DNA from: Thermococcus celer Vu 13 = JCM 8558 | Lineage (GTDB): Archaea; Methanobacteriota_B; Thermococci; Thermococcales; Thermococcaceae | DNA: 64,000 bases | Assembly (NCBI RefSeq): GCF_002214365.1 | Contig: NZ_CP014854.1 | Location: forward strand, 1,364,001-1,428,000 | Direction: 5' to 3' | In this document: in pieces, positions 1 to 64,000 of the stretch | How the letters are laid out: each line of letters begins with the position of its first letter | Numbering within the stretch: the stretch's first letter is position 1 | Position numbers and translations under genes: made by a program | The notes under the pieces: generated by a model | The model's input: the letters and a program-made list of their open reading frames with translations, nothing else | The model's database searches: none | What the model was told of the DNA's origin: nothing

Positions 1-1042
1 GGAGCAACTCCCTGTAACCGTCGCCCTTGAGGAGGGTCTGCGAGGTGTAAGGAAAGAACTCCATCTCGCCCACTTCGCCCCAGAGGGAATGGCTCCTTAT
101 GAACTCCAGCTCCTCGAGCGTTTCCTTAACCGGTGAGAGATCTATTTTGCCTCCAAAGCTCTCGATCACCCGTTCGGCCCAGGTTATTAAGGTCTCTAAG
201 AAATACTTCGCGAAACGGTTCTCAGGGGTGTCGAAGCTCTCGTACTTCCTTGAGCTGAGAACCCTGGTCGGTACGTGGCCGTGGAGGTACTCTGCTATCG
301 GAGCGTTCACTTCCGCGGGCGTCAGGTACTCCGAATGCTGAGCGATGGAGAGCAGGGTATCGGGCGAGACCTCCGTAACTTCGTATGGCTCCATCCACTC
401 GCGCTCTTCCACGAGCTTCCTCCTGGCCCTTCTGAGCACCGTCTCAAAGGCCTCCCTTATGCGCTCCCCGTTGTTGCGGAGGTAGTGGTAGGCGAAAAGC
501 TCATTCATGGAGTCGTCGCTTTCTTCCGGGATGAACCCCGTTGGTGACTCGATGGAGAACGGCAGGGAAGGGGAGATTCTTATAATGTCCTCAAGTAGGG
601 CTCCGTAAAACTCCTCGTGGGCGTTAAGGATGGTTTTGAACGTTTGGCCATCCCTTTTAACTCCCATTATGTCGAGAACCTTGGAGGAAAGAACTTCGAT
701 GGGCTTTTTGAGGAGGGGTTGTCCGTCTTTCAGGATCTCCATGATGCTTTTTCCGGTGTAATTTCTGAGCTGGAACTCCGCTATATATGTCCCGTCTTTA
801 ATTTCTTCGGCTTCCGTTTCCTGATTCAGGAGACGAAGGGTGAATTTCTGGTTTCCAGCGAGCAGATACGGCTTCCACTCGAAGAGGTAGATGGTTCCGT
901 TCTCCTCGTGGAGTTTGGGTTCTCCCTTTTCTTTGCCCTTTGAGCGGCCCTTCACTTTAAGTTCATACCCGTCCTCAAGTTGAATCTCCTCGACCTCTTC
1001 CACGAAACTGCCCCCAACCTTTCCATCCTTCAGAACTCCCAA
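1..1042 (-). CDS. DUF2357-type nuclease-associated protein, 3' end outside window
   Basis: An open frame on the minus strand runs without a stop from about 1042 to the left edge, so only the N-terminal ~345 residues are visible. The segment with ENRFAKYFLETL (about residues 255-270), preceded by an N-terminal beta-rich part, resembles DUF2357 proteins, which carry a PD-(D/E)XK-like nuclease domain further on and often pair with McrB-type GTPases. The start is uncertain: a TTG at 1040-1042, inside the end of the upstream nuclease gene, is the first plausible one. The overlap suggests cotranscription with that gene. The catalytic half and any McrB partner would lie outside this window, so function is inferred by family only. 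Confidence 0.6.
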   Translation of the reverse strand, partial: MGVLKDGKVGGSFVEEVEEIQLEDGYELKVKGRSKGKEKGEPKLHEENGTIYLFEWKPYLLAGNQKFTLRLLNQETEAEEIKDGTYIAEFQLRNYTGKSIMEILKDGQPLLKKPIEVLSSKVLDIMGVKRDGQTFKTILNAHEEFYGALLEDIIRISPSLPFSIESPTGFIPEESDDSMNELFAYHYLRNNGERIREAFETVLRRARRKLVEEREWMEPYEVTEVSPDTLLSIAQHSEYLTPAEVNAPIAEYLHGHVPTRVLSSRKYESFDTPENRFAKYFLETLITWAERVIESFGGKIDLSPVKETLEELEFIRSHSLWGEVGEMEFFPYTSQTLLKGDGYRELL

Positions 1043-2583
1043 CTCTCCCCATCGCTTAGCGTGACAACCCTATCCCCCCAGTTCTCCACGAACCACCCCT
1101 GGCTTTCCGTGTGGACCGGGATGATGTAGTCCGGGTCTATCTCGTCGATGACCTCCCTCAGCTCCTCCCTTGAGATGTGGCCGGACGCATGAAGGCCCTT
1201 TTCGAAAACTGGATGGCCGTTCTCCGTTATCCTGAAGCCGTGGACCTCAAGGCGGAAGTATCGAAGCCAGTTCCAGAGCCTCTGGAAGCTGAACTCCTGC
1301 TCCTCTCCAAACGCTTCACTGGAGGAATAGACGTAAACGCCGCCCTCCGGCATTACGTCGAGGAGGTGGGGCATATCGTAGAACGAAAAGCAGAGGATGT
1401 AGTTATCAGGGTTCTCCTTCAGCTCCTCCGGGGAGATTCTCAGCTCGGGGTGTTCGTTGAAGATCCACTCCTCCCACTTCTCGAGCTTCGCCCTTGAGCT
1501 ACCGTAGACCCTGAGGCCGTCGAGGTGGTTCCTCCCCTGGACGATGCCGAGGGCGTGGAGGAAGTAGGCGTCCTTTGTCGTGACGACGAGCTCCCTACCG
1601 GTTCTCCCGGCGATTCCCTTAAAGCTCTCCAGCCGTTCGAAGTTCCTGGCCGAGAAGTCCGCGACGACGAGCCCCTTCGCCTCTTCCACGATTTCCAGCG
1701 CGTTGCTGTAAACGTCCTCCTCGGAGACGTTTACGTCCTCGTCCCTGCCCACGCGCGTTCCCTCCGTTATCAGCACGCTCGCGCTCTTAGCGGCCTTAAC
1801 GAACCCCCGGGTTTTGTCCCCCCGCTTCCCGTGGAGCCTGAAGTCGCCGGTGTAGGCAACGGTCATATCCCCCTCCAGGAGGTAGGCGGTGGCCCCGTAG
1901 ATGGAATGGTCAACGGGGAACGCCCGGACGTCGAATCCCATATCGACCCCGTCCAATCTCCCGATCCTGCCCGCCCTTATCGGTTTGACCCTGCCGGGAT
2001 TCTTCGCGAGCTCAACGCTGGCCCGCCATTGCAGGAACTCCCGCCCCTCGTCGGCGAGCTCTTCCGTCAGAAGCATGTCCCTGCTCGGGTAGTATCTTAC
2101 GCTCCGATCTGCCTCAAGAACGGAGGGGTTCCCCTTGCTCGGGCCCTTTGGGCTGTAGTAAGGAAGCTCCATGCCCAGGTGGCCCCCTCGGGAGGTGTCG
2201 CGGAGGGCCTTCAGGATCACCATCGTGGTCGGCGAGCCGGCCAGCGGAACGTTTTCATGAAGGAGGGCGATGTTGCCCACGTGGTCGAGGTGGGCGTGGC
2301 TTATCAGGACCGCGTCGACGGGAACCTTAGGTGATTTTCGCACCTCGTCCGAGAGGTCGGCTGGTATCAGGTCGGAGCGGTAGACGTTGAGCCTTGGTAT
2401 CAGGCCAAGCCGCCAGAGGTCGTGGATGCCCCTCGCGGGCCTCTCGCTTATGAACTCCTCGTAATAACGGGAGTATTTCGCGAAGTTCATCCCGAAGTCC
2501 AGGAAGAGGCCGTGCCCCCCTTCCGAGACGTGGATCTTCGAGCCGCCGATGGTCCTGGCGCCGTCGTAGAGGGTTATCCTCAT
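1030..2583 (-). CDS. MBL-fold beta-CASP (RNase J-like) hydrolase
   Basis: A 517-residue metallo-beta-lactamase-fold protein. The zinc motif HAHLDH lies at about residues 96-101, with further metal-site histidines in the segment with FPVDHSIYGA and in the C-terminal motif PVHTES. ASGHIS before it is the type of motif found in beta-CASP nucleases such as RNase J and CPSF73. It is likely a cytoplasmic RNA or DNA nuclease, although the substrate cannot be read from sequence. It is longer than typical archaeal RNase J (about 450) and has a different N-terminus, so it is a paralogue. GGTGA lies 6 bases before the ATG. The downstream DUF2357 gene overlaps it, which hints at a shared nucleic-acid-processing or defence role. 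Confidence 0.75.
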   Translation of the reverse strand: MRITLYDGARTIGGSKIHVSEGGHGLFLDFGMNFAKYSRYYEEFISERPARGIHDLWRLGLIPRLNVYRSDLIPADLSDEVRKSPKVPVDAVLISHAHLDHVGNIALLHENVPLAGSPTTMVILKALRDTSRGGHLGMELPYYSPKGPSKGNPSVLEADRSVRYYPSRDMLLTEELADEGREFLQWRASVELAKNPGRVKPIRAGRIGRLDGVDMGFDVRAFPVDHSIYGATAYLLEGDMTVAYTGDFRLHGKRGDKTRGFVKAAKSASVLITEGTRVGRDEDVNVSEEDVYSNALEIVEEAKGLVVADFSARNFERLESFKGIAGRTGRELVVTTKDAYFLHALGIVQGRNHLDGLRVYGSSRAKLEKWEEWIFNEHPELRISPEELKENPDNYILCFSFYDMPHLLDVMPEGGVYVYSSSEAFGEEQEFSFQRLWNWLRYFRLEVHGFRITENGHPVFEKGLHASGHISREELREVIDEIDPDYIIPVHTESQGWFVENWGDRVVTLSDGESWEF

Positions 2584-2878
2584 ATCCCCTCACCCGATAA
2601 ATGGAACGGAGTTTATTCTGCCCGATGATAGATAACGTTTTCTATCGGAGTGTATCCGATGGTGCCACTGGAACTTACCGACTGTTTTTACCCGTCCGTA
2701 CTATCGAGGGGATGCATCTCGCGTGCGTTTGGACTTTTAACGGGAAATAAACCCGGGTGGCCCTTCTTTGTTTCCAGCTTGTCCCCTTCGTTTGGCCCCC
2801 TGGTGTCTTCTATCTGCTCAATCCGGTCGATGAGAAATCTTAAATAGAACAAAGTGGAAAGATAGAATGGTGAGAACG

Positions 2879-3136
2879 ATGAAGGGGATTACACCCTACG
2901 AGTACTACGTCCCGGGAAGCCTCGACTGGTTGCGCGTGGTCAGGAGGATACGGGAAGCAAAGGACGGCGGGGAGATCCCGGAGTCGAGGAGGCTGTACCT
3001 CGTAACGAAGGACGTCATCGCCGTGATGCCCGTCCGCATGCCCCTCTACAAGGACGAAGACGGCAGGCTGTTCGTGGATAGGGAAGATCTGGCCACTTGG
3101 GACGAGTTCGAGAGGTACAGGGGATTGTTCGAGTGA
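2879..3136 (+). CDS. Small conserved-looking hypothetical protein
   Basis: An 85-residue soluble, charged protein with no recognised domain, no membrane segment and no signal peptide. An in-frame ATG lies 12 bases upstream at 2867. The GGTGA at 2869-2873 sits 5 bases before the ATG at 2879, so 2879 is preferred. A TATA-like CTTAAATAG precedes it at about 2838. It stands alone between two minus-strand genes and has its own promoter. Codon usage matches the GC-rich core, so it is probably a real gene, but no function can be proposed. Confidence 0.6.
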   Translation: MKGITPYEYYVPGSLDWLRVVRRIREAKDGGEIPESRRLYLVTKDVIAVMPVRMPLYKDEDGRLFVDREDLATWDEFERYRGLFE

Positions 3137-3275
3137 CAGGCGGTGGGGAAACGTCATGGCCCGTTAAAATCCTGGCAAGGCCTAAAAGATAGAATAAAGC
3201 GCGGGTAGGCTCTTCACTCCCGTAAGTTCTGGCTTTCGATTTCCTCGGGAGTGATGCCGCCGTTGTGGCCGCCCC

Positions 3276-3890
3276 CTACATGACGCGCTTCTCCATCTTC
3301 TGAACCTCAGAAGGGATGTGGAAGGTTATCCACGAGACCCTTTTCTCCTCAACAGCCCGTTTTATCGCCCTTTCCCTTGGCGTTAGATTTTTGGTCCTGC
3401 CGCTCTTGACCTCGATGAACACTATCTCCTCCACTTTTCCTTCCTCGAGCCCCTTGAAGGCGATGAAGTCCACCGGCTGGCCGAGGAACCTTACTTCTTT
3501 GGAGTTGATGCCATAGTTCGTGAAGAAGAGCAGCGGTGCGAGTTGTTCGCCGATGCGCCCGAGTATCGTGGCCGTTGAGCGGGAGATTGCGTCCTTTCTT
3601 ATTTTCTCCTCCTCTTTCTGCCTCCATTCCTGGAATCTCGCTTTGTACTGACTCTCCAAGCTCTGAAATATCAACTTCTTCTGTTCTTCCAGTTCCTTTG
3701 TTCTCCATTCGTTGAACATTTTTTGGGCTTGCTCGGTGGCTATCGCCGAATTCTTGGCTTGAAGCTCTGTTAACTTTTTATCCATGTCCACGAGGGCCTC
3801 TTGAAGTTTCTTCGTTTCTGCCTTTGACTTCAGCAGCAGCACCAACAGGACTATCACTAAAAGGAGTAACAATATCGAAAGCATGTCCAT
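3276..3890 (-). CDS. Membrane-anchored Holliday-junction-resolvase-like nuclease
   Basis: The N-terminus is a single hydrophobic helix (about residues 4-22), followed by a charged coiled coil (about 23-100). The C-terminal domain carries PVDFIAFKG then VFIEVKSG, the D...E-x-K signature of the PD-(D/E)XK fold, as in proteins annotated as endonucleases related to archaeal Holliday junction resolvase. This predicts a nuclease held at the membrane by its N-terminus. Several Met codons lie upstream to 3932. The GGAGGTG at 3894-3900 gives best spacing to the ATG at 3890. It lies downstream of the helicase/DUF3883 remnant on the same strand, and the two may once have formed one operon. Another open frame continues past its stop (see findings). 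Confidence 0.7.
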   Translation of the reverse strand: MDMLSILLLLLVIVLLVLLLKSKAETKKLQEALVDMDKKLTELQAKNSAIATEQAQKMFNEWRTKELEEQKKLIFQSLESQYKARFQEWRQKEEEKIRKDAISRSTATILGRIGEQLAPLLFFTNYGINSKEVRFLGQPVDFIAFKGLEEGKVEEIVFIEVKSGRTKNLTPRERAIKRAVEEKRVSWITFHIPSEVQKMEKRVM

Positions 3891-3941
3891 CATTTTCACC
3901 TCCATCATTTCGTTCTTCAACATTAACCACATGACGGAAAA

Positions 3942-4413
3942 TCAAAACTCAACTTTCTCCCCCTTGTTCTTCCATTCCTCGATGGGGATGAGATATTTGA
4001 TCTCTCTGTGCTCCACTGGCTTTAGGTTCTCTGCAGGGTTTTGGATTACGTAGAGAGTGGGGTTCTCACGGACATTCGCCACGATATAGAGCCAGTATTT
4101 ATCCCCAAGTCTTCTTGCAGCAATCCATTCGTTGTACGTTAGTTCTACATCCCCCAAATGGGCACGTGCTTTGACTTCTATGTACCTCTCACTCTCAATG
4201 GGGATCGGCTTGAAAATCCAGGAGGTTCTTAATAACAGTTATTTTCGTTAACATGTCTGGCGTGATGACGACTTCCGCGAGGTTCTTAGAATTGATGTAT
4301 TTACCCAAGATAACTACATTATCTCCTACTGGCATAGTTGTAATAACTTTTAGTTTTTCAGAGAGAAACGGAGCGTGAATTATGTCCCCTTGTTTTATTT
4401 TCACCATTTCCAT
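3942..4413 (-). pseudogene. Helicase with DUF3883: N- and C-terminal ends joined by internal deletion
   Basis: Two short open frames lie head to tail. The upstream one (4195-4413) reads like the N-terminus of large SNF2-type helicase-related proteins: KQGDIIHAPF, then a run ending DFQADPH. The downstream one, whose frame extends to about 4200, reads SERYIEVKARAHLGD then LTYNEWIAARRLGDKYWLY, the classic DUF3883 C-terminal domain. Intact family members have on the order of a thousand residues between these parts. Here the join falls near 4197 and is also out of frame, so neither piece can function as a helicase. GGTGG precedes the first start. Inference: a deletion pseudogene of a defence-type helicase. 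Confidence 0.7.
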
Positions 4414-4814
4414 CCACCTTTAATATCATCTTGAATTGGGAATAATAAGTGTTTCGGATAAGATAAAAAGGATATTATTGAAATTTAGTTACGTTCATTT
4501 GCTTAGAGTTTTGCTCTTAATGGACAATTATCTTATGCGGGTAGACAGAAAACCATGCAAGTGATTGCACCGAAGAAGGTCAGTTCATTGACATTGTAGC
4601 AACGTGTTATTGACATTTTTCTTTTTCAAACCTTACCCCTCAGGGCTGGAGGAGGTTGGATTTAAAAATCAATCACCATAAGAAGAAATGAGGGGTACCC
4701 TACGGGAGGGCCTCCGTGGAGTTTCACCTTGGCAGAACCCAGCACAAACTCCATGCCCATATACATAAATGAGATAGGGTGGAAAACTCCAGGACAAAGA
4801 CAAAGGAAAACCCC
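4414..4814. other. Gene-free AT-rich interval
   Basis: I see no supportable gene in these 400 bases. The right part of the helicase remnant's upstream region holds TATA-like stretches on the minus strand at about 4455-4475. At 4688 there is a 26-codon reading frame starting ATGAGGGG, too short and without a clear ribosome site. The interval has no tRNA-like fold, CRISPR-like repeat or C/D box pair that I could find. It may be scar DNA left by the same events that decayed the helicase gene. Confidence 0.4.
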
Positions 4815-5528
<714 letters not shown>

Positions 5529-5694
5529 TTAAATCCTTTTGCGTGTTGAATGGATCGTGGGATATAAGCTCCTTCCCACTTGAAGGTTCCCCTTCTTGGC
5601 CCCCTCTCCAAGCCACCCTCATGATTATATCTAACCACACGCCACCACATCGACTATCCTGACGCCCTCTACTCCAGGACCCTTCCGGACCGAA

Positions 5695-5740
5695 ACATTT
5701 ATAAAGTACAAGCACATATGTAATATTGAACTTACATATG
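5695..5740 (+). promoter_or_regulatory. TATA box with adjacent inverted repeat upstream of secreted protein gene
   Basis: A TATA-like ATTTATAAAG lies at about 5695-5704. Just downstream, where transcription should begin, is a perfect 9-bp inverted repeat, CATATGTAA (5715-5723) and TTACATATG (5732-5740), with an 8-base spacer. A repressor bound here would block initiation. The core TATGTAA also occurs just before the start of the ArsR-type regulator gene at about 7273, so that regulator is a natural candidate ligand. Its identity is inferred. Confidence 0.5.
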
Positions 5741-5755
5741 AAGAGGTGAAGAAAC

Positions 5756-6223
5756 ATGTGGAAAAAGTTGTTTGGAATAGGATTGTTGGCTTTGGGTCTG
5801 TTTGGTTTAGTGTTTGGAGCAGTAGCAGCATACCAAGGGGAACCTGGACCAAACCCAGAAATCAATAGAGAAATGATGCCTGCCCAAGCTATGGAAATGA
5901 AAGGATATGGACACCATGGAGAAAGAGGAAAGCCCCAATTTATGGGCTTAGGAGCTATGGGACAAAATCTTGAAGAAGTCAGCATAGAGGAGATTAGTGA
6001 AAAAGCTGAAGAAATTTTGAGCCAAGTAACAATTGAAGAGTTCACCAACCCAAGAGGTCTCACAATTCAGAGGCTCGTCTATGATGGGCAATACATTGGA
6101 AAAGTAGTTGGCGACTACAACCTCAGTGAGCTGAGCATCTACAAAGCCTTTGAGACACAGATGGGCATTAAGGTCTTCCTAGGCTATGAGGGTCAGATAG
6201 TTGGATTCTTCCTAATAAAGTGA
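5756..6223 (+). CDS. Secreted Met/His-rich small protein of unknown function
   Basis: A 155-residue protein with an N-terminal hydrophobic signal or anchor (about residues 4-26). Then comes a Met-, Gly- and His-rich stretch (about 38-68, including GYGHHGERG) that could bind metal, and a small folded C-terminal domain. No family is recognised with confidence. AGAGGTG lies just upstream of the ATG. The DNA is markedly AT-rich compared with tpiA and coaD on either side. It heads a row of genes including a DUF4405-type membrane protein, which suggests an extracytoplasmic role, perhaps in redox or metal handling. That role is inference. Confidence 0.65.
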   Translation: MWKKLFGIGLLALGLFGLVFGAVAAYQGEPGPNPEINREMMPAQAMEMKGYGHHGERGKPQFMGLGAMGQNLEEVSIEEISEKAEEILSQVTIEEFTNPRGLTIQRLVYDGQYIGKVVGDYNLSELSIYKAFETQMGIKVFLGYEGQIVGFFLIK

Positions 6224-6287
6224 TTTCCCTTTTTCCAATCTTTTAAGTAAGTGTGATGATATGAAAGTCAGTGAAGGAGGCGACTGA

Positions 6288-6939
6288 ATGAGGGTTCCCA
6301 GATGGGTAAGACCAATTTTAGATTTATTGCTAACCATCGATTTCATAATAGAAGCACTATCAGGAATAGCCCTTTACTTAGCACCAAGTGGCAAAATAGC
6401 AGAGATTACAAAGTGGACTTTCCTAGGGCTAAACAAAGATGTTTGGAACGCTTTACATGTGTATTTTGGCTTTGCTATGATAGTGTTAGTTGCAATACAT
6501 TTGTTTGTGAACTGGAACGCAATGATTTGCCTGCTTAGGGGCATGATAAAAAACAGAAAAACAAACAAGATAAACGTTAAAAATGTCCTTGGAATAGCCA
6601 TAGTTAGCCTCTTATTCATAGGGGGGGGCGGTAATATATTCACTAAAAAGCCTAGAAAGTGAAAGCGATTATTACACATCGAGTGAATATGAAACAGTAT
6701 CCAACACGGCAGAAGAGGTAGAGATCACGGGAAGCATGTTAGAAACATTCACGATAGAAGAACTTGCTCAAGCATACAATATTTCAGCTGATAAACTAAT
6801 AGAAATCTTAGAGAAAGACTATGGTATTAAAGCGTCAAAGAACGAACTTCTTGAGGTTGTCATGGCAAACAATGGATATGCAAGAGGAGATTTCAAATAC
6901 ATCCTTGAAGAAGCTATATTAAAAGCTAAGGAGGGCTAA
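6288..6939 (+). pseudogene. DUF4405-type membrane cytochrome-like protein, frameshifted at an 8-G run
   Basis: The first part (6288-6662) encodes about 111 residues of DUF4405-type membrane protein. It has three or so hydrophobic helices, and the second helix carries His residues in NALHVYFG and VAIHLFVN, placed like heme ligands of flavinylation-associated cytochromes. At 6621-6628 lies a run of 8 G. Removing one G joins the frame to the downstream one (AVIYSLKSLESESDYY and on), which continues to 6939 and gives a single 216-residue protein. Its soluble C-terminal part includes FTIEELAQAYNISADKLI. As written the protein ends early at 6662. The cause could be mutation, phase variation or a sequencing error. 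Confidence 0.75.
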
Positions 6940-6941
6940 CC

Positions 6942-7163
6942 ATGCCCGGACCTTATTTTTCTCCTGCCTATGGATGATTCGCAAAAGCCGAGTATTTACT
7001 AATGATCTTTTGGCTAATATTGTTAGTTGTGTTTTTGGTATCCTTTTGGCATTTGAGACAAAGTATCAATGAAATAAAAGAAGAAATCAATGAAATTAGA
7101 CCAAAAATTGTTGAGCTTAATCGAGAGAGTAAGGAAATAGTGGAGATGCTTGAAGAGGTGTGA
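6942..7163 (+). pseudogene. Small membrane coiled-coil protein interrupted by an in-frame TGA
   Basis: ATG at 6942 follows AGGAGGGCTAACC and opens MPGPYFSPAYG, after which codon 12 is TGA (6975-6977). The same frame then continues to 7163 as a hydrophobic helix followed by a charged coiled coil ending EMLEEV. The intact neighbour at 7589 has the same plan, including a Trp in the equivalent place (PSGW), so TGG to TGA is the simplest explanation. An internal ATG at 7005 could still yield the helix plus coiled coil but has no good ribosome site. Confidence 0.65.
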
Positions 7164-7288
7164 ATTAGTAAATTAAAAAAGTTCAAAATTTTGAATTGCT
7201 GTCCTCTTACGTGCTTAGAAAACTTTTTATTTTCCTCCAACGACTCTTTATCTATATAATTAACAGCTGCCTTATGTAAGTGATAGAC

Positions 7289-7585
7289 ATGGTGAAAACA
7301 ATAAAAGAGCTCTCAACCATCACAGGGGCGTTGAGTTCCCCGGTGCGTATCAGGATACTAAAGATGCTCGTTGAAAAAGAATGGTACGTTTATGAGTTAG
7401 CCAAAACTTTAAACATCTCCCGTCAGCTTTTATATCTCCATTTAAGAAAACTTGAAAAAGCAGGCTTAATAGAGAGTGAGCTTCGCTTAGAACCAAATGA
7501 TCCAAGAGCTAAAAAGTATTATAGGGCAAAGCCTTTTAGGATTATCATAGATAATGAGCTTATAAAAAACTTAAAGGAGGAGTGA
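7289..7585 (+). CDS. ArsR-type winged-helix transcriptional regulator
   Basis: A 98-residue protein dominated by a winged-helix DNA-binding domain. LSSPVRIRILKMLVEK starts the fold, the recognition helix lies in NISRQLLYLHLRKLEKAGL, and a charged wing follows. It is a short ArsR-like dimer, probably a repressor. The frame opens at GTG 7280, but ATG 7289 with AAGTGAT just upstream is favoured. The likely regulated genes are this AT-rich cluster. A TATGTAA sequence just upstream of its start also forms the arms of the inverted repeat at 5715-5740. No cysteine metal site is visible, so the signal is unknown. Confidence 0.75.
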   Translation: MVKTIKELSTITGALSSPVRIRILKMLVEKEWYVYELAKTLNISRQLLYLHLRKLEKAGLIESELRLEPNDPRAKKYYRAKPFRIIIDNELIKNLKEE

Positions 7586-7588
7586 AAG

Positions 7589-7789
7589 ATGGCACCTTAT
7601 GGTGTAACGCCAAGCGGATGGGTTTCAATTGTTTTAGGGCTTATACTTCTCGCGATAGTTGTTTTTGCCTTCTGGAGCATGAACAAGACTATGAATGATC
7701 TTAAGGTAGAGCTTAACAATTTAAGAAATGTTCTTGAGGAGACAAGAAAAAACACTGAAGAAGTAAAAAAGAAGCTTGAAGAAGTTTGA
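7589..7789 (+). CDS. Small single-span membrane protein with coiled coil
   Basis: A 66-residue protein: a short N-terminal MAPYGVTPSGW, one hydrophobic helix (about residues 12-30), then a heptad-like charged coiled coil to the end. It starts 3 bases after the regulator stop and has GGAGGAGTG before the ATG, so it is cotranscribed with the regulator. It shares its whole plan with the interrupted gene at 6942. It may be an accessory or assembly subunit of the neighbouring membrane cytochrome-like protein, but that is inference. Confidence 0.6.
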   Translation: MAPYGVTPSGWVSIVLGLILLAIVVFAFWSMNKTMNDLKVELNNLRNVLEETRKNTEEVKKKLEEV

Positions 7790-7834
7790 TTTGGAGGTTT
7801 AAATTTGAATGGATTATTTTACATTTTCTTGCTC

Positions 7835-8374
7835 TCACTTATCCCAACCTTTGAAGGAAGATATGCCATGGGGGCGGACACCGGAGGGATGTTCCCTAGT
7901 AGGTCTTTTCCTCGGGTTCCCGAGGGGGTCTATCAGGCCGGCCCTTATCAGGGAAGAGCTGATTTTGGGGCCGATGGCGCTCTTAACGAGGCCTATCTTG
8001 ACTATCTCGAGTGGTTTAAGCCCCTTCTCCACCCTCGCCCTGTTGACGATGAGCGCGCCCTTGTAGGTCTCCTCGCTGACGACTATCGCCTCGAGGCCTT
8101 TCATCCCGTCGGCGAAGCCTATCGCGGTGTGTATCTTGATGACCCGGTAGTTCGAGTAGCCGTTCACCTCGAAGAACTTGAGGAGGTCCCTGAGGCGGAT
8201 CTTGTAGGGCAGGATTCTGTCGGCGTAGGGCTTGTCCCGTATCATCTCGTCCGATGTTAGACCGACGTAGACGTACTCCCCGACCTCGAAGGCCTTCCTC
8301 AGCAGGGCCTTGTGGCCGAGGTGGAGCCTGTCGAAGGTTCCGCCAACGACCACCTTCCTGTACCTTTTTCTCAT
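7835..8374 (-). CDS. coaD: Phosphopantetheine adenylyltransferase (archaeal type)
   Basis: This enzyme transfers AMP from ATP to 4'-phosphopantetheine, giving dephospho-CoA in coenzyme A synthesis. The N-terminal GGTFDRLHLGH carries the nucleotidyltransferase HxGH motif, and SSSLIR near the C-terminus is the family's second ATP-binding motif. At 179 residues it is slightly long: the last ~20 residues after IDPLGNP form a loose tail, and the final few codons are AT-rich, at the border of the acquired cluster. The tail may have changed when that DNA joined. The gene is convergent with the cluster. Confidence 0.9.
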   Translation of the reverse strand: MRKRYRKVVVGGTFDRLHLGHKALLRKAFEVGEYVYVGLTSDEMIRDKPYADRILPYKIRLRDLLKFFEVNGYSNYRVIKIHTAIGFADGMKGLEAIVVSEETYKGALIVNRARVEKGLKPLEIVKIGLVKSAIGPKISSSLIRAGLIDPLGNPRKRPTREHPSGVRPHGISSFKGWDK

Positions 8375-8443
8375 GGAAGGAACTTTGTGGATGAACCAAT
8401 AAGCTTTTTTATTCGTCGGGGAGATTTCGATGGAGGTGGTTGA

Positions 8444-9655
8444 ATGAGGCGGTTAATGGCTATGGTAATCGTTATCCTTCTTCTCACCCCGCTCCTCAGC
8501 GAAGCCAGCGCGGCGGACAAGCCCCAGTCCCTTTTCATGATCGACATGACCATCAGGGTGAGCCCGGTTAACGTCGAGAACGCGTCCACGTGGATGGGGC
8601 TATTCCAGATACACGCCGTTCTAAAGGACCCCGGCCAGCGGGCCTACTTCCAGTACCTGGCAGCCAACAACAGCACGAAGGCCAGGGAGGAGTTCGGGGA
8701 CTTCGTGAAGCAGTTAATCTACGACAACATGAGGGACAACATCAAGAGGAGGTTCAACGCCGCCAACGTGAGCGGCACGATATACCTTCCCCCCGGGGGC
8801 CCCGTAGAGGTCCTCAACAACTGGTCCGCGGTTGTGACCTTCTACCTCACAAACTTCCTCATCAGCGACGGGGACGTTCTCAGGTGTCCGCTGAGCGGCC
8901 CCCTCGATTTCGTCTACAAAGGCCACGTCTTCAGGTACACCTGGGACAGGCTCACGCTGATTCTGCCCCGGGGTTACGGGATAAAGAACCTGGCCCCCGT
9001 CCCGGACGATCTGAGCGATGGAGTCGCCGTGTGGAACGGTGGGTACTTCATCCCGCTGATAGAGCTCTACGCCAACAACTCCACTTCCACCGGAACCCGG
9101 GTGCTCTCCTACGCGGAGTTCCTCAACTCGACGAGGAAGGAGATTTCTCTCGTTTACGACCCAGACGAGGGTTACGTCCAGTTCAACGCAACGTTCACCG
9201 GCGCCAGCGCTACCCCCTCGATAACAAGCCGGCTACTCGCGAGCTTTAGGGCCACGATGAACGTTATCAGCATGGACGCCAGGGAGGGGAACGGTTCCCT
9301 CGTCATCATCGGGGTTGCCAGGCCCGAGGTCGCCTACCAGGAGACGTCCTCCGAAAGGATATGGAAGGCGGTGGTGAGGCTCCCGGGGAGGTTTGACAAC
9401 GTCTCCGTTAGGGGAGGCGAGTACGTCCTCGCGCCCGACAACACCCTGATAATAACCGTCAAGGAGAAGAAATCGAGGCTTAAACTCTACGCCGGTGGAG
9501 TGGCCGCCGTGCTCGTGATAGCGGCCGTTGCTATTCTGTGGAAAAAACGGGCCGGTAAGGGGCCCGAAACCTCCGGCGAGAACCCGTCATCCAAAACCGA
9601 ACCCGAAACGGAAGGAAACGGGGGTTCCGAGGAACCCGACGGGGGAGGTGAATGA
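8444..9655 (+). CDS. Extracytoplasmic protein with signal peptide and C-terminal membrane anchor
   Basis: A 403-residue protein. The N-terminus is a signal peptide (hydrophobic residues about 4-20, then ASAADK). The body is a beta-rich ectodomain with many Asn-Ser/Thr sequons (NNST, NVSG, NGSL), which are likely glycosylation sites. One C-terminal hydrophobic helix (about 343-360) with KKR after it orients the tail inside, ending in a Glu/Gly-rich cytoplasmic tail. No catalytic motif is recognised. GGAGGTGG precedes the ATG. Its stop immediately abuts the next gene's ATG (9656), so the pair are probably cotranscribed despite having no obvious functional link. Confidence 0.65.
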   Translation: MRRLMAMVIVILLLTPLLSEASAADKPQSLFMIDMTIRVSPVNVENASTWMGLFQIHAVLKDPGQRAYFQYLAANNSTKAREEFGDFVKQLIYDNMRDNIKRRFNAANVSGTIYLPPGGPVEVLNNWSAVVTFYLTNFLISDGDVLRCPLSGPLDFVYKGHVFRYTWDRLTLILPRGYGIKNLAPVPDDLSDGVAVWNGGYFIPLIELYANNSTSTGTRVLSYAEFLNSTRKEISLVYDPDEGYVQFNATFTGASATPSITSRLLASFRATMNVISMDAREGNGSLVIIGVARPEVAYQETSSERIWKAVVRLPGRFDNVSVRGGEYVLAPDNTLIITVKEKKSRLKLYAGGVAAVLVIAAVAILWKKRAGKGPETSGENPSSKTEPETEGNGGSEEPDGGGE

Positions 9656-10975
9656 ATGGACTTCTTCTTTTATCCCTCCAGCGTCGCCCTCTTTGGCTCC
9701 TTCAGGGAGGGAGCGATAGCCCGTGAGATCCTCAGGAACATCGTGGAGGGTGGCTTCGAGGGGAAGATAATAGCGGTCAACCCGAGGGGCGGGACCGTCG
9801 AGGTCGCCGGAAAAACCTTCGAAGTCCGCGATAGGCTCGATGAAGCCGTCGACCTCGCGATAATCGCCGTTCCCGCGAGGTTCGTTCCCTCCCTGATAGA
9901 CGAAATCGGTCCGCTGATCAAGGGCGCCGTCGTCATAAGCGCCGGCTTCTCCGAGGTCGGGAACGATGAACTCGAGCGCGAGCTGATTGAGAAGGCTAAG
10001 AAGCACAAAGTTAGGATAATCGGACCGAACTGCGCCGGGATCTTCGGGGTCCACGCGAGGTTCTTCGGCTCCTTCGAGGTCCGCGTTAAGCCTGGCGGGC
10101 TGGCACTGATAAGCCAGAGCGGGGCCTTCGGCGGGGCGGCCCTCGCGATGGGCAACGAGGAGGGGATAGGCTTCTCGGCCTTCGTCTCCTACGGGAACGC
10201 CGCGGACCTGAACGAGAGCGACTTCCTGGAGTACTTCGCGGACGATGAAAACACAAAGGCCATAGCCCTCTACGTCGAGGGGGTTAGGGACGGGAGGCGC
10301 TTTCTGAATGCCCTTCGCTACGCCTCCCGGAAGAAACCGGTCATCGTCCTCAAGGCCGGAAAGAGCGTTAGCGGTGCTAAAGCCGCGGCCTCTCACACGG
10401 GCTCGCTCGCTGGGAGCTACGAGATCTACCGGGCGGCCTTCAGGCAGGCGGGGGCGATAGAGGTCGAGGAGATGGAGGAGCTCTTCGACGCGGCGAAGGC
10501 CTTCGAGATGTACCCCAAGGCGGGAAGGAGGGTCGCGGTCATCACGAACTCCGGCGGGCCCGGTGTCCTCGCGACGGACAGGCTCGAGAAGCTCGGCCTG
10601 GAGATGGCGGGGCTAAGCGAGAAAACCGTAGGGGAGCTCCGCTCTTTCCTCCCACCCCAGTGTTCCGTGAAAAATCCGATAGACCTCATAGCGGATGCCG
10701 ACTACGAGCGCTATAAGAGAACCATCGAGACGGTCTGCAAAGATGAGAACGTCGATTCTCTCCTGGTCATCTGCGTGCCGCCCATATTCGTCCCGAGCCG
10801 GGAGGTGGCGAGGGCCATTCTTGACGCGAACTGCAACAAACCCGTCATCGTCAACTTCATGGCGGGAGAGCTCGTGAGGGACGGCGTTGAGCTCCTTGAG
10901 AAGGAGGGAATCAAGAACTTCCCGACGCCGGAGAGGGCCGCAAGGGCCCTTCACTGGCTGTCCCTGCGCTCGTGA
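9656..10975 (+). CDS. ADP-forming acetate/acyl-CoA ligase, alpha subunit
   Basis: This subunit works in the archaeal energy-yielding reaction acyl-CoA + ADP + Pi to acid + CoA + ATP, which ends peptide and sugar fermentation. It has an N-terminal CoA-binding Rossmann domain, then succinyl-CoA-synthetase-like ligase domains. GPNCAGIFG and ISQSGAFGGA match the family, and the phosphorylated His lies in AASHTGS (about residue 245). Length 439 fits the alpha subunit. The beta subunit with its ATP-grasp domain is not in this window, as is usual in Thermococcales, which carry several unlinked isoforms. Which acids this isoform prefers cannot be told. Confidence 0.85.
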   Translation: MDFFFYPSSVALFGSFREGAIAREILRNIVEGGFEGKIIAVNPRGGTVEVAGKTFEVRDRLDEAVDLAIIAVPARFVPSLIDEIGPLIKGAVVISAGFSEVGNDELERELIEKAKKHKVRIIGPNCAGIFGVHARFFGSFEVRVKPGGLALISQSGAFGGAALAMGNEEGIGFSAFVSYGNAADLNESDFLEYFADDENTKAIALYVEGVRDGRRFLNALRYASRKKPVIVLKAGKSVSGAKAAASHTGSLAGSYEIYRAAFRQAGAIEVEEMEELFDAAKAFEMYPKAGRRVAVITNSGGPGVLATDRLEKLGLEMAGLSEKTVGELRSFLPPQCSVKNPIDLIADADYERYKRTIETVCKDENVDSLLVICVPPIFVPSREVARAILDANCNKPVIVNFMAGELVRDGVELLEKEGIKNFPTPERAARALHWLSLRS

Positions 10976-12781
<1,806 letters not shown>

Positions 12782-12798
<17 letters not shown>

Positions 12799-13618
12799 TC
12801 TTCTGGGTGTACTTCGGATAAACCTCGTCCGTGAAGCGCACGAACCTCGCCTTCCTGGGGGAGAGCTTCACGGTTATCTCCGTCTCCGGCTCGAGATGGA
12901 TGTAGAACTGCCCGTCGATGGCGAGGATTATCTCCCTGTTGGCGGCCATGTTCCTCACGTCCACCGTGCTCCCCGCGGGCACTATCATCGGCCTCGAACT
13001 GAGCGCTATCGGTGCGAGGGGGGCTATGACAACAACGTCCAGCCTCGGATCGACGAAGGGCCCGCCCGCGCTCATCGCGTAGCCCGTCGAACCTGTCGGC
13101 GTTGATATTATCAATCCATCCGCCCGTATCTCGTCGGCCAGGCCCCCGTCTATGTAATACTTAAGGTGGATTATCTTCCCCGGGATTCCCGTTAGAACCG
13201 CCACCTCGTTGAGCGCGTCCGGGACGGTGCTCTCCCCGTTGATGTAAGTCCTGAGCTTTATGCGCTCGTCTATGTGGTACTCCCCCCCCAGGAGTTTGGT
13301 GAGGGCGAAGAACGTCTCGTGGGGCTCCACCTCCGTTAGAAACCCGAGGGTGCCCATGTTTATCCCGAGGATCGGTATCTCCTTCCTCGTCCTGTGCTCT
13401 ATCCTCAGTATCGTACCGTCCCCGCCTATCGCGATTATGAAGTCCACGTCGAAATCCTCGAGCGGACGGACGTCCTCCTCTCTGAACTCGGAGAGGTGCT
13501 CGTAGGTCTCGCTGTCCACAACCACCTCGTATCCGCTGACCCTGAGGAAATCGTAGACGCGGTAGGCCAGCTTCAAAGCCGCTTCCCTATCCCTCCGGGC
13601 AACTATCCCAAACCTCAT
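12782..13618 (-). CDS. nadK: NAD kinase
   Basis: This kinase phosphorylates NAD+ (possibly also NADH) to NADP(H). Hallmarks are GGDGTILR (about residues 69-76), the NE pair in [10 protein letters not shown] and the glycine-rich [11 protein letters not shown]. All 278 residues fit the archaeal family. It is convergent with the DUF835 gene and overlaps it by 17 bases. Its TATA box lies at the end of the upstream flippase-like gene, so it has its own promoter even though it follows that gene on the same strand. Confidence 0.92.
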
Positions 13619-13670
13619 GTCCGTAGCTTCCCCCGTGCGCGGTGTTAACTTAGATGATGCCGGAGGAGGG

Positions 13671-13680
13671 ATTTATACCT
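13671..13680 (-). promoter_or_regulatory. TATA box of nadK overlapping upstream stop codon
   Basis: On the minus strand GGTATAAATC precedes nadK by about 55 bases. The TAA in it is also the stop codon of the upstream membrane protein gene. This predicts a leader of roughly 25-30 bases for nadK. Confidence 0.5.
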
Positions 13681-14707
13681 TTCCCTTTCCGTTCGATTGC
13701 CTCCCGGCCCTAACCCTCACGCCGAAGTGGGCGGTGACGACCGCACCTATTGCTGTGGGGGCCCAGTAGGAGATAAGCCTCTCGAGGAGCGTCGCGGTTA
13801 CGGCCGCGTCCTTGTTTATGCCGAGGAGAACGTAAACGGTGGAGTTTATGGCCTCTATCAACCCGGCCCCGCCGGGTATGAGGGAGAACATCCCGACCAC
13901 TATCCCTATCGTCTGCACCACCATGACGTCAGGGAGGGTTATCGACCGGTTTATGCTGAGGAATATGAAGTAGGAGCGAAGCAGAACGAGGAACCAGAAG
14001 AGGAAGGAGTAGAGGAGGGCGATGAGAAAGGCCGACCTGTGCTTCATGAGGAGCTTGAAGTTCTCCTGGAAGCGGGGCACGTCGACTTCGACGGCCCTGA
14101 TGAACTTTTCCTCGTACTTCAGCGCCTTTCCAGGCATTATCCTCTGGAACCTGCGGTAGAACCAGTACAGGATACCCTTGGTTTTCCTCTCGCTCAGGAG
14201 GATCCCAACGGTGGCCAGCACCACCGCGGCGAAGAACACGTCCAGGAGGAATATCGTCAGGGTTAGGGTGAGTGAGCCGAGCCTGTAAACGTGAACCGTC
14301 GCGAGGAGGAGCATCACCACAACCGGGATGAGGTCCATTATCCTGTCCATGGTTACGGTCGCGAAGACGTGGCCGTAGGGCTGGCCCGTTCTCTTGGATA
14401 TGTAGTACATCCTGACCGGCTCTCCCCCACCCCTCGCTCCGGGCGTGACGTTGTTCACGAAGATCCCAACGAAGAGGCCGCCGACTATCGTCTTCATCGG
14501 GGCGTCGATGCCGAGGCTCTTCAGCAGAACTCGCCAGCGGAGGGCCCAGATGATCACGGCCAGAACGTAGGCCAGAACAGCCAGCAGGAAGTATTCGAGC
14601 CTTGATTTCCTGAGTATCCCAAGCACCTCGCCTACCCCGGCCCACCACAGGAGCAGCAGGATTATGAGCAGGCCGATGCCCAAGATGGAGTACTTCCTCC
14701 AGTCCAT
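13673..14707 (-). CDS. Flippase-like membrane protein (UPF0104 / lysylphosphatidylglycerol-synthase TM family)
   Basis: A 344-residue polytopic membrane protein with about 8 hydrophobic helices. The motif FVNNVTPGARGGGEPVR (about residues 80-96) and a late loop SLIPGGAGLIEA are the signature of the flippase-like membrane domain shared with MprF. Archaeal stand-alone members are thought to move or act on polar lipids or lipid-linked sugars, but no substrate is known. The short basic tail is cytoplasmic. It starts 2 bases after the RNA methyltransferase stop and is part of the same minus-strand run. Confidence 0.8.
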   Translation of the reverse strand: MDWRKYSILGIGLLIILLLLWWAGVGEVLGILRKSRLEYFLLAVLAYVLAVIIWALRWRVLLKSLGIDAPMKTIVGGLFVGIFVNNVTPGARGGGEPVRMYYISKRTGQPYGHVFATVTMDRIMDLIPVVVMLLLATVHVYRLGSLTLTLTIFLLDVFFAAVVLATVGILLSERKTKGILYWFYRRFQRIMPGKALKYEEKFIRAVEVDVPRFQENFKLLMKHRSAFLIALLYSFLFWFLVLLRSYFIFLSINRSITLPDVMVVQTIGIVVGMFSLIPGGAGLIEAINSTVYVLLGINKDAAVTATLLERLISYWAPTAIGAVVTAHFGVRVRAGRQSNGKGKV

Positions 14708-14709
14708 GG

Positions 14710-15861
14710 CTACACCTTCCTGAACCTGGCTATGAAGAACCCCTGCGTTAGGTGCCTGTTGGGATAGAACCTCTGGACCCCTTCGATGCCTATGCCGCTC
14801 GACCCGATGAAGAGGCTCTGCTCCTCGAGCTTTAAACCTTTCCCGAGGATGTACCGCACGTTACCCTCGTTCTCCTCGTAGCTGAGCGTGCAGGTGGAGT
14901 AGACCAGAACCCCTCCCCTCCTCAGGGACTTTATCGCGGCGTTGATGAAGTGCCTCTGGTAGCGCGCCGTCGCCTCCACCTCCCTCGGGGTTCTGCTCTC
15001 CCATAGCTTGGGCCTTATCCCCAGCGCGGTGCACGGTGCGTCAAGGAGTATCTTATCGGCCTCGATTCCCAGTTCCGGAAGCTTTCGCGAGTCCATGCGG
15101 ACGAGCCTAACGTTCTTCACTCCGAGTCTCCTGAGTTCCTCCTCCATCTTCCCCAGCCTGTTCCTTGACTTGTCCATCGCTATTATCTCGCCCCGGTTCT
15201 CCATCAGCTGGGCGATGTGGCTCGTCTTTCCCCCCGGCGCGGCGGCCATGTCGATTATCAACTCCTCCTCGCTCGGCTCGAGGACGCGGGCGACGACCAT
15301 GGAAGGCAGGCTCTGGGCGTAGAAGAGGCCCTTCTTAAAGCTCTCGAGCTCGCTCAGGCTCGGGAGTTTGAACTTGGGCAGGGTAACCTCCACCGCCAGA
15401 CCCCTCGTCGAGACCACCATCTCCTTTGCGCTCATCCTCGCGATCCCGATCCCGACGAGAAGCCCCCGTGGGTCCCTTATCTCCACCTCGTCGCCGGGCT
15501 TTATCCTTTTATCCGCCTGGAGGACGCCGGGAGCGTAGAGCATCGCCCCCTGGTAAACGCTCTCGCTCGCGAACTTGTTGGCCCTCACCACGGGCAGGTG
15601 GGGCTCGTAGTCGTCCGGGAAGTTCGGCCCCTCGCGCTCGAAGTAGATCCCCTCCTTGAGGTGGGGACTTCGCTTTGGCCTGAGGCCCTCCCGCCTGAGG
15701 ATGCCCATGAGCTTCGAACGGCTCGTCTTGAGGGTGTTCACCCTTATGTAGTACTTCTCCACCGGCGTTCTGAGGGACGCCATTATCTCCTCCGCCTCTC
15801 CCCCGAAGAGCCTTTGATAGTACTCCCTCAGCTCCGCCGGGAAGGCTTCCTCGTAGCTCAT
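14710..15861 (-). CDS. PUA-containing RNA m5C methyltransferase (RsmB/NOP/NSUN family)
   Basis: A SAM-dependent RNA cytosine-C5 methyltransferase. The N-terminal part is RRM-like. A PUA domain follows (about residues 105-180, KPGDEVEIRDPRG). The catalytic Rossmann domain has MAAAPGGKTSHIAQL for SAM binding and the two catalytic Cys in DAPCTALG and YSTCTLS. A PUA inserted between these parts is the plan of NSUN6-like archaeal enzymes that methylate tRNA C72, so that is the best guess, though tRNA position cannot be proven here. It lies in a tight minus-strand row (10 bases after the upstream gene). Confidence 0.85.
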   Translation of the reverse strand: MSYEEAFPAELREYYQRLFGGEAEEIMASLRTPVEKYYIRVNTLKTSRSKLMGILRREGLRPKRSPHLKEGIYFEREGPNFPDDYEPHLPVVRANKFASESVYQGAMLYAPGVLQADKRIKPGDEVEIRDPRGLLVGIGIARMSAKEMVVSTRGLAVEVTLPKFKLPSLSELESFKKGLFYAQSLPSMVVARVLEPSEEELIIDMAAAPGGKTSHIAQLMENRGEIIAMDKSRNRLGKMEEELRRLGVKNVRLVRMDSRKLPELGIEADKILLDAPCTALGIRPKLWESRTPREVEATARYQRHFINAAIKSLRRGGVLVYSTCTLSYEENEGNVRYILGKGLKLEEQSLFIGSSGIGIEGVQRFYPNRHLTQGFFIARFRKV

Positions 15862-15870
15862 AGCCCCACC

Positions 15871-16389
15871 TCAGAGGTCGAAGATACCGAAGCGCTCCCC
15901 GAGGTCTATCACCCTGAGGATCCCCCGCTTCAACGCCTCCGCGCTTCCGAAGTTGGCCTCGAACTGGAAGAGGTTTTCGTCGCTCTTCTCAATCCTCTCG
16001 AGAACCTCCGTGGGGGAAACCCGTCCGTCGCGCCTCCAGTTGTAGACGTCGCTCAGGAAATCGCTCGCCCCGTATATAAAGCTCCTCGGGAATATCTCGA
16101 GGAACAGGCCGACGAAGTTCTCGTTTACCCTCTCCCTCGGAACGGCCACGACGAGGTAGTAGCTTTCCGGCGTCGCGCCGGCCTCCATCTGGGGCTTTAT
16201 CTCGAAGGCCGGGTGGGGGTACCTCATCGCTTTCCACTCGCCGTCGAGGAAGATGTAAGCTCCGAAGACCTCCTCGACGTCCTCAACCTGAAACCCCCTC
16301 TTCCCAAGTTCCTCCCTGAGCTCCTCGTTGAGGGTGAAGATGCTCTCCCACATCCCGTTGAGAAACTCGTGGATCTCCCTGACGTTCAT
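15871..16389 (-). CDS. Conserved hypothetical protein, possibly DUF3201
   Basis: A 172-residue soluble protein with an acidic helical N-terminus and an alpha/beta body. MNVREIHEFLNG and the later VVAVPRERVNENF recall a Thermococcales protein set that I associate, with limited certainty, with DUF3201. No catalytic motif is seen. The frame opens at a GTG (16398), but GGTGAG overlaps that codon and serves the ATG at 16389. It lies 10 bases upstream of the RNA methyltransferase gene in the same operon, so a link to RNA modification is possible. Confidence 0.6.
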   Translation of the reverse strand: MNVREIHEFLNGMWESIFTLNEELREELGKRGFQVEDVEEVFGAYIFLDGEWKAMRYPHPAFEIKPQMEAGATPESYYLVVAVPRERVNENFVGLFLEIFPRSFIYGASDFLSDVYNWRRDGRVSPTEVLERIEKSDENLFQFEANFGSAEALKRGILRVIDLGERFGIFDL

Positions 16390-16431
16390 TTCTCTCACCG
16401 AAAACAGAAGAGAGAGGGGACTTAAAAACCT

Positions 16432-17340
16432 TCATCCGAGGGAGAGGTTCTCGAGCATGCCGTTTATGGTGCCTATGATGTCCGTCTCCAGCGTCTCCTC
16501 GCGGCTTATCAGCTTTATGTGGTAGTCCCTCCCGAGTGCGGTTATGTCCAGGTACAGGTTGACCTTTAACCTGCTGATCTCCCCGTTCTTCACGTGGGCC
16601 TCCCAGACGCCTGGGAGGGCGTTTTCGTCGATGAGAGTCTCGACGTTCACGGTTGCGTAACCTCTGGCCGGGATAACCACCGTTTTGAGGCTCTTTCCCT
16701 GGCCTATCCTGACTCCGTTGGCGTAGGCATCGAAGCTCACCTTTCCCACCGGGACCGGGAAGCCGTTGGGGTTGTAGAGCTTCATGTGGGCTATGAGAAC
16801 TGCCTCACCGTTTCTCTCCCCGACCCACTCAAATTTCGTCCCCACCAGAGCGGGGGTTTTAACGAGCCCGCCGGCGAGCTCTTTGCTCTCCGTGGTGAAG
16901 TTCAGGTGGGAAAGGATGTCCTCGCTCACCTCCTCCTTCTGGTCGAGGTTAACGGGTATCACCCAGAGGAACTTTCCCCCGAGGTGAATCCCGAGTTCCC
17001 CTCTCTGGCCGTTGTTCATGTAGGCCACGAGGGCGCGGATGAGTTTCCGGTTGTCTATCGCTATCGCCATGCTTATATCCGGTCTCGTCGCACTGTAGTC
17101 GAACCTCGCGACCCTGGCCACGGGGATTCCCGCGAGGCTCAGACTGAGGTTGTCCACCTCCACCGGAACCAGCAGGGGTTTGTCCAGCTTTGCGTTAACC
17201 CATAACTCGGTGGTGTTCTCGTCAACGTAGCCCCAGCTGGCGTGAACCGTTGGGCTGGCCGTTACGACGGCGTAAATCACGTAGCCCAGCCATACCATGA
17301 CCACCAGCACCAGGCCGAGTACCGGGAGCTTCCAGTTCAT
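16432..17340 (-). CDS. Membrane-anchored LEA14/WHy-type protein
   Basis: A 302-residue protein with one N-terminal membrane anchor (about residues 6-28) and an extracytoplasmic part with two LEA14/WHy-like beta-sandwich units (about 45-150 and 155-290). The stretch MKLYNPNGFPVPVGKVSFDAYANGVRIG, given here only as the NPN and VGK positions (about 191 and 200), is the WHy signature. Such domains occur in water-stress and membrane-associated proteins. The molecular role is unknown. GGTG lies 7 bases before the ATG. Confidence 0.7.
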   Translation of the reverse strand: MNWKLPVLGLVLVVMVWLGYVIYAVVTASPTVHASWGYVDENTTELWVNAKLDKPLLVPVEVDNLSLSLAGIPVARVARFDYSATRPDISMAIAIDNRKLIRALVAYMNNGQRGELGIHLGGKFLWVIPVNLDQKEEVSEDILSHLNFTTESKELAGGLVKTPALVGTKFEWVGERNGEAVLIAHMKLYNPNGFPVPVGKVSFDAYANGVRIGQGKSLKTVVIPARGYATVNVETLIDENALPGVWEAHVKNGEISRLKVNLYLDITALGRDYHIKLISREETLETDIIGTINGMLENLSLG

Positions 17341-17390
17341 CCCTTTTCACCCGTTATCCTATTCTCCCCGGAGGTTTAAACGTTTCCGGC

Positions 17391-19760
17391 TTACCCGACC
17401 CTCTTCCTGTACGTGTAGAGCACCGCCACGATAACCAGCACACCGATCACAACTGCCAGGTTCCTCAGGTTGGTCTGGCTTTTCGTGTTTTCCTTCACTC
17501 CGATGGTTATCGTCCTCTCGAAGACGTAGACGTTGTCGTCCCCCTGGTTGGGGTCTCCGACGGCCCTTATGCGCAGCTGGAAGTTGTAGTCCTTGGGAAT
17601 CGCGTCCTTCTCGATGCTGAGGACTATCACACCTTCGCCGGTCTGGCCCGGCTCCAGGTCGCCCACGTAGTCCGTTCTCTTGTCCAGGCTGAAGGGCTGA
17701 TCCGCCTTTACGACGCCTTCGATGAGCACGCTCGTGGCCTTCTCGCCTCCGGTGTTCTTCAGCTCGACGTAGACGTTGACGCTCTCCCCCTGAATGGGCT
17801 CGGGATTGAGGTGAACCCCCACGACCTCTATATCGGGCTTCGCACCGATCATGACCGGAACCATGAGGGTGGTGTTCTTCTCCACCCCGAGGTCGTTGGT
17901 GTACGTCACGAGCAGGGGTATCTCGTAGGTTCCGGAGCTGGCGTTGTCGGCGACGTTTATCCTGAAGGATCCCCTCGCCGAGTCGCCCTTCCCCAGACTC
18001 CCCAGGCCGATAACCTGCTCGCTGCTCTGGCTGAAGGAGAAGGGCCATTCCGGCATGGGCCTGGCCACAACCGTTCCGGCAGTCCCCGTGCCGACGTTTT
18101 CCACCTGGAAGTCCACCTCCACGTTGTCGGTTCCGGGGAGTATCCTGTTCGGGGAGGTGGAGACCCTCGAGAGTATCAGCTTCGCCCTTCCCGTAACGTC
18201 TATCCCGACGAGCCTCTCGTCCGTTATCTCCTCCCCGTTCGGCTCGGTGAGGTAGTCCAGCCCTATCCTGAGGGGATAGACCCCGTTCTCAAGCCTGTCG
18301 TTGGCCTTGACCCTGAACTCGAGTGTGGTCTTCTCCCCCGGTCCGAGCTCCGCCACGTACTTCACGTTGTCCTCCCCAACCGGCAGGAACGCCTCCACGT
18401 TCTGCTTGGCGAGCTCGACCATGATCCTGTTGAGGGCGTCCTGAAGGCTCTGGCTCAGTTGCTCGCTCCCCTGGACCGGGAGCCCGGAGAGGGCGGCGAG
18501 ATCGACGTTCTTTACCTCCCCCTGCACGGGCACCTTGTAGGATTCTATCTTCAGGCCGATGGCCCTTGCCGGCTCCTCCCCGGTGTTTTCGATGGTGAAG
18601 CGGACCGTGAACGTGTCCCCGGGGCTTATCTCCCGCGGTGAGGTGTCAACCCCGGTTATCTCCACGAAGGCCGCTCTGGGCTTCTTGACGGTTAGCGCCA
18701 CGAAGTTGTAGCCCTGCATCATGCGCATGGTTGAGCCGAGACCCGTGAAGTAGGCGACGCCAACGTAGAGGGGATACGTTCCAACGTCCGCGTCCGGGTT
18801 TATCTTTATCCTGAAGGTCAGGGTCGCGTTCTCCTTGCCCTCGAGGTACTCGATGTACTGAACGGCGCTCCCCTCGGGGTAAAAGACGCTCTTCGACATC
18901 CCGCTCTGGCTCAGGGCCATCGAGACCGCGCTCGCTATCGAGGAGCTGTCGTTGAAGCCCATCGGCGTCGGGGTGACGAAGACGTTAAGGTAGCGCACCT
19001 TTTGAGCACCCTCGTTCCTGAGGTGGACCTTAACGGTGACGGTATCCCCGGGATGGACCGTATCCGGTACCTCAACGCTTGAAACTACCATCCCGGGTGC
19101 GGTCGCCGCCCTCCACTCTGGTGGTCCACTTATGCTTATCCTGACGCCATTGGGGTAAACCTCGTTGGCGGTAACGTAAACCGTCTGGTTGTCGACGTTG
19201 AGCTCCACGGTCTCTCCTTCCCGGACGGGGGTTACGTCGGGGTAGGTTACCTTCATCAGAACGTCTTCCTTGTTTATACCGAGTTCCGGGTGCTCCTCGA
19301 TGGTTTTTACAACGGCCTCCGCTATCTCCCCGGGGGACGCGGAGTTCAGCCACTGATAGAAACCCGCGGCGTTTGCCAGGAGGCAGGCGTTGAAAGCGGC
19401 GCTGTTGTTCACGTACTGCTCGCACTGGGCCACGTCGTAGCCCTGCGTCTCCGCCATCGCCATCAGGAAATCCGGGTTGAGGAGAAGGCGGTTTATCTTG
19501 TTCGGATCAGGCACCAGTATCGTCCTGTACTCCGCGTTGAGTATCCTGCCGTCCTTCACCACGAAGAGGAAGGCGTAGTAGTCGCCGCTCCCGTAGTCCT
19601 TCTGGGTGTCCACGAGGGTGACCAGGAGCGGGCCAACCAGGATGGCCTCGCCCCTGTCGAGGTACCCCTCGAAGAGCGGACTCCCCGTTGAGGCGCTCAC
19701 GCCACTTGAGAACAGAGCGGTTATAAGGATAAGAACAACGGTCAATCCTATCCTCCTCAT
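17391..19760 (-). CDS. Large cell-surface protein with CARDB/NEW3-like Ig repeats
   Basis: A 789-residue extracytoplasmic protein of the archaeal COG1361 S-layer-domain type. A signal peptide is present (residues 1-23, ending SGVSAS). A unique N-terminal region follows to about 200. Then come at least four Ig-like CARDB/NEW3 domains, each with PGDTVTV- or PGDTFTV-type strands and LRNEG, IENTG, VENVG or LKNTG turns. A single C-terminal membrane helix with RKRVG ends it. Many Asn-Ser/Thr sites are present. Its ATG overlaps the stop of the RND transporter gene by 4 bases (ATGA), so the two work together, probably as an exporter and its surface partner. Confidence 0.8.
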   Translation of the reverse strand: MRRIGLTVVLILITALFSSGVSASTGSPLFEGYLDRGEAILVGPLLVTLVDTQKDYGSGDYYAFLFVVKDGRILNAEYRTILVPDPNKINRLLLNPDFLMAMAETQGYDVAQCEQYVNNSAAFNACLLANAAGFYQWLNSASPGEIAEAVVKTIEEHPELGINKEDVLMKVTYPDVTPVREGETVELNVDNQTVYVTANEVYPNGVRISISGPPEWRAATAPGMVVSSVEVPDTVHPGDTVTVKVHLRNEGAQKVRYLNVFVTPTPMGFNDSSSIASAVSMALSQSGMSKSVFYPEGSAVQYIEYLEGKENATLTFRIKINPDADVGTYPLYVGVAYFTGLGSTMRMMQGYNFVALTVKKPRAAFVEITGVDTSPREISPGDTFTVRFTIENTGEEPARAIGLKIESYKVPVQGEVKNVDLAALSGLPVQGSEQLSQSLQDALNRIMVELAKQNVEAFLPVGEDNVKYVAELGPGEKTTLEFRVKANDRLENGVYPLRIGLDYLTEPNGEEITDERLVGIDVTGRAKLILSRVSTSPNRILPGTDNVEVDFQVENVGTGTAGTVVARPMPEWPFSFSQSSEQVIGLGSLGKGDSARGSFRINVADNASSGTYEIPLLVTYTNDLGVEKNTTLMVPVMIGAKPDIEVVGVHLNPEPIQGESVNVYVELKNTGGEKATSVLIEGVVKADQPFSLDKRTDYVGDLEPGQTGEGVIVLSIEKDAIPKDYNFQLRIRAVGDPNQGDDNVYVFERTITIGVKENTKSQTNLRNLAVVIGVLVIVAVLYTYRKRVG

Positions 19761-22012
19761 TCTCCATCACCTCCGGTGTTCCTTCCGTAAAAGATCTGTA
19801 ATAAGGCGGGGGTTACGAGGTAGGCTGCGAACATGGACGCGAATATTCCAAAGGCCAGTGTTTTTCCGAAGTCGTGTATCGTCGGGAGCTCGCCCGCGAG
19901 TAACGCTAAAAAGCCCCCGGCGGTGGTCAGCGCCCCGGCCAGTATGCCCGGCCCCACGCTCTCGACGGACGTGACTATGGGCCTGGGGTTGCCCTCTTTC
20001 ACCTCCTCGAGGAAGCGGTGGGTGAGGTGCATGCCGTAGTCCACGCCCAGCCCCACTATCATAGAGATGACCCCGGCCAGGCTCTGGGTGAAGGGAATCC
20101 CCGCGAGCCCCATAAAACCGAGGGTCCAGAGCGCACCGAGGAACATCGGCGTTATCATCGCCACCGAAACCTTCGGACGCCTGAAGAGAAGGAGAACTAT
20201 AAGCACGACGAAGAGGGTTCCGTAAGTGGATACGCGGTTTATCTCAACGCTGGTGATCCCGTCGAGCACGTAGTTCAGGTAAGTGTCCCCCGTGGGGGAG
20301 AGCTCAACCCCCGGCGGAAACTCCGTATCTTCGGCCCTTGTCGTTTCCTCCTCGAAGTACCTCATTATCCTCCTGAAGTCGTCCATCGAACCCCCGAAGT
20401 CCCCCTTGAACTTGATAAGGGTCATTGAGTAGTCGCCCGAGACGAGCCCCGTGTTTTTTATGGCCTCCGATATCTCTTCCCTGTCGTTCGGGATGTAACC
20501 GTACTTGTCCCTGACTACGTCGGCTATGCTCTCCGAATCAATGACACCGTTGTAATCGGAATCGGCCTTTATCTCGTTCTCGAAGCGGTATATCCCCCTC
20601 ACGATCGCCGGGTTTCTAACGTCATCCGCCTTGAGAAGGACGTAAAGCTCACTCTGGCCACCAAAATTGTTCGTGATGTCGATTAGGGCCTCTATCTCCG
20701 GTACCCCCTCGGGGACCATCTTCTCGAGCCTGACCTCCGTCGTCACCCGGGTCACCCCGTAACCGAAAAGGATGGTTATCAGAAGGACCGCCGTCAGAAA
20801 GACCGAGGGTTTCCTCCTTATGGCCTCCCCCAGGCCGTGGAAGACCTTAGCCACCAACCCCGAGCTGGAGCGGACCTCCGGAAGGACGTGGTGGCCCCTC
20901 AGGCGCTTCATCACGTCCTCCTCAAGGATTATGACCGCGGGGGTTATGACAACTGCGTTGAGCGCCGAGAGGCTTAAACCGAGGATCAGGGCGGTGGCGA
21001 GGTGGTGGAGCATGGGTATGCTTGAGAGGTACATCGCGGCGAAGCCGGCTATGGTGGTTAAAGCCGCTCCAAGGAGGGCCTTTCCGGTCTCGGCCACCGC
21101 CTCCTCCGCTGATTCCTCCACGCTCCTTCCCCTCCTTCTCTCCTCGTAGTAGCGGTTGGTCACGTGGATCCCGTAGTCTATTCCCATTCCTATCATCATC
21201 GCCCCGACCGTGGTGGTCGCCAGGTCGAGGGGGATGCCCATGATCCCCATGAAACCGAGCGTCATCGTAACTCCAAATAGGAGTGGGATCAGCGGAATGG
21301 CGGCCTTTACCGGGGAGCGGTAGAAGTAGAGGAGAAGCGCGAGAACGAGGATGAGGGCTATCGCCATCGTGCTGTTCAGGTCACTCTGAAGGAGCTCAAG
21401 TATGCGGTAGCTTATCCCCACGTTCCCTGTCTGGATGACTTCGACGTTCTGGGGAAAGTTGACGCTCTCTATGTCCTTTTCTATATCATCGTGGATCCTC
21501 ACGAGGGTTTTCGTGTTCTCCTCCCGGTTTATCGTCACGGCTATTATCGTGGTCGTGTAGTCCCGGCTCACGAGGCGGTACCTCTCCTCTTGGGGGAGCA
21601 TGTCCAGGACGAACCTCGCTTCCTCCTCGTTATTGGGAAGCCTTCCCAGAACCTGAATGTAAACGTCCGCGATGCTCGCGGTGTCCGTCACGTACGCCCT
21701 CTTCCTGAGCCTCTGCTCGAGATCGTAAATCGCCCCGATGACCCCTGGGTCACGGACGTCGTAAACGCCCCCGGGTTCTATCGAGCTCACCTTGACCATT
21801 ATCAGCGTGCTATCCCCGCCCTGGAACTCGTTCTGGAGGGCGGTGTAGTCGTCTATGGCCGGGTGGTTTTCAGGTAGCATGCCCCTGAGACCGCTCTCAA
21901 AACGCAGGTTCTGGATGCCGTACAGCGAGAGAACCAAGAGGAAGACCGCCACAAGCGCGAAGGCGATTCTGTACCTCACGATGATCCTCGCCGTGGCCCT
22001 TAGTGGATCCAT
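19757..22012 (-). CDS. RND-superfamily (HAE3/MmpL-like) exporter
   Basis: A 751-residue proton-driven exporter with the duplicated RND plan: 2 x (one helix, a large outer domain, five helices). GVDYGMHLTHR and GIDYGIHVTNR in the two halves are the paired motifs of helix 4, with the conserved Asp used in proton coupling. HAE3-type archaeal members need no outer-membrane channel and probably handle lipids or lipophilic compounds. The gene is cotranscribed with the surface protein at 17391 and diverges from a MarR/GbsR-type regulator. A perfect 18-bp palindrome lies between TATA and start, so repression by that regulator is likely. Confidence 0.88.
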   Translation of the reverse strand: MDPLRATARIIVRYRIAFALVAVFLLVLSLYGIQNLRFESGLRGMLPENHPAIDDYTALQNEFQGGDSTLIMVKVSSIEPGGVYDVRDPGVIGAIYDLEQRLRKRAYVTDTASIADVYIQVLGRLPNNEEEARFVLDMLPQEERYRLVSRDYTTTIIAVTINREENTKTLVRIHDDIEKDIESVNFPQNVEVIQTGNVGISYRILELLQSDLNSTMAIALILVLALLLYFYRSPVKAAIPLIPLLFGVTMTLGFMGIMGIPLDLATTTVGAMMIGMGIDYGIHVTNRYYEERRRGRSVEESAEEAVAETGKALLGAALTTIAGFAAMYLSSIPMLHHLATALILGLSLSALNAVVITPAVIILEEDVMKRLRGHHVLPEVRSSSGLVAKVFHGLGEAIRRKPSVFLTAVLLITILFGYGVTRVTTEVRLEKMVPEGVPEIEALIDITNNFGGQSELYVLLKADDVRNPAIVRGIYRFENEIKADSDYNGVIDSESIADVVRDKYGYIPNDREEISEAIKNTGLVSGDYSMTLIKFKGDFGGSMDDFRRIMRYFEEETTRAEDTEFPPGVELSPTGDTYLNYVLDGITSVEINRVSTYGTLFVVLIVLLLFRRPKVSVAMITPMFLGALWTLGFMGLAGIPFTQSLAGVISMIVGLGVDYGMHLTHRFLEEVKEGNPRPIVTSVESVGPGILAGALTTAGGFLALLAGELPTIHDFGKTLAFGIFASMFAAYLVTPALLQIFYGRNTGGDGE

Positions 22013-22027
22013 AGCCTCTCCCCCAAT

Positions 22028-22060
22028 TTTCGGAAATTTCCGAAAGTTTTAAATATAAAA
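22028..22060 (-). promoter_or_regulatory. RND exporter promoter with perfect 18-bp palindromic operator
   Basis: TTTCGGAAATTTCCGAAA at 22028-22045 is a perfect palindrome. On the minus strand an AT-rich TATA box (ATATTTAAA, about 22048-22058) lies directly upstream of it, and the exporter ATG follows at 22012. Repressor binding would cover the transcription start. The same region is the only intergenic DNA shared with the divergent MarR/GbsR-type gene, which makes that protein the probable ligand and suggests autoregulation. Confidence 0.65.
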
Positions 22061-22141
22061 AACTTAAAAACCTTTCCTCGGTTGATTGCCTGGTTTCGTT
22101 TCGACGATGACATAAAAGCGACGTAGAAGAGGGTGTTGGCC

Positions 22142-22663
22142 GTGGGAATCGAAGAGGCCCGGAGGATAATCATGGAGCATTTCGCTGGAGCAGCGAGGAG
22201 ATTTGGTCTCAACGAGCTTTACGGTTACATCTACGGCGTTCTCTTCCTCGCGAAGGATCCCCTGAGCCTGGGTGAGGTAGCCGAGGCCACGGGTTATTCC
22301 CTTTCCCACGTGAGTACCGCCCTCAAGTTCATGGAGCGGGTGGGCCTCGTCGTGAGACTCAAAAAGCCCGGCGACAGGAAGGTTTACTACACCGTCCCAA
22401 AGCTCCTGAGGGACTGGAGGCGGGCGACGTACTACTCCAGCCTACTTGAGGACGTCCGGCAGACCCGGATGAACCTTGAGAGGGCCCTAAAGGAGCTTGA
22501 GGGAGAGGATGGTGAGGAGGCCGAGTCGATAAGGAAGGCGATTGAGTTCGTCATGAGGAAGAACGCCCTCGTCGAGAGGATCCTGGCGTTCCTCCTCGAG
22601 CACGATAACGAGGTGGTCCTCGAGAGGCTCCTGAACTGCCTCGAATCGGGCGGGGAGCGGTAG
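22142..22663 (+). CDS. GbsR/MarR-family transcriptional regulator
   Basis: A 173-residue DNA-binding protein. A winged helix spans about residues 30-95: LSLGEVAEATGYSLSHVSTALKFM contains the recognition helix, and GDRKVYY forms the wing. A long helical C-terminal dimerisation and effector part follows. GbsR-type members repress transport or osmoprotectant genes. The frame opens at GTG 22133, but GAGGGTG lies 6 bases before the GTG at 22142, which is preferred. It is divergent from the RND exporter, and the palindrome at 22028-22045 is its likely operator. Confidence 0.8.
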   Translation: MGIEEARRIIMEHFAGAARRFGLNELYGYIYGVLFLAKDPLSLGEVAEATGYSLSHVSTALKFMERVGLVVRLKKPGDRKVYYTVPKLLRDWRRATYYSSLLEDVRQTRMNLERALKELEGEDGEEAESIRKAIEFVMRKNALVERILAFLLEHDNEVVLERLLNCLESGGER

Positions 22664-22702
22664 CTTTAAAACCCGCCCCGGATACTCAGGCTGGGTGGAA
22701 TA

Positions 22703-23218
22703 ATGGGGTCACTTTCATCCCTCCTCTGGGCGCTGTGGTACGTCCTCCCGGCGTACTTCGCCAACGCCTCCCCGGTTCTCGTCGGCGGCGGGCGGCCGAT
22801 AGACGGTGGTAGGACCTGGCGCGACGGGAGGAGGCTCCTCGGCGATGGGAAGACGTGGAGGGGCCTCGCAGGGGGGGTCACGATAGGCACCCTTGTAGGG
22901 GTCCTCCAGTACTACATCACCCCCGGCTATTACGGAAGCCTTAAGACCGCGGTTCTGCTGGCTTTTCTCCTCTCGTTCGGCGCCCTCATCGGGGACCTCA
23001 CGGGTAGTTTCATCAAGCGGCGCGTGAACCTGCCGAGGGGTGCTCCAGCCGTAGGCCTCGACCAGCTGGGTTTCCTAATAAGCGCGTTGGCCTTCGCCTA
23101 TCCGGTTAAGACGGTCTCCAGCGGCCAGATGCTCTTCCTTCTCCTCTTTACCCCCTTCGTTCACTGGGGCGCCAACTACCTCGCCTACAGGATGGGCTGG
23201 AAGAGCGTGCCGTGGTGA
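22703..23218 (+). CDS. carS: CDP-archaeol synthase
   Basis: CarS activates unsaturated archaeol (2,3-bis-geranylgeranylglyceryl phosphate) with CTP to CDP-archaeol, the branch point of archaeal phospholipid synthesis. The 171-residue protein is an integral membrane enzyme with about five helices. DGKTWRGLAGG and GALIGDLTGSFIKRR are the conserved cytoplasmic CDP-transfer loops. GGTGG lies 4 bases before the ATG. It follows the regulator gene at 40 bases on the same strand but probably has independent expression as a housekeeping gene. Confidence 0.92.
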   Translation: MGSLSSLLWALWYVLPAYFANASPVLVGGGRPIDGGRTWRDGRRLLGDGKTWRGLAGGVTIGTLVGVLQYYITPGYYGSLKTAVLLAFLLSFGALIGDLTGSFIKRRVNLPRGAPAVGLDQLGFLISALAFAYPVKTVSSGQMLFLLLFTPFVHWGANYLAYRMGWKSVPW

Positions 23219-23321
23219 CTGCTTTGGTTTTCTGTCTTTTGTTTACCCTTCCTGATTGTGCGCGAAATCTGGAAGGGAAAAGTATTTATGGCCCGGCGCG
23301 TCCTTCATTCGGGGTTGAATA

Positions 23322-24290
23322 ATGAGACGATGGAGCGGGATCCTGGTGGCCTTCCTCGTCGGGGTGGGTCTTTTAACCCTCTCCTCTGCCACTCCCCAGA
23401 ACGTAACGGTGGCCTCGGGCCCCGGTTATCACCTGACGGCGTGGATGGAGTGCGCCCCCAAACTAATCACGAAGGGCGAGGATTCGGTAACGTGCAACGT
23501 CACGGTGCGGAACTCGGGAAGTGCCCCCTGGAGGATCCGGTTATTGGATGTCTACTTTGCCAACGCTAAAGTGTACGATGATGGTACGAGCCACAACTTG
23601 GTGGTTCCAAAACCGCGTAGCCTTGACCTCGAGCCCAACTCCTCCGGGTTCTTCACCTTCACGATACCGATTAACGATGAACTTGAAAGGAGGCTCCAAA
23701 AAAGCCCGCGTGAACCCGGAACGCCGGTAACCGTTAGGGTATATCTGGACCAGATGGAAAAACCCGTGGTGTACACCGTGAAAATGGACCCGCGGCCGGT
23801 CGCTGACCGCAATCCTGTGGATCCGTTGGAGCTGTTCCTCTATTATTTCGGCTTTACTTTTTTCTTCGTTGTCCTGTACGCCTACAGGATAACCGTGGGC
23901 AACTTCTCCCGCGGCTGGGGGGTCTGGGCCGGGTCTGTGCTTCTGTGGGCTACGGGCATGGCCCTCATGCTGCTCATGGGGCTTGTTTACAACGCTCCCG
24001 ACTCCCTCTGGGTGCCCCTCTTTATGTGGGTGGTTACCTTTGGGGATCCTGAAACCAGTGGAAAACTGTTCAAGGGGCTCTCGAAAGGTCTGGCGGGCCC
24101 CTTACTCTACCTCGCGGCCCTCTTTGCGCTCTCGTACGGTCTGGTTTACTGGAAACTGGGTTTGAGGGGGGCCTGGATTCCCCTCGGTATCGTTCACCTG
24201 GCCTACGCGGGCCTGGTGTACTACGCCTACAGGATATGGAGGGGGGAGAACCCGGCCGGCAACAATGAGGTACCTGGCGATTCGGGGTGA
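23322..24290 (+). CDS. Membrane protein with extracytoplasmic Ig-like domain and about five helices
   Basis: A 322-residue protein: a signal peptide (residues 1-24), an Ig/NEW3-like ectodomain (about 30-150, with VTVRNSGSAPW and LEPNSSGFF strands and several glycosylation sequons), then about five hydrophobic helices (about 168-305) and a polar tail. The ectodomain style recalls the surface protein at 17391. No transporter or enzyme motif is recognised. A TATA-like AGTATTTATGG lies at about 23281, and no strong ribosome site is visible before the ATG. Function is unknown. Confidence 0.65.
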   Translation: MRRWSGILVAFLVGVGLLTLSSATPQNVTVASGPGYHLTAWMECAPKLITKGEDSVTCNVTVRNSGSAPWRIRLLDVYFANAKVYDDGTSHNLVVPKPRSLDLEPNSSGFFTFTIPINDELERRLQKSPREPGTPVTVRVYLDQMEKPVVYTVKMDPRPVADRNPVDPLELFLYYFGFTFFFVVLYAYRITVGNFSRGWGVWAGSVLLWATGMALMLLMGLVYNAPDSLWVPLFMWVVTFGDPETSGKLFKGLSKGLAGPLLYLAALFALSYGLVYWKLGLRGAWIPLGIVHLAYAGLVYYAYRIWRGENPAGNNEVPGDSG

Positions 24291-24405
24291 TGCCTTCGGT
24301 CTTCCTGAACCTCTGGGTGTTCAATAGACCACTTTGGCGGGTTCGTAACGGCCACCGAGCGGACATCTTAAATACCCCCGGGGGAAGCCCTCCTTGGGTG
24401 ATTCC

Positions 24406-24966
24406 ATGAGCCGCATCCTGAAGTCCCAGCTGGTGAGGTACTCGAGAAGGGCCCACGAGCGCGGTCTCACCGCGGCCTTCGGCGGAAACCTCAGCGTCCG
24501 CTCCGGGAACCTCGTCTTCATAAAGGCCACCGGTGCCGTGATGGACGAGATGACGGCGGGGCAGGTTGCCGTGATCGACATGAACGGAAGGCAGATCTCC
24601 GGGGTGAGACCCTCATCCGAGTACAGGCTTCACTTGGAGGTTTACGGGGAGAGGGAAGACGTAAAGGCCATAGCGCACCTCCATCCGCCCTACTCCATAG
24701 CCGTTTCGGGGCTTGTGAAGGGTGAACTGCCCATATTAACGCCCGAAGCCGAGCTATACCTCGGAAGGATCCCGGTGGCGCCGTTCAGGCCCGCCGGAAC
24801 CCGGGAGCTGGCGGACGTGGTGGCCGAAGCAATAAAGAACTCCGACGCGGCGATAATGGAGAGACACGGTATAGTGACCGTCGGAAGGAGCCTGAGGGAA
24901 GCCTTTTATAAGGCCGAGCTCGTGGAGGAGAGCGCGAAGCTCTGGTACCTGACGAGAAAAGAATAG
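24406..24966 (+). CDS. Class II aldolase/adducin-family sugar-phosphate aldolase
   Basis: A 186-residue zinc enzyme of the fuculose-phosphate aldolase fold. The metal-binding HLHPP (about residues 92-96), MERHGIVTVG and the N-terminal GLTAAFGGNLSVR phosphate-binding region are all present, as is the catalytic Glu region around SSEYRLHLE. The sugar is not determined. Archaeal relatives act on fuculose-, rhamnulose- or ribulose-type phosphates. The frame opens 12 bases earlier, but GGTGAT sits 3 bases before the ATG at 24406. A TATA box CTTAAATAC lies at about 24367. Confidence 0.85.
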   Translation: MSRILKSQLVRYSRRAHERGLTAAFGGNLSVRSGNLVFIKATGAVMDEMTAGQVAVIDMNGRQISGVRPSSEYRLHLEVYGEREDVKAIAHLHPPYSIAVSGLVKGELPILTPEAELYLGRIPVAPFRPAGTRELADVVAEAIKNSDAAIMERHGIVTVGRSLREAFYKAELVEESAKLWYLTRKE

Positions 24967-25027
24967 CACCAACTGCCGGGAGGTTTTTATTTCCGTGGCA
25001 CCGCCTTTCCCCTCAAACGCAGGGAAA

Positions 25028-25051
25028 TGAGCGTAGAAAAGAAAACGCTCA
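25028..25051 (-). terminator. Stem-loop at the end of the UPF0147 gene
   Basis: TGAGCGT (25028-25034) and ACGCTCA (25045-25051) form a 7-bp stem with a 10-base purine-rich loop on the plus strand. The stem begins at the TGA stop of the UPF0147 gene on the minus strand. Archaeal terminators rarely need hairpins, so it may instead stabilise the message. The poly-pyrimidine loop on the RNA strand is compatible with termination. Confidence 0.35.
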
Positions 25052-25300
25052 CTTTACCTGCTCGAGGGCACCGAGGACTTCCCAGATTATCGTCCTCGTG
25101 TGCATCGGCATGTTCGGGTCCTCGCTTACCTCCTCGAGGATGGCTATCGCGTCGGCCGCCCTCACGGCGGGCTCCCTGCTCTCGTCGAGGAGGGCCTCTA
25201 TGGCCTGCTCCGCGGCGCGCCTTATGTTCCTTGGAACGACGGTGTCCTGGACGACCTGTTCCTTGAGAACCTGAACGATCTGGCCGATGAGCTCGCTCAT
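25049..25300 (-). CDS. UPF0147 family small protein
   Basis: An 83-residue all-helical acidic protein matching the archaeal UPF0147 family: VVPRNIRRAAEQAI and the later DPNMPMHTRTIIWE are its typical core. The family is widespread in archaea and its role is unsettled. Its length equals the family's. GGTGATGGA precedes the ATG. It is a single-gene unit with AT-rich promoter DNA at 25320-25380. Confidence 0.85.
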   Translation of the reverse strand: MSELIGQIVQVLKEQVVQDTVVPRNIRRAAEQAIEALLDESREPAVRAADAIAILEEVSEDPNMPMHTRTIIWEVLGALEQVK

Positions 25301-25412
25301 TCCATCACCCCCTTTTCTAAAGAATTGTTACTAAAAACTTCCCGGGTTATCTTAAGCGTTCTTAACTAAAAAACTTTTCGGTCAACGTCGAAACTATGGG
25401 GGAAAGGAGATC

Positions 25413-25940
25413 TCAGAACTCGACGCCCCTCCTCGCGAGGATCCCGCGCCCGTAGGGGTGCTTCACCTCCCTCATCTCGGTTACGTAGTCCGCTAACTCG
25501 AACAGCCCCTCCGGGCAGTACCTCCCCGTCAGGACGAGCTCCGTGTGGGGGGCCCTGTTCTTTATCATCTCCTCAACCTCCCCAACGTCGAGCATCCCGA
25601 AGCCGAGGGCGACGCAGAGCTCGTCGAGGATCACCAGGTCCCACTCACCGCTTGAGACGACCTCCTTGGCCCGCTGGAGGGCCTTTTGAGCCGCCTCTAT
25701 GTCGTCTGGTTCCGGCTTTCCGTGGACGAACTTGGGCAGGCCGAAGGACTCTATACGAGCTCCGCATTCCTCTATCTTCCTCTGCTCTCCGTAAACCCTT
25801 GGGGCCTTCATGAACTGGATTATCATGACCTTCCCGTCCGAGCCGAGCATCCTGACGGCCAGGCCGAGGGCGGCGGTCGTCTTCCCCTTCCCGTTTCCCG
25901 TGTAGATGTGAACGAGACCGAGTTTTTCCTTCCACGACAT
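25413..25940 (-). CDS. cobO: Corrinoid adenosyltransferase (CobO/BtuR type)
   Basis: This enzyme adds the 5'-deoxyadenosyl group of ATP to reduced corrinoids in cobalamin synthesis or salvage. The P-loop is GNGKGKTT (about residues 15-22), followed by VMIIQFMK and the Walker-B-like LVILDEL. The C-terminal LTGRYCPEGLFELAD matches BtuR/CobO. The 175-residue length is right for the family. The frame extends upstream to 26018, but GGTGAAATCG before the ATG at 25940 sets the start. It stands alone, as is common in Thermococcales that salvage corrinoids. Confidence 0.88.
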   Translation of the reverse strand: MSWKEKLGLVHIYTGNGKGKTTAALGLAVRMLGSDGKVMIIQFMKAPRVYGEQRKIEECGARIESFGLPKFVHGKPEPDDIEAAQKALQRAKEVVSSGEWDLVILDELCVALGFGMLDVGEVEEMIKNRAPHTELVLTGRYCPEGLFELADYVTEMREVKHPYGRGILARRGVEF

Positions 25941-26167
25941 CGATTTCACCGGGTGGATATAATCGCCAGGGGTTTTAAGGGTGTTGGATGCTGAACAACC
26001 CGGTAAAGGGGACCCCAACGTTTATAGTGAGAATAGCACATGGTCAACGTTGAGTATTTTGGTCTTCCGGGGAGCTTGATAAGTCAAATCAATTTAACTT
26101 ATTATTTAAGCCAACTTAATCGAAACTTTTTTAAGCTGGTGGGTGTAGTAACATGCAGGTGTTTCAC

Positions 26168-28018
26168 ATGGCGAGGTCCAAGTCCAAACCCAAGAACGGT
26201 GCCGACGAGTGGGCGATTCTCGAAAAGCTCCAGCCCTGGGTCGTGAGGAGGTACTTCCTGATAAAGGAGCACTTCAGGGATAGGGAATTCACCCCCGAGG
26301 ACGTTGAAAAGCTCTTCGAGATGAAAAGGAAAGAACTCCAGGAGAAAACCGGTAAAGACGAGCCGGAGTTCACGACCAAGAACGTCGGCGAAGTTCTCTC
26401 GATCCTGAGAAAGGCCGGACTGCTAAGGGCCAGGAAGGACGTTTACGATTTCAGGAAGACCTATTACAGCCTCACCTTCCCGGGCGAGACGAAGGTAACC
26501 CGCGACAGGCTGATATCCCTCCTCAAGGCGGCGGCGGACCAGATAAGGGGAGGCCTCGACTACAAGGCACTGCTCGTTTTCCTCTTCTACAAGGCCATAA
26601 GCGACCGCTGGATGAAGAGGGCCCAGAACCTGATCAAGGAGGGGAAACCGCAGATTCAGGCTTACCTCCTGACGAACAAGGGTTACTACAGGCTCTTCGA
26701 TGAGGAGAGCGGGAGGCTCTACACCTGGCACGAGGTCGTCAAGAGCAGGGAGAGCATCAAGGAGCTGGCGAACGCCCTGATAAAGATCTCCGAAATGAAC
26801 GAGGAGCTCTCCGATCTGAAGAAGCTCGTCGAGGTTCTCGGTCTTATCGGCTTCATCAAGGAGGACAACCTCCACAAGCTCGAGGAGATCGTTAGGATAT
26901 TCAACCGCGTCGATTTCGCCGAGTTCGACAGCGACATCCTCGGCGACGCGTACGAGTGGATCCTCTCCTACTTCGCCCCCCAGAAGGCCAAGGAGGGGGA
27001 GGTTTACACGCCGAGGGAGGTCATAAGGCTCCTCGTCGAGCTCCTCGACATCGAGGATGAGAGCGACGTCCTCGACCCGGCGAGCGGCTCCGGTGGAATG
27101 CTGATCGAGGCCTACCGCTACGTCAGGGAGAAGGTGAAGAAGGAGGATCCCGGAGCAGAGCCCGCGATAATGCTCTACGGTCAGGAGATAAACGAGACCA
27201 CCGCGGCGCTCTCGAAGCTCAACCTCATCCTCCACGGCATCCAGGAGTTCGAGATATTCGAGGGTGCCGACAGCCTCGTTAACCCGCGGTGGGAGGAAGA
27301 ACTCAGGAGGAACGGCGTCGAGGACGGGAAGGCCGATTACGTCATCGCGAACCCGCCGTGGAACCAGGACGGCTACGACGAGGCGAGGCTGAGCGACAGA
27401 AGGATAAAGCACATCTACAGGTACGGTTACACGTCGAAACAGTCGGCGGACTGGGCGTGGGTTCAGCTGATGCTCCACTACGCGAGGAGGAAGGTCGGGG
27501 TCGTGCTCGACAGCGGGGCCCTCTTCAGGGGTGGGGCCGAGAAGGCCATAAGGCAGGGAATAGTTGAGGACGACCTCATCGAGGCGGTGGTTCTGCTCCC
27601 CGAGAAGCTCTTCTACAACACCGGCGCGCCGGGGATAATCATGGTGCTCAACCCCAACAAGCCCGGGGAGAGGAGGGGGAAGGTGATCTTCATCAACGCA
27701 TCGAGGGAGTTCAGGAGGCACCCGGACGTCAGGAGGCTTAACCAGCTGGCCCCCGAGCACATCGAGAAGATAGTGACGGCCTTCAGAGGGTTCAGGGAGG
27801 TGGATGGCTTCTCGAGGGTCGTGGGGCTCGACGAGATACGGAAGAACGATTACAACCTGAACGTCTCGCTGTACGTCTTTCCGGAGGAGGAGGGAGAGCA
27901 CATCGACCTGAGGAAGGAGTTCGAGGAGTTCAGGAAGGTCGAGGAGAGGGAGAGGGAGCTGGTCGGGAAGGCGAAGGTCTACATCGAGGGCATAATAAGG
28001 GTGATGGGCGATGAGTGA
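26168..28018 (+). CDS. hsdM: Type I restriction-modification DNA methyltransferase subunit (HsdM)
   Basis: HsdM methylates adenine N6 in the sequence chosen by HsdS. After an unusual N-terminal domain of about 110 residues, probably a winged helix, comes a helical HsdM N-domain. The catalytic fold follows, with SAM motif DPASGSGGML (about residues 303-312) and the catalytic NPPW (about 395). Length 616 exceeds the common ~500 because of the N-terminal addition. AGGTG lies 7 bases before ATG 26168; ATG 26153 is an alternative. It overlaps hsdS by 8 bases. AT-rich promoter DNA lies at about 26090-26115. It marks the left edge of the defence island. Confidence 0.92.
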   Translation: MARSKSKPKNGADEWAILEKLQPWVVRRYFLIKEHFRDREFTPEDVEKLFEMKRKELQEKTGKDEPEFTTKNVGEVLSILRKAGLLRARKDVYDFRKTYYSLTFPGETKVTRDRLISLLKAAADQIRGGLDYKALLVFLFYKAISDRWMKRAQNLIKEGKPQIQAYLLTNKGYYRLFDEESGRLYTWHEVVKSRESIKELANALIKISEMNEELSDLKKLVEVLGLIGFIKEDNLHKLEEIVRIFNRVDFAEFDSDILGDAYEWILSYFAPQKAKEGEVYTPREVIRLLVELLDIEDESDVLDPASGSGGMLIEAYRYVREKVKKEDPGAEPAIMLYGQEINETTAALSKLNLILHGIQEFEIFEGADSLVNPRWEEELRRNGVEDGKADYVIANPPWNQDGYDEARLSDRRIKHIYRYGYTSKQSADWAWVQLMLHYARRKVGVVLDSGALFRGGAEKAIRQGIVEDDLIEAVVLLPEKLFYNTGAPGIIMVLNPNKPGERRGKVIFINASREFRRHPDVRRLNQLAPEHIEKIVTAFRGFREVDGFSRVVGLDEIRKNDYNLNVSLYVFPEEEGEHIDLRKEFEEFRKVEERERELVGKAKVYIEGIIRVMGDE

Positions 28019-29288
28019 GCTCGAGTTCTACAGGGAGACGAGGTTTAAGGACACCGAGATCGGGAGAGTTCCGGAGGATTGGGAGGTTGTTGAGCTTGGA
28101 GAGGTATGCAAGAAAATAACAGATGGTACTCATAAAACACCTAAATATGTCGATAAGGGGATTCCATTTATTTCTACGCAAAATATCGTACCATTCAGGC
28201 CAGGTTTTGATTTTTCCCAATATAAAAAGTATATTTCCTTGGAAGAGCATAGAGAACTAATAAAGAGATGTAAACCCGAGAAGGGAGATATTTTAATTTC
28301 GAAGTGTGGTACTATCGGTAGAACTAAATTAATTGATGTAGATTACGAATTTAGTATTTTTGTAGGTCTTGCATTATTAAAATTAAAAAAAGACCGTGTC
28401 TCAGGAGAGTTCCTTGAGCAGCTTTTAAATTTTGAACCGTATATTAGAAGAATGGAAATAGCGTCCCCAGGTGCAACAAGAAAGACTTTAACTATCAATG
28501 CGATTAAGAAATTCAAAATCTCCCTTCCTCCTCTCCCCGAACAGCAGAAGATCGCCGAGATCCTCCGCTCCATCGACGAGGCGATTGGAGCGGTTGAGGA
28601 TAGCATTACAAAGCTCGAACGTCTCAGGAAGGGCGCGATGGAGCACCTGCTCACGAGGGGGGTAAACCACACCCGGTTTAAGGAGGTTGAGCTGAACGGG
28701 CGGAGGGTGAAGATCCCGGCGGAGTGGGAGGTTGTTGAGCTCGGAAAAAAAGAATATTTTGAGGTAGTTATGGGGCAGTCTCCACCTTCCTCTACATATA
28801 ACCAAAAGGGCGAAGGATTGCCTTTTTTACAGGGAAGTGCAGAGTTTGGAAGGTTATATCCAACGCCGCTTTTATATACCACCCAGCCAAAGAAGATAGC
28901 CAACAAAAATGACATACTAATATCGGTCAGAGCACCCGTGGGGGATGTGAATATTGCACCATTCAAGCTTTGTATCGGAAGGGGGCTAGCTGCGATTAGG
29001 CCAAATCTAAGAAAAATTGACTATATGTACCTATTTTATTACTTAGCATTCGCAAAGCCGATAATGGAGAAGCTTGGGGGTGGATCCACATTTAAGGGCA
29101 TAACTAAAAAAGCCCTTCAGAATTTTGAAATCCCGCTCCCACCGCTCCCCGAACAGCAGAAGATCGCCGAGATCCTCCGCTCCATCGACGAGGCCATCGA
29201 GGCCAAGCGCATGAAGAAGGCGGGGCTCGAGCGCATGAAGAAGGCGGTCATGGAGAAGCTCCTGACGGGGGAGGTCAGAGTCCGATGA
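28011..29288 (+). CDS. hsdS: Type I restriction-modification specificity subunit (HsdS)
   Basis: HsdS gives the M2S methylase and R2M2S endonuclease their DNA sequence specificity. The plan is the classical duplication: TRD1 (about residues 20-165), conserved helix 1 with LPEQQKIAEILRSIDEAI, TRD2 (about 240-375), conserved helix 2 with the same motif, and a short end. The conserved parts are GC-rich and almost identical between halves. The two recognition domains are strikingly AT-rich and differ from each other, as expected if they were exchanged by recombination. The recognition sequence should be bipartite but cannot be predicted here. Confidence 0.92.
   Translation: MSELEFYRETRFKDTEIGRVPEDWEVVELGEVCKKITDGTHKTPKYVDKGIPFISTQNIVPFRPGFDFSQYKKYISLEEHRELIKRCKPEKGDILISKCGTIGRTKLIDVDYEFSIFVGLALLKLKKDRVSGEFLEQLLNFEPYIRRMEIASPGATRKTLTINAIKKFKISLPPLPEQQKIAEILRSIDEAIGAVEDSITKLERLRKGAMEHLLTRGVNHTRFKEVELNGRRVKIPAEWEVVELGKKEYFEVVMGQSPPSSTYNQKGEGLPFLQGSAEFGRLYPTPLLYTTQPKKIANKNDILISVRAPVGDVNIAPFKLCIGRGLAAIRPNLRKIDYMYLFYYLAFAKPIMEKLGGGSTFKGITKKALQNFEIPLPPLPEQQKIAEILRSIDEAIEAKRMKKAGLERMKKAVMEKLLTGEVRVR
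28533..28582 (+). repeat. 50-bp exact repeat in hsdS, copy 1
   Basis: These 50 bases encode the LPEQQKIAEILRSIDEA core of the first conserved helix and are identical to 29145-29194. Identity at every third codon position shows recent gene conversion or duplication rather than only protein-level constraint. Confidence 0.85.
29145..29194 (+). repeat. 50-bp exact repeat in hsdS, copy 2
   Basis: This is the second copy of the 50-bp repeat, in the second conserved helix of hsdS, in direct orientation 612 bases from copy 1. Recombination between the copies would delete or swap the second recognition domain. Confidence 0.85.
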
Positions 29289-29327
29289 GGTTTTAAACCC
29301 TCGCCCTTTTTCCCGGGGGTTAAGCAA

Positions 29328-29930
29328 ATGACGGTAACCCAAGCTTTTGTGGACGAGAGCGGTGACCTCGGAGGCAGTAAGAGCAAAAAGAGGTACTTTA
29401 CACTCGCCGCCGTGCTCTGCAATGAGAATGCAATTGAAACCCGGATACGGAGGATATCCCAAACGTTCGCTCTTCCCGAACTTAAGTTCAGTGATCTATC
29501 GTACGATGAAAAAGTTGGGGCCACAGAATTGCTCTCTTCACTGGAATTCAGTGTCGCGTACGTTGTTCTTTCAAAGAACGACGGAGGTTTACAGGTATGG
29601 CTGGACAAGAGCAAGCACAACAAGAGTTTGGCGGCCATAAAGCTTTATGGAGCTTTAGTTTCGGGTTTACGTCCCTATCTACCCCGGATGGCCATTGTGG
29701 TGGACAGGAATCAATATTCTGGGCCGGTCTCTAAGTCACTTGTAAAGAAGTATTCAGTCAATGTTATTCCAGATGATTCGCAGAAACGGGCTGGCCTCCA
29801 GCTTGCGGATGCAATGGCCAACATCGTTTACCTCCACTATCAACATAAAAACGGGGAGCTAATTGGAATGATACGGGATAAAATTATCTTTGAGAGACTA
29901 ATCAACGAGAAGAGTCTTAGAAAGTTGTAA
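29328..29930 (+). CDS. DUF3800 protein in the restriction locus
   Basis: A 200-residue protein with the DUF3800 pattern: FVDESGDLG at the N-terminus, VVDRNQ in the middle and the C-terminal DSQKRAGLQLADAMAN. The conserved Asp residues at both ends fit the proposed RNase H-like nuclease fold of this family. It sits 39 bases after hsdS and before hsdR. DUF3800 genes are frequent in defence islands and beside type I and mobile-element loci. A role as an accessory nuclease is plausible but unproven. GGGGG lies before the ATG, and codon use is a little more AT-rich than in hsdM. Confidence 0.8.
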   Translation: MTVTQAFVDESGDLGGSKSKKRYFTLAAVLCNENAIETRIRRISQTFALPELKFSDLSYDEKVGATELLSSLEFSVAYVVLSKNDGGLQVWLDKSKHNKSLAAIKLYGALVSGLRPYLPRMAIVVDRNQYSGPVSKSLVKKYSVNVIPDDSQKRAGLQLADAMANIVYLHYQHKNGELIGMIRDKIIFERLINEKSLRKL

Positions 29931-29992
29931 CGAGTCGGGTGGCTAGTCCCCTTCCGGGCGACCCCCACCCTCATTTCTCTATTATAAATTTA

Positions 29993-30066
29993 AAGTTTAA
30001 ACTTATTAACCTTTCGGTGTCTCAAAAACTCAAACGTTTTTATAAAATCGTTCGGAATTTTGAGAC
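29993..30066 (+). promoter_or_regulatory. hsdR promoter region with two palindromic elements
   Basis: The 206 bases between the DUF3800 gene and hsdR are AT-rich. AAGTTTAAACTT (29993-30004) is a perfect 12-bp palindrome. GTCTCAAAA (30019-30027) and TTTTGAGAC (30058-30066) form a perfect 9-bp inverted repeat around a TATA-like TTTTTATAAAA (about 30037-30047). hsdR therefore has its own, probably regulated, promoter. Separate control would allow methylation to precede restriction. Confidence 0.5.
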
Positions 30067-30136
30067 TTTCCAGTCCCCGCGTTTTAATTAAGTTTATTAA
30101 TTACGCCGGTGACCATTAGGGGTAGGGGTGAGATGT

Positions 30137-33100
30137 ATGGCGCTGATACCCGAGGGGGTCGTTCACGGTGAGATTAAGGATAACCTCCTCCGCATCGGAT
30201 GGGAGGACGGCAACGAGAGGTTCAACATAGAGGAGCATAAGATGGTCTCCGATTACAGCGGGCTTGAGGGTTCCCTCGGCGGTTTCGTTCTCTGGAACAT
30301 CCTTGAGGGTAAGATCCGGGAGCTTAACGGCTCCTTCTTCGCCAACCTGACGGAGGAGGAAGAGGAGAAGGTCTGGGAGGAGATAAGGAGAAAGCTCGAA
30401 TCCGCGGGGGAGGTTGAGACCCTCGAGTACCTCAAGTACGGCCTTTCCCTCACCTCCCTCGGGAGGTACGACAGGGTTAAGCTCATCGATTATGATAATC
30501 CTACTAATAACATCTTTTTCTTCCTCCACGAGGCGAAGTTTCCGGGCTCTCCGGACAACATAAAGCCCGACTTCACCCTCTTCATCAACGGGGTTCCTGT
30601 CGTTATAATCGAGGCCAAGGCCAGGGGGATAATCGAGCTTGAGGACGTTGACTGGAGGAGGTGGTCGAAGGTTCAGGGCACAGAGGAGGAGGCCCTCGCC
30701 CAGATACGGAGGTACGAGAGGTACTCAAAGCCCCTCTTCCGCTTCGTCCAGTTCGGGGTCGCCTACGGGGACAAACAGCTTTACACCCCTACGATGCCTT
30801 CCGGCGGAAGCGCCCCCGCCTTCGAGTGGAGGTACCCCGACGAGGAGAAACCCGACGTCTTCGATCTCCTCAAACCCGAGCGGCTCCTCGACGTGCTGAG
30901 GTACTACACCTTCTTCTTCAGGAGGAACGGGAGGGGCGCAAAGAGGATCAAGGTCATCGCGCGCTGGAACCAGTACAGGGCAACGAAGAGGATCATCGGG
31001 AGGATCGAGGAGTACCTCTCGATGGAGGGTGAGAAGAGGAACGGCCTCGTGTGGCAGTGGCAGGGAAGCGGAAAGACCTTCATAATGTTCTTCGTGGCAA
31101 ACTGGTTCCTCAACAGGTACAAGGGCAGAAACCCGGTTACCTTCTTCGTCGTTGACAGGACGGACCTCAAGACCCAGCACTCGGGCGTTTTTGAGTCCGT
31201 CGAGGACAGGGAATTCAGGGAGCACTTCGACGTCGTAAAGAACATCTCCGAGCTGAGGAAGCGCATCGAGGAGATGATGAAGAGCGAGGAAACCGGAAGG
31301 GTCATCCCCACCGGGATCCACATAACCACGATTCAGAAGTTCCAGTACGGAAAGTTCAGGGACCTCGTGAGGGTGAAGAAGTCCAGGGACGGTGAAAAGT
31401 TCGAGGCGGAGAGGGCTGTTAAAAAACCTGAGGTTCTTTTCCTGATCGACGAGGCCCACCGCACCCAGTACGGTCGGCTCGCCTCCGTGATGAGGGCCCT
31501 TTTCCCGCGGGCGATGTTCTTCGGCTTCACAGGGACGCCGATATTCCAGAGGAGCAGGAACACGTTCCAGGAGTTCGCCTATCCCGAGGATGGGGAGTAC
31601 TTCCTCGACGTTTACTTCATAAGTGATTCAATTAGGGATGGCTTCACCCTCGATATAACCCACGAGGTCGTTGAGGAAGAAAGTGTCTCAATCGCCCTCG
31701 ACGAGAACAAGCTCAAGGCCTTTATCGAGGCCTACCAGCTAAACGACCCGGAGGAAGTCGAGGCATTTCTCATGGGGCGGAGAAAGAGCCTGAAGATGAG
31801 CTCGAGGGAACTCGCAGAGGAGCTCAGGAAGTCGAGGGTATTCCTCGAGAGCCCGAAGGAAATCGAGCGCTTCGCGGAGTACATCGCCAAACGGATTTAC
31901 GACGACACGATGGGGTTCCAGTTCAAGGCGATGGTCGTTGCAGTAAACCGGGAGGCCTGCGTTCACTTCAAGCGGGCCCTTGATAAAGCGTTTAGGGAGT
32001 ACTTCTGCTCTAAAGTCGAGGAACTCGAGGACGGGGGCAAAGTTGAGGTCGCCGAGCACTTCCGGGAGCTCTGCCGGAACGCCGAAAGGCTTTCCGAGGT
32101 TGTGATGACCTACCAGCACAACGAGAAGAGCGAGGTCATCGAGGAGTTCAAAGCACAGCTGAAGTCGAGAAGGGAGTTCCAGAAAAAGGATTACGACACC
32201 ATCAACAAACTCATCGTGGAGATGTTCCAGGAGGAGGCTTACCCCAAGGTACTTATCGTCACCGACATGCTTCTCACGGGTTTCGACGCCCCGATCCTGA
32301 GGGTGATGTACCTTTACAAGCCGATATTTGGGCACAGACTCCTCCAGGCCGTGACGAGGGTTAACAGACCCTACCCGAACAAGGAGACCGGGCTCGTCGT
32401 TGATGGCGTCGGCCTTCTGCCGGCCGTTATCAGGGTGAAAGGTATCTACGAGATGCTGGCTAAGCAGGATCCCAAGGTGCTCGAGGACTTCCGGAGAAAC
32501 TTCGCGAAGAGCATCGGGGAGAGGGTGAAGGAGTTCGAGGATAAACTCCAGCGGGTTAAGGAAGAGCTTTCCGGAGTTGGGATAGAGGTTGACATCATCA
32601 AGGCCTTCAGAAAGCAGGGGAGATGGAAGGAGCTCGAGGCGGAGATGGATCGGGTTAAGAACGTGCTCGCACCGATTGCTCTCTACTTTAAGGGCAACGA
32701 GCCGAGGGCGGTGAAGCTTTTCAACAACCTCCGCGAGGTCGTTTCTATGTACCGTTCCCTCGGGGCGCATCCTGCGAGGCTGGCCTACATGGACGACATG
32801 ATGGCCGTTGGGGCCGTTTACTCCGCATTCGTTAGACTGATCGGCTTCACCGGAAAGGAGAGCAAGTTCTGGGACGACCTGCTTCGCTTCGTGCACGAGA
32901 ACATGGAAGTCGGCCCGATGAGGGAGCTCGTCAGGGTGAGGCTCGGCGAACTCTCGGGGAGCGAAGCGTCTTTCGAGACGGTCGCACGCTTTTACAGGCT
33001 GTACTATCAAGCGGAGGACAACGCCCACGATCCGGTTTACAGGGCGATCCTTGAGAGGCTCAACCGTCTCCTTGAGCAGTGGCTCAACAGGAACATAGAC

Positions 33101-33448
33101 CTCAAGGAACTCAAAAGGCAGGTTTCCCTACTCGAAAAGCAGGCCGATGAATACGAGAAGAAGAAAGCGGGCAGGACGTGGCAGGAGTCGCTCGTCGAGT
33201 CGGTTAAGTTCTACGCGGTGAATTACCTGGGCCTCGGGGGTGTTGAACTCCGGAGGTTCAAAAAAGAGCTCAGAAGGCTCAAAAAATTGAACCCAAAAGC
33301 CGTTAAGAGGCTCTCAATGGCACTTTTAGCTGACATTATGGACGTCATGAGCGCTGAAAACCTGGAGAAGTATCGTGAGCTTTCAAAGGAGGTCGACAGG
33401 CTCGTGGAGGAGTCGATTATCCCGGAGGTGCGCAGACATGTTAGATGA
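30137..33448 (+). CDS. hsdR: Type I restriction endonuclease subunit (HsdR)
   Basis: HsdR is the ATP-driven translocase and nuclease of the type I complex. The N-terminal nuclease has KPDFTLF and IIEAKA (about residues 142-160), the D...E-x-K site. Superfamily 2 helicase motor motifs follow: Walker A WQGSGKTF (about 305), LIDEAHRTQYG (about 436), FTGTP (about 462) and TDMLLTGFDAP in the second RecA fold. A helical C-terminal domain binds HsdM. Length 1103 is normal and intact. The frame opens at GTG 30128, but GGGGTGA sits 5-6 bases before ATG 30137. Its last codons overlap the next gene, making it the head of a five-gene run. Confidence 0.95.
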   Translation: MALIPEGVVHGEIKDNLLRIGWEDGNERFNIEEHKMVSDYSGLEGSLGGFVLWNILEGKIRELNGSFFANLTEEEEEKVWEEIRRKLESAGEVETLEYLKYGLSLTSLGRYDRVKLIDYDNPTNNIFFFLHEAKFPGSPDNIKPDFTLFINGVPVVIIEAKARGIIELEDVDWRRWSKVQGTEEEALAQIRRYERYSKPLFRFVQFGVAYGDKQLYTPTMPSGGSAPAFEWRYPDEEKPDVFDLLKPERLLDVLRYYTFFFRRNGRGAKRIKVIARWNQYRATKRIIGRIEEYLSMEGEKRNGLVWQWQGSGKTFIMFFVANWFLNRYKGRNPVTFFVVDRTDLKTQHSGVFESVEDREFREHFDVVKNISELRKRIEEMMKSEETGRVIPTGIHITTIQKFQYGKFRDLVRVKKSRDGEKFEAERAVKKPEVLFLIDEAHRTQYGRLASVMRALFPRAMFFGFTGTPIFQRSRNTFQEFAYPEDGEYFLDVYFISDSIRDGFTLDITHEVVEEESVSIALDENKLKAFIEAYQLNDPEEVEAFLMGRRKSLKMSSRELAEELRKSRVFLESPKEIERFAEYIAKRIYDDTMGFQFKAMVVAVNREACVHFKRALDKAFREYFCSKVEELEDGGKVEVAEHFRELCRNAERLSEVVMTYQHNEKSEVIEEFKAQLKSRREFQKKDYDTINKLIVEMFQEEAYPKVLIVTDMLLTGFDAPILRVMYLYKPIFGHRLLQAVTRVNRPYPNKETGLVVDGVGLLPAVIRVKGIYEMLAKQDPKVLEDFRRNFAKSIGERVKEFEDKLQRVKEELSGVGIEVDIIKAFRKQGRWKELEAEMDRVKNVLAPIALYFKGNEPRAVKLFNNLREVVSMYRSLGAHPARLAYMDDMMAVGAVYSAFVRLIGFTGKESKFWDDLLRFVHENMEVGPMRELVRVRLGELSGSEASFETVARFYRLYYQAEDNAHDPVYRAILERLNRLLEQWLNRNIDLKELKRQVSLLEKQADEYEKKKAGRTWQESLVESVKFYAVNYLGLGGVELRRFKKELRRLKKLNPKAVKRLSMALLADIMDVMSAENLEKYRELSKEVDRLVEESIIPEVRRHVR

Positions 33449-33752
33449 ACTGCTTGAGCGGGCAAAAAACCTCCTGGATTGCCAGAGACCGGTGAAGGTT
33501 AAGGTCAGGCCTCTGAAGACCTCCATCGCCCGGGTTTCATTCAGATACGGCACTATTACCCTCGACCCTTCCGTTTTGGAACTGGGAGACGAGGAGGTAC
33601 TCTACGTGCTCGTCCATGAGCTCGCCCATCTCAAAGCCGGGACGACTTACCACTCTTCCGCTTTCTGGATGGAAGTTAAGAGGGCGTTCCCTGAGAAAAA
33701 AGCCCGGGAGCTGGAGGACAATATTATGGTAAAGCTTCAGGGGCGAACGTGA
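33438..33752 (+). CDS. SprT/YgjP-like zinc metalloprotease
   Basis: A 104-residue minimal metalloprotease. HELAHLKAGTTYHSSAFW (about residues 56-73) gives the HExxH zinc site and a downstream His. YgjP/SprT-like proteins of this type are often encoded beside type I hsdR genes, where their target is unknown. GGAGGTG lies 6 bases before the ATG, which sits inside the last 11 bases of hsdR, so translation is coupled. The longer frame starting at 33375 is an overlap with hsdR and is rejected. Confidence 0.8.
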   Translation: MLDELLERAKNLLDCQRPVKVKVRPLKTSIARVSFRYGTITLDPSVLELGDEEVLYVLVHELAHLKAGTTYHSSAFWMEVKRAFPEKKARELEDNIMVKLQGRT

Positions 33753-33991
33753 GGATTTTCAGCACGTACCTGATGGATAGATTCCCCAAGCGATACAAAA
33801 GCCCAAAACCTGTCGTTTCTAACAAGACAGGGAAAGCTGGTAGAATCAGATTCAAACTTGGTCCCAAGGAATACAAAATTACCGCTGAAAAATGTTCGTT
33901 TCCGATGTGCTGGAAGGGGGAAGCAAGAGGAAAGGTTGTAGTCAACTCGACAACTCGTGTAAAACTCAACGTGTCGGTTGATTATGGTTGA
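33749..33991 (+). CDS. Small basic hypothetical protein
   Basis: An 80-residue basic protein with a GTG start overlapping the previous stop by 4 bases (GTGA) and AGGGG 5 bases upstream. Two Cys lie in KCSFPMCW, possibly half a metal site. The C-terminal half looks like short beta strands (KVVVNSTTRVKLNVSV). No family is recognised. The overlaps on both ends place it in the hsdR operon. The base composition is more AT-rich than hsdR, so the run may have been assembled from different sources. Confidence 0.5.
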   Translation: MRIFSTYLMDRFPKRYKSPKPVVSNKTGKAGRIRFKLGPKEYKITAEKCSFPMCWKGEARGKVVVNSTTRVKLNVSVDYG

Positions 33992-34097
33992 GACGATAAT
34001 GCTCTTGTTGATCATTGTCTCTATTGGGGGCATTATAGTTGCAGTGTTGTATCTCGCAAAAGCTATTTACATTAAAGTAACTAAATGGAAATGGTGA
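33984..34097 (+). CDS. Tiny single-span membrane protein
   Basis: A 37-residue reading frame: [20 protein letters not shown], then a few more hydrophobic residues and the basic end KVTKWKW. This is one membrane helix with a positive C-terminus, which predicts its end on the cytoplasmic side. It starts 8 bases inside the previous gene. Its stop overlaps the GGTGAT ribosome site of the EVE gene. The position in an unbroken chain of overlaps argues that it is translated, though there is no homology support. Confidence 0.45.
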
Positions 34098-34102
34098 TTT
34101 CA

Positions 34103-34534
34103 ATGAGGTACTGGCTCTGCATAACCAACCGCGACAACTGGAAAGTTATAAAAGAGAAGAACGTCTGGGGCGTGCCGAAGAGGCACAGGAACACCATCGC
34201 CAGGGTAAAGCCCGGCGACAGACTCATCATCTACGTCAAACAGGAGAGGAAGGATAAGCAAATCCTCGAGCCGAAGATCGTTGGAATCTTCGAGGTCGTG
34301 GGCGAGCCCTACACCGACTCCACGAAGATCTTCAAGAGCCCGCCGCACCTCAACGAGACCTATCCACTGAGGGTGAGGATAAAGCCCGTAAAGCTCGGCG
34401 AGCTCGAGTTTAAGCCTTTGATTCCAAAGCTCAGCTTCATCACCAACAAGAAGCGCTGGAGCGGGCATCTGATGGGCAAGGCGATGAGGGAGATACCCGA
34501 GGAGGACTACAGGCTGATCGAGGGCCTGCTTTGA
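34103..34534 (+). CDS. EVE-domain protein (modified-base reader)
   Basis: A 143-residue single EVE (PUA-like) domain: [15 protein letters not shown] at the start, then [19 protein letters not shown] and the C-terminal [17 protein letters not shown] domains resemble PUA and YTH folds and are thought to bind modified bases, and they are often linked with restriction and other defence genes. Being last in the hsdR operon suggests that it senses modified DNA or tRNA in the restriction response. The start is set by GGTGAT just before ATG 34103. The neighbouring methyltransferase cassette begins after it. Confidence 0.85.
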
Positions 34535-34572
34535 TTTTATCCGTTCCCCTTCTTTGATCTGAGCACATCCCG

Positions 34573-34613
34573 CCACCGAAGTGAAGGCCCCATCACCGGT
34601 GAAGGGGCATCAC
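34573..34613. repeat. 41-bp hairpin repeat, copy A
   Basis: This 41-bp sequence, CCACCGAAGTGAAGGCCCCA and on, is identical to 37919-37959. It folds on itself: AAGTGA pairs with TCACTT just outside, CCCC with GGGG, and the centre TCACCGGTGA is palindromic. An additional inverted pair TCTTTGAT (34551) and ATCAAAGA (34645) encloses copy A. It lies between the EVE stop and the methyltransferase promoter. It could be a mobile REP-like element, a recombination site or a terminator. Confidence 0.8.
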
Positions 34614-34710
34614 CCATCACTTCGAACACCCCGTTCACCACAGAATCAAAGAGGGGGCTAGATGAAAGTTATAAGAAACTTAAGCAAACTATAGCAATGG
34701 AGGAACAAAT

Positions 34711-35667
34711 ATGAGGGAAGTTCCGTTTGAGGAGTACCTTGAATTCATAAAAGAGCACGATCATGTAATTATCGGAAACCAAAAGATAGAGATTGGAAGG
34801 CCCATTCTGATTAAAACTTTCCAACCGCAGAATTTCAAGCTCGAAACCACAACCGTATGGAGCTTTCCAGACCGGGGGAAATGGGCAACTCATCATGCAA
34901 ACGCAAAATACAGGGGAAACTGGGCGCCTCAGGTTCCACGAAACTTGATCCTGCAGTATACAAAACCGGGAGATACCGTTTTGGATGCGTTTCTTGGAAG
35001 CGGGACAACGCTGATAGAATGCAAACTGCTTGGAAGGCACGGGATCGGGGTCGATATAAACTATGAGGCCCTAATGGTGGCGTGGGACAGGTTAAACTTT
35101 GAGTACGACCCGCGTAAAGAGGCGCAACCCACGCTAAGCTCTTATCTTGGAATGAAGGAGAACGTTGAATGGGTGGAGCCCCAAATTCGCCTTTACCATG
35201 GAGATGCAAGAAACTTGGACGAACTTGAAGATGAGAGCATAGATCTGATAGCCACTCACCCGCCCTACGCTGGAATTATCGGATATACAAAAAAAGCGGG
35301 CTCTCCGGTTGACGGAGATCTATCAAATGTTAAGTCAATTAATGACTTCGTATTGGAAATGAAAAAAGCCGCTGAAGAATTTTATAGAGTATTAAAACCC
35401 GGAAAATACGCGGCTATTCTAATGGGGGACACAAGGCGGCACCGGCATTATGTGCCCATAGCGTTTAGGGTCATGAAAGCGTTTTTGGAAGCGGGGTTTA
35501 TACTAAAAGAGGACATCATAAAGGTCCAGCATCATATGCGGGGAACTGAACCGTGGAAAACCAGAAAGAGGGACTTCTATCTAATCTCCCATGAGCATCT
35601 ATTCGTATTCAGAAAGCCGGAGAAAGGAGAGAGGCTCCAAAAATTCCAGGAAAGTAGGGTAGTCTAA
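34711..35667 (+). CDS. Site-specific DNA methyltransferase (amino-MTase, N4-C or N6-A)
   Basis: A 318-residue SAM-dependent DNA methyltransferase. LDAFLGSGTTLIE (about residues 90-102) is the FxGxG SAM motif, and THPPYAGIIGY (about 181-191) is the (D/N/S)PPY catalytic motif in slightly varied form. The motif order, SAM site first, and the N-terminal WSFPDRGKWATHH resemble the N4-cytosine/N6-adenine enzymes seen in archaeal R-M loci. It is AT-richer than hsdR. GGAGG lies 8 bases before the ATG and a TATA-like GTTATAAG is at about 34668. It converges on the candidate endonuclease gene with only 5 bases between. Confidence 0.82.
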   Translation: MREVPFEEYLEFIKEHDHVIIGNQKIEIGRPILIKTFQPQNFKLETTTVWSFPDRGKWATHHANAKYRGNWAPQVPRNLILQYTKPGDTVLDAFLGSGTTLIECKLLGRHGIGVDINYEALMVAWDRLNFEYDPRKEAQPTLSSYLGMKENVEWVEPQIRLYHGDARNLDELEDESIDLIATHPPYAGIIGYTKKAGSPVDGDLSNVKSINDFVLEMKKAAEEFYRVLKPGKYAAILMGDTRRHRHYVPIAFRVMKAFLEAGFILKEDIIKVQHHMRGTEPWKTRKRDFYLISHEHLFVFRKPEKGERLQKFQESRVV

Positions 35668-35672
35668 CCCTT

Positions 35673-36290
35673 TCAAAGCTCAAAAAGGGAAACACCGTAT
35701 TTTTCGGGTGCTGGCCTATTTCGAACGGCTGTTGTTATTATCCTGTCAATATCACCATATTCACTCTGTGCGATCCATCGTATAAACCTCATGAGGAACT
35801 CCCTCGGTGGGTCAAGTTTGCTCTCTTTGCATCCTCTGTCGCTATAATTCCAGTCCTGCTCGGCCATTAGCAGTGAGCCATAGAAAATCGTTATATCAGA
35901 GGGATCGAGTTCCATAGGAAATGTTATGCCTTTTATATCTTCTACAACTTTATTTATGTCCTCGCCATGATTGATGCGTTCAAATGCCAGAAATATAGAG
36001 TTTGCCTGCTCTTCGTCGCTTATCCGCTTGAGATACAGATCAAAGAACAACCGGACGTGCGTCGGAGCAAATTCCTTCTTTCCTTCCGGTTGAAGAACGA
36101 CCTTGAAATCTCCTGGACATATCCTGTCCGTTCTGACGATGTAAACTTTGGTTCCGTTAGACCCGGAGTAGAGCAGAGCCCGTCCTCCTTCTCCGAGAAC
36201 CCTGCGCCCTCTTTTGGTCTCCTTTATCTCTGCAGGTCTCAGGTCCTGAACTATTTCAAAAACGTCGTCTACCCTCACGAACGTCACCAA
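35673..36290 (-). CDS. Unknown protein in methyltransferase cassette, candidate restriction endonuclease
   Basis: I do not recognise the family. The protein is about 205 residues, soluble and charged. Its start is unsettled: TTG 36290, or GTG 36278 with GGTGA just upstream. Notable segments are EIKETKRGRRVLGEGGRALL near the N-terminus and KLDPPREFLMRFIRW near the C-terminus; no certain PD-(D/E)XK or HNH site is visible. It lies 24 bases downstream of the Dam-like gene on the same strand and faces the second methyltransferase. This is where a type II endonuclease gene would be expected. A control protein or damage-linked factor are alternatives. Confidence 0.55.
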   Translation of the reverse strand: MVTFVRVDDVFEIVQDLRPAEIKETKRGRRVLGEGGRALLYSGSNGTKVYIVRTDRICPGDFKVVLQPEGKKEFAPTHVRLFFDLYLKRISDEEQANSIFLAFERINHGEDINKVVEDIKGITFPMELDPSDITIFYGSLLMAEQDWNYSDRGCKESKLDPPREFLMRFIRWIAQSEYGDIDRIITTAVRNRPAPEKYGVSLFEL

Positions 36291-36314
36291 GTGTTAAAAA
36301 GAAGACAGAACTTT

Positions 36315-37265
36315 TTAAATAGATCGTTCTACAACGGTTAAATACTCAACAAGAGATCTGGAAGTCACCGAAGTCCTTGATCCACCGTTTTTAACGAGGA
36401 GCTTTGCCCTTTCTCTGCCTACCCTCAATTCCTGAGGGACGTTTGTAACGAGCATTTCGGGAACTTCCCCCCTGCGATCGGCTTTTGAGTTTATTGGCCT
36501 CTTTGCGTAGATTTTGAGTATCTCAAGTCCATCTATTCCCTCATACAGCTCACGAACGGGCTTTACATAGGAGTTGCTCAAAATAAAGTAAACTCCTCTC
36601 TCATGAAGTTCAAGGCAAACATCCCTAAGGCGTTTCTGATCTTCTTTGCTGAAATCTTCCTTCGAATAGCTGGTAAAACTGGCCGTCTCTGAAACTGGGT
36701 GATACGGGGGATCAAAATAAACCAAATCTCCGGGCCCGGCGGCTCTCAGGATGTAAGTGAAGTCTTCGTTGTAAATGTCCAGTTTCTTTAAGACTCCACT
36801 GGCTTTTCTTAGTCTCTCCTCATCCACTATCCTGGGGTTCTTGTATTTACCAAACGGAACGTTGAACTCGCCATTTCTATTCTCGCGGTATAACCCATTG
36901 AAGGCGGTTTTGTTTAAGTACAAAAGCAGGCTTGCGAGCCTGATGTTCGGAATCTTAAACCCCGTTCTAACTATCTCGTTGAATTCCGCACGGGCCTTAT
37001 AGAAGTACTCCTTCTCATTTTTGTGCTCCTCTGCATCTTCAATTAGTTCGTCAACGTGATCCCTAACAACGACGTAGAAGTTTACGAGCTTGGGATTTAT
37101 GTCGTTTATAGTCCCCTTATCCGGTTCCATCCAGAAAGTAACCGCGCCACCCCCAAAAAACGGCTCGTGGAACGTCCTACTTTTAAAGTCCTTTGGCATT
37201 AACGCAACTATCTCATGAAGGATCTGCCTTTTCCCTCCAGCCCATTTAAGGATAGGTTCCGCCAT
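36315..37265 (-). CDS. Dam-like DNA adenine methylase (D12 class)
   Basis: A 316-residue N6-adenine methyltransferase. KWAGGKRQI at the N-terminus, HEPFFGGGAVTFW (SAM site, about residues 33-45) and YFDPPYHPVS (about 180-189) are the D12/Dam class motifs in the right order. The C-terminal ~60 residues beyond the usual end (SKADRRGEVPEM onward) may be specific to this enzyme. The target is probably a short palindrome such as the one used by the associated endonuclease, but it cannot be read. GGAGG lies 6-7 bases before the ATG. A 25-bp-spaced direct repeat flanks its TATA box. Confidence 0.88.
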   Translation of the reverse strand: MAEPILKWAGGKRQILHEIVALMPKDFKSRTFHEPFFGGGAVTFWMEPDKGTINDINPKLVNFYVVVRDHVDELIEDAEEHKNEKEYFYKARAEFNEIVRTGFKIPNIRLASLLLYLNKTAFNGLYRENRNGEFNVPFGKYKNPRIVDEERLRKASGVLKKLDIYNEDFTYILRAAGPGDLVYFDPPYHPVSETASFTSYSKEDFSKEDQKRLRDVCLELHERGVYFILSNSYVKPVRELYEGIDGLEILKIYAKRPINSKADRRGEVPEMLVTNVPQELRVGRERAKLLVKNGGSRTSVTSRSLVEYLTVVERSI

Positions 37266-37326
37266 CGATTGCCTCCTCCCAGCTGTTATTTAGATTACTC
37301 CCTAATAAGACATTCGATAAGATTAC

Positions 37327-37358
37327 GTGCAACACAAATATAAAATTTTTGGTGCAAC
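37327..37358 (-). promoter_or_regulatory. Dam-cassette promoter with direct repeat flanking TATA
   Basis: GTGCAAC occurs at 37327-37333 and again at 37352-37358, 25 bases apart in the same orientation. The AT-rich AAATATAAAATTTTT between them holds the likely TATA box for the Dam-like gene. Such paired sites suit a dimer-of-dimers ribbon-helix-helix repressor, which is what the adjacent upstream gene appears to encode. Confidence 0.5.
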
Positions 37359-37365
37359 ATAATAT

Positions 37366-37815
37366 TCATAATTTGTACTCAAGACCCAGCCTTTTCCTAA
37401 TGTAGTTTGATATGTCCAATCCTTCCCTCTGTGCCTGTTTGGAAACAATCTCATACTCCTCTTCGGTAACGCGTATGGACAACCATTTATTTCGCTTGTA
37501 GTTATAGCCCAACTCTCTGGCTTCAATTTTCCATATTTCTTTGAGAGCCCTGGCTTTTTTCTTAAGTAGTCTTGTGTTATTTAACCCTGAAAATTCTCTA
37601 ACAAGAATTTTCTCGAAATCAGAAGCTACCTGAGAATCACCTTTAGAATACTTGGAGAACTCCCTTAGGGCCAGATCAACAACTGTGGTGACGTTCAAAA
37701 TTTCATTGGATTCCAAAATAGCCTCAAACGCTCTAATTCCCGCAATAGGAATTTTAAGTTTACGAGTGGCAGGAGCTTGTATTTCCATGAGCCTATTTAT
37801 CACTCGCTCGAACAT
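37366..37815 (-). CDS. Ribbon-helix-helix-like putative regulator
   Basis: A 149-residue protein. The last ~45 residues (KWLSIRVTEEEYEIVSKQAQ and on to ISNYIRKRL) look like a ribbon-helix-helix DNA-binding domain of the CopG/MobC sort: a strand followed by two helices. The N-terminal two thirds are helical and unrecognised. It could be the regulator of the cassette or a relaxosome-type protein from a mobile element. The frame opens at a GTG, but GGTGG before ATG 37815 decides the start. A TATA-like TTTAAAT lies about 40 bases upstream. It is upstream of the Dam-like gene with a separate promoter between them. Confidence 0.6.
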   Translation of the reverse strand: MFERVINRLMEIQAPATRKLKIPIAGIRAFEAILESNEILNVTTVVDLALREFSKYSKGDSQVASDFEKILVREFSGLNNTRLLKKKARALKEIWKIEARELGYNYKRNKWLSIRVTEEEYEIVSKQAQREGLDISNYIRKRLGLEYKL

Positions 37816-37918
37816 GGATTCCACCAAATACAGCGTGATACTAAGGGAATTTAAAGGTTAACATCAACTAGAAAAGTGGGTAAGTTGGTGAAAGCTTCAA
37901 TTCAAACAGATGCCTCGA

Positions 37919-37959
37919 CCACCGAAGTGAAGGCCCCATCACCGGTGAAGGGGCATCAC
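37919..37959. repeat. 41-bp hairpin repeat, copy B
   Basis: Identical in sequence and orientation to 34573-34613. Here it lies between the ribbon-helix-helix gene and tRNA-His, with GATGCC and GGCATC as an extra outer inverted pair. The two copies enclose exactly the AT-rich methyltransferase cassette of about 3.3 kb. Confidence 0.8.
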
Positions 37960-38019
37960 TTAGGGCATCGGCCTTTTAAAAGGCTGGCGAAAAGCTTGTG
38001 ATTCTCCAAAAGTTCGTTA

Positions 38020-38097
38020 TGGGGCCAGGGCCGGGATTTGAACCCGGGCTAGGGGATCCACAGTCCCCTGTGCTAACCAGGCTACACCACCCTGGCC
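38020..38097 (-). tRNA. tRNA-His (GTG anticodon)
   Basis: The reverse complement folds as a full cloverleaf. The 7-bp acceptor stem is GCCAGGG with CCCTGGC. An extra G at position -1 is encoded opposite C73, the identity element of tRNA-His. The D arm contains GGTTAGC. The anticodon stem AGGGG/CCCCT closes the loop CTGTGGA with anticodon GTG at 38059-38061, and the T arm has GGTTCAAATCC. CCA is encoded. No intron is seen. A TATA box lies 27 bases upstream. Defence and mobile DNA lies immediately 3' of it. Confidence 0.95.
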
Positions 38098-38123
38098 ATT
38101 TCCAGATAGACCTTTTGGGTTAG

Positions 38124-38133
38124 CTTTATAAAG
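38124..38133 (-). promoter_or_regulatory. TATA box of tRNA-His
   Basis: CTTTATAAAG lies 27 bases before the first tRNA base, the standard archaeal spacing, so transcription should start at or near the mature 5' end. Confidence 0.7.
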
Positions 38134-38236
38134 TTTTCGACGGAGAGGCGTGAAAGAGGGAGCTGAGACCTTTTACATCCCACAACGGGAAGCTGGGGAA
38201 AGATTCAGGCAATAAAATGGTTATGGGGGTCCGGAT

Positions 38237-38875
38237 ATGAAAGCGAAGCGCGAAGCCCTTCACAGTCTCTTCACCGCCATGAGGGAAGACAAAGTTGACG
38301 GCGACATAATCGGCCTCCTACTGCTCATCAACTCGATTAAAGGCGTCTATACGACCAGCTCGTGCTCCGGAAGGATAGGGATCATCGAGGAGCCGGCCCT
38401 GGGAGCGAAGCCACTGAGCAGGTGGCTCGTAAAGGTGCACAGGCCGATCGAGTTCGGGGAAGCGAGGGAGTCCCTAAGGAAGGCGGAGAGGGGCCTGATA
38501 TTCCTCAAGAGCCAGCCACCCATCTTTCACGTCGTCGCAGAGGACCTGCAAAAAGCCAAAATGCTCCACGAACTCGGTCTCGCCAGCGGCTTCAAGTACA
38601 CGACCTTCAAGGTCATCTCCAACCGCTACCTCGTCGAGATAAACGCCACGGAGTACCTCACCGTCCCCCTCGGAAGGGACGGGGAGATCCTCGTGAGTGA
38701 GGATTACCTCCGCTTCGCCATCGACGTGGGCAACTCCATGCTGAAGCGCTCGAAAGGAAGACTATCACGTCTCGAGGAGAACTTCAGGAGACTGAGGGAA
38801 GAGCTCGGCGAGGACGAGCTGTTCCACGAGATGGTGGAGAAGTTTGAAATAGGGAAAAATTGGAGGTTACCTTAG
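38237..38875 (+). CDS. taw3: Wyosine tRNA-Phe methyltransferase Taw3
   Basis: Taw3 methylates N4 of the wyosine precursor at position 37 of tRNA-Phe. VYTTSSCSGRIGI near the N-terminus (about residues 37-49) is the TYW3 signature. FHVVAEDLQKAKMLH and GFKYTTFKV follow as in the family. The 212-residue length is normal for archaeal Taw3. The ribosome site is weak (GGTCCGG), and a TATA-like CAATAAAATGG at about 38208 suggests a short leader. The 3' end overlaps the convergent ligase gene by 4 bases. Confidence 0.9.
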   Translation: MKAKREALHSLFTAMREDKVDGDIIGLLLLINSIKGVYTTSSCSGRIGIIEEPALGAKPLSRWLVKVHRPIEFGEARESLRKAERGLIFLKSQPPIFHVVAEDLQKAKMLHELGLASGFKYTTFKVISNRYLVEINATEYLTVPLGRDGEILVSEDYLRFAIDVGNSMLKRSKGRLSRLEENFRRLREELGEDELFHEMVEKFEIGKNWRLP

Positions 38876-39621
38876 CGCATCTCATTCCACTCGGGGTTCC
38901 CGTACTTCTCCTCCACCAGCCTCTCCGCGAGTTCGAGCTCGTAGTCGGTCAGTTCCCCCTCCTCGGGCCCGAAGGCGGCGGAGAACTTCTCCTTCAACAG
39001 TTCGTAGGCCTCCCAGCGGTTCATCTTTATCCCCTCGCGCTCCAGCGTCGTGACCCTCTCCCAGATGCTCGAGACCCCCTTGTCCGAGAGCTTCGCCTTC
39101 GATACCCTGAGAACCCTCGCGAGTACCTCGAGACGGGTGGAGTACATGAACGTGCCGTGCTGTAAAATGACCCCCTTCCTCCTCGTCTGGGCGGAGCCGC
39201 TTATCTTTTTGCCGTTGGCGACGATGTCGTTCAGGCCGGAGAAGCCGGCGTCGAGACCGAGCTCCTCGAGGGCGTCGACGAGCGGGCCGGCTAAGTATCG
39301 GTAGCTCTCCTCGACGTTCCTCAGGGCCGGGTGGTAGTCCTCGCCTATGACTACGGAGTAAGTTATCTCCCCGAACTCGTCGTGGAAGACGCTCCCGCCT
39401 CCGGTTATTCTCCTGACGACGGGAATTCCAAGCCTCCTTGCTTCCTCGAGATTGACGTCGTGTCTGACGCTCTGGAACCTTCCGATGGTTATCGAGCTCG
39501 GTGAAAAGGCGTAGAGCCTGACCGTGTCGGGAACCCTGCCCTCCATCCTGGCCCGGAGTATGGCCTCGTCTATGGCCATCTGAAGCTCGGGTTTTGCGAC
39601 TACGAGCGGGATGAACCTCAT
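38872..39621 (-). CDS. lplA: Lipoate-protein ligase family protein
   Basis: A 249-residue biotin/lipoate ligase-fold enzyme expected to attach lipoate (or octanoate) to carrier proteins. PVVRRITGGGSVFHDEFG (about residues 69-86) is the ligand-binding RRxxGG segment. NGKKISGSAQ (about 136-145) carries the catalytic Lys. It lacks the C-terminal accessory domain of bacterial LplA, as in archaeal forms that use a separate LplB; no lplB is in this window. GGTGAT precedes the ATG. Biotin or octanoyl transfer remains possible. Confidence 0.8.
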   Translation of the reverse strand: MRFIPLVVAKPELQMAIDEAILRARMEGRVPDTVRLYAFSPSSITIGRFQSVRHDVNLEEARRLGIPVVRRITGGGSVFHDEFGEITYSVVIGEDYHPALRNVEESYRYLAGPLVDALEELGLDAGFSGLNDIVANGKKISGSAQTRRKGVILQHGTFMYSTRLEVLARVLRVSKAKLSDKGVSSIWERVTTLEREGIKMNRWEAYELLKEKFSAAFGPEEGELTDYELELAERLVEEKYGNPEWNEMR

Positions 39622-39661
39622 GCAATCACCAGGGTTAAAAGGGTGAGGACGTTTTTAAGTC

Positions 39662-39720
39662 CAGCGATGATGAGGCCCAAGCCCTTCCGAGGGGTGAGGA
39701 GAGCGGTCACCACTGAGCTG
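39662..39720 (+). ncRNA. C/D box guide RNA (plus strand)
   Basis: The sequence shows C box ATGATGA (39667-39673), a 13-base guide, imperfect D' box CCGA (39687-39690), a 3-base spacer, C' box GTGAGGA (39694-39700), a 12-base guide (39701-39712) and D box CTGA (39713-39716). CAGC and GCTG close it as a terminal stem. Box order and spacing match archaeal C/D sRNAs, which direct ribose 2'-O-methylation opposite the fifth base before D or D'. The targets (rRNA or tRNA) were not identified. Confidence 0.65.
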
Positions 39721-39757
39721 ATCCGGTTGACTCGAAGGTTGGAAAGAAAAGTTAAAA

Positions 39758-39816
39758 CCCGGTCAGGGGCCGATTAGTTCATCACGGCTCAGCCACCTAC
39801 CCTCGCATCATCCCAG
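39758..39816 (-). ncRNA. C/D box guide RNA (minus strand), overlapping a stop codon
   Basis: On the minus strand: C box ATGATGC (39805-39811, one mismatch), a 12-base guide GAGGGTAGGTGG, D' CTGA (39789-39792), a 3-base spacer, C' GTGATGA (39779-39785, perfect), a 12-base guide ACTAATCGGCCC and D CTGA (39763-39766, perfect). Both guides are exactly 12 bases, the archaeal norm. The C box shares bases with the TGA stop of the signal peptidase gene, so the RNA may be cut from that message. Targets are unknown. Confidence 0.7.
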
Positions 39817-40284
39817 GCCGAGGTGCTCCCTTATAATGAGCGGTATGAGTCCTATCTTCGGGAAGACCATCAACGCCTTGTCCTCGACGGCGTAGGCCGG
39901 GACGCAGGGCACCATCCCGTAGGGCGTTGGGTAGTCCGGATCGGGGGCCCAGTTGTTGTCGCCCCACGTCACGAAGCACTTCTCCACCTTTCCGCCGAGC
40001 TCGACGGTTTCTATGGCGCGAACCCGGTGGATTATCGGGTACTCGTAGCCGGGGCGCTTGTAGACGATGACGTCGTTCAGCTTGACGTCGTCGATGTTCT
40101 CCTCGCTCACCCCCTTGAGCAGGACGACGTCGCCCCTGTAAAAGACAGGCTCCATCGAACCGCTGACGACGATGACGAGGGGTGAATCGGTGTGGAGACC
40201 AACCCTAAGCCCCACCTCAAGGCCGAAGACGACAAGCAGGGCTATTACAGCCCACGCTAAATCCTTCTTCCACGACTCCTCCAT
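39808..40284 (-). CDS. Signal peptidase I (Sec11-type)
   Basis: A membrane protease that removes signal peptides on the outer face. There is one N-terminal helix (about residues 10-28), then VVSGSMEPVF with the nucleophile Ser, IIHRV with the catalytic His of the archaeal/ER type (no Lys dyad), and a conserved Asp in VTWGDNN. Length is 158 residues. GGAGG lies 7 bases before the ATG, which is inside the end of the DUF531-type gene, so the two are coupled. A second, distinct signal peptidase is encoded at 56933. Confidence 0.88.
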   Translation of the reverse strand: MEESWKKDLAWAVIALLVVFGLEVGLRVGLHTDSPLVIVVSGSMEPVFYRGDVVLLKGVSEENIDDVKLNDVIVYKRPGYEYPIIHRVRAIETVELGGKVEKCFVTWGDNNWAPDPDYPTPYGMVPCVPAYAVEDKALMVFPKIGLIPLIIREHLGLG

Positions 40285-40808
40285 CTCAGGGCCTCCATAA
40301 GGGTGCTTATCCTCGCGGCTATCGCCCCCATCGCGGTGCAGGTTTCGAGGCTCACCCTCTTCCCGGTGATGTCCATGTGGTAGCGGGCGGTCTTAAAGGT
40401 TTCCTTCGGCAGGCCGTGTCTGCCGAGGCCGATGAGCAGTAAAAAGCTCTCACCCCTAAAGGCCCTCTCCGCGAGCTCGAGCGGTGTTATCTCCCTCCCC
40501 TCGTCCGGCTTCCTCGTGGTCGCGACCGGAACCCCGAACTGCGGCGGGAAACCTCCCTTCGGAAACTCTAAGAGGTGGAAGCGGTTCTCCTCCGCCAGCT
40601 CAATCAGGTACTTGCCCCCTTCACCGATGGTGGTGTGGTCGCTCACCTCCCGGGCCACCTCGAGCGGCTTCCCCTCGAGGGGAAAGCCTACGAGGGCAAG
40701 ATGAAAGCCGTAGGCCCTGGCTATCGGTCCGGCCCGTGCTATCGCCCGGAGGTGGGCCTCGTGTAGTTTCCTGGGGTCGTAGGTGTTGTAAAGGGCGAGC
40801 GTCAGCAT
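40257..40808 (-). CDS. DUF531 family protein, SPOUT-methyltransferase-like
   Basis: A 183-residue archaeal protein of the DUF531 type: LALYNTYDPRKLHEAHLRAI at the start, YGFHLALVGFP, FPPQFGVPVATT, and the C-terminal LLIGLGRHGLPKE with LETCTAMGAIAARI. A glycine-rich late segment followed by a conserved Cys/Thr helix suggests a SPOUT-type knotted methyltransferase acting on RNA, but that is inference. GAGGAG precedes the ATG, and the shared TATA region at 40837 lies about 30 bases upstream. It overlaps the signal peptidase gene by 28 bases. Confidence 0.7.
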   Translation of the reverse strand: MLTLALYNTYDPRKLHEAHLRAIARAGPIARAYGFHLALVGFPLEGKPLEVAREVSDHTTIGEGGKYLIELAEENRFHLLEFPKGGFPPQFGVPVATTRKPDEGREITPLELAERAFRGESFLLLIGLGRHGLPKETFKTARYHMDITGKRVSLETCTAMGAIAARISTLMEALRWRSRGRRI

Positions 40809-40836
40809 ATCTCCTCGCCTGGAATGACCGGGGAAG

Positions 40837-40846
40837 GTTTATAAGG
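40837..40846. promoter_or_regulatory. Shared divergent TATA region
   Basis: GGTTTATAAGG lies about 30 bases from both the minus-strand start at 40808 and the plus-strand start at 40872. Read on either strand it gives an acceptable TATA box, so both genes may be expressed from this one element with very short leaders. Confidence 0.45.
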
Positions 40847-40871
40847 ATTTAGAATAAACCAACGGGTTAGG

Positions 40872-41951
40872 ATGATGGCGAAGGAGGAGATTGAGCTTCT
40901 GATTGAAAAGGGCTACTACGAAGAGGCCCTTTCCAGGATCCACGAGTTAGAGGATCCCCTCGACCGGATCGAGGCTCTCACGGAGGTGGCCCTCGCCATA
41001 CACCTCAGCGATGGCCCGCAGGAGTGGATCCCGGACATCGTGGAGGACGCTATGTACATCGCGAAGAAACTCAAGGATCCGACCGACAGGATCGTGGCGT
41101 ACTCAACGATAGCGTCTTCCCTTTCGATAATGGGCTACGAGGAGGACGCCATGAACCTTTTTACCCGGGCCATAGACGAAACGGAGAGCGTAAGGGATCC
41201 CATAGAGCGAGGGGCCCTTCTCTCAGAGCTTGCCTACCACTTAGCCCTCGCCGGTCATACCGAGAGCGCCATCGAGCTTTTCGACGTCGCCTTCGACACG
41301 ATAATGGGGGCTGAGGTGAGCTACAGCCTCAAGGTGGACGGCATAATAAGGATCGGAAACCTCCTCGAGAAGGCAGGGGACAGGTTACCCGCGGATGGGG
41401 CCCTGCCCCTCTACCGTATGGCCTTCGACATATTCGACAAGCTCCACGTCAACCAGCGCGCGGCCGTCGTCGAGAAGAAGATAGAGCTGGCCGAGACGGT
41501 TTACGATGTCGGCCTGCCCTCCATACGACAGGCGCTCCTCGAGGGAAGGTACCACTACGCCCTCGCACTCATCGGAAGGAACTACACGGGCGTCAGTAGG
41601 CTCATCGGGGAGCTCGAAGTGGCCCTCTGGATGAAGAGAATGAACAGCCTGGAGTACCCTGATGTGGTGGACAGAGCTTTCGAGGGCTGCAGGAATCCGC
41701 GCTTCACCGAGGAGAACGTCCAGAAGATAGCCGCGCTCCTGACGGAACTCGGGAGCCTGAAACGGGCGCTCGAGTTCGCAAGGGCCATAAAGGACGTCCG
41801 GAAGAGGAGCGACGCCCTCCGTGCCATAGCGCTTAAACTGGCCGAGAGGAAGGAGTTTGATGAGGCCCGGGAAATCGCCGGGGCCATACCCGACCCTGAG
41901 GTAAAGGCCGAAACGATTATGGAGATAGGGGCCATAGGGGAAGAGCGGTGA
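40872..41951 (+). CDS. TPR-like helical repeat protein
   Basis: A 359-residue all-helical cytoplasmic protein built from repeated 30-40-residue helical hairpins of TPR type. Repeats are visible as DPLDRIEALTEVALAIH, DPTDRIVAYSTIASSLS, DPIERGALLSELAYHLA and, near the end, VRKRSDALRAIALKLA. Such scaffolds bind partner proteins, and no enzyme motif is present. ATG 40872 and ATG 40875 are both possible. It is followed 4 bases later by the dipeptidase gene, so they form an operon, but no shared role is obvious. Confidence 0.7.
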   Translation: MMAKEEIELLIEKGYYEEALSRIHELEDPLDRIEALTEVALAIHLSDGPQEWIPDIVEDAMYIAKKLKDPTDRIVAYSTIASSLSIMGYEEDAMNLFTRAIDETESVRDPIERGALLSELAYHLALAGHTESAIELFDVAFDTIMGAEVSYSLKVDGIIRIGNLLEKAGDRLPADGALPLYRMAFDIFDKLHVNQRAAVVEKKIELAETVYDVGLPSIRQALLEGRYHYALALIGRNYTGVSRLIGELEVALWMKRMNSLEYPDVVDRAFEGCRNPRFTEENVQKIAALLTELGSLKRALEFARAIKDVRKRSDALRAIALKLAERKEFDEAREIAGAIPDPEVKAETIMEIGAIGEER

Positions 41952-41955
41952 GACC

Positions 41956-42891
41956 ATGATATTCGACGCTCACTCGGATTTACCGACGTTCGTCTACGAC
42001 GAGCGGAAAAAGGGAAGGACCCGCGTCCTGGAGGGCAACTTCGAGCGGTTCTTTGGTCGGACTATAGCCGCGCGGGTCATGGCCATCTGGACCCGGCCTG
42101 AGAGGAGGGGCGACGCAACAACCTACGGCCTCGAGGTTCTGAACGCCCTTCTGAGGGACGTTGCCGAGAGTGAACGCTTCGAACTCGTGAGGAACGTTGA
42201 GGGAATGAAAGAGGCCGTTGAAGGGGGCAGAGTGGCTTTGTGGCTCGGCCTCGAGGGCGGGGAACCGATAGGCGAGAGCCTCGGCCTCCTCGAGGTCTTC
42301 CACCACCTCGGCCTCCGCGTCCTAACCCTGACCTGGAGCCTGAGGAACGCGATAGGCGACGGGGTCTTCGAGAGAACCGGCGGTGGGTTGACCAACTTCG
42401 GCGTCGAGGTAGTCGGAAAGGCCGAGGAACTCGGGATAGTCCTCGATCTGAGCCACATCAACGAGGCCGGCTTCCGGGACGCACTCGACGTTACCTCCTT
42501 CCCGGTGATAGCCTCGCACTCCAACGCCAAAAGCCTGTGCGACCACCCGAGGAACCTCACGGACGAGCAAATCAAGGCGATAGCCGAGCGCGACGGGGTA
42601 GTCGGGGCCGTGGCGATTCCAAGCTTCGTCCACCCGGAGAGGCCGACGCTGGAGAGGTACGTGGAGCAAATCGCCTACATGGTGGAGTTGGCCGGTTACA
42701 GACACGTCGGCCTCGGCTTCGACTTCGTCTATTACCTCCCGGGCTGGAGCGGGAGGAGCGTCGAGGGCTTTGAGGATGAATCGAAGATTCCGGCGCTGAT
42801 CGAGAGGCTGAGGGAGAACTTCAGCGAAAGGGAAATCGAAGCGATAACCTTCGGGAACTTCGAGCGCGTCTTCGAGAGGGTCGTGGGTTAG
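41956..42891 (+). CDS. Membrane-dipeptidase-family (M19) peptidase
   Basis: A 311-residue TIM-barrel metal-dependent dipeptidase. The N-terminal DAHSDLP is the HxD zinc motif. Other conserved parts are LGLEGGEPI (bridging Glu), LDLSHINEAGF and VIASHSNAK with two metal His, and HVGLGFDFV near the end. It lacks a signal peptide, so it probably acts inside the cell on dipeptides from peptide fermentation. GGTGA precedes the ATG, 4 bases after the TPR gene. Confidence 0.9.
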   Translation: MIFDAHSDLPTFVYDERKKGRTRVLEGNFERFFGRTIAARVMAIWTRPERRGDATTYGLEVLNALLRDVAESERFELVRNVEGMKEAVEGGRVALWLGLEGGEPIGESLGLLEVFHHLGLRVLTLTWSLRNAIGDGVFERTGGGLTNFGVEVVGKAEELGIVLDLSHINEAGFRDALDVTSFPVIASHSNAKSLCDHPRNLTDEQIKAIAERDGVVGAVAIPSFVHPERPTLERYVEQIAYMVELAGYRHVGLGFDFVYYLPGWSGRSVEGFEDESKIPALIERLRENFSEREIEAITFGNFERVFERVVG

Positions 42892-42931
42892 GTTTTTATT
42901 CTTCCCCCTTACAGGACGAGACGGTGAGAGG

Positions 42932-43792
42932 ATGGAGGAGCTCTACTTTCTGACGGCGAGGGAAGCGAGAAGGTTACTCCTTGCGAAGGGTGAGGTAAGG
43001 TTGAACCTCGACTTGAGGAAAACGAACCGTTCGTGGCCCATAAAGGTGGACGGAGATGAGTTCGTTTTTCCGGACGGAACGCGCGTTTCGAGGGAGATCA
43101 TTGAGAGGATAGCGGGGGACGGGGAGAGCGTTTACTTCGTCAGGAACGGCGTTTACAAGGCGGCCATAGCTGGAGAGCATTTCTACAAGCTCGTCCCGAC
43201 GATTCCGCCGACGATAGAGATAAACGGCATCAGGATGCACCGCACGAAGGAGGTGAACCCCCTCCAGGACACGAGGAACAAGGTGAACGCGGTCAAACCG
43301 GAGGAGGGTGAGACCGTCCTTGACACCTGCATGGGGCTCGGTTACACGGCGATAGAAGCGTCAAAGAGAGGTGCTTACGTCATAACCGTGGAGAAGGATA
43401 AAAACGTGATAGAGCTCGCCCGGATAAACCCGTGGAGCAGGGAGCTCTTCACGGGCGGAAAGGTTCAGGTGATCCAGGGGGATGTCTTCGAGGTCGTGAG
43501 GAGGTTCAGGGACGGGAGTTTCGACGTGGTGATCCACGATCCGCCGCGCTTCTCCCTGGCGGGCCAGCTCTACTCCGGCGAGTTCTACCGCGAGCTCTAC
43601 CGCGTCCTGAGGCCCGGCGGGAGGCTCTTCCACTACGTTGGGAACCCGGGGAAGAAATACAGGAAGAAGGACCTCCAGAGGGGCGTAATGGAGCGCTTGA
43701 GGGAGGTCGGCTTCGTCGGGGTTAGACGCGTTCCGGAAGCCCTCGGGGTCGTGGCGAGGAAGCCGGGGGAGAAAAGGTCTGAGAAAGAATAA
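42932..43792 (+). CDS. Archaeal class I SAM-dependent methyltransferase
   Basis: A 286-residue protein. An N-terminal beta-rich domain (about 1-105) precedes a Rossmann methyltransferase domain with VLDTCMGLGYTAIEA (SAM site, about residues 129-143), VITVEKDKN (acidic ribose contact) and VIHDPPRFS (catalytic region). DPPRF is seen in enzymes acting on nucleic acid or amino groups. It fits a broad archaeal group of predicted methyltransferases without an assigned substrate. GGTGAGAGG lies just before the ATG. It ends 5 bases before the convergent YdjM-like gene. Confidence 0.75.
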   Translation: MEELYFLTAREARRLLLAKGEVRLNLDLRKTNRSWPIKVDGDEFVFPDGTRVSREIIERIAGDGESVYFVRNGVYKAAIAGEHFYKLVPTIPPTIEINGIRMHRTKEVNPLQDTRNKVNAVKPEEGETVLDTCMGLGYTAIEASKRGAYVITVEKDKNVIELARINPWSRELFTGGKVQVIQGDVFEVVRRFRDGSFDVVIHDPPRFSLAGQLYSGEFYRELYRVLRPGGRLFHYVGNPGKKYRKKDLQRGVMERLREVGFVGVRRVPEALGVVARKPGEKRSEKE

Positions 43793-43797
43793 AGGGT

Positions 43798-45195
43798 TCA
43801 GATGCCGCCGACCTCCTCCAGCTCCTCGAAGGCGTCGAGGTTGGTGTAGTAGTCCATGAGCCGGGCCACTTCCCTCCTGATCTTGAAGCTCTTGATTATC
43901 GCCACCGCGTAGCCTATTATCGACGGCCAGATCAGGAGGAGCAGCAGCTTCCAGTCCGCTATGGGAATCGGCCTCGGGTTCGTGAAGCGGTTGAAGTTCC
44001 ATATCATGAGGGCTATCATGAGCCAGGCCGTGGAGAAGTTGTTGAGACCGCTTCCGCTCTCCCCGAGCTTGAAACCCGGAACGACGTCCTTGGTTATCGG
44101 CGGGAGCAGGTTACTGCCCATGAAGCCGAGCTGGTCCTCGAAGACGTGGAGCCAGTAGCCTATCATGGACGCGAGCCCGAGCTCGAGGGAGTGGTTGTAA
44201 CCGAGGAGCGCGAAGAGGGCGTAGATTATGACGCCCGCCAGGAAGCCCGCGGTGAGGGAGTGACTGAAGCCGTGGTGCCAGGGCAGGAAGCGGTCCTTCA
44301 CTACCGTTTTACCCCTGAACTCCGCCTTTCTGAAGGCTATCTCGGGGCCGGAGAACGAATCGATGCGCGTGGGCTTGGGATACGTCTTGATGAAGGGCAC
44401 GTTCACCTTCGCTATCCCGACGCGCCTGTACTCCGGAACCTCGCCGCCGATGGAGACTCCGCCGGGCGTTACAATCGGGCCCATCTCGACGCGGACCTCC
44501 CTCTTCGGCGGGTCGAGGTGCACGAGGAACCTCCTGTAAACGTCCCCCGGCAGGCGGACGTTGTGTATCTTGATTATGGTCTCGCCCTTCTCGTAAGCCT
44601 CCTCTATCGCCCTGGCGATGGTATCGGCTATCCCCTGCGGGTGGGGGGCGTCGGAGACGACCATCCTCACCCCGTCCTCATCGACGTCAACGTAGCCGAA
44701 GACGAGCATCTCCTTCCCAACTTCGATCTCGCCGAACTCCTCCTCGAAGAACTCGTAGTCCTCCCCGAAGGCCTCCACGGTTACGGTTCCCGTATCGTCC
44801 TTGAGCCTGAAGATTATGCTCTTGTATGGCTTCTCGACGGTTTTGACGTTTCCCTTATCGTCCGTCACCTTGAAGACGAGCGTCTCCTCGCCCCTCTCGA
44901 CTATCTCGCTCACCCTTCCCTGGACAGCGAAGAACTGGTAGCGGTTCTCCTCGCTCAGCTCCGAGACCTTGACGAGCTTCGGCGCGTAGTGCTTCTTCTC
45001 GTCCCAGGGGGCAGGGTCTATCTCGTAGTCCCTCCTGCAGAAGAACTTGCCGAACTTGAAGTCGAGGAAGTCGGGCAGGTAGGCCGAGGCCGCCGCCACG
45101 ACAGGGATGAGGATACCCATCCTCAGGTCGGCCACGAGGGCCGGGAAGAAGGTGGCCGCCGCGAGTCCAGATATGTAGTGAGTGAATCCCCTCAT
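43798..45195 (-). CDS. YdjM-like membrane hydrolase with inserted OB-fold region
   Basis: A 465-residue membrane protein of the metal-dependent hydrolase (DUF457/YdjM) type. FTHYISGLAA at the start and WHHGFSHSLTAG with WLHVFEDQLG are its His/Asp motifs, and several helices flank them. Inserted at about residues 85-190 is an OB-fold-like segment (QGRVSEIVERGEET...VTVEAFGEDY), the same domain type that is repeated in the upstream 990-residue protein. GGGGTGA precedes ATG 45195, while the frame opens at 45204. It is last in a three-gene operon with the TctA-like permease. Confidence 0.7.
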   Translation of the reverse strand: MRGFTHYISGLAAATFFPALVADLRMGILIPVVAAASAYLPDFLDFKFGKFFCRRDYEIDPAPWDEKKHYAPKLVKVSELSEENRYQFFAVQGRVSEIVERGEETLVFKVTDDKGNVKTVEKPYKSIIFRLKDDTGTVTVEAFGEDYEFFEEEFGEIEVGKEMLVFGYVDVDEDGVRMVVSDAPHPQGIADTIARAIEEAYEKGETIIKIHNVRLPGDVYRRFLVHLDPPKREVRVEMGPIVTPGGVSIGGEVPEYRRVGIAKVNVPFIKTYPKPTRIDSFSGPEIAFRKAEFRGKTVVKDRFLPWHHGFSHSLTAGFLAGVIIYALFALLGYNHSLELGLASMIGYWLHVFEDQLGFMGSNLLPPITKDVVPGFKLGESGSGLNNFSTAWLMIALMIWNFNRFTNPRPIPIADWKLLLLLIWPSIIGYAVAIIKSFKIRREVARLMDYYTNLDAFEELEEVGGI

Positions 45196-45200
45196 CTTCA

Positions 45201-46523
45201 TCACCCCAGACCGAGCAGGTGCATGAAAGCCCCCGTGTGCCCCGTCATGCTAATGAGCACCGGCAGTATGAGGCCGCCGAGGCAGTAGCTCCTCCTCGTG
45301 TTGAAGGCCGCCGCCAGCATGCCTATCGCCGTCGAGACGAAGAGTACCGCCACGCCCATTGGGCCCGTCAGGACGTAGGAGATTATTATCAGCACCAGAG
45401 CCACGACGTAGGAGAGCTTCCTGATGTGGACGACGTTGAAGCTCCTGGCGAGGAATTTGGAGATGTAGTAGGTGAAGAGGAAGCTTATCCCCGCGCTGAG
45501 CAGTATAACGCCGACGGCCGCGAGGTACTCGGAGTAGCTCTTCGGCGTGTACATAGAGCTGACGAGCCAGGCCGCCGCCCCCCTCGTGAGCCTGAGGTTG
45601 GGCAGGAAGAGGAGCGTGAAGGCGCCGACGTAGTAGATGACCCTGTTGACACCCTGGCTGATGATGAAGGCGTCGTCGCCGCGCTGGCTCGTCATGTGGC
45701 CCGCGACGAGGGCCCCCATACCGCCCGTGATTATCGGGTATACCGCGGCTATCGTCCCTCCGAGGGCGCCGCCGAAGCTGGCCTTGGCGATGTTGTAGGG
45801 ACTGCTCTCGACCCTATCGTCGGGCACCTGCTCCAGCATGGGCGGGTTGGAGAGTATGTTGAGCAGAACCCACGACATCCCGAAGAATCCTATGAACATC
45901 GGCGTGAGCCTCGTGTAGGCGCTCGTGGTCGGCAGGAGGTTGGTGTTCATCACGAGGAAGCCGAGGACCCCCGAGATGAAGAAGACGAACATCCCGGCCA
46001 GTATCTGCTTCCAGGCCATCCAGAGCCTCTGGAGGGGGGTCTTCCCCCTGTCGCCCTCCTTGGGCCACTCGCTCATGAACATGAAGAGCACTATGGCCGT
46101 GAGGAAGTAGGTGATGTAGGGGCTGGTGGCCTGGTATATCGGCGGGAGCACCTTCGGGAAGATGAGGAGGGCGCTTAGTACGAGTATCAGCGTTCCCGAG
46201 ACCGCGCCGATGAGGTATAACAACACAGCCTCGTGCCCCCTGCCGAGGAGGAGGTACCTCTGAGTTGGGAAGAGGAGAAAGACCGCGCTCTCGTCGGCGA
46301 CGCTGAAGTAGACGCTCGATATCGCGCTGACGTAGGCGTAGGCCACTATGGCTCCTATGGCGAAGAAGGGGAAGGCCTGAAGGGGCATGAGCTCGCCGAC
46401 CCCGAAGACGGCCACAAGCAGGGCCATTATGTTGAAGATGTGGAATCCCGGGATCCACGAGATGAGCGAGCCGAACAGCACGCCGGCCAGCGACCAGAGC
46501 AAAATGTTGGAGAGGGGGAGCAT
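45201..46523 (-). CDS. TctA-type (COG1784-like) multispan permease
   Basis: A 440-residue protein with about 11-12 hydrophobic helices. PGFHIFNIMAL near the N-terminus and GGALGGTIAAVYPIITGGMGAL in the middle match the glycine-rich motifs of the TctA family of tripartite tricarboxylate transporters. No TctB or periplasmic TctC partner is nearby, so it likely works with its operon partners instead. GGTGAT lies before ATG 46523. It starts 10 bases after the OB-repeat protein gene, and its stop sits at the ribosome site of the YdjM-like gene. Confidence 0.75.
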   Translation of the reverse strand: MLPLSNILLWSLAGVLFGSLISWIPGFHIFNIMALLVAVFGVGELMPLQAFPFFAIGAIVAYAYVSAISSVYFSVADESAVFLLFPTQRYLLLGRGHEAVLLYLIGAVSGTLILVLSALLIFPKVLPPIYQATSPYITYFLTAIVLFMFMSEWPKEGDRGKTPLQRLWMAWKQILAGMFVFFISGVLGFLVMNTNLLPTTSAYTRLTPMFIGFFGMSWVLLNILSNPPMLEQVPDDRVESSPYNIAKASFGGALGGTIAAVYPIITGGMGALVAGHMTSQRGDDAFIISQGVNRVIYYVGAFTLLFLPNLRLTRGAAAWLVSSMYTPKSYSEYLAAVGVILLSAGISFLFTYYISKFLARSFNVVHIRKLSYVVALVLIIISYVLTGPMGVAVLFVSTAIGMLAAAFNTRRSYCLGGLILPVLISMTGHTGAFMHLLGLG

Positions 46524-46533
46524 GGCCATCACC

Positions 46534-49506
46534 TCACTCGATGACTATCGCGTCGCTCATGTAGGGAACGACCTCTACCGTACCCCTGTACTCCGTCACG
46601 TAGCCGCCTATCCTGACCTTCTGCCCCTTGCTGAACGTCTTATCGCCCGCCGAGCTCTTGGGGATGAAGACGACGAGGCCACCGCTTCCGTCGTCAATTG
46701 TGAGCTTGTAGAAGGTGCTTCCCTGGTAGAGGTCGACGATGGTCCCGCTGACCACCACGGTTTTGCCCATTAGGTTGGCGGTTACTTCGCCGGTCTTGAC
46801 CTCAGGGGAGGGCTTCGCCTCGAGAACCTTGAGTGAAACGACCTTCTTGTTGTCCGCGTCGTAGGTTATCTGAAGGACGCTACCGGTTCCCGCGTCGAAC
46901 GGGTTGGGGAGGAGGGACCTATCGACCGTGAGCGAGGCGCTTCCCGTTTTATCGCTGACGTTCATGATGTAGTTGGGCTTCTCGTAGCTTAGAGCGTCCC
47001 ACGTAACGGTGAGGTTGACGAGGCCGCTCGCACCATCGAGCTCGGAGAGGGTGATGCTCTGGGTTCCCCCGGAGGATTCCGCCACGCGGATCGCGTCGGT
47101 CGTGTAGACCACCACCTCGGGCTTGCCGTTGTACTCCTCGACGTATCCCGAGACGAGGACGTTATCGCCCTCCTTTACCTGAACGCTTCCTGCGGCGCCG
47201 GGTAAGAATACCGCGAGCTCGCCGCTTCCGTCGTCCACCGTCAGCTTGAGGCTCTCGCCAAGCTGAACCACGTCCTTAACGGTTCCGTTGACGGCAACCG
47301 TCTTTCCGACGAGGTCAAGGCTTACCGAACCGGTGGCGGTTAGCTTCGCCTGAACGGCCTCCACCACCCGAAGGGAGGTTACCTCCATCGTCGTCGGGTC
47401 AACCGTGACGTTCACCTTGCTGCCGGTTCCCGCATCAAGCGGATTGGGTAGCAACGTCCTGTTGGCGATTAGGGAAGCACTTCCGGTTTCGTCGCTGACG
47501 TTCAGGAGGTAGTTGGGTTTGCTGTACGTTACGGCGTCCCACTTAACGAGCAGCCAGACCGGGCCCCCGGCGGTCCTGAGGTCGGAGACCTTGGCCCCCT
47601 CCACCTTTCCGCCGATTTCGGCCTTCTCGATTGCGTTCGGGTTGAAGACGACCACCTCGGGCTCGTTCCTGTACTCCTCGACGTAGCCGCCGACCCTGAT
47701 AAGGTCCCCTTTCTCCGGGACGTAGGAGAGAGCGTTCGCGGTGGAGCGCGGTACGAAGATCGGCAGGTCACCGACGACCACCTTCAGGTTGCCGCTGAGG
47801 TTTGCCACGTCCGTCACCCTGCCGACCACGAGCACGAGCTGGCCCTTCATATCGAGGGTTACCTCCGATGAAGACATCTCCACAGGCTTTACCGCCTCGA
47901 CGACCGTCAGGTTCCTGCCCTCCAGCTCCGTGGCGCTCGCGACGAGGCCCATGACCTTGACCCTGCTACCGGTCCCAACCTCGAGCGGGTTGATGCCCAG
48001 AACCAGCTCCCTCGGGAGGGAGACGGCGACGCCGTCGACGCTGAGGTAGTAGGTGTGGTTCTGATACGTTAATCCCTCGAGCGAGCCAACGAGGTCAACG
48101 AGGGAGCCGACGTGGCCACCCAGCTCGTCCGCGGTGACCTGCGGGAGCTGGACCTCCGACTTCTCGAGGGGCCTTCCGAGGGCGTGCAGTCCGTTTCCTG
48201 TGTAGACGACGACCTCGAGCTCACCGCGGTACTCCTCGAGGTAACCGGCGACCTCGACGCCGAGGCCGACCTTCAGGTTGTCCTTCGTCTCGTTGGAGAA
48301 CTCTGAGACGCTCGCCGAGGGTACGAAGACGGCTATCTTCCCGGTTCCATCGTCCACCATCAGCTTGAGGTTCGAGCCGACGTTGGCCATGTCCTCGATG
48401 TTGCCCCTGACGAGCACCACCTGGTTCAGCATATCCCTGCTCACGGCGGCTATCGGGAGGGCCTTCGGGGCCTTCGGCTTAACGGCCTCGACGTACGCGC
48501 CGACGAGCCTGCCGTCCTCTCCCATCCTTCCGGCGACCCTGACGAGGCTACCTGTCCCGACCTTGAACGGGTCGAGTTTCGCGAGGACGTCCCGCGGGAG
48601 GAGCGCATCGAGGTAGTCCGTCCCGTCCGTGAGGGTTAGGACGTACTTGCCCGCCTCGTAGGAGATCCCCGCGAGCTCACCCCTGACGCTCATGACCATG
48701 CCGGCGTAGTTCGACGCGTTGGCGAGCGGGACCTCCGGAGATTCCTCCACGGGCGTGATCTCCAGCTGGTCGATGTCCCTGACGACTATCTCCGGGGAGG
48801 TGCCCTTGTAGAGGTAAACCGCCCCCGGAGCGCGGACGGTGTCGCCCGTTTTGACGGTCACGTTGTTCTTTACGAGGAGAACCTGTGGGATGAGAACGGT
48901 AACGTCGGACTCACCCGTATCGACGGTGAGCAGGAGCCCGGAGCTGACGTTCGAAACCTCCGTTACGACACCCTCGACGGCGACGTAGAGGTTGGCCATC
49001 CTCTGGTCGAGGGACTTAACCTCCTCGGGGTTGTCTGAGTACGATTTCGAGAGGAACTCCAGGCCGTCGAGGTACTGCAATATCGCGTAGGTGTAGGTCT
49101 CCCTCACCCTCAGCTGGACCTCGGCGGTTACGTTGTCCCCCGGGAAGGGCACGAGGTTTCTCTCTATCATCTTCTCTGCCAGGGGAGAATAGACCCTGAC
49201 GTCGATCTGCCCCGTTCCATCGTCCACCGTGAACGTCAGGGACAGCTTCCCCCCGCTCTCGGAAACCTTTGGAACGCTGGCCACGGTTCCGCTTATTCTC
49301 ACGACGGCGTAGTTCATCATGTAGCTCCCGTAGACGTCGCTCACCTTCGCCATCGGCGCCTGCGCCACCTGGGCGGCCACCAGAAGGAGCCCAACGCCTA
49401 TCACCGATATCAGCAGCGAGAGGTACTTGAGCATGGAGACGTTCAGCTTCTTCTGCTCCTTGAGGCCGTGATAGTAAAGCCTTTTTTCACCTTCCTTTCG
49501 GGCCAT
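46534..49506 (-). CDS. Giant membrane-anchored tandem OB-fold protein
   Basis: A 990-residue protein: a short basic N-terminus, one membrane helix (about residues 26-46), then a very long extracytoplasmic part. This is built from about nine OB-fold modules of roughly 90-110 residues. Repeated hallmarks are VSGTIVDL or VRGNIEDM (strand 1), LTVDDGSG or LMVDDGTG (strands 2-3), VFLP or VFVP and GYVEEY...EVVVY (strands 4-5). No enzyme motif is seen. OB folds usually bind nucleic acids or oligosaccharides, which is unexpected outside the cell. GGAGGT is 6 bases before the ATG. It is first in an operon with a TctA-like permease. Confidence 0.8.
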   Translation of the reverse strand: MARKEGEKRLYYHGLKEQKKLNVSMLKYLSLLISVIGVGLLLVAAQVAQAPMAKVSDVYGSYMMNYAVVRISGTVASVPKVSESGGKLSLTFTVDDGTGQIDVRVYSPLAEKMIERNLVPFPGDNVTAEVQLRVRETYTYAILQYLDGLEFLSKSYSDNPEEVKSLDQRMANLYVAVEGVVTEVSNVSSGLLLTVDTGESDVTVLIPQVLLVKNNVTVKTGDTVRAPGAVYLYKGTSPEIVVRDIDQLEITPVEESPEVPLANASNYAGMVMSVRGELAGISYEAGKYVLTLTDGTDYLDALLPRDVLAKLDPFKVGTGSLVRVAGRMGEDGRLVGAYVEAVKPKAPKALPIAAVSRDMLNQVVLVRGNIEDMANVGSNLKLMVDDGTGKIAVFVPSASVSEFSNETKDNLKVGLGVEVAGYLEEYRGELEVVVYTGNGLHALGRPLEKSEVQLPQVTADELGGHVGSLVDLVGSLEGLTYQNHTYYLSVDGVAVSLPRELVLGINPLEVGTGSRVKVMGLVASATELEGRNLTVVEAVKPVEMSSSEVTLDMKGQLVLVVGRVTDVANLSGNLKVVVGDLPIFVPRSTANALSYVPEKGDLIRVGGYVEEYRNEPEVVVFNPNAIEKAEIGGKVEGAKVSDLRTAGGPVWLLVKWDAVTYSKPNYLLNVSDETGSASLIANRTLLPNPLDAGTGSKVNVTVDPTTMEVTSLRVVEAVQAKLTATGSVSLDLVGKTVAVNGTVKDVVQLGESLKLTVDDGSGELAVFLPGAAGSVQVKEGDNVLVSGYVEEYNGKPEVVVYTTDAIRVAESSGGTQSITLSELDGASGLVNLTVTWDALSYEKPNYIMNVSDKTGSASLTVDRSLLPNPFDAGTGSVLQITYDADNKKVVSLKVLEAKPSPEVKTGEVTANLMGKTVVVSGTIVDLYQGSTFYKLTIDDGSGGLVVFIPKSSAGDKTFSKGQKVRIGGYVTEYRGTVEVVPYMSDAIVIE

Positions 49507-49635
49507 AGGCGAACCTCCGGTTTATTTGACGTAGCAACGTACTACAACGCGCATGTTTTTAACGGTTTCGTGGCAATAAAATGGGTAGAACTGGACGGGG
49601 TTGGTAGAAGAATCCCGGAAAGGAAAAGGAGAAAA

Positions 49636-51510
49636 TCACGTCTGGACGGTGCCTTTTAGAATCTCCTCGACGTCGAAGCCCTCCTCGTACCTCTTTAGCT
49701 TCCTCTCGAAGAACTCGACGAAGAGCCTGTACCTCTTTGAGCGGTGCCTCGGGCTTCCGCGGACGCTGTGACCGTGGGGCCCCTTCCTGAATATCGCTAT
49801 GTAGGCCTCCTTGCCGAGGTCCTTCAGGACATGGTAGAACATGACGCTCTGGTCGAGCGGGCAGCGGTAGTCCTCGAGGCTGTGGATGAGGAGCACCGGC
49901 GCCTTAACGTTCCCCGCGTGGAAGAGCGGGCTTAGTTTGCGGTAGTTCTCGTTCTCGAGCGGGTTCGGGCCTATGACCTCGACGTCGTACCAGAGACCCA
50001 CGTCGGAGAAGGCGTGGCTCGTCAGCCAGTAGCTTATGCCGTTCTCGCTTACCCCTGCCTTGAAGAGGTCGCTCTGGGTCAGCGCCCAGTTGGTCATGAA
50101 GCCGCCGTAGCTTATGCCCGTTATCCCAACGCGCTCCCTATCGGCCTGCGGCTCGAGTTTTAGGAACTCTTCCACCCCGGTCGTTATGTCCTCGAAGTCC
50201 TCGAGGCCGGTTCTCTCAAGCACGCGGAGGGCGAAGTCCTCGTCGTAGCCGTCGCTTCCGCGCGGGTTCACGAAGACGACGTAGTAGCCCCTGCTGGCCA
50301 TCAGCTGCATCTCGTAGACGAACCTGTGCCCGTACATCCCCTTCGGCCCGCCGTGGACGAAAACTATTACCGGCGCCTTCTCGCCCTCCTTGAGCTCGGG
50401 TTTGAGGTACCAGCCGTCTATCTCCAGGTCCCCGCTCTTAAAGCGGAAGCCCCTCGGCTCAAACGTCTTCAGCCTCTCGAACACCGGCCCGTTGTAGTCG
50501 GTCAACGCCCTCAGCTCGCCGTCGTAGAGGTAAAGCTCGCCCACCCGTGTGGCCGTCATTAAAAGGATCAGGGCCTTTCCATCGCTCACGTCGAGGCCGT
50601 ATATCCAGTGGTCGCCCGCGACGACCCTCTCAGCTTTCCCGTCCCAGAGCCAGAGGTTCACCCTTCCGGCATCGGGGACCAGGAAGTAGACCTTCCCGTC
50701 GTCCAGTTTGGCGTCGTGGACGTTCAGCGGCCCCTCGTAAACTGGCCTGAGCTCGCCGTCCCAGAGGTAGAGCCGGTTGTGCTCGCTCATGTACCGCTTT
50801 TCCTCCTTGCCCCGTAGGAGTATCCTCTCTCCGTCCGAGTCCACCGCCGTGAAGGAAACGCGCTCGAAGAGCCTCTCCTCCTCGCCGTCCTCCCAGAGGT
50901 AGACGTCCCAGAACTTGAAGAGGGCCGGTTTGGAGCCCTCCATGTGCGGGACGTTGATGAGCATCGCGTCGCCGTGCCAGAGCCCCGAGCTGAACCGCGG
51001 TTTCTCGAGCTCCTCGATTACCTCCTCGCCCTCCGTGTCGAGAACCCAGAGGGTCGTCTTCTCGCCGTCGAAGAAGCCCAGGCTGTCGAACCAGACCGGA
51101 ACCTCGCTATCGAAGACGAAGTCCTCGTCGTCCCTCCTCTTGAAGCCCACCACGAGGAGCCTCCTCGAGTCGTCGTTCCACTGGATGGAGCGGACGTTTT
51201 TGGTCGAAAGGACTTTTTTGGCGCTTAGCGTCCGGACGTCGGCGACCCATATCTCCGTCTCCTTCTTCTCCTCGTTGGCCCTCGTGAAGGCCAACTTTCT
51301 GCCGTCCGGGGAGATTCTGGGCATCGAGGCGTTCTCGATGAAGCGCCTCGTTCCATCTTCGAGGTTTTCTACGACCACGGTGCTCTCGTATCTGTTCTCC
51401 TTCATGTTGGCCTTCGTCAGGGTGTAGGCAATCAGGTTCCCCCTTATCCTCGGGTCGCTGAGGTAGGCGAACTTAGAAAAGGTCTTCTCATTCCATTCGA
51501 TGTTGCTCAT
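49636..51510 (-). CDS. S9-family serine peptidase (acylaminoacyl peptidase-like)
   Basis: A 624-residue cytoplasmic peptidase. The N-terminal ~340 residues form a beta-propeller (PRISPDGRKLAFTR, IQWNDDSRRLLVVG and so on). The C-terminal alpha/beta hydrolase domain carries HGGP for the oxyanion hole, the nucleophile Ser in GISYGGFM (about residue 467), Asp in SLEDYRCP and His in GPHGHS. It should trim N-acylated or short peptides in peptide-fermenting metabolism. AGGTGAT precedes the ATG. It is a single-gene unit. Confidence 0.9.
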   Translation of the reverse strand: MSNIEWNEKTFSKFAYLSDPRIRGNLIAYTLTKANMKENRYESTVVVENLEDGTRRFIENASMPRISPDGRKLAFTRANEEKKETEIWVADVRTLSAKKVLSTKNVRSIQWNDDSRRLLVVGFKRRDDEDFVFDSEVPVWFDSLGFFDGEKTTLWVLDTEGEEVIEELEKPRFSSGLWHGDAMLINVPHMEGSKPALFKFWDVYLWEDGEEERLFERVSFTAVDSDGERILLRGKEEKRYMSEHNRLYLWDGELRPVYEGPLNVHDAKLDDGKVYFLVPDAGRVNLWLWDGKAERVVAGDHWIYGLDVSDGKALILLMTATRVGELYLYDGELRALTDYNGPVFERLKTFEPRGFRFKSGDLEIDGWYLKPELKEGEKAPVIVFVHGGPKGMYGHRFVYEMQLMASRGYYVVFVNPRGSDGYDEDFALRVLERTGLEDFEDITTGVEEFLKLEPQADRERVGITGISYGGFMTNWALTQSDLFKAGVSENGISYWLTSHAFSDVGLWYDVEVIGPNPLENENYRKLSPLFHAGNVKAPVLLIHSLEDYRCPLDQSVMFYHVLKDLGKEAYIAIFRKGPHGHSVRGSPRHRSKRYRLFVEFFERKLKRYEEGFDVEEILKGTVQT

Positions 51511-51578
51511 AACGCTATCACCTGTTTATTAGAGAGTTTTAAAAGTATATAAGCGTAACCCCCGGCTCAGGTGAGAGC

Positions 51579-51905
51579 ATGAAGGAGGAGCACGCCGTTG
51601 GAATAATACTTACCGTTGGAATAGTCATCGCTCTCCTGCTGAGGACGTACTGGGGAGTAGCCATAGCGGCCCTGGGAATACCGGCCTACCTTGCCTACAT
51701 CGCGAGGGAGCAGAACGTGCTCGCCAAATCGAGGCTGTACGACAGGGACCTGTTCCTCATGATAGCCATAGCCGTGGTGGTGATCCTCGCCTTCGACTAC
51801 CTCTGGGACCCGAGGATGGGCCTCATAGCGATGGCAGTGGTGATACCCCTCCTCGCCATCTACGTGGACAGGCTAAAGGCGAGAAAGAAGCCCCAGAAGG
51901 CCTGA
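51579..51905 (+). CDS. Small membrane protein with about four helices
   Basis: A 108-residue integral membrane protein: hydrophobic helices at about residues 8-22, 28-42, 62-78 and 84-98, joined by short charged loops (REQNVLAKSRLYDRD), and a basic C-terminus. No family is recognised. AGGTGAGAGC precedes the ATG, and a TATA-like AGTATATAAG lies at about 51546. Its 3' end overlaps the convergent kinase-like gene by 33 bases. Confidence 0.6.
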   Translation: MKEEHAVGIILTVGIVIALLLRTYWGVAIAALGIPAYLAYIAREQNVLAKSRLYDRDLFLMIAIAVVVILAFDYLWDPRMGLIAMAVVIPLLAIYVDRLKARKKPQKA

Positions 51906-52520
51906 GAGCTTTCCGGTCCTCTTGTAACTCCTTAGTTCTTCCCTCATTTCGTTTAAAAACTCCCCATCGATGCCGAACTTCCCCCTCACCCGGCGCGATA
52001 TTGCGTTGTCGCTCAGGAAGAGCATCGCCATCGCCGAGGTGAGGTTCTTGGGCTTTCTCCAGCCGGCCTTCTCGAAGTCTATGAGATAAACGCCCTCGCC
52101 GATTATCAGGTGCTTTCCGCCCTGGATCTGGCCGTGGTCGAGGCCGAGTCTGTCGAGCAGAGCCGTTTTCGCGGTTATCTCGAAGAGATGGCGCTTCTCA
52201 AGGTCGGCGTGGAGTATTATCTCCCCCTCGGCGAACTCCCTGATGAGGTACTCGAGGCCATCGAAGAGGCCATAACCCACGAGCCGCGGCGTTACCCCGA
52301 AGGGCTCGACGGCTTTGATTATCTCCGCCTCCCTGGCGAAGTTCCGCCTCGGCGAGTCCGGCCGCTGGAGCTTAATCACGACGTTTTTTTCGTTTAACCT
52401 CGCCCTGAATACCAGGCTCGTCGTCCCCTTGGAGTGGGGGGTTATCCCCTCGAATCCGAGGGAGCGCAGGTGGGAGTAAAACCCCTCCAGCCTGGCTTTG
52501 CTTATGAGGTGCTCGAACAT
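51873..52520 (-). CDS. Predicted Ser/Thr protein kinase (COG2112-like)
   Basis: A 215-residue minimal eukaryotic-like kinase. KGTTSLVFRARL stands in for the glycine loop, and NVVIKLQ has the ATP-binding Lys. LDHGQIQGGKHL replaces the catalytic loop (HGQ..GG in place of HRDxxxxN), and LIDFEKAG gives the metal-binding DFE instead of DFG. These variations are usual for the RIO/Kae1-associated-like archaeal group, but they leave activity to be shown. A TATA box GGTATTTAAG lies about 20 bases upstream, so the message is nearly leaderless. It is divergent from the Lrp-type gene. Confidence 0.78.
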   Translation of the reverse strand: MFEHLISKARLEGFYSHLRSLGFEGITPHSKGTTSLVFRARLNEKNVVIKLQRPDSPRRNFAREAEIIKAVEPFGVTPRLVGYGLFDGLEYLIREFAEGEIILHADLEKRHLFEITAKTALLDRLGLDHGQIQGGKHLIIGEGVYLIDFEKAGWRKPKNLTSAMAMLFLSDNAISRRVRGKFGIDGEFLNEMREELRSYKRTGKLSGLLGLLSRL

Positions 52521-52573
52521 GTCCCTCGATAAGCTTAAATACCACCGCCGATAAAATACTTTTGGTGGTAGCT

Positions 52574-52801
52574 ATGGTGACGGCTTTTATTCTGATGGTG
52601 ACGGCCGCTGGAAAGGAAAGGGAAGTTATGGAGAAGCTTCTGGCCATGCCTGAGGTCAAGGAGGCCTACGTCGTTTACGGTGAATACGACCTCGTTGTGA
52701 AGGTGGAGACCGACACCCTCAAGGACCTTGACCAGTTCATCACGGAGAAGATAAGGAAGATGTCGGAGATCCAGATGACCTCGACGATGATAGCCATCTG
52801 A
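52574..52801 (+). CDS. Stand-alone Lrp/AsnC ligand-binding (RAM) domain protein
   Basis: A 75-residue protein equal to the RAM/AsnC ligand-binding domain without any DNA-binding part: ILMVTAAGKEREVMEKL, then the ligand loop YVVYGEYDLVVKVE and a C-terminal strand SEIQMTSTMI. Such proteins form octamer-like rings, bind amino acids and may modulate full-length Lrp proteins. GGTGGTAGCT precedes ATG 52574. The frame opens 12 bases earlier. Confidence 0.85.
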   Translation: MVTAFILMVTAAGKEREVMEKLLAMPEVKEAYVVYGEYDLVVKVETDTLKDLDQFITEKIRKMSEIQMTSTMIAI

Positions 52802-52838
52802 CCGCCCCCTTTTAATTCTTAAAAGAAAAATAGGAAGC

Positions 52839-53513
52839 TCACTTGTTCATCATGAGCCTTAGCCGCTCTGCGGCGTCCTTCGCCTTGTCCGAGATGTTGC
52901 TGAGAGTTCTGGCCACGTTGAGGATGTAGAGGCCGTCGGCCCAGCTCATCGAATCGGCGTTCTCAAAGACACTCTGCATGAGCTTCGTGTCGAGCTCGTC
53001 TATGGCCTTCTCAACTCCCTCTATCCTATGAATTATCCCGTACTCCCTCTCTATCTCCCCGTCGGCAAAGCCGCTCTCGATAACTCTATCCATCTGAACT
53101 ATCGCCTCGTGGACGAGCTTGGCCGCCTTGATGCTCTCAGTGCCCATCTGGAGTATAACCTCCTTTATTTCCTCCGGAATTCCATCGGGTTCCCTTACCA
53201 GAAGCCACTTGGCGGTGTCCTCCGCGGCGTCTGCGACCTTGTCCTGCATGTGGAGGTAGATGAGCACGTCCTCCCTCGCGACGGCCATCATGAGCCTCGA
53301 GCTGAGGGAATCCCTTATCTCCTCCTTTATCCTATCTGCGACGTCCTCGAGGCGGTCCACCTCAACCGCGAGCTTCCCCATCTCCCCGTAGTCACCCTCG
53401 TACCAGAGCCTGAGGGCCCTCTCAAGGGTCTCAACGGTGTTCAAGACCACCTCGGAATGCTTTATGAGGGGCTTGAACGGGCTTTTCGCGAAGAGCTTCG
53501 TCCACACCTGCAT
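52839..53513 (-). CDS. PhoU-like DUF47 protein
   Basis: A 224-residue all-helical protein of the DUF47/TIGR00153 group, related to PhoU: acidic helices with VDRLEDVADRIKEEI and LDTKLMQSVFENAD as conserved metal-binding-like parts. Members are encoded beside PiT transporters and are thought to adjust them to phosphate supply. Its ATG lies 4 bases after the PiT stop, with GGTGAT before it, so they are coupled. It probably acts on the cytoplasmic face of the transporter. Confidence 0.88.
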   Translation of the reverse strand: MQVWTKLFAKSPFKPLIKHSEVVLNTVETLERALRLWYEGDYGEMGKLAVEVDRLEDVADRIKEEIRDSLSSRLMMAVAREDVLIYLHMQDKVADAAEDTAKWLLVREPDGIPEEIKEVILQMGTESIKAAKLVHEAIVQMDRVIESGFADGEIEREYGIIHRIEGVEKAIDELDTKLMQSVFENADSMSWADGLYILNVARTLSNISDKAKDAAERLRLMMNK

Positions 53514-53517
53514 GCCA

Positions 53518-54729
53518 TCACCCCATTATCATGAGGAACTTGAATATGGCCGCGCTTATCAAACCCGCGACCGGAACCGTAACGAACCAGGAGATTACTA
53601 TGTCCCTAACGACCTCTTTGTTTATTGCCTTTACTCCCCTTGCAAGGCCTATGCCAATGACCGCTCCGACCACCGTGTGAGTCGTCGAGATCGGCAGGCC
53701 CATCCAGCTGGCGACGAGGACAACTGTCGCCGCCGAGAAATCGATGGTGAACCCACGCGTGTTGGTCAGCTCGGTTATCCTCTTTCCGACGGTCTCCATG
53801 ACCCTGTATCCGTACGTTGCGACGCCAATCGCTATTCCCAGACCGCCGAGGGCGAGAATCCACCTCGGAACCGGAACCTTCATCCCGCTCAGTCCCATCG
53901 TTGCCACCGCGTAGACCGCAGCAACCGGGCCTATGGCGTTGGCGACGTCGTTGGCGCCGTGAGCTAAGGCCACGTAGCCCGAGGTAACGACCTGGACCTT
54001 TCGGAATATGGACTCAACGCCGATGAAGGGGTCGCTGCTCGGGAAGCGGAGCCTCAGGAGGAAGTAGGTTACGAAGAACACCACCAGGCCTGTGGGGATG
54101 CCGTACGTCATAACGCCTGTTCTGAGGCTCTTTCCGTGGAGAACCTTTATGTAGAACATGGTTCCTATGACCACGAAGGCCAGCCCTATCCAGAAGGGGG
54201 ACCAGAGCCGGGCGCTCCTCACTGGGTCTCTCCTCTCGAAGATGCTCTTGGTTAAAGCCTTGAACACGAAGTAGGCCATTATGGCGCCGACTATCGGCGA
54301 GAGAATCCAGCTGAGGACCACCTGCGTCATCTTACCCCAGTTGACTATGGCGGTTCCGGCGTAGACCATTCCGTAGCCCGCTATTCCGCCCACGATGGAA
54401 TGTGTGGTCGAGACCGGCAGGCCGAACTTCGTGGCGATTATCAGCCATATCGTGGCCGCGAGCAGGGCCGCTACCGAGCCGTAGACGAGAACGTTCGGGT
54501 CCTTTATCATGGTCGGGTCGAGGATGCCCTTCCTTATCGTCTCGGTGACGCTCTTTCCGAAGAAGTACGCACCCGTGAACTCAAGGAGGCCGGCTATCAC
54601 GACGGCCTGCTTCGGTGTTATCGCCCTCGCTCCAACGGCGGTGCTCATGGAATTCGCCGCGTCGTTCGCACCTATCGCCCATGCCATAGCAAATCCAAGG
54701 ATTATCGTAATGAGGAGCCACATCTCCAT
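53518..54729 (-). CDS. PiT-family inorganic phosphate transporter
   Basis: A 403-residue membrane protein with about 10-11 helices, which imports phosphate with a cation. The PiT internal duplication is clear: GANDAANSMSTAVGARAI near the N-terminus and AHGANDVANAIGPVAAVY in the second half, each followed by a GLPVSTTHS or GLPISTTHT motif. GGTGGT sits 3 bases before the ATG. Three copies of a TATAGCCA-type box lie just upstream, which suggests a dedicated regulator. It forms an operon with the DUF47 gene. Confidence 0.93.
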   Translation of the reverse strand: MEMWLLITIILGFAMAWAIGANDAANSMSTAVGARAITPKQAVVIAGLLEFTGAYFFGKSVTETIRKGILDPTMIKDPNVLVYGSVAALLAATIWLIIATKFGLPVSTTHSIVGGIAGYGMVYAGTAIVNWGKMTQVVLSWILSPIVGAIMAYFVFKALTKSIFERRDPVRSARLWSPFWIGLAFVVIGTMFYIKVLHGKSLRTGVMTYGIPTGLVVFFVTYFLLRLRFPSSDPFIGVESIFRKVQVVTSGYVALAHGANDVANAIGPVAAVYAVATMGLSGMKVPVPRWILALGGLGIAIGVATYGYRVMETVGKRITELTNTRGFTIDFSAATVVLVASWMGLPISTTHTVVGAVIGIGLARGVKAINKEVVRDIVISWFVTVPVAGLISAAIFKFLMIMG

Positions 54730-54753
54730 GGTACCACCGAACGGGCCTAAATT

Positions 54754-54813
54754 TGGCTATATAAATATTTTATCGCAATAGAATATAGCCAACTACCGTG
54801 AGCTATATAGCCA
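54754..54813 (-). promoter_or_regulatory. PiT promoter with three TATAGCCA boxes
   Basis: TGGCTATATA (54754-54763), ATATAGCCA (54783-54791) and TATATAGCCA (54804-54813) repeat the same word, the first inverted to the others. The last lies in a perfect palindrome GCTATATAGC (54802-54811). The block sits immediately upstream of the phosphate transporter ATG and covers its TATA-like DNA, as an operator would. Confidence 0.55.
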
Positions 54814-54841
54814 TAAATAGAATAGAGGGAAATCGGGAAAG

Positions 54842-56476
54842 TCAGGGTTCGACCTTGATGGGTTCCACGGTTACGCTCCCTGAAGAACCCATGCCGAGCC
54901 TGACGTAGTGGTAGAAGCCGCCCTCGTCGGGCCTGGCGTAGAGTGGCGCCCCACCCCCGCCGGTGACTATGAGGTGAACGCCGTCCACCGTCCCGTTCCA
55001 GAATATGTGGATGTGGCTGAAGATCCCGAAGGCGTTGTACTCCTTCATGAGCTCGAGGAGCCTCTTGCCGTCCCTGGAGTTCATGCTGTGGTCTCCGTTC
55101 GGCCTCGGATCGACAGGTGGGGTGTGCATTATTATAACCGGCCTCTTTCCAGTTGCCTTTGCCCTCTCAAGCTGGTCCTTGAGCCAGCTCCACTGCCCGT
55201 CGCTCAGCCCGTAGTCGTGCTCCACGTTGTCCATGAAGATGTAGTAGTAATCCCCGAGGGCGAATGAGTAGTCCATCGGGCCGAAGAACCTGTGGTAGAC
55301 GTTTATGCCCTCACCGCGGTACTCGTGGTTTCCGACGGAGATGAAGATCGGCTTGTCCCACTTCCATTCCTTCAACAACTCGCTCCACTCATCGACCCTT
55401 CCCGAGTAAACGAGATCCCCGCCGTCTATTACGAAGACACCCTTATCGGCGTTTATGGCGTCCCTGATCTTTAAGAACACGGGCGGGACCTCTTTACCAC
55501 CGTCGGGCCTGTGGTCGCCTAAGGCGAGGACCGTGTAGTCCCCAACGTCCTTCGGGGTTACGCCGAATGAGGACTTAGAGGTCGTGAGCCTGACCCATGT
55601 ATCCCCGGTTTCGGCCCCGGCTGGAAGGTTCAGCACCGAGGGGTTGGTGTTCTCGATGACGTAGGTGAGCGTGGCCCCGTTGGGGTTCTTAATCTCAACG
55701 CTCACGTTGAAGCCGAGGGCGTGGATGTAAACCGTGGAACCGTTGACGAGCCTGATGAACCCGCCCTTAACCGTGACGTTCTCGCCGTCGACGACGCGCC
55801 AGTAGTAAACGAAGGGTTCAAGGGTTTTAAATGAGGCCAGATACCAGTCCTCGCCCTTATCCTGGATTCCGTTCCAGTTGTTGTCCCCTATGACCTTGAT
55901 GAGAACACCCTCGAACTCGCCGCTCCTGACGACGTCGTCGACCTTTACCTTTTTGCCCTTCTTCAGCTCCATCGCGTACTCGAGAGCGGCGCCGACACCG
56001 GCCCTTCCCGTCCCCGTGAAGACGAGGTAGGCCTTCCCGCCCTCGTTGAACGCCGCGAAGACGCCCTTATCCTCTCCAACGAACTTGAGGCCGAGCTTGT
56101 AGGCTATGTAGCCGAAGTAGTCGTTGACCGTTATGAGGATGGGCTTCCCCCTGAGGATCGGCCGGGCGTCCTTCGGCGAGAGTATCGCTATCCCGCCGTC
56201 GTACTGGCTCGCGGGGAGGACCCTGGCGTTCGGGAAGTAGTGCTTCGCGAGGTCTTCGTACCCTTCGCTTGCATAGACCGTGGAAGCGTTTGCCAGCCTG
56301 TACCAGTTCGAGAGAACCTCTCCATTCCCGTACGCGCTGAAGTCGATGCCGCCGGATTTGGTCGGGGTTCCAGTGGCCGAGGGAGACGTCGAAGCCGTTT
56401 TCCCGCCTGAACCCACGCACCCTGCCGCCAGGACGATAAGCACCAGCAGGAACAGAGAGATAGCTTTCTTCTTCAT
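54842..56476 (-). CDS. Lipoprotein metallophosphoesterase
   Basis: A 544-residue exported enzyme. The N-terminus is a lipoprotein signal, MKKKAISLF then VLAAGCVGSG, with the lipobox Cys at about residue 20. A large unique region and a beta domain follow to about 335. The C-terminal calcineurin-like phosphoesterase has GDHRPDG (D-x-H variant), GGDLVYSGR, GNHEYRG, MHTPPVDP and FSHIHIF, the full five-motif dimetal site. It probably acts on phosphate esters outside the cell, which fits its place upstream of the PiT transporter. GGTG precedes ATG 56476. The frame opens at 56530 but that N-terminus lacks sense. Confidence 0.85.
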   Translation of the reverse strand: MKKKAISLFLLVLIVLAAGCVGSGGKTASTSPSATGTPTKSGGIDFSAYGNGEVLSNWYRLANASTVYASEGYEDLAKHYFPNARVLPASQYDGGIAILSPKDARPILRGKPILITVNDYFGYIAYKLGLKFVGEDKGVFAAFNEGGKAYLVFTGTGRAGVGAALEYAMELKKGKKVKVDDVVRSGEFEGVLIKVIGDNNWNGIQDKGEDWYLASFKTLEPFVYYWRVVDGENVTVKGGFIRLVNGSTVYIHALGFNVSVEIKNPNGATLTYVIENTNPSVLNLPAGAETGDTWVRLTTSKSSFGVTPKDVGDYTVLALGDHRPDGGKEVPPVFLKIRDAINADKGVFVIDGGDLVYSGRVDEWSELLKEWKWDKPIFISVGNHEYRGEGINVYHRFFGPMDYSFALGDYYYIFMDNVEHDYGLSDGQWSWLKDQLERAKATGKRPVIIMHTPPVDPRPNGDHSMNSRDGKRLLELMKEYNAFGIFSHIHIFWNGTVDGVHLIVTGGGGAPLYARPDEGGFYHYVRLGMGSSGSVTVEPIKVEP

Positions 56477-56579
56477 GCCGTTCACCGGATGTGGGTCGGT
56501 TGAAATTCTTAAATTCCTTTTGGGCCACACGACTCGGCAGGTTTAAATAACTCTACGCCGAAAGTCCTTCGGTGATACC

Positions 56580-56936
56580 ATGTTCGTCGGGCACTACAAG
56601 GACGTTCCCGAGAAGGACACGGGTTTTGAGGGCGTCACCATAAGGTGGCTCGTCTCCCCGAGGCTCGGGGCGAAGAACTACGCGATGCGCTACTTCGTTC
56701 TCAGGGAGGGCGCGGAGATACCCATCCACCACCACGACTGGGAACACGAGATATTCATCGTAAAGGGCGAGGGGATAATAACCAACGGGGAGGAGGAACA
56801 CCACGTCAAAGCTGGTAACTTCCTCTACGTCCCGCCCAACGAGCCCCACGGCTACAAGGCCCTGAGCGAGACCTTCGAGTTCCTCTGCATAATCCCGGCG
56901 AAGAAGGAGGCGATCCCGGAGGAGGAGTGGGCCTAA
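56580..56936 (+). CDS. Small cupin-domain protein
   Basis: A 118-residue single cupin barrel. The metal-binding motif IPIHHHDWEHEIFIVKGEG (about residues 48-66) has three His and a Glu in the classical G(X)5HXH(X)3-4E(X)6G arrangement, and the second motif PPNEPHGYK supplies the last His. The small size resembles mannose-6-phosphate isomerase-like or dioxygenase-like cupins, but the reaction is unknown. GGTGATACC precedes the ATG, and the TATA box TTTAAATAAC lies at about 56541. It converges on the signal peptidase gene with a 4-base overlap. Confidence 0.85.
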   Translation: MFVGHYKDVPEKDTGFEGVTIRWLVSPRLGAKNYAMRYFVLREGAEIPIHHHDWEHEIFIVKGEGIITNGEEEHHVKAGNFLYVPPNEPHGYKALSETFEFLCIIPAKKEAIPEEEWA

Positions 56937-57505
56937 CGGCGTTTGTGATGGTGGACTTTTATTTTCTTTCTCCTGCGGGTTATGAGATCGGCTTTTCTTG
57001 ACTTCAGGCGTATCGGCTCTTCCTCGAGCAGAAGCCACGCCAGTTCGTAGGCGAGGGAGGCTATGACCAGCAGAAAGAGGCCCAGGACTATCAGGGGGGT
57101 GTAGTGCCAGACGACGCCGGCTTTTGGAATGACGAGGAGGGGTTCGCCGATGGCCTGATCGGGATAGACCCGCCACGGATCGGTGTAGTTCCGGTTGTCC
57201 CCTTTCGTAACGTAGTAGATCCTCCCGTCCGGGTCGGTTTTCACCTCAACGACCCTGTGGAGGATGCGGTACGTGGAGTTCCCAATCTCGACGCGGAATA
57301 GAAGGACGTCCCCAACCCGGATATCATCGCGGGAAACCGGCTTGGTTATCACGAGGTCGTTGGGGTTTATGTGGGGTTCCATGGAGTCGGTCAGGATAAC
57401 GACGTACTGAAAGCCGAAGACGAACCTGAGGACGACTATCAGGACGACGAGGGAGAAGAAAAGGTACGTCAAAATGGAAAGGATGTCACGGCGCCTGGCA
57501 TTCAT
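56933..57505 (-). CDS. Signal peptidase I (Sec11-like), second copy
   Basis: A 190-residue membrane protease with one helix at each end (about residues 10-30 and 137-158). LTDSMEPHINPND has the nucleophile Ser, YRILHRVVEV the catalytic His and VTKGDNRNYTDP the Asp. The C-terminal membrane helix and long basic tail (RRRKKIKVHHHKRR) are absent from the copy at 39808, so this is probably a specialised enzyme. A remnant of a secreted protein gene lies just upstream, perhaps its former dedicated substrate. Confidence 0.85.
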   Translation of the reverse strand: MNARRRDILSILTYLFFSLVVLIVVLRFVFGFQYVVILTDSMEPHINPNDLVITKPVSRDDIRVGDVLLFRVEIGNSTYRILHRVVEVKTDPDGRIYYVTKGDNRNYTDPWRVYPDQAIGEPLLVIPKAGVVWHYTPLIVLGLFLLVIASLAYELAWLLLEEEPIRLKSRKADLITRRRKKIKVHHHKRR

Positions 57506-57523
57506 TCAGGGCCTCCCACCGGA

Positions 57524-57637
57524 TTAGCCACCCTGGTAGACCACGTAAACTGTGTCAAAGCTACCGAGGTCAACCGGTGAGCTAAAGGTTATGGTGTACG
57601 TACCGGAACCATCGAGGGTTACTACCGGAGACGGTGA
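57524..57637 (-). pseudogene. C-terminal remnant of a secreted protein gene
   Basis: On the minus strand a frame reads SPSPVVTLDGSGTYTITFSS, then PVDLGSFDTVYVVYQGG, and ends in TAA at 57524-57526. It is bounded upstream by TGA at 57638-57640 and has no start codon. The text has the beta-strand style of exported Thermococcales proteins. It ends 18 bases before the signal peptidase ATG, as if it once preceded that gene in an operon. Only about 37 codons survive. Confidence 0.45.
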
Positions 57638-57669
57638 TCATTGTTAGAAAAAATCCAGCATCTTGAAAT

Positions 57670-58944
57670 TTAGATAAGAGTTCCTCTAAGATAGGTCGAG
57701 CCGGCCCAGTCAACGCGGGCCCTCAGGAACTCGCCTGCTTCGCCGGAGTCAAGGATTATCTCCTTGTAGTTGAAGGTTCTCCCTTCGGTTCCCCCTTTCT
57801 CTCCGGCGCCGTGGACGAGAACCTCAACCTCCCTTCCGAGGTATCCCCTGTTTATCTCGTGGGCTATCCGGAGCCTGAGCCTGTGGAGGGCCCTCGAGCG
57901 TTCCTTGACCTTCCAGCCCGGCAGTTGCTTCCACCTCGCCGCCACAGTCCCCGGCCTCGGCGAATAGCGGGAGACGTTTACCTTGTCCGGCCTGATCCGC
58001 TTCACCAGCTCAACCGTGTTCTCGAAGGCCCCGTCGTCCTCGCCCGGGAAGCCCACTATGACGTCCGTGTTGAGGTTTAGATCCCGGATTTTTCGCCGAA
58101 ACGCCCGGACTATCTCCTCGAACTCCTCGACCGTGTAACCCCGCCCCATCCTCCTGAGGACCTCGTTGTCGCCGCTCTGGACCGGAAGGTGGAGGAACTT
58201 ATAGACCTTCCCGTCGAGGTAGGCGTCGATGAGTCCGTCCAGTATCTTCATCGCGTGGTTGGGGTTCATCATGCCCACCCTGACCCTGAACTCACCCTCT
58301 ATGGCGGTTATCTCGTCGAGGAGCTCCGCGAGGTTCGTCCCTATGTCGAAGCCGTAACAGCCCGTGTCCTCGCTCGAGAGCTGTATCTCCCTGTAACCCC
58401 TCGCCAGGGCTTCCTTCACCCATTTGACGATAAGTTCGGGTCTGTAGCTCTTGAGAACGCCCCTCGCAAAGCGGGTCGCGCAGTAGGTGCACCCGTTGAG
58501 ACACCCTTCGCCTATAGGAATCACGAAGGCGACTCCCCCCTTCCAGAGGCGGGGAAGCTCGAGCTTGTCCGGGTTCCTCTCGCGCCATCCCTCGAGGCTC
58601 ACGAGCCTTCCACCGCCCTCGGCGACGCTTATCGCCTCGGCTATCCTGTCGATGCTCTTAACCCCCAGGATTCCGGAAACGCGGGGATCTATGGCATCGG
58701 GATTAACGTGGGGGAGGCAACCCGTGGCGATTACCCTCTTGCCGGCATCGATGAGTTCCCTTATCCTCCTGCTCATGTGCCTCTCCGTGGGGTCCTTAAC
58801 CGCGCAGGTGTTCACCACGACGTAATCCGCGCTTTCCGGGCTTTCCACGAGCTCGTAACCCGCTCTAACCAGGAGCTCCTCCATCATCTCGGCATCTGCC
58901 CTGTTCCTCGTGCACCCGTAGGTCTCGACGTGAACCTTCGTCAT
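57670..58944 (-). CDS. tRNA t6A37 methylthiotransferase (MtaB-type)
   Basis: This radical-SAM enzyme converts t6A37 to ms2t6A37 in tRNA. The N-terminal UPF0004 domain has Cys in YGCTRN, NTCAVKD and ATGCLPH for one Fe-S cluster. The radical SAM motif CLNGCTYC lies at about residues 148-155. The C-terminal TRAM domain starts at GYLGREVEVLVHG. At 424 residues it fits the archaeal/eukaryotic e-MtaB group. Its t6A substrate is made by KEOPS, whose kae1 is at 11039. It is a single-gene unit with TTTTTAAACT upstream as the TATA box. Confidence 0.9.
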   Translation of the reverse strand: MTKVHVETYGCTRNRADAEMMEELLVRAGYELVESPESADYVVVNTCAVKDPTERHMSRRIRELIDAGKRVIATGCLPHVNPDAIDPRVSGILGVKSIDRIAEAISVAEGGGRLVSLEGWRERNPDKLELPRLWKGGVAFVIPIGEGCLNGCTYCATRFARGVLKSYRPELIVKWVKEALARGYREIQLSSEDTGCYGFDIGTNLAELLDEITAIEGEFRVRVGMMNPNHAMKILDGLIDAYLDGKVYKFLHLPVQSGDNEVLRRMGRGYTVEEFEEIVRAFRRKIRDLNLNTDVIVGFPGEDDGAFENTVELVKRIRPDKVNVSRYSPRPGTVAARWKQLPGWKVKERSRALHRLRLRIAHEINRGYLGREVEVLVHGAGEKGGTEGRTFNYKEIILDSGEAGEFLRARVDWAGSTYLRGTLI

Positions 58945-59030
58945 CGGTGCAGGGGTTTTTTTGGGAGTTTAAAAAGGATGCCCTCCCGATAAAAACGCGT
59001 TGGGTAAGAAGAATAGAAGAGGGAAGGAAA

Positions 59031-59246
59031 TCACTCGATGACTTCCGCGAAAGCGAACTTCCTCTTGACCGAGTTGATGACGATTTCAACCTCGTCGCCG
59101 ACCTGTGTGTTCGGGACGAAGATAACAAAGCCCTTAATCTTGGCTATACCATCGCCACCCTTTCCAAGGCTCTCGATCCTAACCCTGTACCTTTCTCCAA
59201 CCTTAACGGGGGCCTCGTAGCCACCGCCAAATCCATCTCCGTACAT
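59031..59246 (-). CDS. Stand-alone TRAM domain protein
   Basis: A 71-residue RNA-binding protein that is almost only a TRAM domain: [25 protein letters not shown], given here as the VGERY and GKGGDGIAK positions (about residues 16 and 28), then [12 protein letters not shown] and [11 protein letters not shown]. Small TRAM proteins in archaea are abundant and act as RNA chaperones. The frame continues upstream to 59399, but that start would precede the TATA box at 59326-59334. ATG 59246 with GGTG upstream is chosen, giving a leader of about 55 bases. Confidence 0.85.
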
Positions 59247-59325
59247 ATCCAACACCAACTCTTTCAGTTCTGGAACTCCCTCGAAAGACTCCGAGAAGAG
59301 TCCCGATGATGGGTCATCCCCCGGG

Positions 59326-59334
59326 TATATAAAG
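59326..59334 (-). promoter_or_regulatory. TATA box of the TRAM gene
   Basis: On the minus strand CTTTATATA is a strong TATA box. Transcription should begin near 59300, well inside the longer possible reading frame, which fixes the downstream start. Confidence 0.6.
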
Positions 59335-59399
59335 CTTTGGGTGAGTTTCTCACCATCGCGGTCATCAAGAGCCCATTCCGGTCCATATAAGTCCACCAA

Positions 59400-59606
59400 C
59401 GGAACGCAGAGTCCAGCGACTTTTTCACATCCGACTCTAATAGTCCGACCGGGTGTTTAACCTTTGGTTAAAAACGAGGGGTTATAGACCTTTATTTCAA
59501 ATTCTAAGCTTCAAAAAACCCTTTTAAAACGAATACCGAAATTCTAATTGAGAATTAACGAAACATGGGGATATAACACCTTATCGGGTGAGCGGGGGGA
59601 TGAACC
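59400..59606 (+). promoter_or_regulatory. mbh operon control region with SurR-type site
   Basis: This gene-free region precedes the hydrogenase operon. At 59467-59483 stands GTTAAAAACGAGGGGTT, a perfect match to the extended SurR pattern GTTn3AACn5GTT. SurR is the Thermococcales redox-sensitive regulator that activates hydrogenase genes when sulfur is absent. An inverted repeat TTTAACC-TTT-GGTTAAA (59456-59472) overlaps it. A TATA candidate TTTTAAAA lies at 59522-59529, giving a leader of about 50 bases to the GTG at 59607. The arrangement, activator site upstream of TATA, fits activation. Confidence 0.7.
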
Positions 59607-60107
59607 GTGCGTTTCATTGCTGCATTTGTTTGGTCATTAATACTCTGGTTGGTGCTCACGGCGGGCAGTAGGGGGTTACTCTGGAGCACGGAAGAGCTCG
59701 TTGCCGGGGTAATCTTCTCGGCGGTGGTGGCGTTCGCCACGAGGGACGTGATAGGGGAGAGGGCATCCCGCTTCCTTAACCCCGTTAAATGGGTGGGCTT
59801 TGCCGTCTACGCCATCGGCCCGCTCTTCTGGGGCATGGTGAAGGCCAACTTCGACGTTGCCTACCGCGTCATCACGGGCAGGATAAAGCCCGGAATCGTC
59901 CGGGTCCCGGTTGACCTCGAGAACGACGCCCAGTACACCATAATGAGCAACTCCATAACGCTGACGCCCGGAACCCTCACGATAGACGCGTGCCCCGATG
60001 AGAAGGCCCTCTACGTCCACTGGATAAACGTGACGGAGAGGGAGCCGGAGAGCTCTGAAGTCGTGGCCGGCCCATTTGAGAAGTGGGCGAGGAGGCTGGG
60101 AAGATGA
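59607..60107 (+). CDS. mbhA: Membrane-bound hydrogenase subunit MbhA (MrpE-like)
   Basis: First gene of the operon for the H2-evolving, ion-pumping membrane hydrogenase. The 166-residue protein is MrpE-like: two or so N-terminal helices, then the conserved NDAQYTIMSNSITLTPGT segment (about residues 109-126) and a C-terminal cytoplasmic domain with YVHWINV. It is part of the Na+/H+ antiporter-like module. The start is GTG with GGGGGG upstream; the ATG just before it is out of frame. It overlaps mbhB by 4 bases. Confidence 0.85.
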   Translation: MRFIAAFVWSLILWLVLTAGSRGLLWSTEELVAGVIFSAVVAFATRDVIGERASRFLNPVKWVGFAVYAIGPLFWGMVKANFDVAYRVITGRIKPGIVRVPVDLENDAQYTIMSNSITLTPGTLTIDACPDEKALYVHWINVTEREPESSEVVAGPFEKWARRLGR

Positions 60108-60367
60108 TAGCGCCTGAGTTCCTCTACGCGGTCGTCGTAGTCATGATAGCGGCCTTTCTATCGCTCCTCAGGGTGTTCTTGGGCCCGAGCGTGCCGGACA
60201 GGGTCGTTGGAGTTGACACCCTCAACACGCTAATCGTCGCGGGGATGGTACTCCTCGGCGCCGCCTACGACAGGACGATATACATCGACGTAGCCATCGT
60301 CTACGCCCTTCTGAGCTACGTGGGGACCCTCGCCATAGCCAGGTACCTCCAGGGGGGATTGGAATGA
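60104..60367 (+). CDS. mbhB: Membrane-bound hydrogenase subunit MbhB (MrpF-like)
   Basis: An 87-residue membrane protein with three helices. LGPSVPDRVVGVDTLNT (about residues 25-41) is the MrpF signature. It belongs to the ion-translocating part of the complex. Its ATG overlaps the mbhA stop (ATGA). The longer frame from 60083 lies inside mbhA and is rejected. Confidence 0.85.
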   Translation: MIAPEFLYAVVVVMIAAFLSLLRVFLGPSVPDRVVGVDTLNTLIVAGMVLLGAAYDRTIYIDVAIVYALLSYVGTLAIARYLQGGLE

Positions 60368-60732
60368 ACGCGGTGACCTACGTAATCTACGCGTTTCTCA
60401 CGGTAAGCGTGTCCTTCAACCTGCTCGGCGGTTTCGCCCTCCACAGGTTCCCCGACGTCTACACGAGACTCCACGGGGCGACCAAGTGCACCACCTTCGG
60501 AACGATATTCGCGGTTCTGGCGGTGGTCGTCCACGCGGCTTATCGGCTCCACCTAACCGGGGACCCCAAGTACCTCGGGATGGCACTCCACAGCCTCGTC
60601 GCCCTGATAGCCCTCCTCCTGACGAACCCGACGGGGGCGCACGCGATAGCCAAGGCGGCATACCTGAGCGGCTACAGGCCGGCCAAAGCCGTCATCGACG
60701 CCTACGGGGAGAAGGTGGGTGGTGCGGAATGA
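60364..60732 (+). CDS. mbhC: Membrane-bound hydrogenase subunit MbhC (MrpG-like)
   Basis: A 122-residue protein with three helices. RFPDVYTRLHGATKCTTFGT (about residues 22-41) is the conserved MrpG loop and TNPTGAHAIAKAAYLSG follows. With MbhA and MbhB it forms the small-subunit side of the sodium/proton antiporter module. It overlaps both neighbours by 4 bases. Confidence 0.85.
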   Translation: MNAVTYVIYAFLTVSVSFNLLGGFALHRFPDVYTRLHGATKCTTFGTIFAVLAVVVHAAYRLHLTGDPKYLGMALHSLVALIALLLTNPTGAHAIAKAAYLSGYRPAKAVIDAYGEKVGGAE

Positions 60733-60995
60733 ACGCCCTCTCACTCGACATGGCGGTACAGTTCGGGATACTCCTCGGCATTCTCGTGGCGGCGTACATC
60801 ACGATAACCATGCGTGACCTCCTCAGCGCGGCCATAGCGTCCGCGGCTATGAGCCTGCTCCTCAGCCTGGAGTTCTACATGCTCCACGCCCCCGATGTGG
60901 CGATAGCCGAGGCCGCAGTCGGGGCGGGCGTCGTCACGGCCGTTGTCGTCTATGGAATCGCAAAAACAGAGAGATGGGAGCGTGAGGGACCATGA
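60729..60995 (+). CDS. mbhD: Membrane-bound hydrogenase subunit MbhD (DUF4040)
   Basis: An 88-residue protein of two to three helices. The DUF4040 core SAAMSLLLSLEFYMLHAPDVAI and AEAAVGAGVVTAVVVYGI corresponds to part of the C-terminal region of bacterial MrpA. The charged YMLHAPDVAIAEA stretch is the probable ion path. Its ATG overlaps the mbhC stop (ATGA); a longer frame from 60486 crosses mbhC and is not real. Confidence 0.85.
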   Translation: MNALSLDMAVQFGILLGILVAAYITITMRDLLSAAIASAAMSLLLSLEFYMLHAPDVAIAEAAVGAGVVTAVVVYGIAKTERWEREGP

Positions 60996-61291
60996 AGCGA
61001 ACCCTTGGTGCCCTATCACTGCTGTTCCTCCTGGGGGTGCTCCTCACCGTTGCGAGCCCCTCAAACGGGGTGAAGTTCGGCCCCGGCGGGAGCGAGTGGA
61101 CGAAGTACCGCTACACCGACGAGTACTACATCGAGCACGGCGTCGAGGAAGTGGGGGGGACGAACATAGTCACGGACATAGTGTTCGACTACCGCGGCTA
61201 CGACACCCTCGGGGAGGCTACCGTTCTCTTCACCGCGATAGCCGGAGCCGTCGCGCTCCTCAGGCCCTGGAGGAGGGATGGGGATGAGTAG
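60992..61291 (+). CDS. mbhE: Membrane-bound hydrogenase subunit MbhE
   Basis: A 99-residue protein with a helix at each end (about residues 5-22 and 73-91) and an outer loop between. YIEHGVEEVGGTNIVTDIVFDYRGYDTLGE, indicated by its TNIVTDI and FDYRGYDT parts, is the conserved MbhE/MrpA-C-terminal-type motif. It belongs to the membrane arm of the hydrogenase. It overlaps mbhD by 4 bases and mbhF by 8. Confidence 0.82.
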   Translation: MKRTLGALSLLFLLGVLLTVASPSNGVKFGPGGSEWTKYRYTDEYYIEHGVEEVGGTNIVTDIVFDYRGYDTLGEATVLFTAIAGAVALLRPWRRDGDE

Positions 61292-61736
61292 CGAGCGCGG
61301 GATGAGCCTCATAGTCAAAACCACCGCGAGGGCGACGATTCCGCTCATAGGTATATTCGGCGCCTACGTGGTCTCGCACGGTCACCTAACGCCGGGAGGA
61401 GGCTTCCAGGGGGGCGCTACCATAGCCGGGGCTGGAATACTGTTCCTCATAGCCTTCGGCTTCGGTGAGATGGAAAAACGCTACAGCCATGGCCTCTACT
61501 CGGCCCTCGAAGGCCTGGGCGGGCTGGCTTTCCTCGGGGCGGCCATGCTCGGCCTCGGCGTGGCGTTCTTCTACAACACCCTCTGGCACAACGGGCCCCT
61601 CTTCAACGGCCGGCCGGGGACGCTGCTTTCCGCCGGTTACCTGCCGATAATGAACCTCGCCGTTGGATTGAAGGTCTTCACGGGGCTGGTCAGCGCGATG
61701 GTGGCCATAGCCGCCTACAGGAGGTGGGGCGAATGA
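61284..61736 (+). CDS. mbhF: Membrane-bound hydrogenase subunit MbhF (MrpB-like)
   Basis: A 150-residue membrane protein with four helices. GHLTPGGGFQGGATIAGAG (about residues 35-53) is the MrpB signature loop. It is part of the antiporter module. GGAGGGATGG lies before ATG 61284, which overlaps the end of mbhE. An in-frame ATG at 61278 is less well placed. Confidence 0.85.
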   Translation: MSSERGMSLIVKTTARATIPLIGIFGAYVVSHGHLTPGGGFQGGATIAGAGILFLIAFGFGEMEKRYSHGLYSALEGLGGLAFLGAAMLGLGVAFFYNTLWHNGPLFNGRPGTLLSAGYLPIMNLAVGLKVFTGLVSAMVAIAAYRRWGE

Positions 61737-62092
61737 TACCCTTCCAGTTCATCACGGCCTTCCTCATGATGGCCATGGGGATCTACGCGCTCCTCTACAG
61801 GAGGAACCTCATCAAGCTCATCCTGGCCCTCAACATCATCGACTCCGGGATACACCTGCTCCTCATAAGCTTCGGGTACAGGGTGGAACTCGGCCGGATA
61901 CCGACCGCGCCAATCTACACCGGCTACGAGACGGTGAAGGGCGCCATGGTGGCCCCGCTCCCCCAGGCGCTGACCCTCACGAGCATCGTCATAGGAGTCT
62001 GCGTGCTGGCGCTCGCAATGGCCCTCACGATGAACGCCTACAGACACTACGGAAGCCTCGACGTTAAGGAGCTCAGGAGGCTGAGAGGATGA
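61733..62092 (+). CDS. mbhG: Membrane-bound hydrogenase subunit MbhG (MrpC/NuoK-like)
   Basis: A 119-residue three-helix protein homologous to MrpC and to complex I NuoK: GIYALLYRRNLIKLILALNII (helix 1-2 loop, cited by YALLYRRNLIKL) and a late PLPQALTLTSIVIGVCVLA. It overlaps mbhF by 4 bases (ATGA) and is followed by mbhH with the same overlap. Confidence 0.87.
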   Translation: MIPFQFITAFLMMAMGIYALLYRRNLIKLILALNIIDSGIHLLLISFGYRVELGRIPTAPIYTGYETVKGAMVAPLPQALTLTSIVIGVCVLALAMALTMNAYRHYGSLDVKELRRLRG

Positions 62093-63621
62093 TGCTTCCG
62101 TACCTCATAGTAGTCCCGCTCCTTGGAGCGTTCGCGATGCCGATAATCGGTCTCCTCGGAGAGAAGGCCAGGGAGGCATGGGCTGTAGTAGTCACCGCCG
62201 TCACCCTCGGCGTCGCCGTGGAAGTCTTCAACACGGTATGGCGGGGAGGTATACTGCTCTACACCCTCGGGGGAAAGGGCCCCCTCGGAAACGGGGTCTC
62301 CTTCCCGGTAAGGATAGTCTGGGAGGTCGACCTGGTAAGTGCGCTCTTCGCCCTGATGGTGACCTTCGTCGCGTTCGTGGCGGTGCTCTACTCAACGGAG
62401 TACATGAGGCACGACACGGGCCTCGAGAAGTACTACACCCTCGTTATCCTCCTCGAGGTCGGGATGCTCGGCATAGCGATAACCGGCGACCTCTTCAACT
62501 TCTACGTCTTCCTTGAGATAATGAGCATAGCCAGCTACGCCCTCGTCGCCTTCAGGAACGACACCTGGGAGGGCATCGAGGCGGGCATAAAGTACATGTT
62601 CGTCGGCTCTCTCGCCAGCTCCTTCGTCCTCCTCGGGATAGTGCTACTGTACGGGGAGTATGGAACGCTGACCATGGCCTACATAGCCAAGATGGTGGCC
62701 GAGAACCCGACGTTCACAGCCAAGGTGGCCCTTGGATTTCTCATCGGCGGACTGCTGTTCAAGAGCGGCGCCGTTCCCGTCCATATGTGGCTCGCCGACG
62801 CCCACCCTGCCGCGCCCAGCTCAATCAGCGCCATGCTCTCGGGCCTCGTCATCAAGATAGGGGGAACCTACGCACTGGCGAGGCTCGCCTTCAGCGTCTT
62901 CAGCCTCGGAATAAACGTCAGGACGATGGGATGGGTGATAGTACTCTTCGCCTGCGCCACCCTGATAGCGGGCAACGCCATGGCCGTGGTTCAGACGGAT
63001 ATGAAGAGGCTCTTCGCCTTCTCCAGCGTGGGGCAGATAGGCTACATCCTCCTCGGGACGGGGATAGGCCTGGCCGCCTACGGGAGCGACGTCGGCAACC
63101 TCGCCCTCGCCGGGGCGATATACCACACCGTCAACCACGCGATTATCAAGGCCCTCCTCTTCCTCGTCGCGGGGGCCGTCATACATCAGATAGGAACGAG
63201 AAACCTCAACGAGCTGAGCGGTATAGCCAAGAGGATGCCCGTCACGAGCTTCGCCTTCCTCGTCGGCGCCGCGGCCATAATCGGCCTCCCCCCGATGAAC
63301 GGCTTCGCGAGCAAGTGGCTCATCTACGAGAGCTCCGCGCTCTTCAACCCGCTGGTGGCGGTCATAGCGGTGATAGGCACGGCCTTCAGTTTCGCCGCCT
63401 ACATCAGGGTGCTCTTCACGTTCTTTGGAAGGCCCAGCGAGAGGGTATTGACCGCGAGGGAGCCGGGGAAGGCCATGCTCGTGCCCATGCTCCTCCTCGT
63501 GGTGGCCATAATAATCATGGGCCTCTTCCCGTGGTACATCGGCGACAGGATCATGGTGCCCGCGGCGAAGACGCTCGAGAACACCGGCGCCTACATACTC
63601 GCCCTGACGGGGGGTGCGTGA
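62089..63621 (+). CDS. mbhH: Membrane-bound hydrogenase subunit MbhH (MrpD/NuoN-like ion pump)
   Basis: A 510-residue, about 14-helix antiporter-like subunit, homologous to MrpD and to NuoL/M/N of complex I. It holds GDLFNFYVFLEIMSIASYAL with the key Glu in the helix, then KSGAVPVHMWLADAHPAAPS with the Lys/His of the proton path, and FKQ-like later loops. It is the main ion-translocating unit. There is one MrpD-like gene only, which fits Mbh rather than the sulfane-sulfur reductase Mbs with two. Confidence 0.9.
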   Translation: MMLPYLIVVPLLGAFAMPIIGLLGEKAREAWAVVVTAVTLGVAVEVFNTVWRGGILLYTLGGKGPLGNGVSFPVRIVWEVDLVSALFALMVTFVAFVAVLYSTEYMRHDTGLEKYYTLVILLEVGMLGIAITGDLFNFYVFLEIMSIASYALVAFRNDTWEGIEAGIKYMFVGSLASSFVLLGIVLLYGEYGTLTMAYIAKMVAENPTFTAKVALGFLIGGLLFKSGAVPVHMWLADAHPAAPSSISAMLSGLVIKIGGTYALARLAFSVFSLGINVRTMGWVIVLFACATLIAGNAMAVVQTDMKRLFAFSSVGQIGYILLGTGIGLAAYGSDVGNLALAGAIYHTVNHAIIKALLFLVAGAVIHQIGTRNLNELSGIAKRMPVTSFAFLVGAAAIIGLPPMNGFASKWLIYESSALFNPLVAVIAVIGTAFSFAAYIRVLFTFFGRPSERVLTAREPGKAMLVPMLLLVVAIIIMGLFPWYIGDRIMVPAAKTLENTGAYILALTGGA

Positions 63622-63622
63622 A

Positions 63623-63970
63623 ATGTTCGGCTACTGGGACGCCCTCTACTTCGTCTACGTTTTCACCCTGAGCCTGCTCATCTCGTACGCCGTCTACAAG
63701 TGGGCCGAGCGCTCGAGCGCGGGAACCAGGAGAACCGGCGATGGGGCGAAGATATTCCTCAGCGGTGAGGATCAGGACAACGTTGTCCCGCAGTTCGAGC
63801 ACTTCCGGGGCTACTTCACGGGCAGACACGTCATGTGGGGCCTCATAAGGGGAATCCACAGGCTCTTCCTCGTCCTTCGCAGGGAGCACACGGGACTTCT
63901 GAGCGACTACGTTAGCTACCTGCTCGTCACGACGGCGATAATAGTGGGAGTACTGATGGTGTGGGGGTGA
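63623..63970 (+). CDS. mbhI: Membrane-bound hydrogenase subunit MbhI
   Basis: A 115-residue subunit with two helices (about residues 6-24 and 97-113) around a cytoplasmic stretch. MFGYWDALYFVYVF, IFLSGEDQDNVVPQFEHF and DYVSYLLVTT match MbhI, which links the antiporter module to the hydrogenase module. Its presence between MbhH and the hydrogenase genes supports the mbh assignment. GGGGTG lies before ATG 63623, one base after the mbhH stop. Confidence 0.85.
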   Translation: MFGYWDALYFVYVFTLSLLISYAVYKWAERSSAGTRRTGDGAKIFLSGEDQDNVVPQFEHFRGYFTGRHVMWGLIRGIHRLFLVLRREHTGLLSDYVSYLLVTTAIIVGVLMVWG

Positions 63971-63974
63971 GTTG

Positions 63975-64000
63975 ATGGCCATCAAGGTTCCTCCGGGGGA
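63975..64000 (+). CDS. Start of next subunit gene, probably mbhJ (truncated by window)
   Basis: ATG at 63975 opens MAIKVPPG and runs off the window. By gene order the next gene should encode MbhJ, the [NiFe] hydrogenase small subunit. Eight codons give no family evidence, so the call rests on position only. Confidence 0.4.

Follow-up and report, generated by a model that had tools for sequence, protein, structure and literature searches.

The chromosome of Thermococcus celer carries two DNA methyltransferase genes in a cassette with an identical 41-bp repeat on either side, raising the question of whether these repeats are sites through which the cassette moves or have another origin. In this study, we analyzed the locus in a window of 64,000 nucleotides (the whole stretch of DNA considered here) and compared it with related genomes, which are referred to by the labels G001, G007 and so on. 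The repeat is real and meaningful and the cassette is mobile, and the most probable reading of the repeats themselves is that an orphan control palindrome was duplicated within a defence hotspot.

The two copies (copy A at 34573..34613 and copy B at 37919..37959, both +) have the same 41-bp sequence in direct orientation with zero mismatches, confirming the repeat described in the initial annotation; about 4e-16 repeated 41-mers are expected by chance in 64 kb. A scan of all 1,866,819 bp of the genome with up to three mismatches allowed identified these two copies only, further matches being the same two sites on the other strand, so the sequence is not dispersed after many genes. The repeat is rich in palindromes and has TCACC|GGTGA at its centre. 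In copy B, which is 60 nt past the 3' end of tRNA-His, the full palindrome (AAGTGA...TCACTT) extends to 37961. Copy A, 39 nt 3' of a gene for an EVE-domain protein (34106..34534, +), has a 7-bp tandem insertion (CATCACC|CATCACTT), and allowing for it extends the homology between the copies by two bases. Copy A is also enclosed by a larger imperfect inverted repeat (34546..34657, with arms at 34546-34561 and 34641-34657), the arm score of which was equalled in two of 2000 shuffles.

The genes between the repeats are those that the initial annotation had reported: two methyltransferases, a gene without an assigned function and a ribbon-helix-helix (RHH) gene. M1 (34711..35667, +) is an N6/N4 DNA methyltransferase (PF01555) with the motif order FxGxG then HPPY and its own TATA-like promoter at ~34668. 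Convergent with M1 is the gene for a protein of 205 residues, R205 (35673..36290, -), a candidate restriction endonuclease by position. The other two genes encode a Dam-family D12 methyltransferase (36315..37265, -; PF02086, E 8e-72; TIGR00571 above cut-off) and an RHH protein with a NikA-like C-terminal domain (37366..37827, -), which is a candidate regulator of the module. Other features noted at the outset also held, namely a GC content between the repeats (~39-48%) below that on the right (~55-60%; the EVE side has 45-50%), a tRNA-His gene (38020..38096, -) 60 nt beyond copy B and the lack of any transposase or integrase among the ORFs and domains of 34573-37959. The cassette has neither the transposase or integrase of its own nor the termini common to all copies that characterize a transposon. 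Considered as an integron-like cassette with attC sites, it likewise contains no integrase.

Comparison with other genomes revealed that the order and orientation M1(+), R205(-), Dam(-), RHH(-) are kept in at least nine of them, at several loci (G013, G019, G028, G037, G047, G067, G001 and G079, and G054, where the module is split over contig ends). M1 and R205 are convergent in all nine of those genomes, and the neighbours of the module vary between genomes while its gene order stays. In addition, the module shares 83% identity with its counterpart in G001, a member of another genus, for both M1 and Dam, versus 68% for the conserved neighbour TYW3 (38237..38875, +), which served as an anchor; this difference fits horizontal transfer. 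Based on these sequence comparisons, the four genes form a restriction-modification module that has spread horizontally and moves as a unit, as the initial annotation had proposed. In relatives the EVE gene is often part of the module, being intact and divergent from RHH in G019, G037 and G051 and present as fragments at the same place in G013, G028, G047, G054, G067 and G075.

The comparison did not support the repeats as the ends by which the cassette generally moves. The limits of the module were set by comparing the sequences upstream of M1 and RHH over 11-12 loci, and the stretch common to other genomes spans 34660..37863 (its right limit is perhaps 37893), the homology among modules ending 26-55 bp inside the repeats. 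No paired palindromes were found around the other module loci scanned, and the modules of G047 and G037 have one palindrome near one end. Since no other scanned module is bracketed by two copies, the repeats are unnecessary for module mobility. A simple operator role for copies A and B was also considered and rejected, as other modules have no element in common in the regions upstream of M1 and RHH.

The module does have a conserved element of another kind. Two GTGCAACA boxes, 25 bp apart, are located upstream of Dam (37327..37359), and this pair precedes Dam in 10 of 11 modules, with a single box in G037, while nine of the 11 also have a box ahead of RHH. GTGCAACA is the module's own conserved, operator-like regulatory element, for which the RHH protein is a natural candidate binder. 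This bears on the proposal that the module is controlled through both palindromes, each ~95 bp upstream of M1 or RHH, where a bound regulator would set methyltransferase and endonuclease levels. The distances of A and B from the start codons of M1 and RHH (92-98 bp), which head two outward transcription units, are in keeping with such a role, as are a TATA-like CTTTTAAAAG upstream of copy B on the RHH strand and the association of the palindrome with promoters in other genomes. However, conserved promoters specific to M1 and RHH are present within the module and the palindromes lie outside these promoters, the pair is missing from other modules, the conserved box of the module is another one, GTGCAACA, and searches of this genome gave neither of the candidate binders discussed below, AbiEi and an ATPase. 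We therefore consider a working control function of the pair improbable.

DNA searches identified related palindromes in G089, G046, G051 and G016, and a model (R1) built from six copies, those of T. celer included, found further sites. A second model (R2), built from the sequences of other genomes only, matched both copies genome-wide (copy B with 47.1 bits and E 6.0e-8; copy A with 43.5 bits and E 4.9e-7), placing them in a Thermococcaceae palindrome family, although these E-values are not fully independent because the members of R2 were collected with R1, which included the T. celer copies. A total of 35 strong sites were identified in 29 of 94 genomes, mostly one per genome. Neither this frequency nor the two copies in T. 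celer resembles REP/BIME-type elements, which recur many times in a genome behind unrelated genes. No match to the palindrome was found on viral contigs with the two patterns searched.

The best-conserved sites adjoin a TATA box and mark the beginning of a gene for an archaeal ATPase (PF01637), which in G046 is followed by a RAMA-domain gene, or precede AbiEi, where the palindrome is ~35 nt ahead of AbiEi and AbiEii comes next. A leftward TATA box is present at 19 of the 35 sites and a rightward one at four. All 10 ATPase orthologs with at least 70% identity have the palindrome at their start (nine strong, that of G086 weak). This link to ATPase and AbiE promoters was unforeseen in the initial annotation, which had suggested searching for the repeat in relatives. 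Bacterial AbiEi represses its own promoter via inverted repeats (PMC7319586), and the inverted-repeat element by the AbiEi/AbiEii promoter in related genomes is comparable to that of this type IV toxin-antitoxin system; it differs in being a 37-bp palindrome next to TATA, for which binding by AbiEi is putative. In relatives, the palindrome would thus be a promoter-proximal control element of ATPase-RAMA-AbiE or AbiE operons, and we infer an operator function for it.

Copies A and B depart from this pattern in that no ATPase or AbiEi gene start beside a TATA box adjoins them; in T. celer the element is found twice, each time by itself, and AbiE was not detected. Neither that ATPase, searched for at E 1e-20, nor the AbiEi query, searched for at E 1e-5, had a match in the genome; more distant paralogs could lie below these cut-offs. 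A and B therefore appear orphaned, as close relatives of the ATPase and AbiEi are absent from the genome. Other orphan palindromes are found 3' of EVE in G051, G017 and G066 and at the stop codon of LplA in G021 and G032, and G024 and G007 have promoter relics, in which the apparent 5' sequence of the ATPase gene is kept and the gene is gone.

The positions of the palindromes are strongly clustered, 29 of the 35 sites being no more than 25 kb from EVE or TYW3, compared with ~5% expected, and 14 within 2.5 kb. The conserved frame of this region is aldolase - cobA - [variable] - tRNA-His - TYW3 - LplA. In the window, its left border is a CobA-like ATP-binding (adenosyltransferase-like) gene, named from motifs (25413..26018, -), its right border is tRNA-His, and the 12 kb between them contain, in this order, a type I restriction system (26153..33448, +), EVE, palindrome A, the module and palindrome B. 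The type I system comprises HsdM, HsdS, a small ORF and HsdR, of which HsdR was assigned by domain search and the other two Hsd genes from their position and motifs. The cobA-tRNA-His/EVE interval is a defence-gene hotspot of the Thermococcaceae where orphan palindromes cluster. It is similar to known defence islands and tRNA-adjacent integration hotspots in that defence genes vary within an interval fixed by conserved genes and adjacent to a tRNA gene, but neither an integrase nor an att-like copy of the tRNA 3' end was noticed at the cassette, and its recurring landmark is the palindrome.

This clustering also argues against the repeats being transcription terminators, or a roleless small repeat in two copies, after EVE and tRNA-His with the module between them by coincidence. 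Each copy does follow a gene closely and hairpins can form; however, most family members are at gene starts, A and B do not differ at all in spite of the divergence within the family, and an Rfam scan gave tRNA-His as its sole ncRNA match with no family fitting the repeats. We regard this explanation as very unlikely.

Alleles of the hotspot in other genomes suggest how the bracketing could have arisen. In G016, cobA and tRNA-His are ~0.3 kb apart with a single palindrome between them and no cassette, and G066 has the order EVE - single palindrome - tRNA-His with the module absent. In G047 the order is cobA - palindrome - module - EVE fragment - tRNA-His, and in G037 the palindrome is between cobA and the M1 side of the module. 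No cassette-free relative scanned has both copies. The empty site with one repeat anticipated in the initial annotation thus exists in kind, in relatives of other species whose palindromes are diverged; because those palindromes differ from that of T. celer, the orthology of the sites in G016 and G066 is inferred from position.

Our favored reading, to which we give somewhat more credence than not, is that the module entered a palindrome-bearing defence hotspot and that an orphan control palindrome was duplicated or converted during entry. A palindrome would have been left in the hotspot once its ATPase/AbiE genes were lost, giving a starting chromosome of EVE - palindrome - tRNA-His. A DpnII-like module would then have entered beside the palindrome, between EVE and tRNA-His, and a crossover at the palindrome would have produced EVE - palindrome - module - palindrome - tRNA-His, which is the order seen. 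Potentially, conversion between two resident palindromes took the place of that step, with the same end result. The identity of A and B, compared with the palindrome pair of G046 that differs at ~10 of 45 positions, fits a recent common copy. Counted against this reading, scanning 21 cassette-free EVE-tRNA-His loci gave a palindrome in the spacer of only one, and the copies of G016 and G066 are diverged.

Alternatively, the palindromes could be dedicated recombination sites of an archaeal cassette-exchange system, in which a trans-acting enzyme (e.g., a tyrosine integrase) or homologous recombination at identical sites would excise, integrate or swap the cassettes, much as the initial annotation had suggested. 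The bracketing by two identical direct copies is consistent with this, single-site integration predicts an empty site with one copy such as that of G016, and in G047 and G037 a palindrome is found close to the end of the module where M1 lies, with one past EVE in G051. Integrase genes also adjoin palindromes, although in G039, G087, G024, G015 and G026 only. On the other side, the cassette has no integrase, the other scanned modules lack the pair, the repeats and the module ends do not match up, and the best-conserved palindromes are operator-like, beside TATA at the start of one gene. We judge it unlikely that the palindromes are sites of this kind. It is similarly doubtful that the short conserved palindrome is a recombination hub beside cobA/EVE/tRNA-His at which, across the Thermococcaceae, ATPase-RAMA-AbiE, HEPN/MNT, PIN and restriction cassettes are swapped with no dedicated recombinase in the cassette, although active exchange at palindromes may occur. 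Of the proposed mobility role, what stands is the movement of the four genes as a unit and the existence of cassette-free relatives with one palindrome. Because the palindrome appears to be the control site of toxin-antitoxin operons in relatives, the repeats resemble remnants of defence-gene swapping, or the points at which it crossed over, and not transposon ends. The palindrome provides a short marker by which defence-gene turnover in an archaeal family can be searched for, and the empty and filled alleles at the hotspot are concrete test cases for integrase-free entry of restriction modules.

The module itself is comparable to DpnII/MboI-type restriction-modification systems (DpnM, DpnA, DpnII). 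Its Dam is closest to DpnM, the nearest PDB structure (2dpm, E 3.6e-60), and is accordingly a D12-class, DpnM-like methyltransferase with a predicted GATC specificity, accompanied by a second DNA methyltransferase. In M1, however, the FxGxG segment is N-terminal and aligns with the C-terminal part of DpnA, the alignment being limited to that segment, and the module includes an RHH gene, plus EVE in relatives. It also differs in its endonuclease slot. Sister modules have a true DpnII endonuclease (PF04556) between Dam and M1 in G036 (E 1.5e-73) and G051 (E 2.1e-69), and a DpnII relative, evident from sequence resemblance, is in the same slot in G068 and G075, whereas the T. celer cassette has no DpnII-family endonuclease and the slot is occupied by R205. 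R205 had zero matches in Pfam, NCBIfam and PADLOC, its AlphaFold model was poor (mean pLDDT 61), and PDB searches gave nothing credible by fold model and nothing by profile. No relatives of R205 were found on viral contigs, phages or plasmids, nor cassette DNA in phages; a Thermotogota contig with R205 and Dam (L089) was left out as it is possibly mis-binned. An archaeal restriction-modification survey noted that similarity searches do not readily identify such type II endonucleases, which are under-represented in the survey's data (PMC10609329). Since R205 is in the slot held by DpnII in four relatives, it is, judged from position, a candidate endonuclease without an assigned family, and it suggests that a candidate family of restriction endonucleases, so far unrecognised, takes the place of DpnII in otherwise equivalent modules.

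Many of the restriction-modification modules in related genomes encode a second small protein with weak similarity (23–31%, over part of its length) to R205, the 205-aa module protein without a Pfam family, and its gene adjoins that of the methyltransferase M1 or the EVE-domain gene. This second protein is encoded at 7395–7733 of locus L042, and also at loci of genomes G013, G047, G067, G075 and G079. The G075 module has an insertion (L047, 5042–12136) between M1 and the D12 methyltransferase gene dam, adjoining a DpnII-like endonuclease gene and consisting of a gene for a 1600-aa DEAD helicase with a PLD domain and a 458-aa gene. R205 (69%) and Dam (78%) are both encoded on a contig binned as Thermotogota (L089, JAADCS010000103.1), which reflects either a mis-binned contig or gene transfer into bacteria.

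In many relatives (e.g., loci L037, L057 and L066), the EVE gene is followed, after its stop codon, by the conserved inverted repeat AACAACC-N-GGTTGTT. In G046, a similar inverted repeat adjoins an apparent 5′ remnant of the AbiE antitoxin gene, AbiEi. The AbiEi gene may have been replaced by EVE at the start codon. Locus L091 (G046:C179) is a defence island around two palindromes separated by 280 bp, and between these lies what appears to be a truncated AbiEi start; the island encodes EVE, an Eco57I-like methylase in two ORFs (apparently a split gene), TIR-like and PIN proteins, an ATPase, RAMA and an SNF2-PLD helicase.

In the window's type I system, two near-identical stretches of ~50 bp each form a direct repeat within HsdS (28533–29170), and are probably the conserved repeats separating the target-recognition domains.
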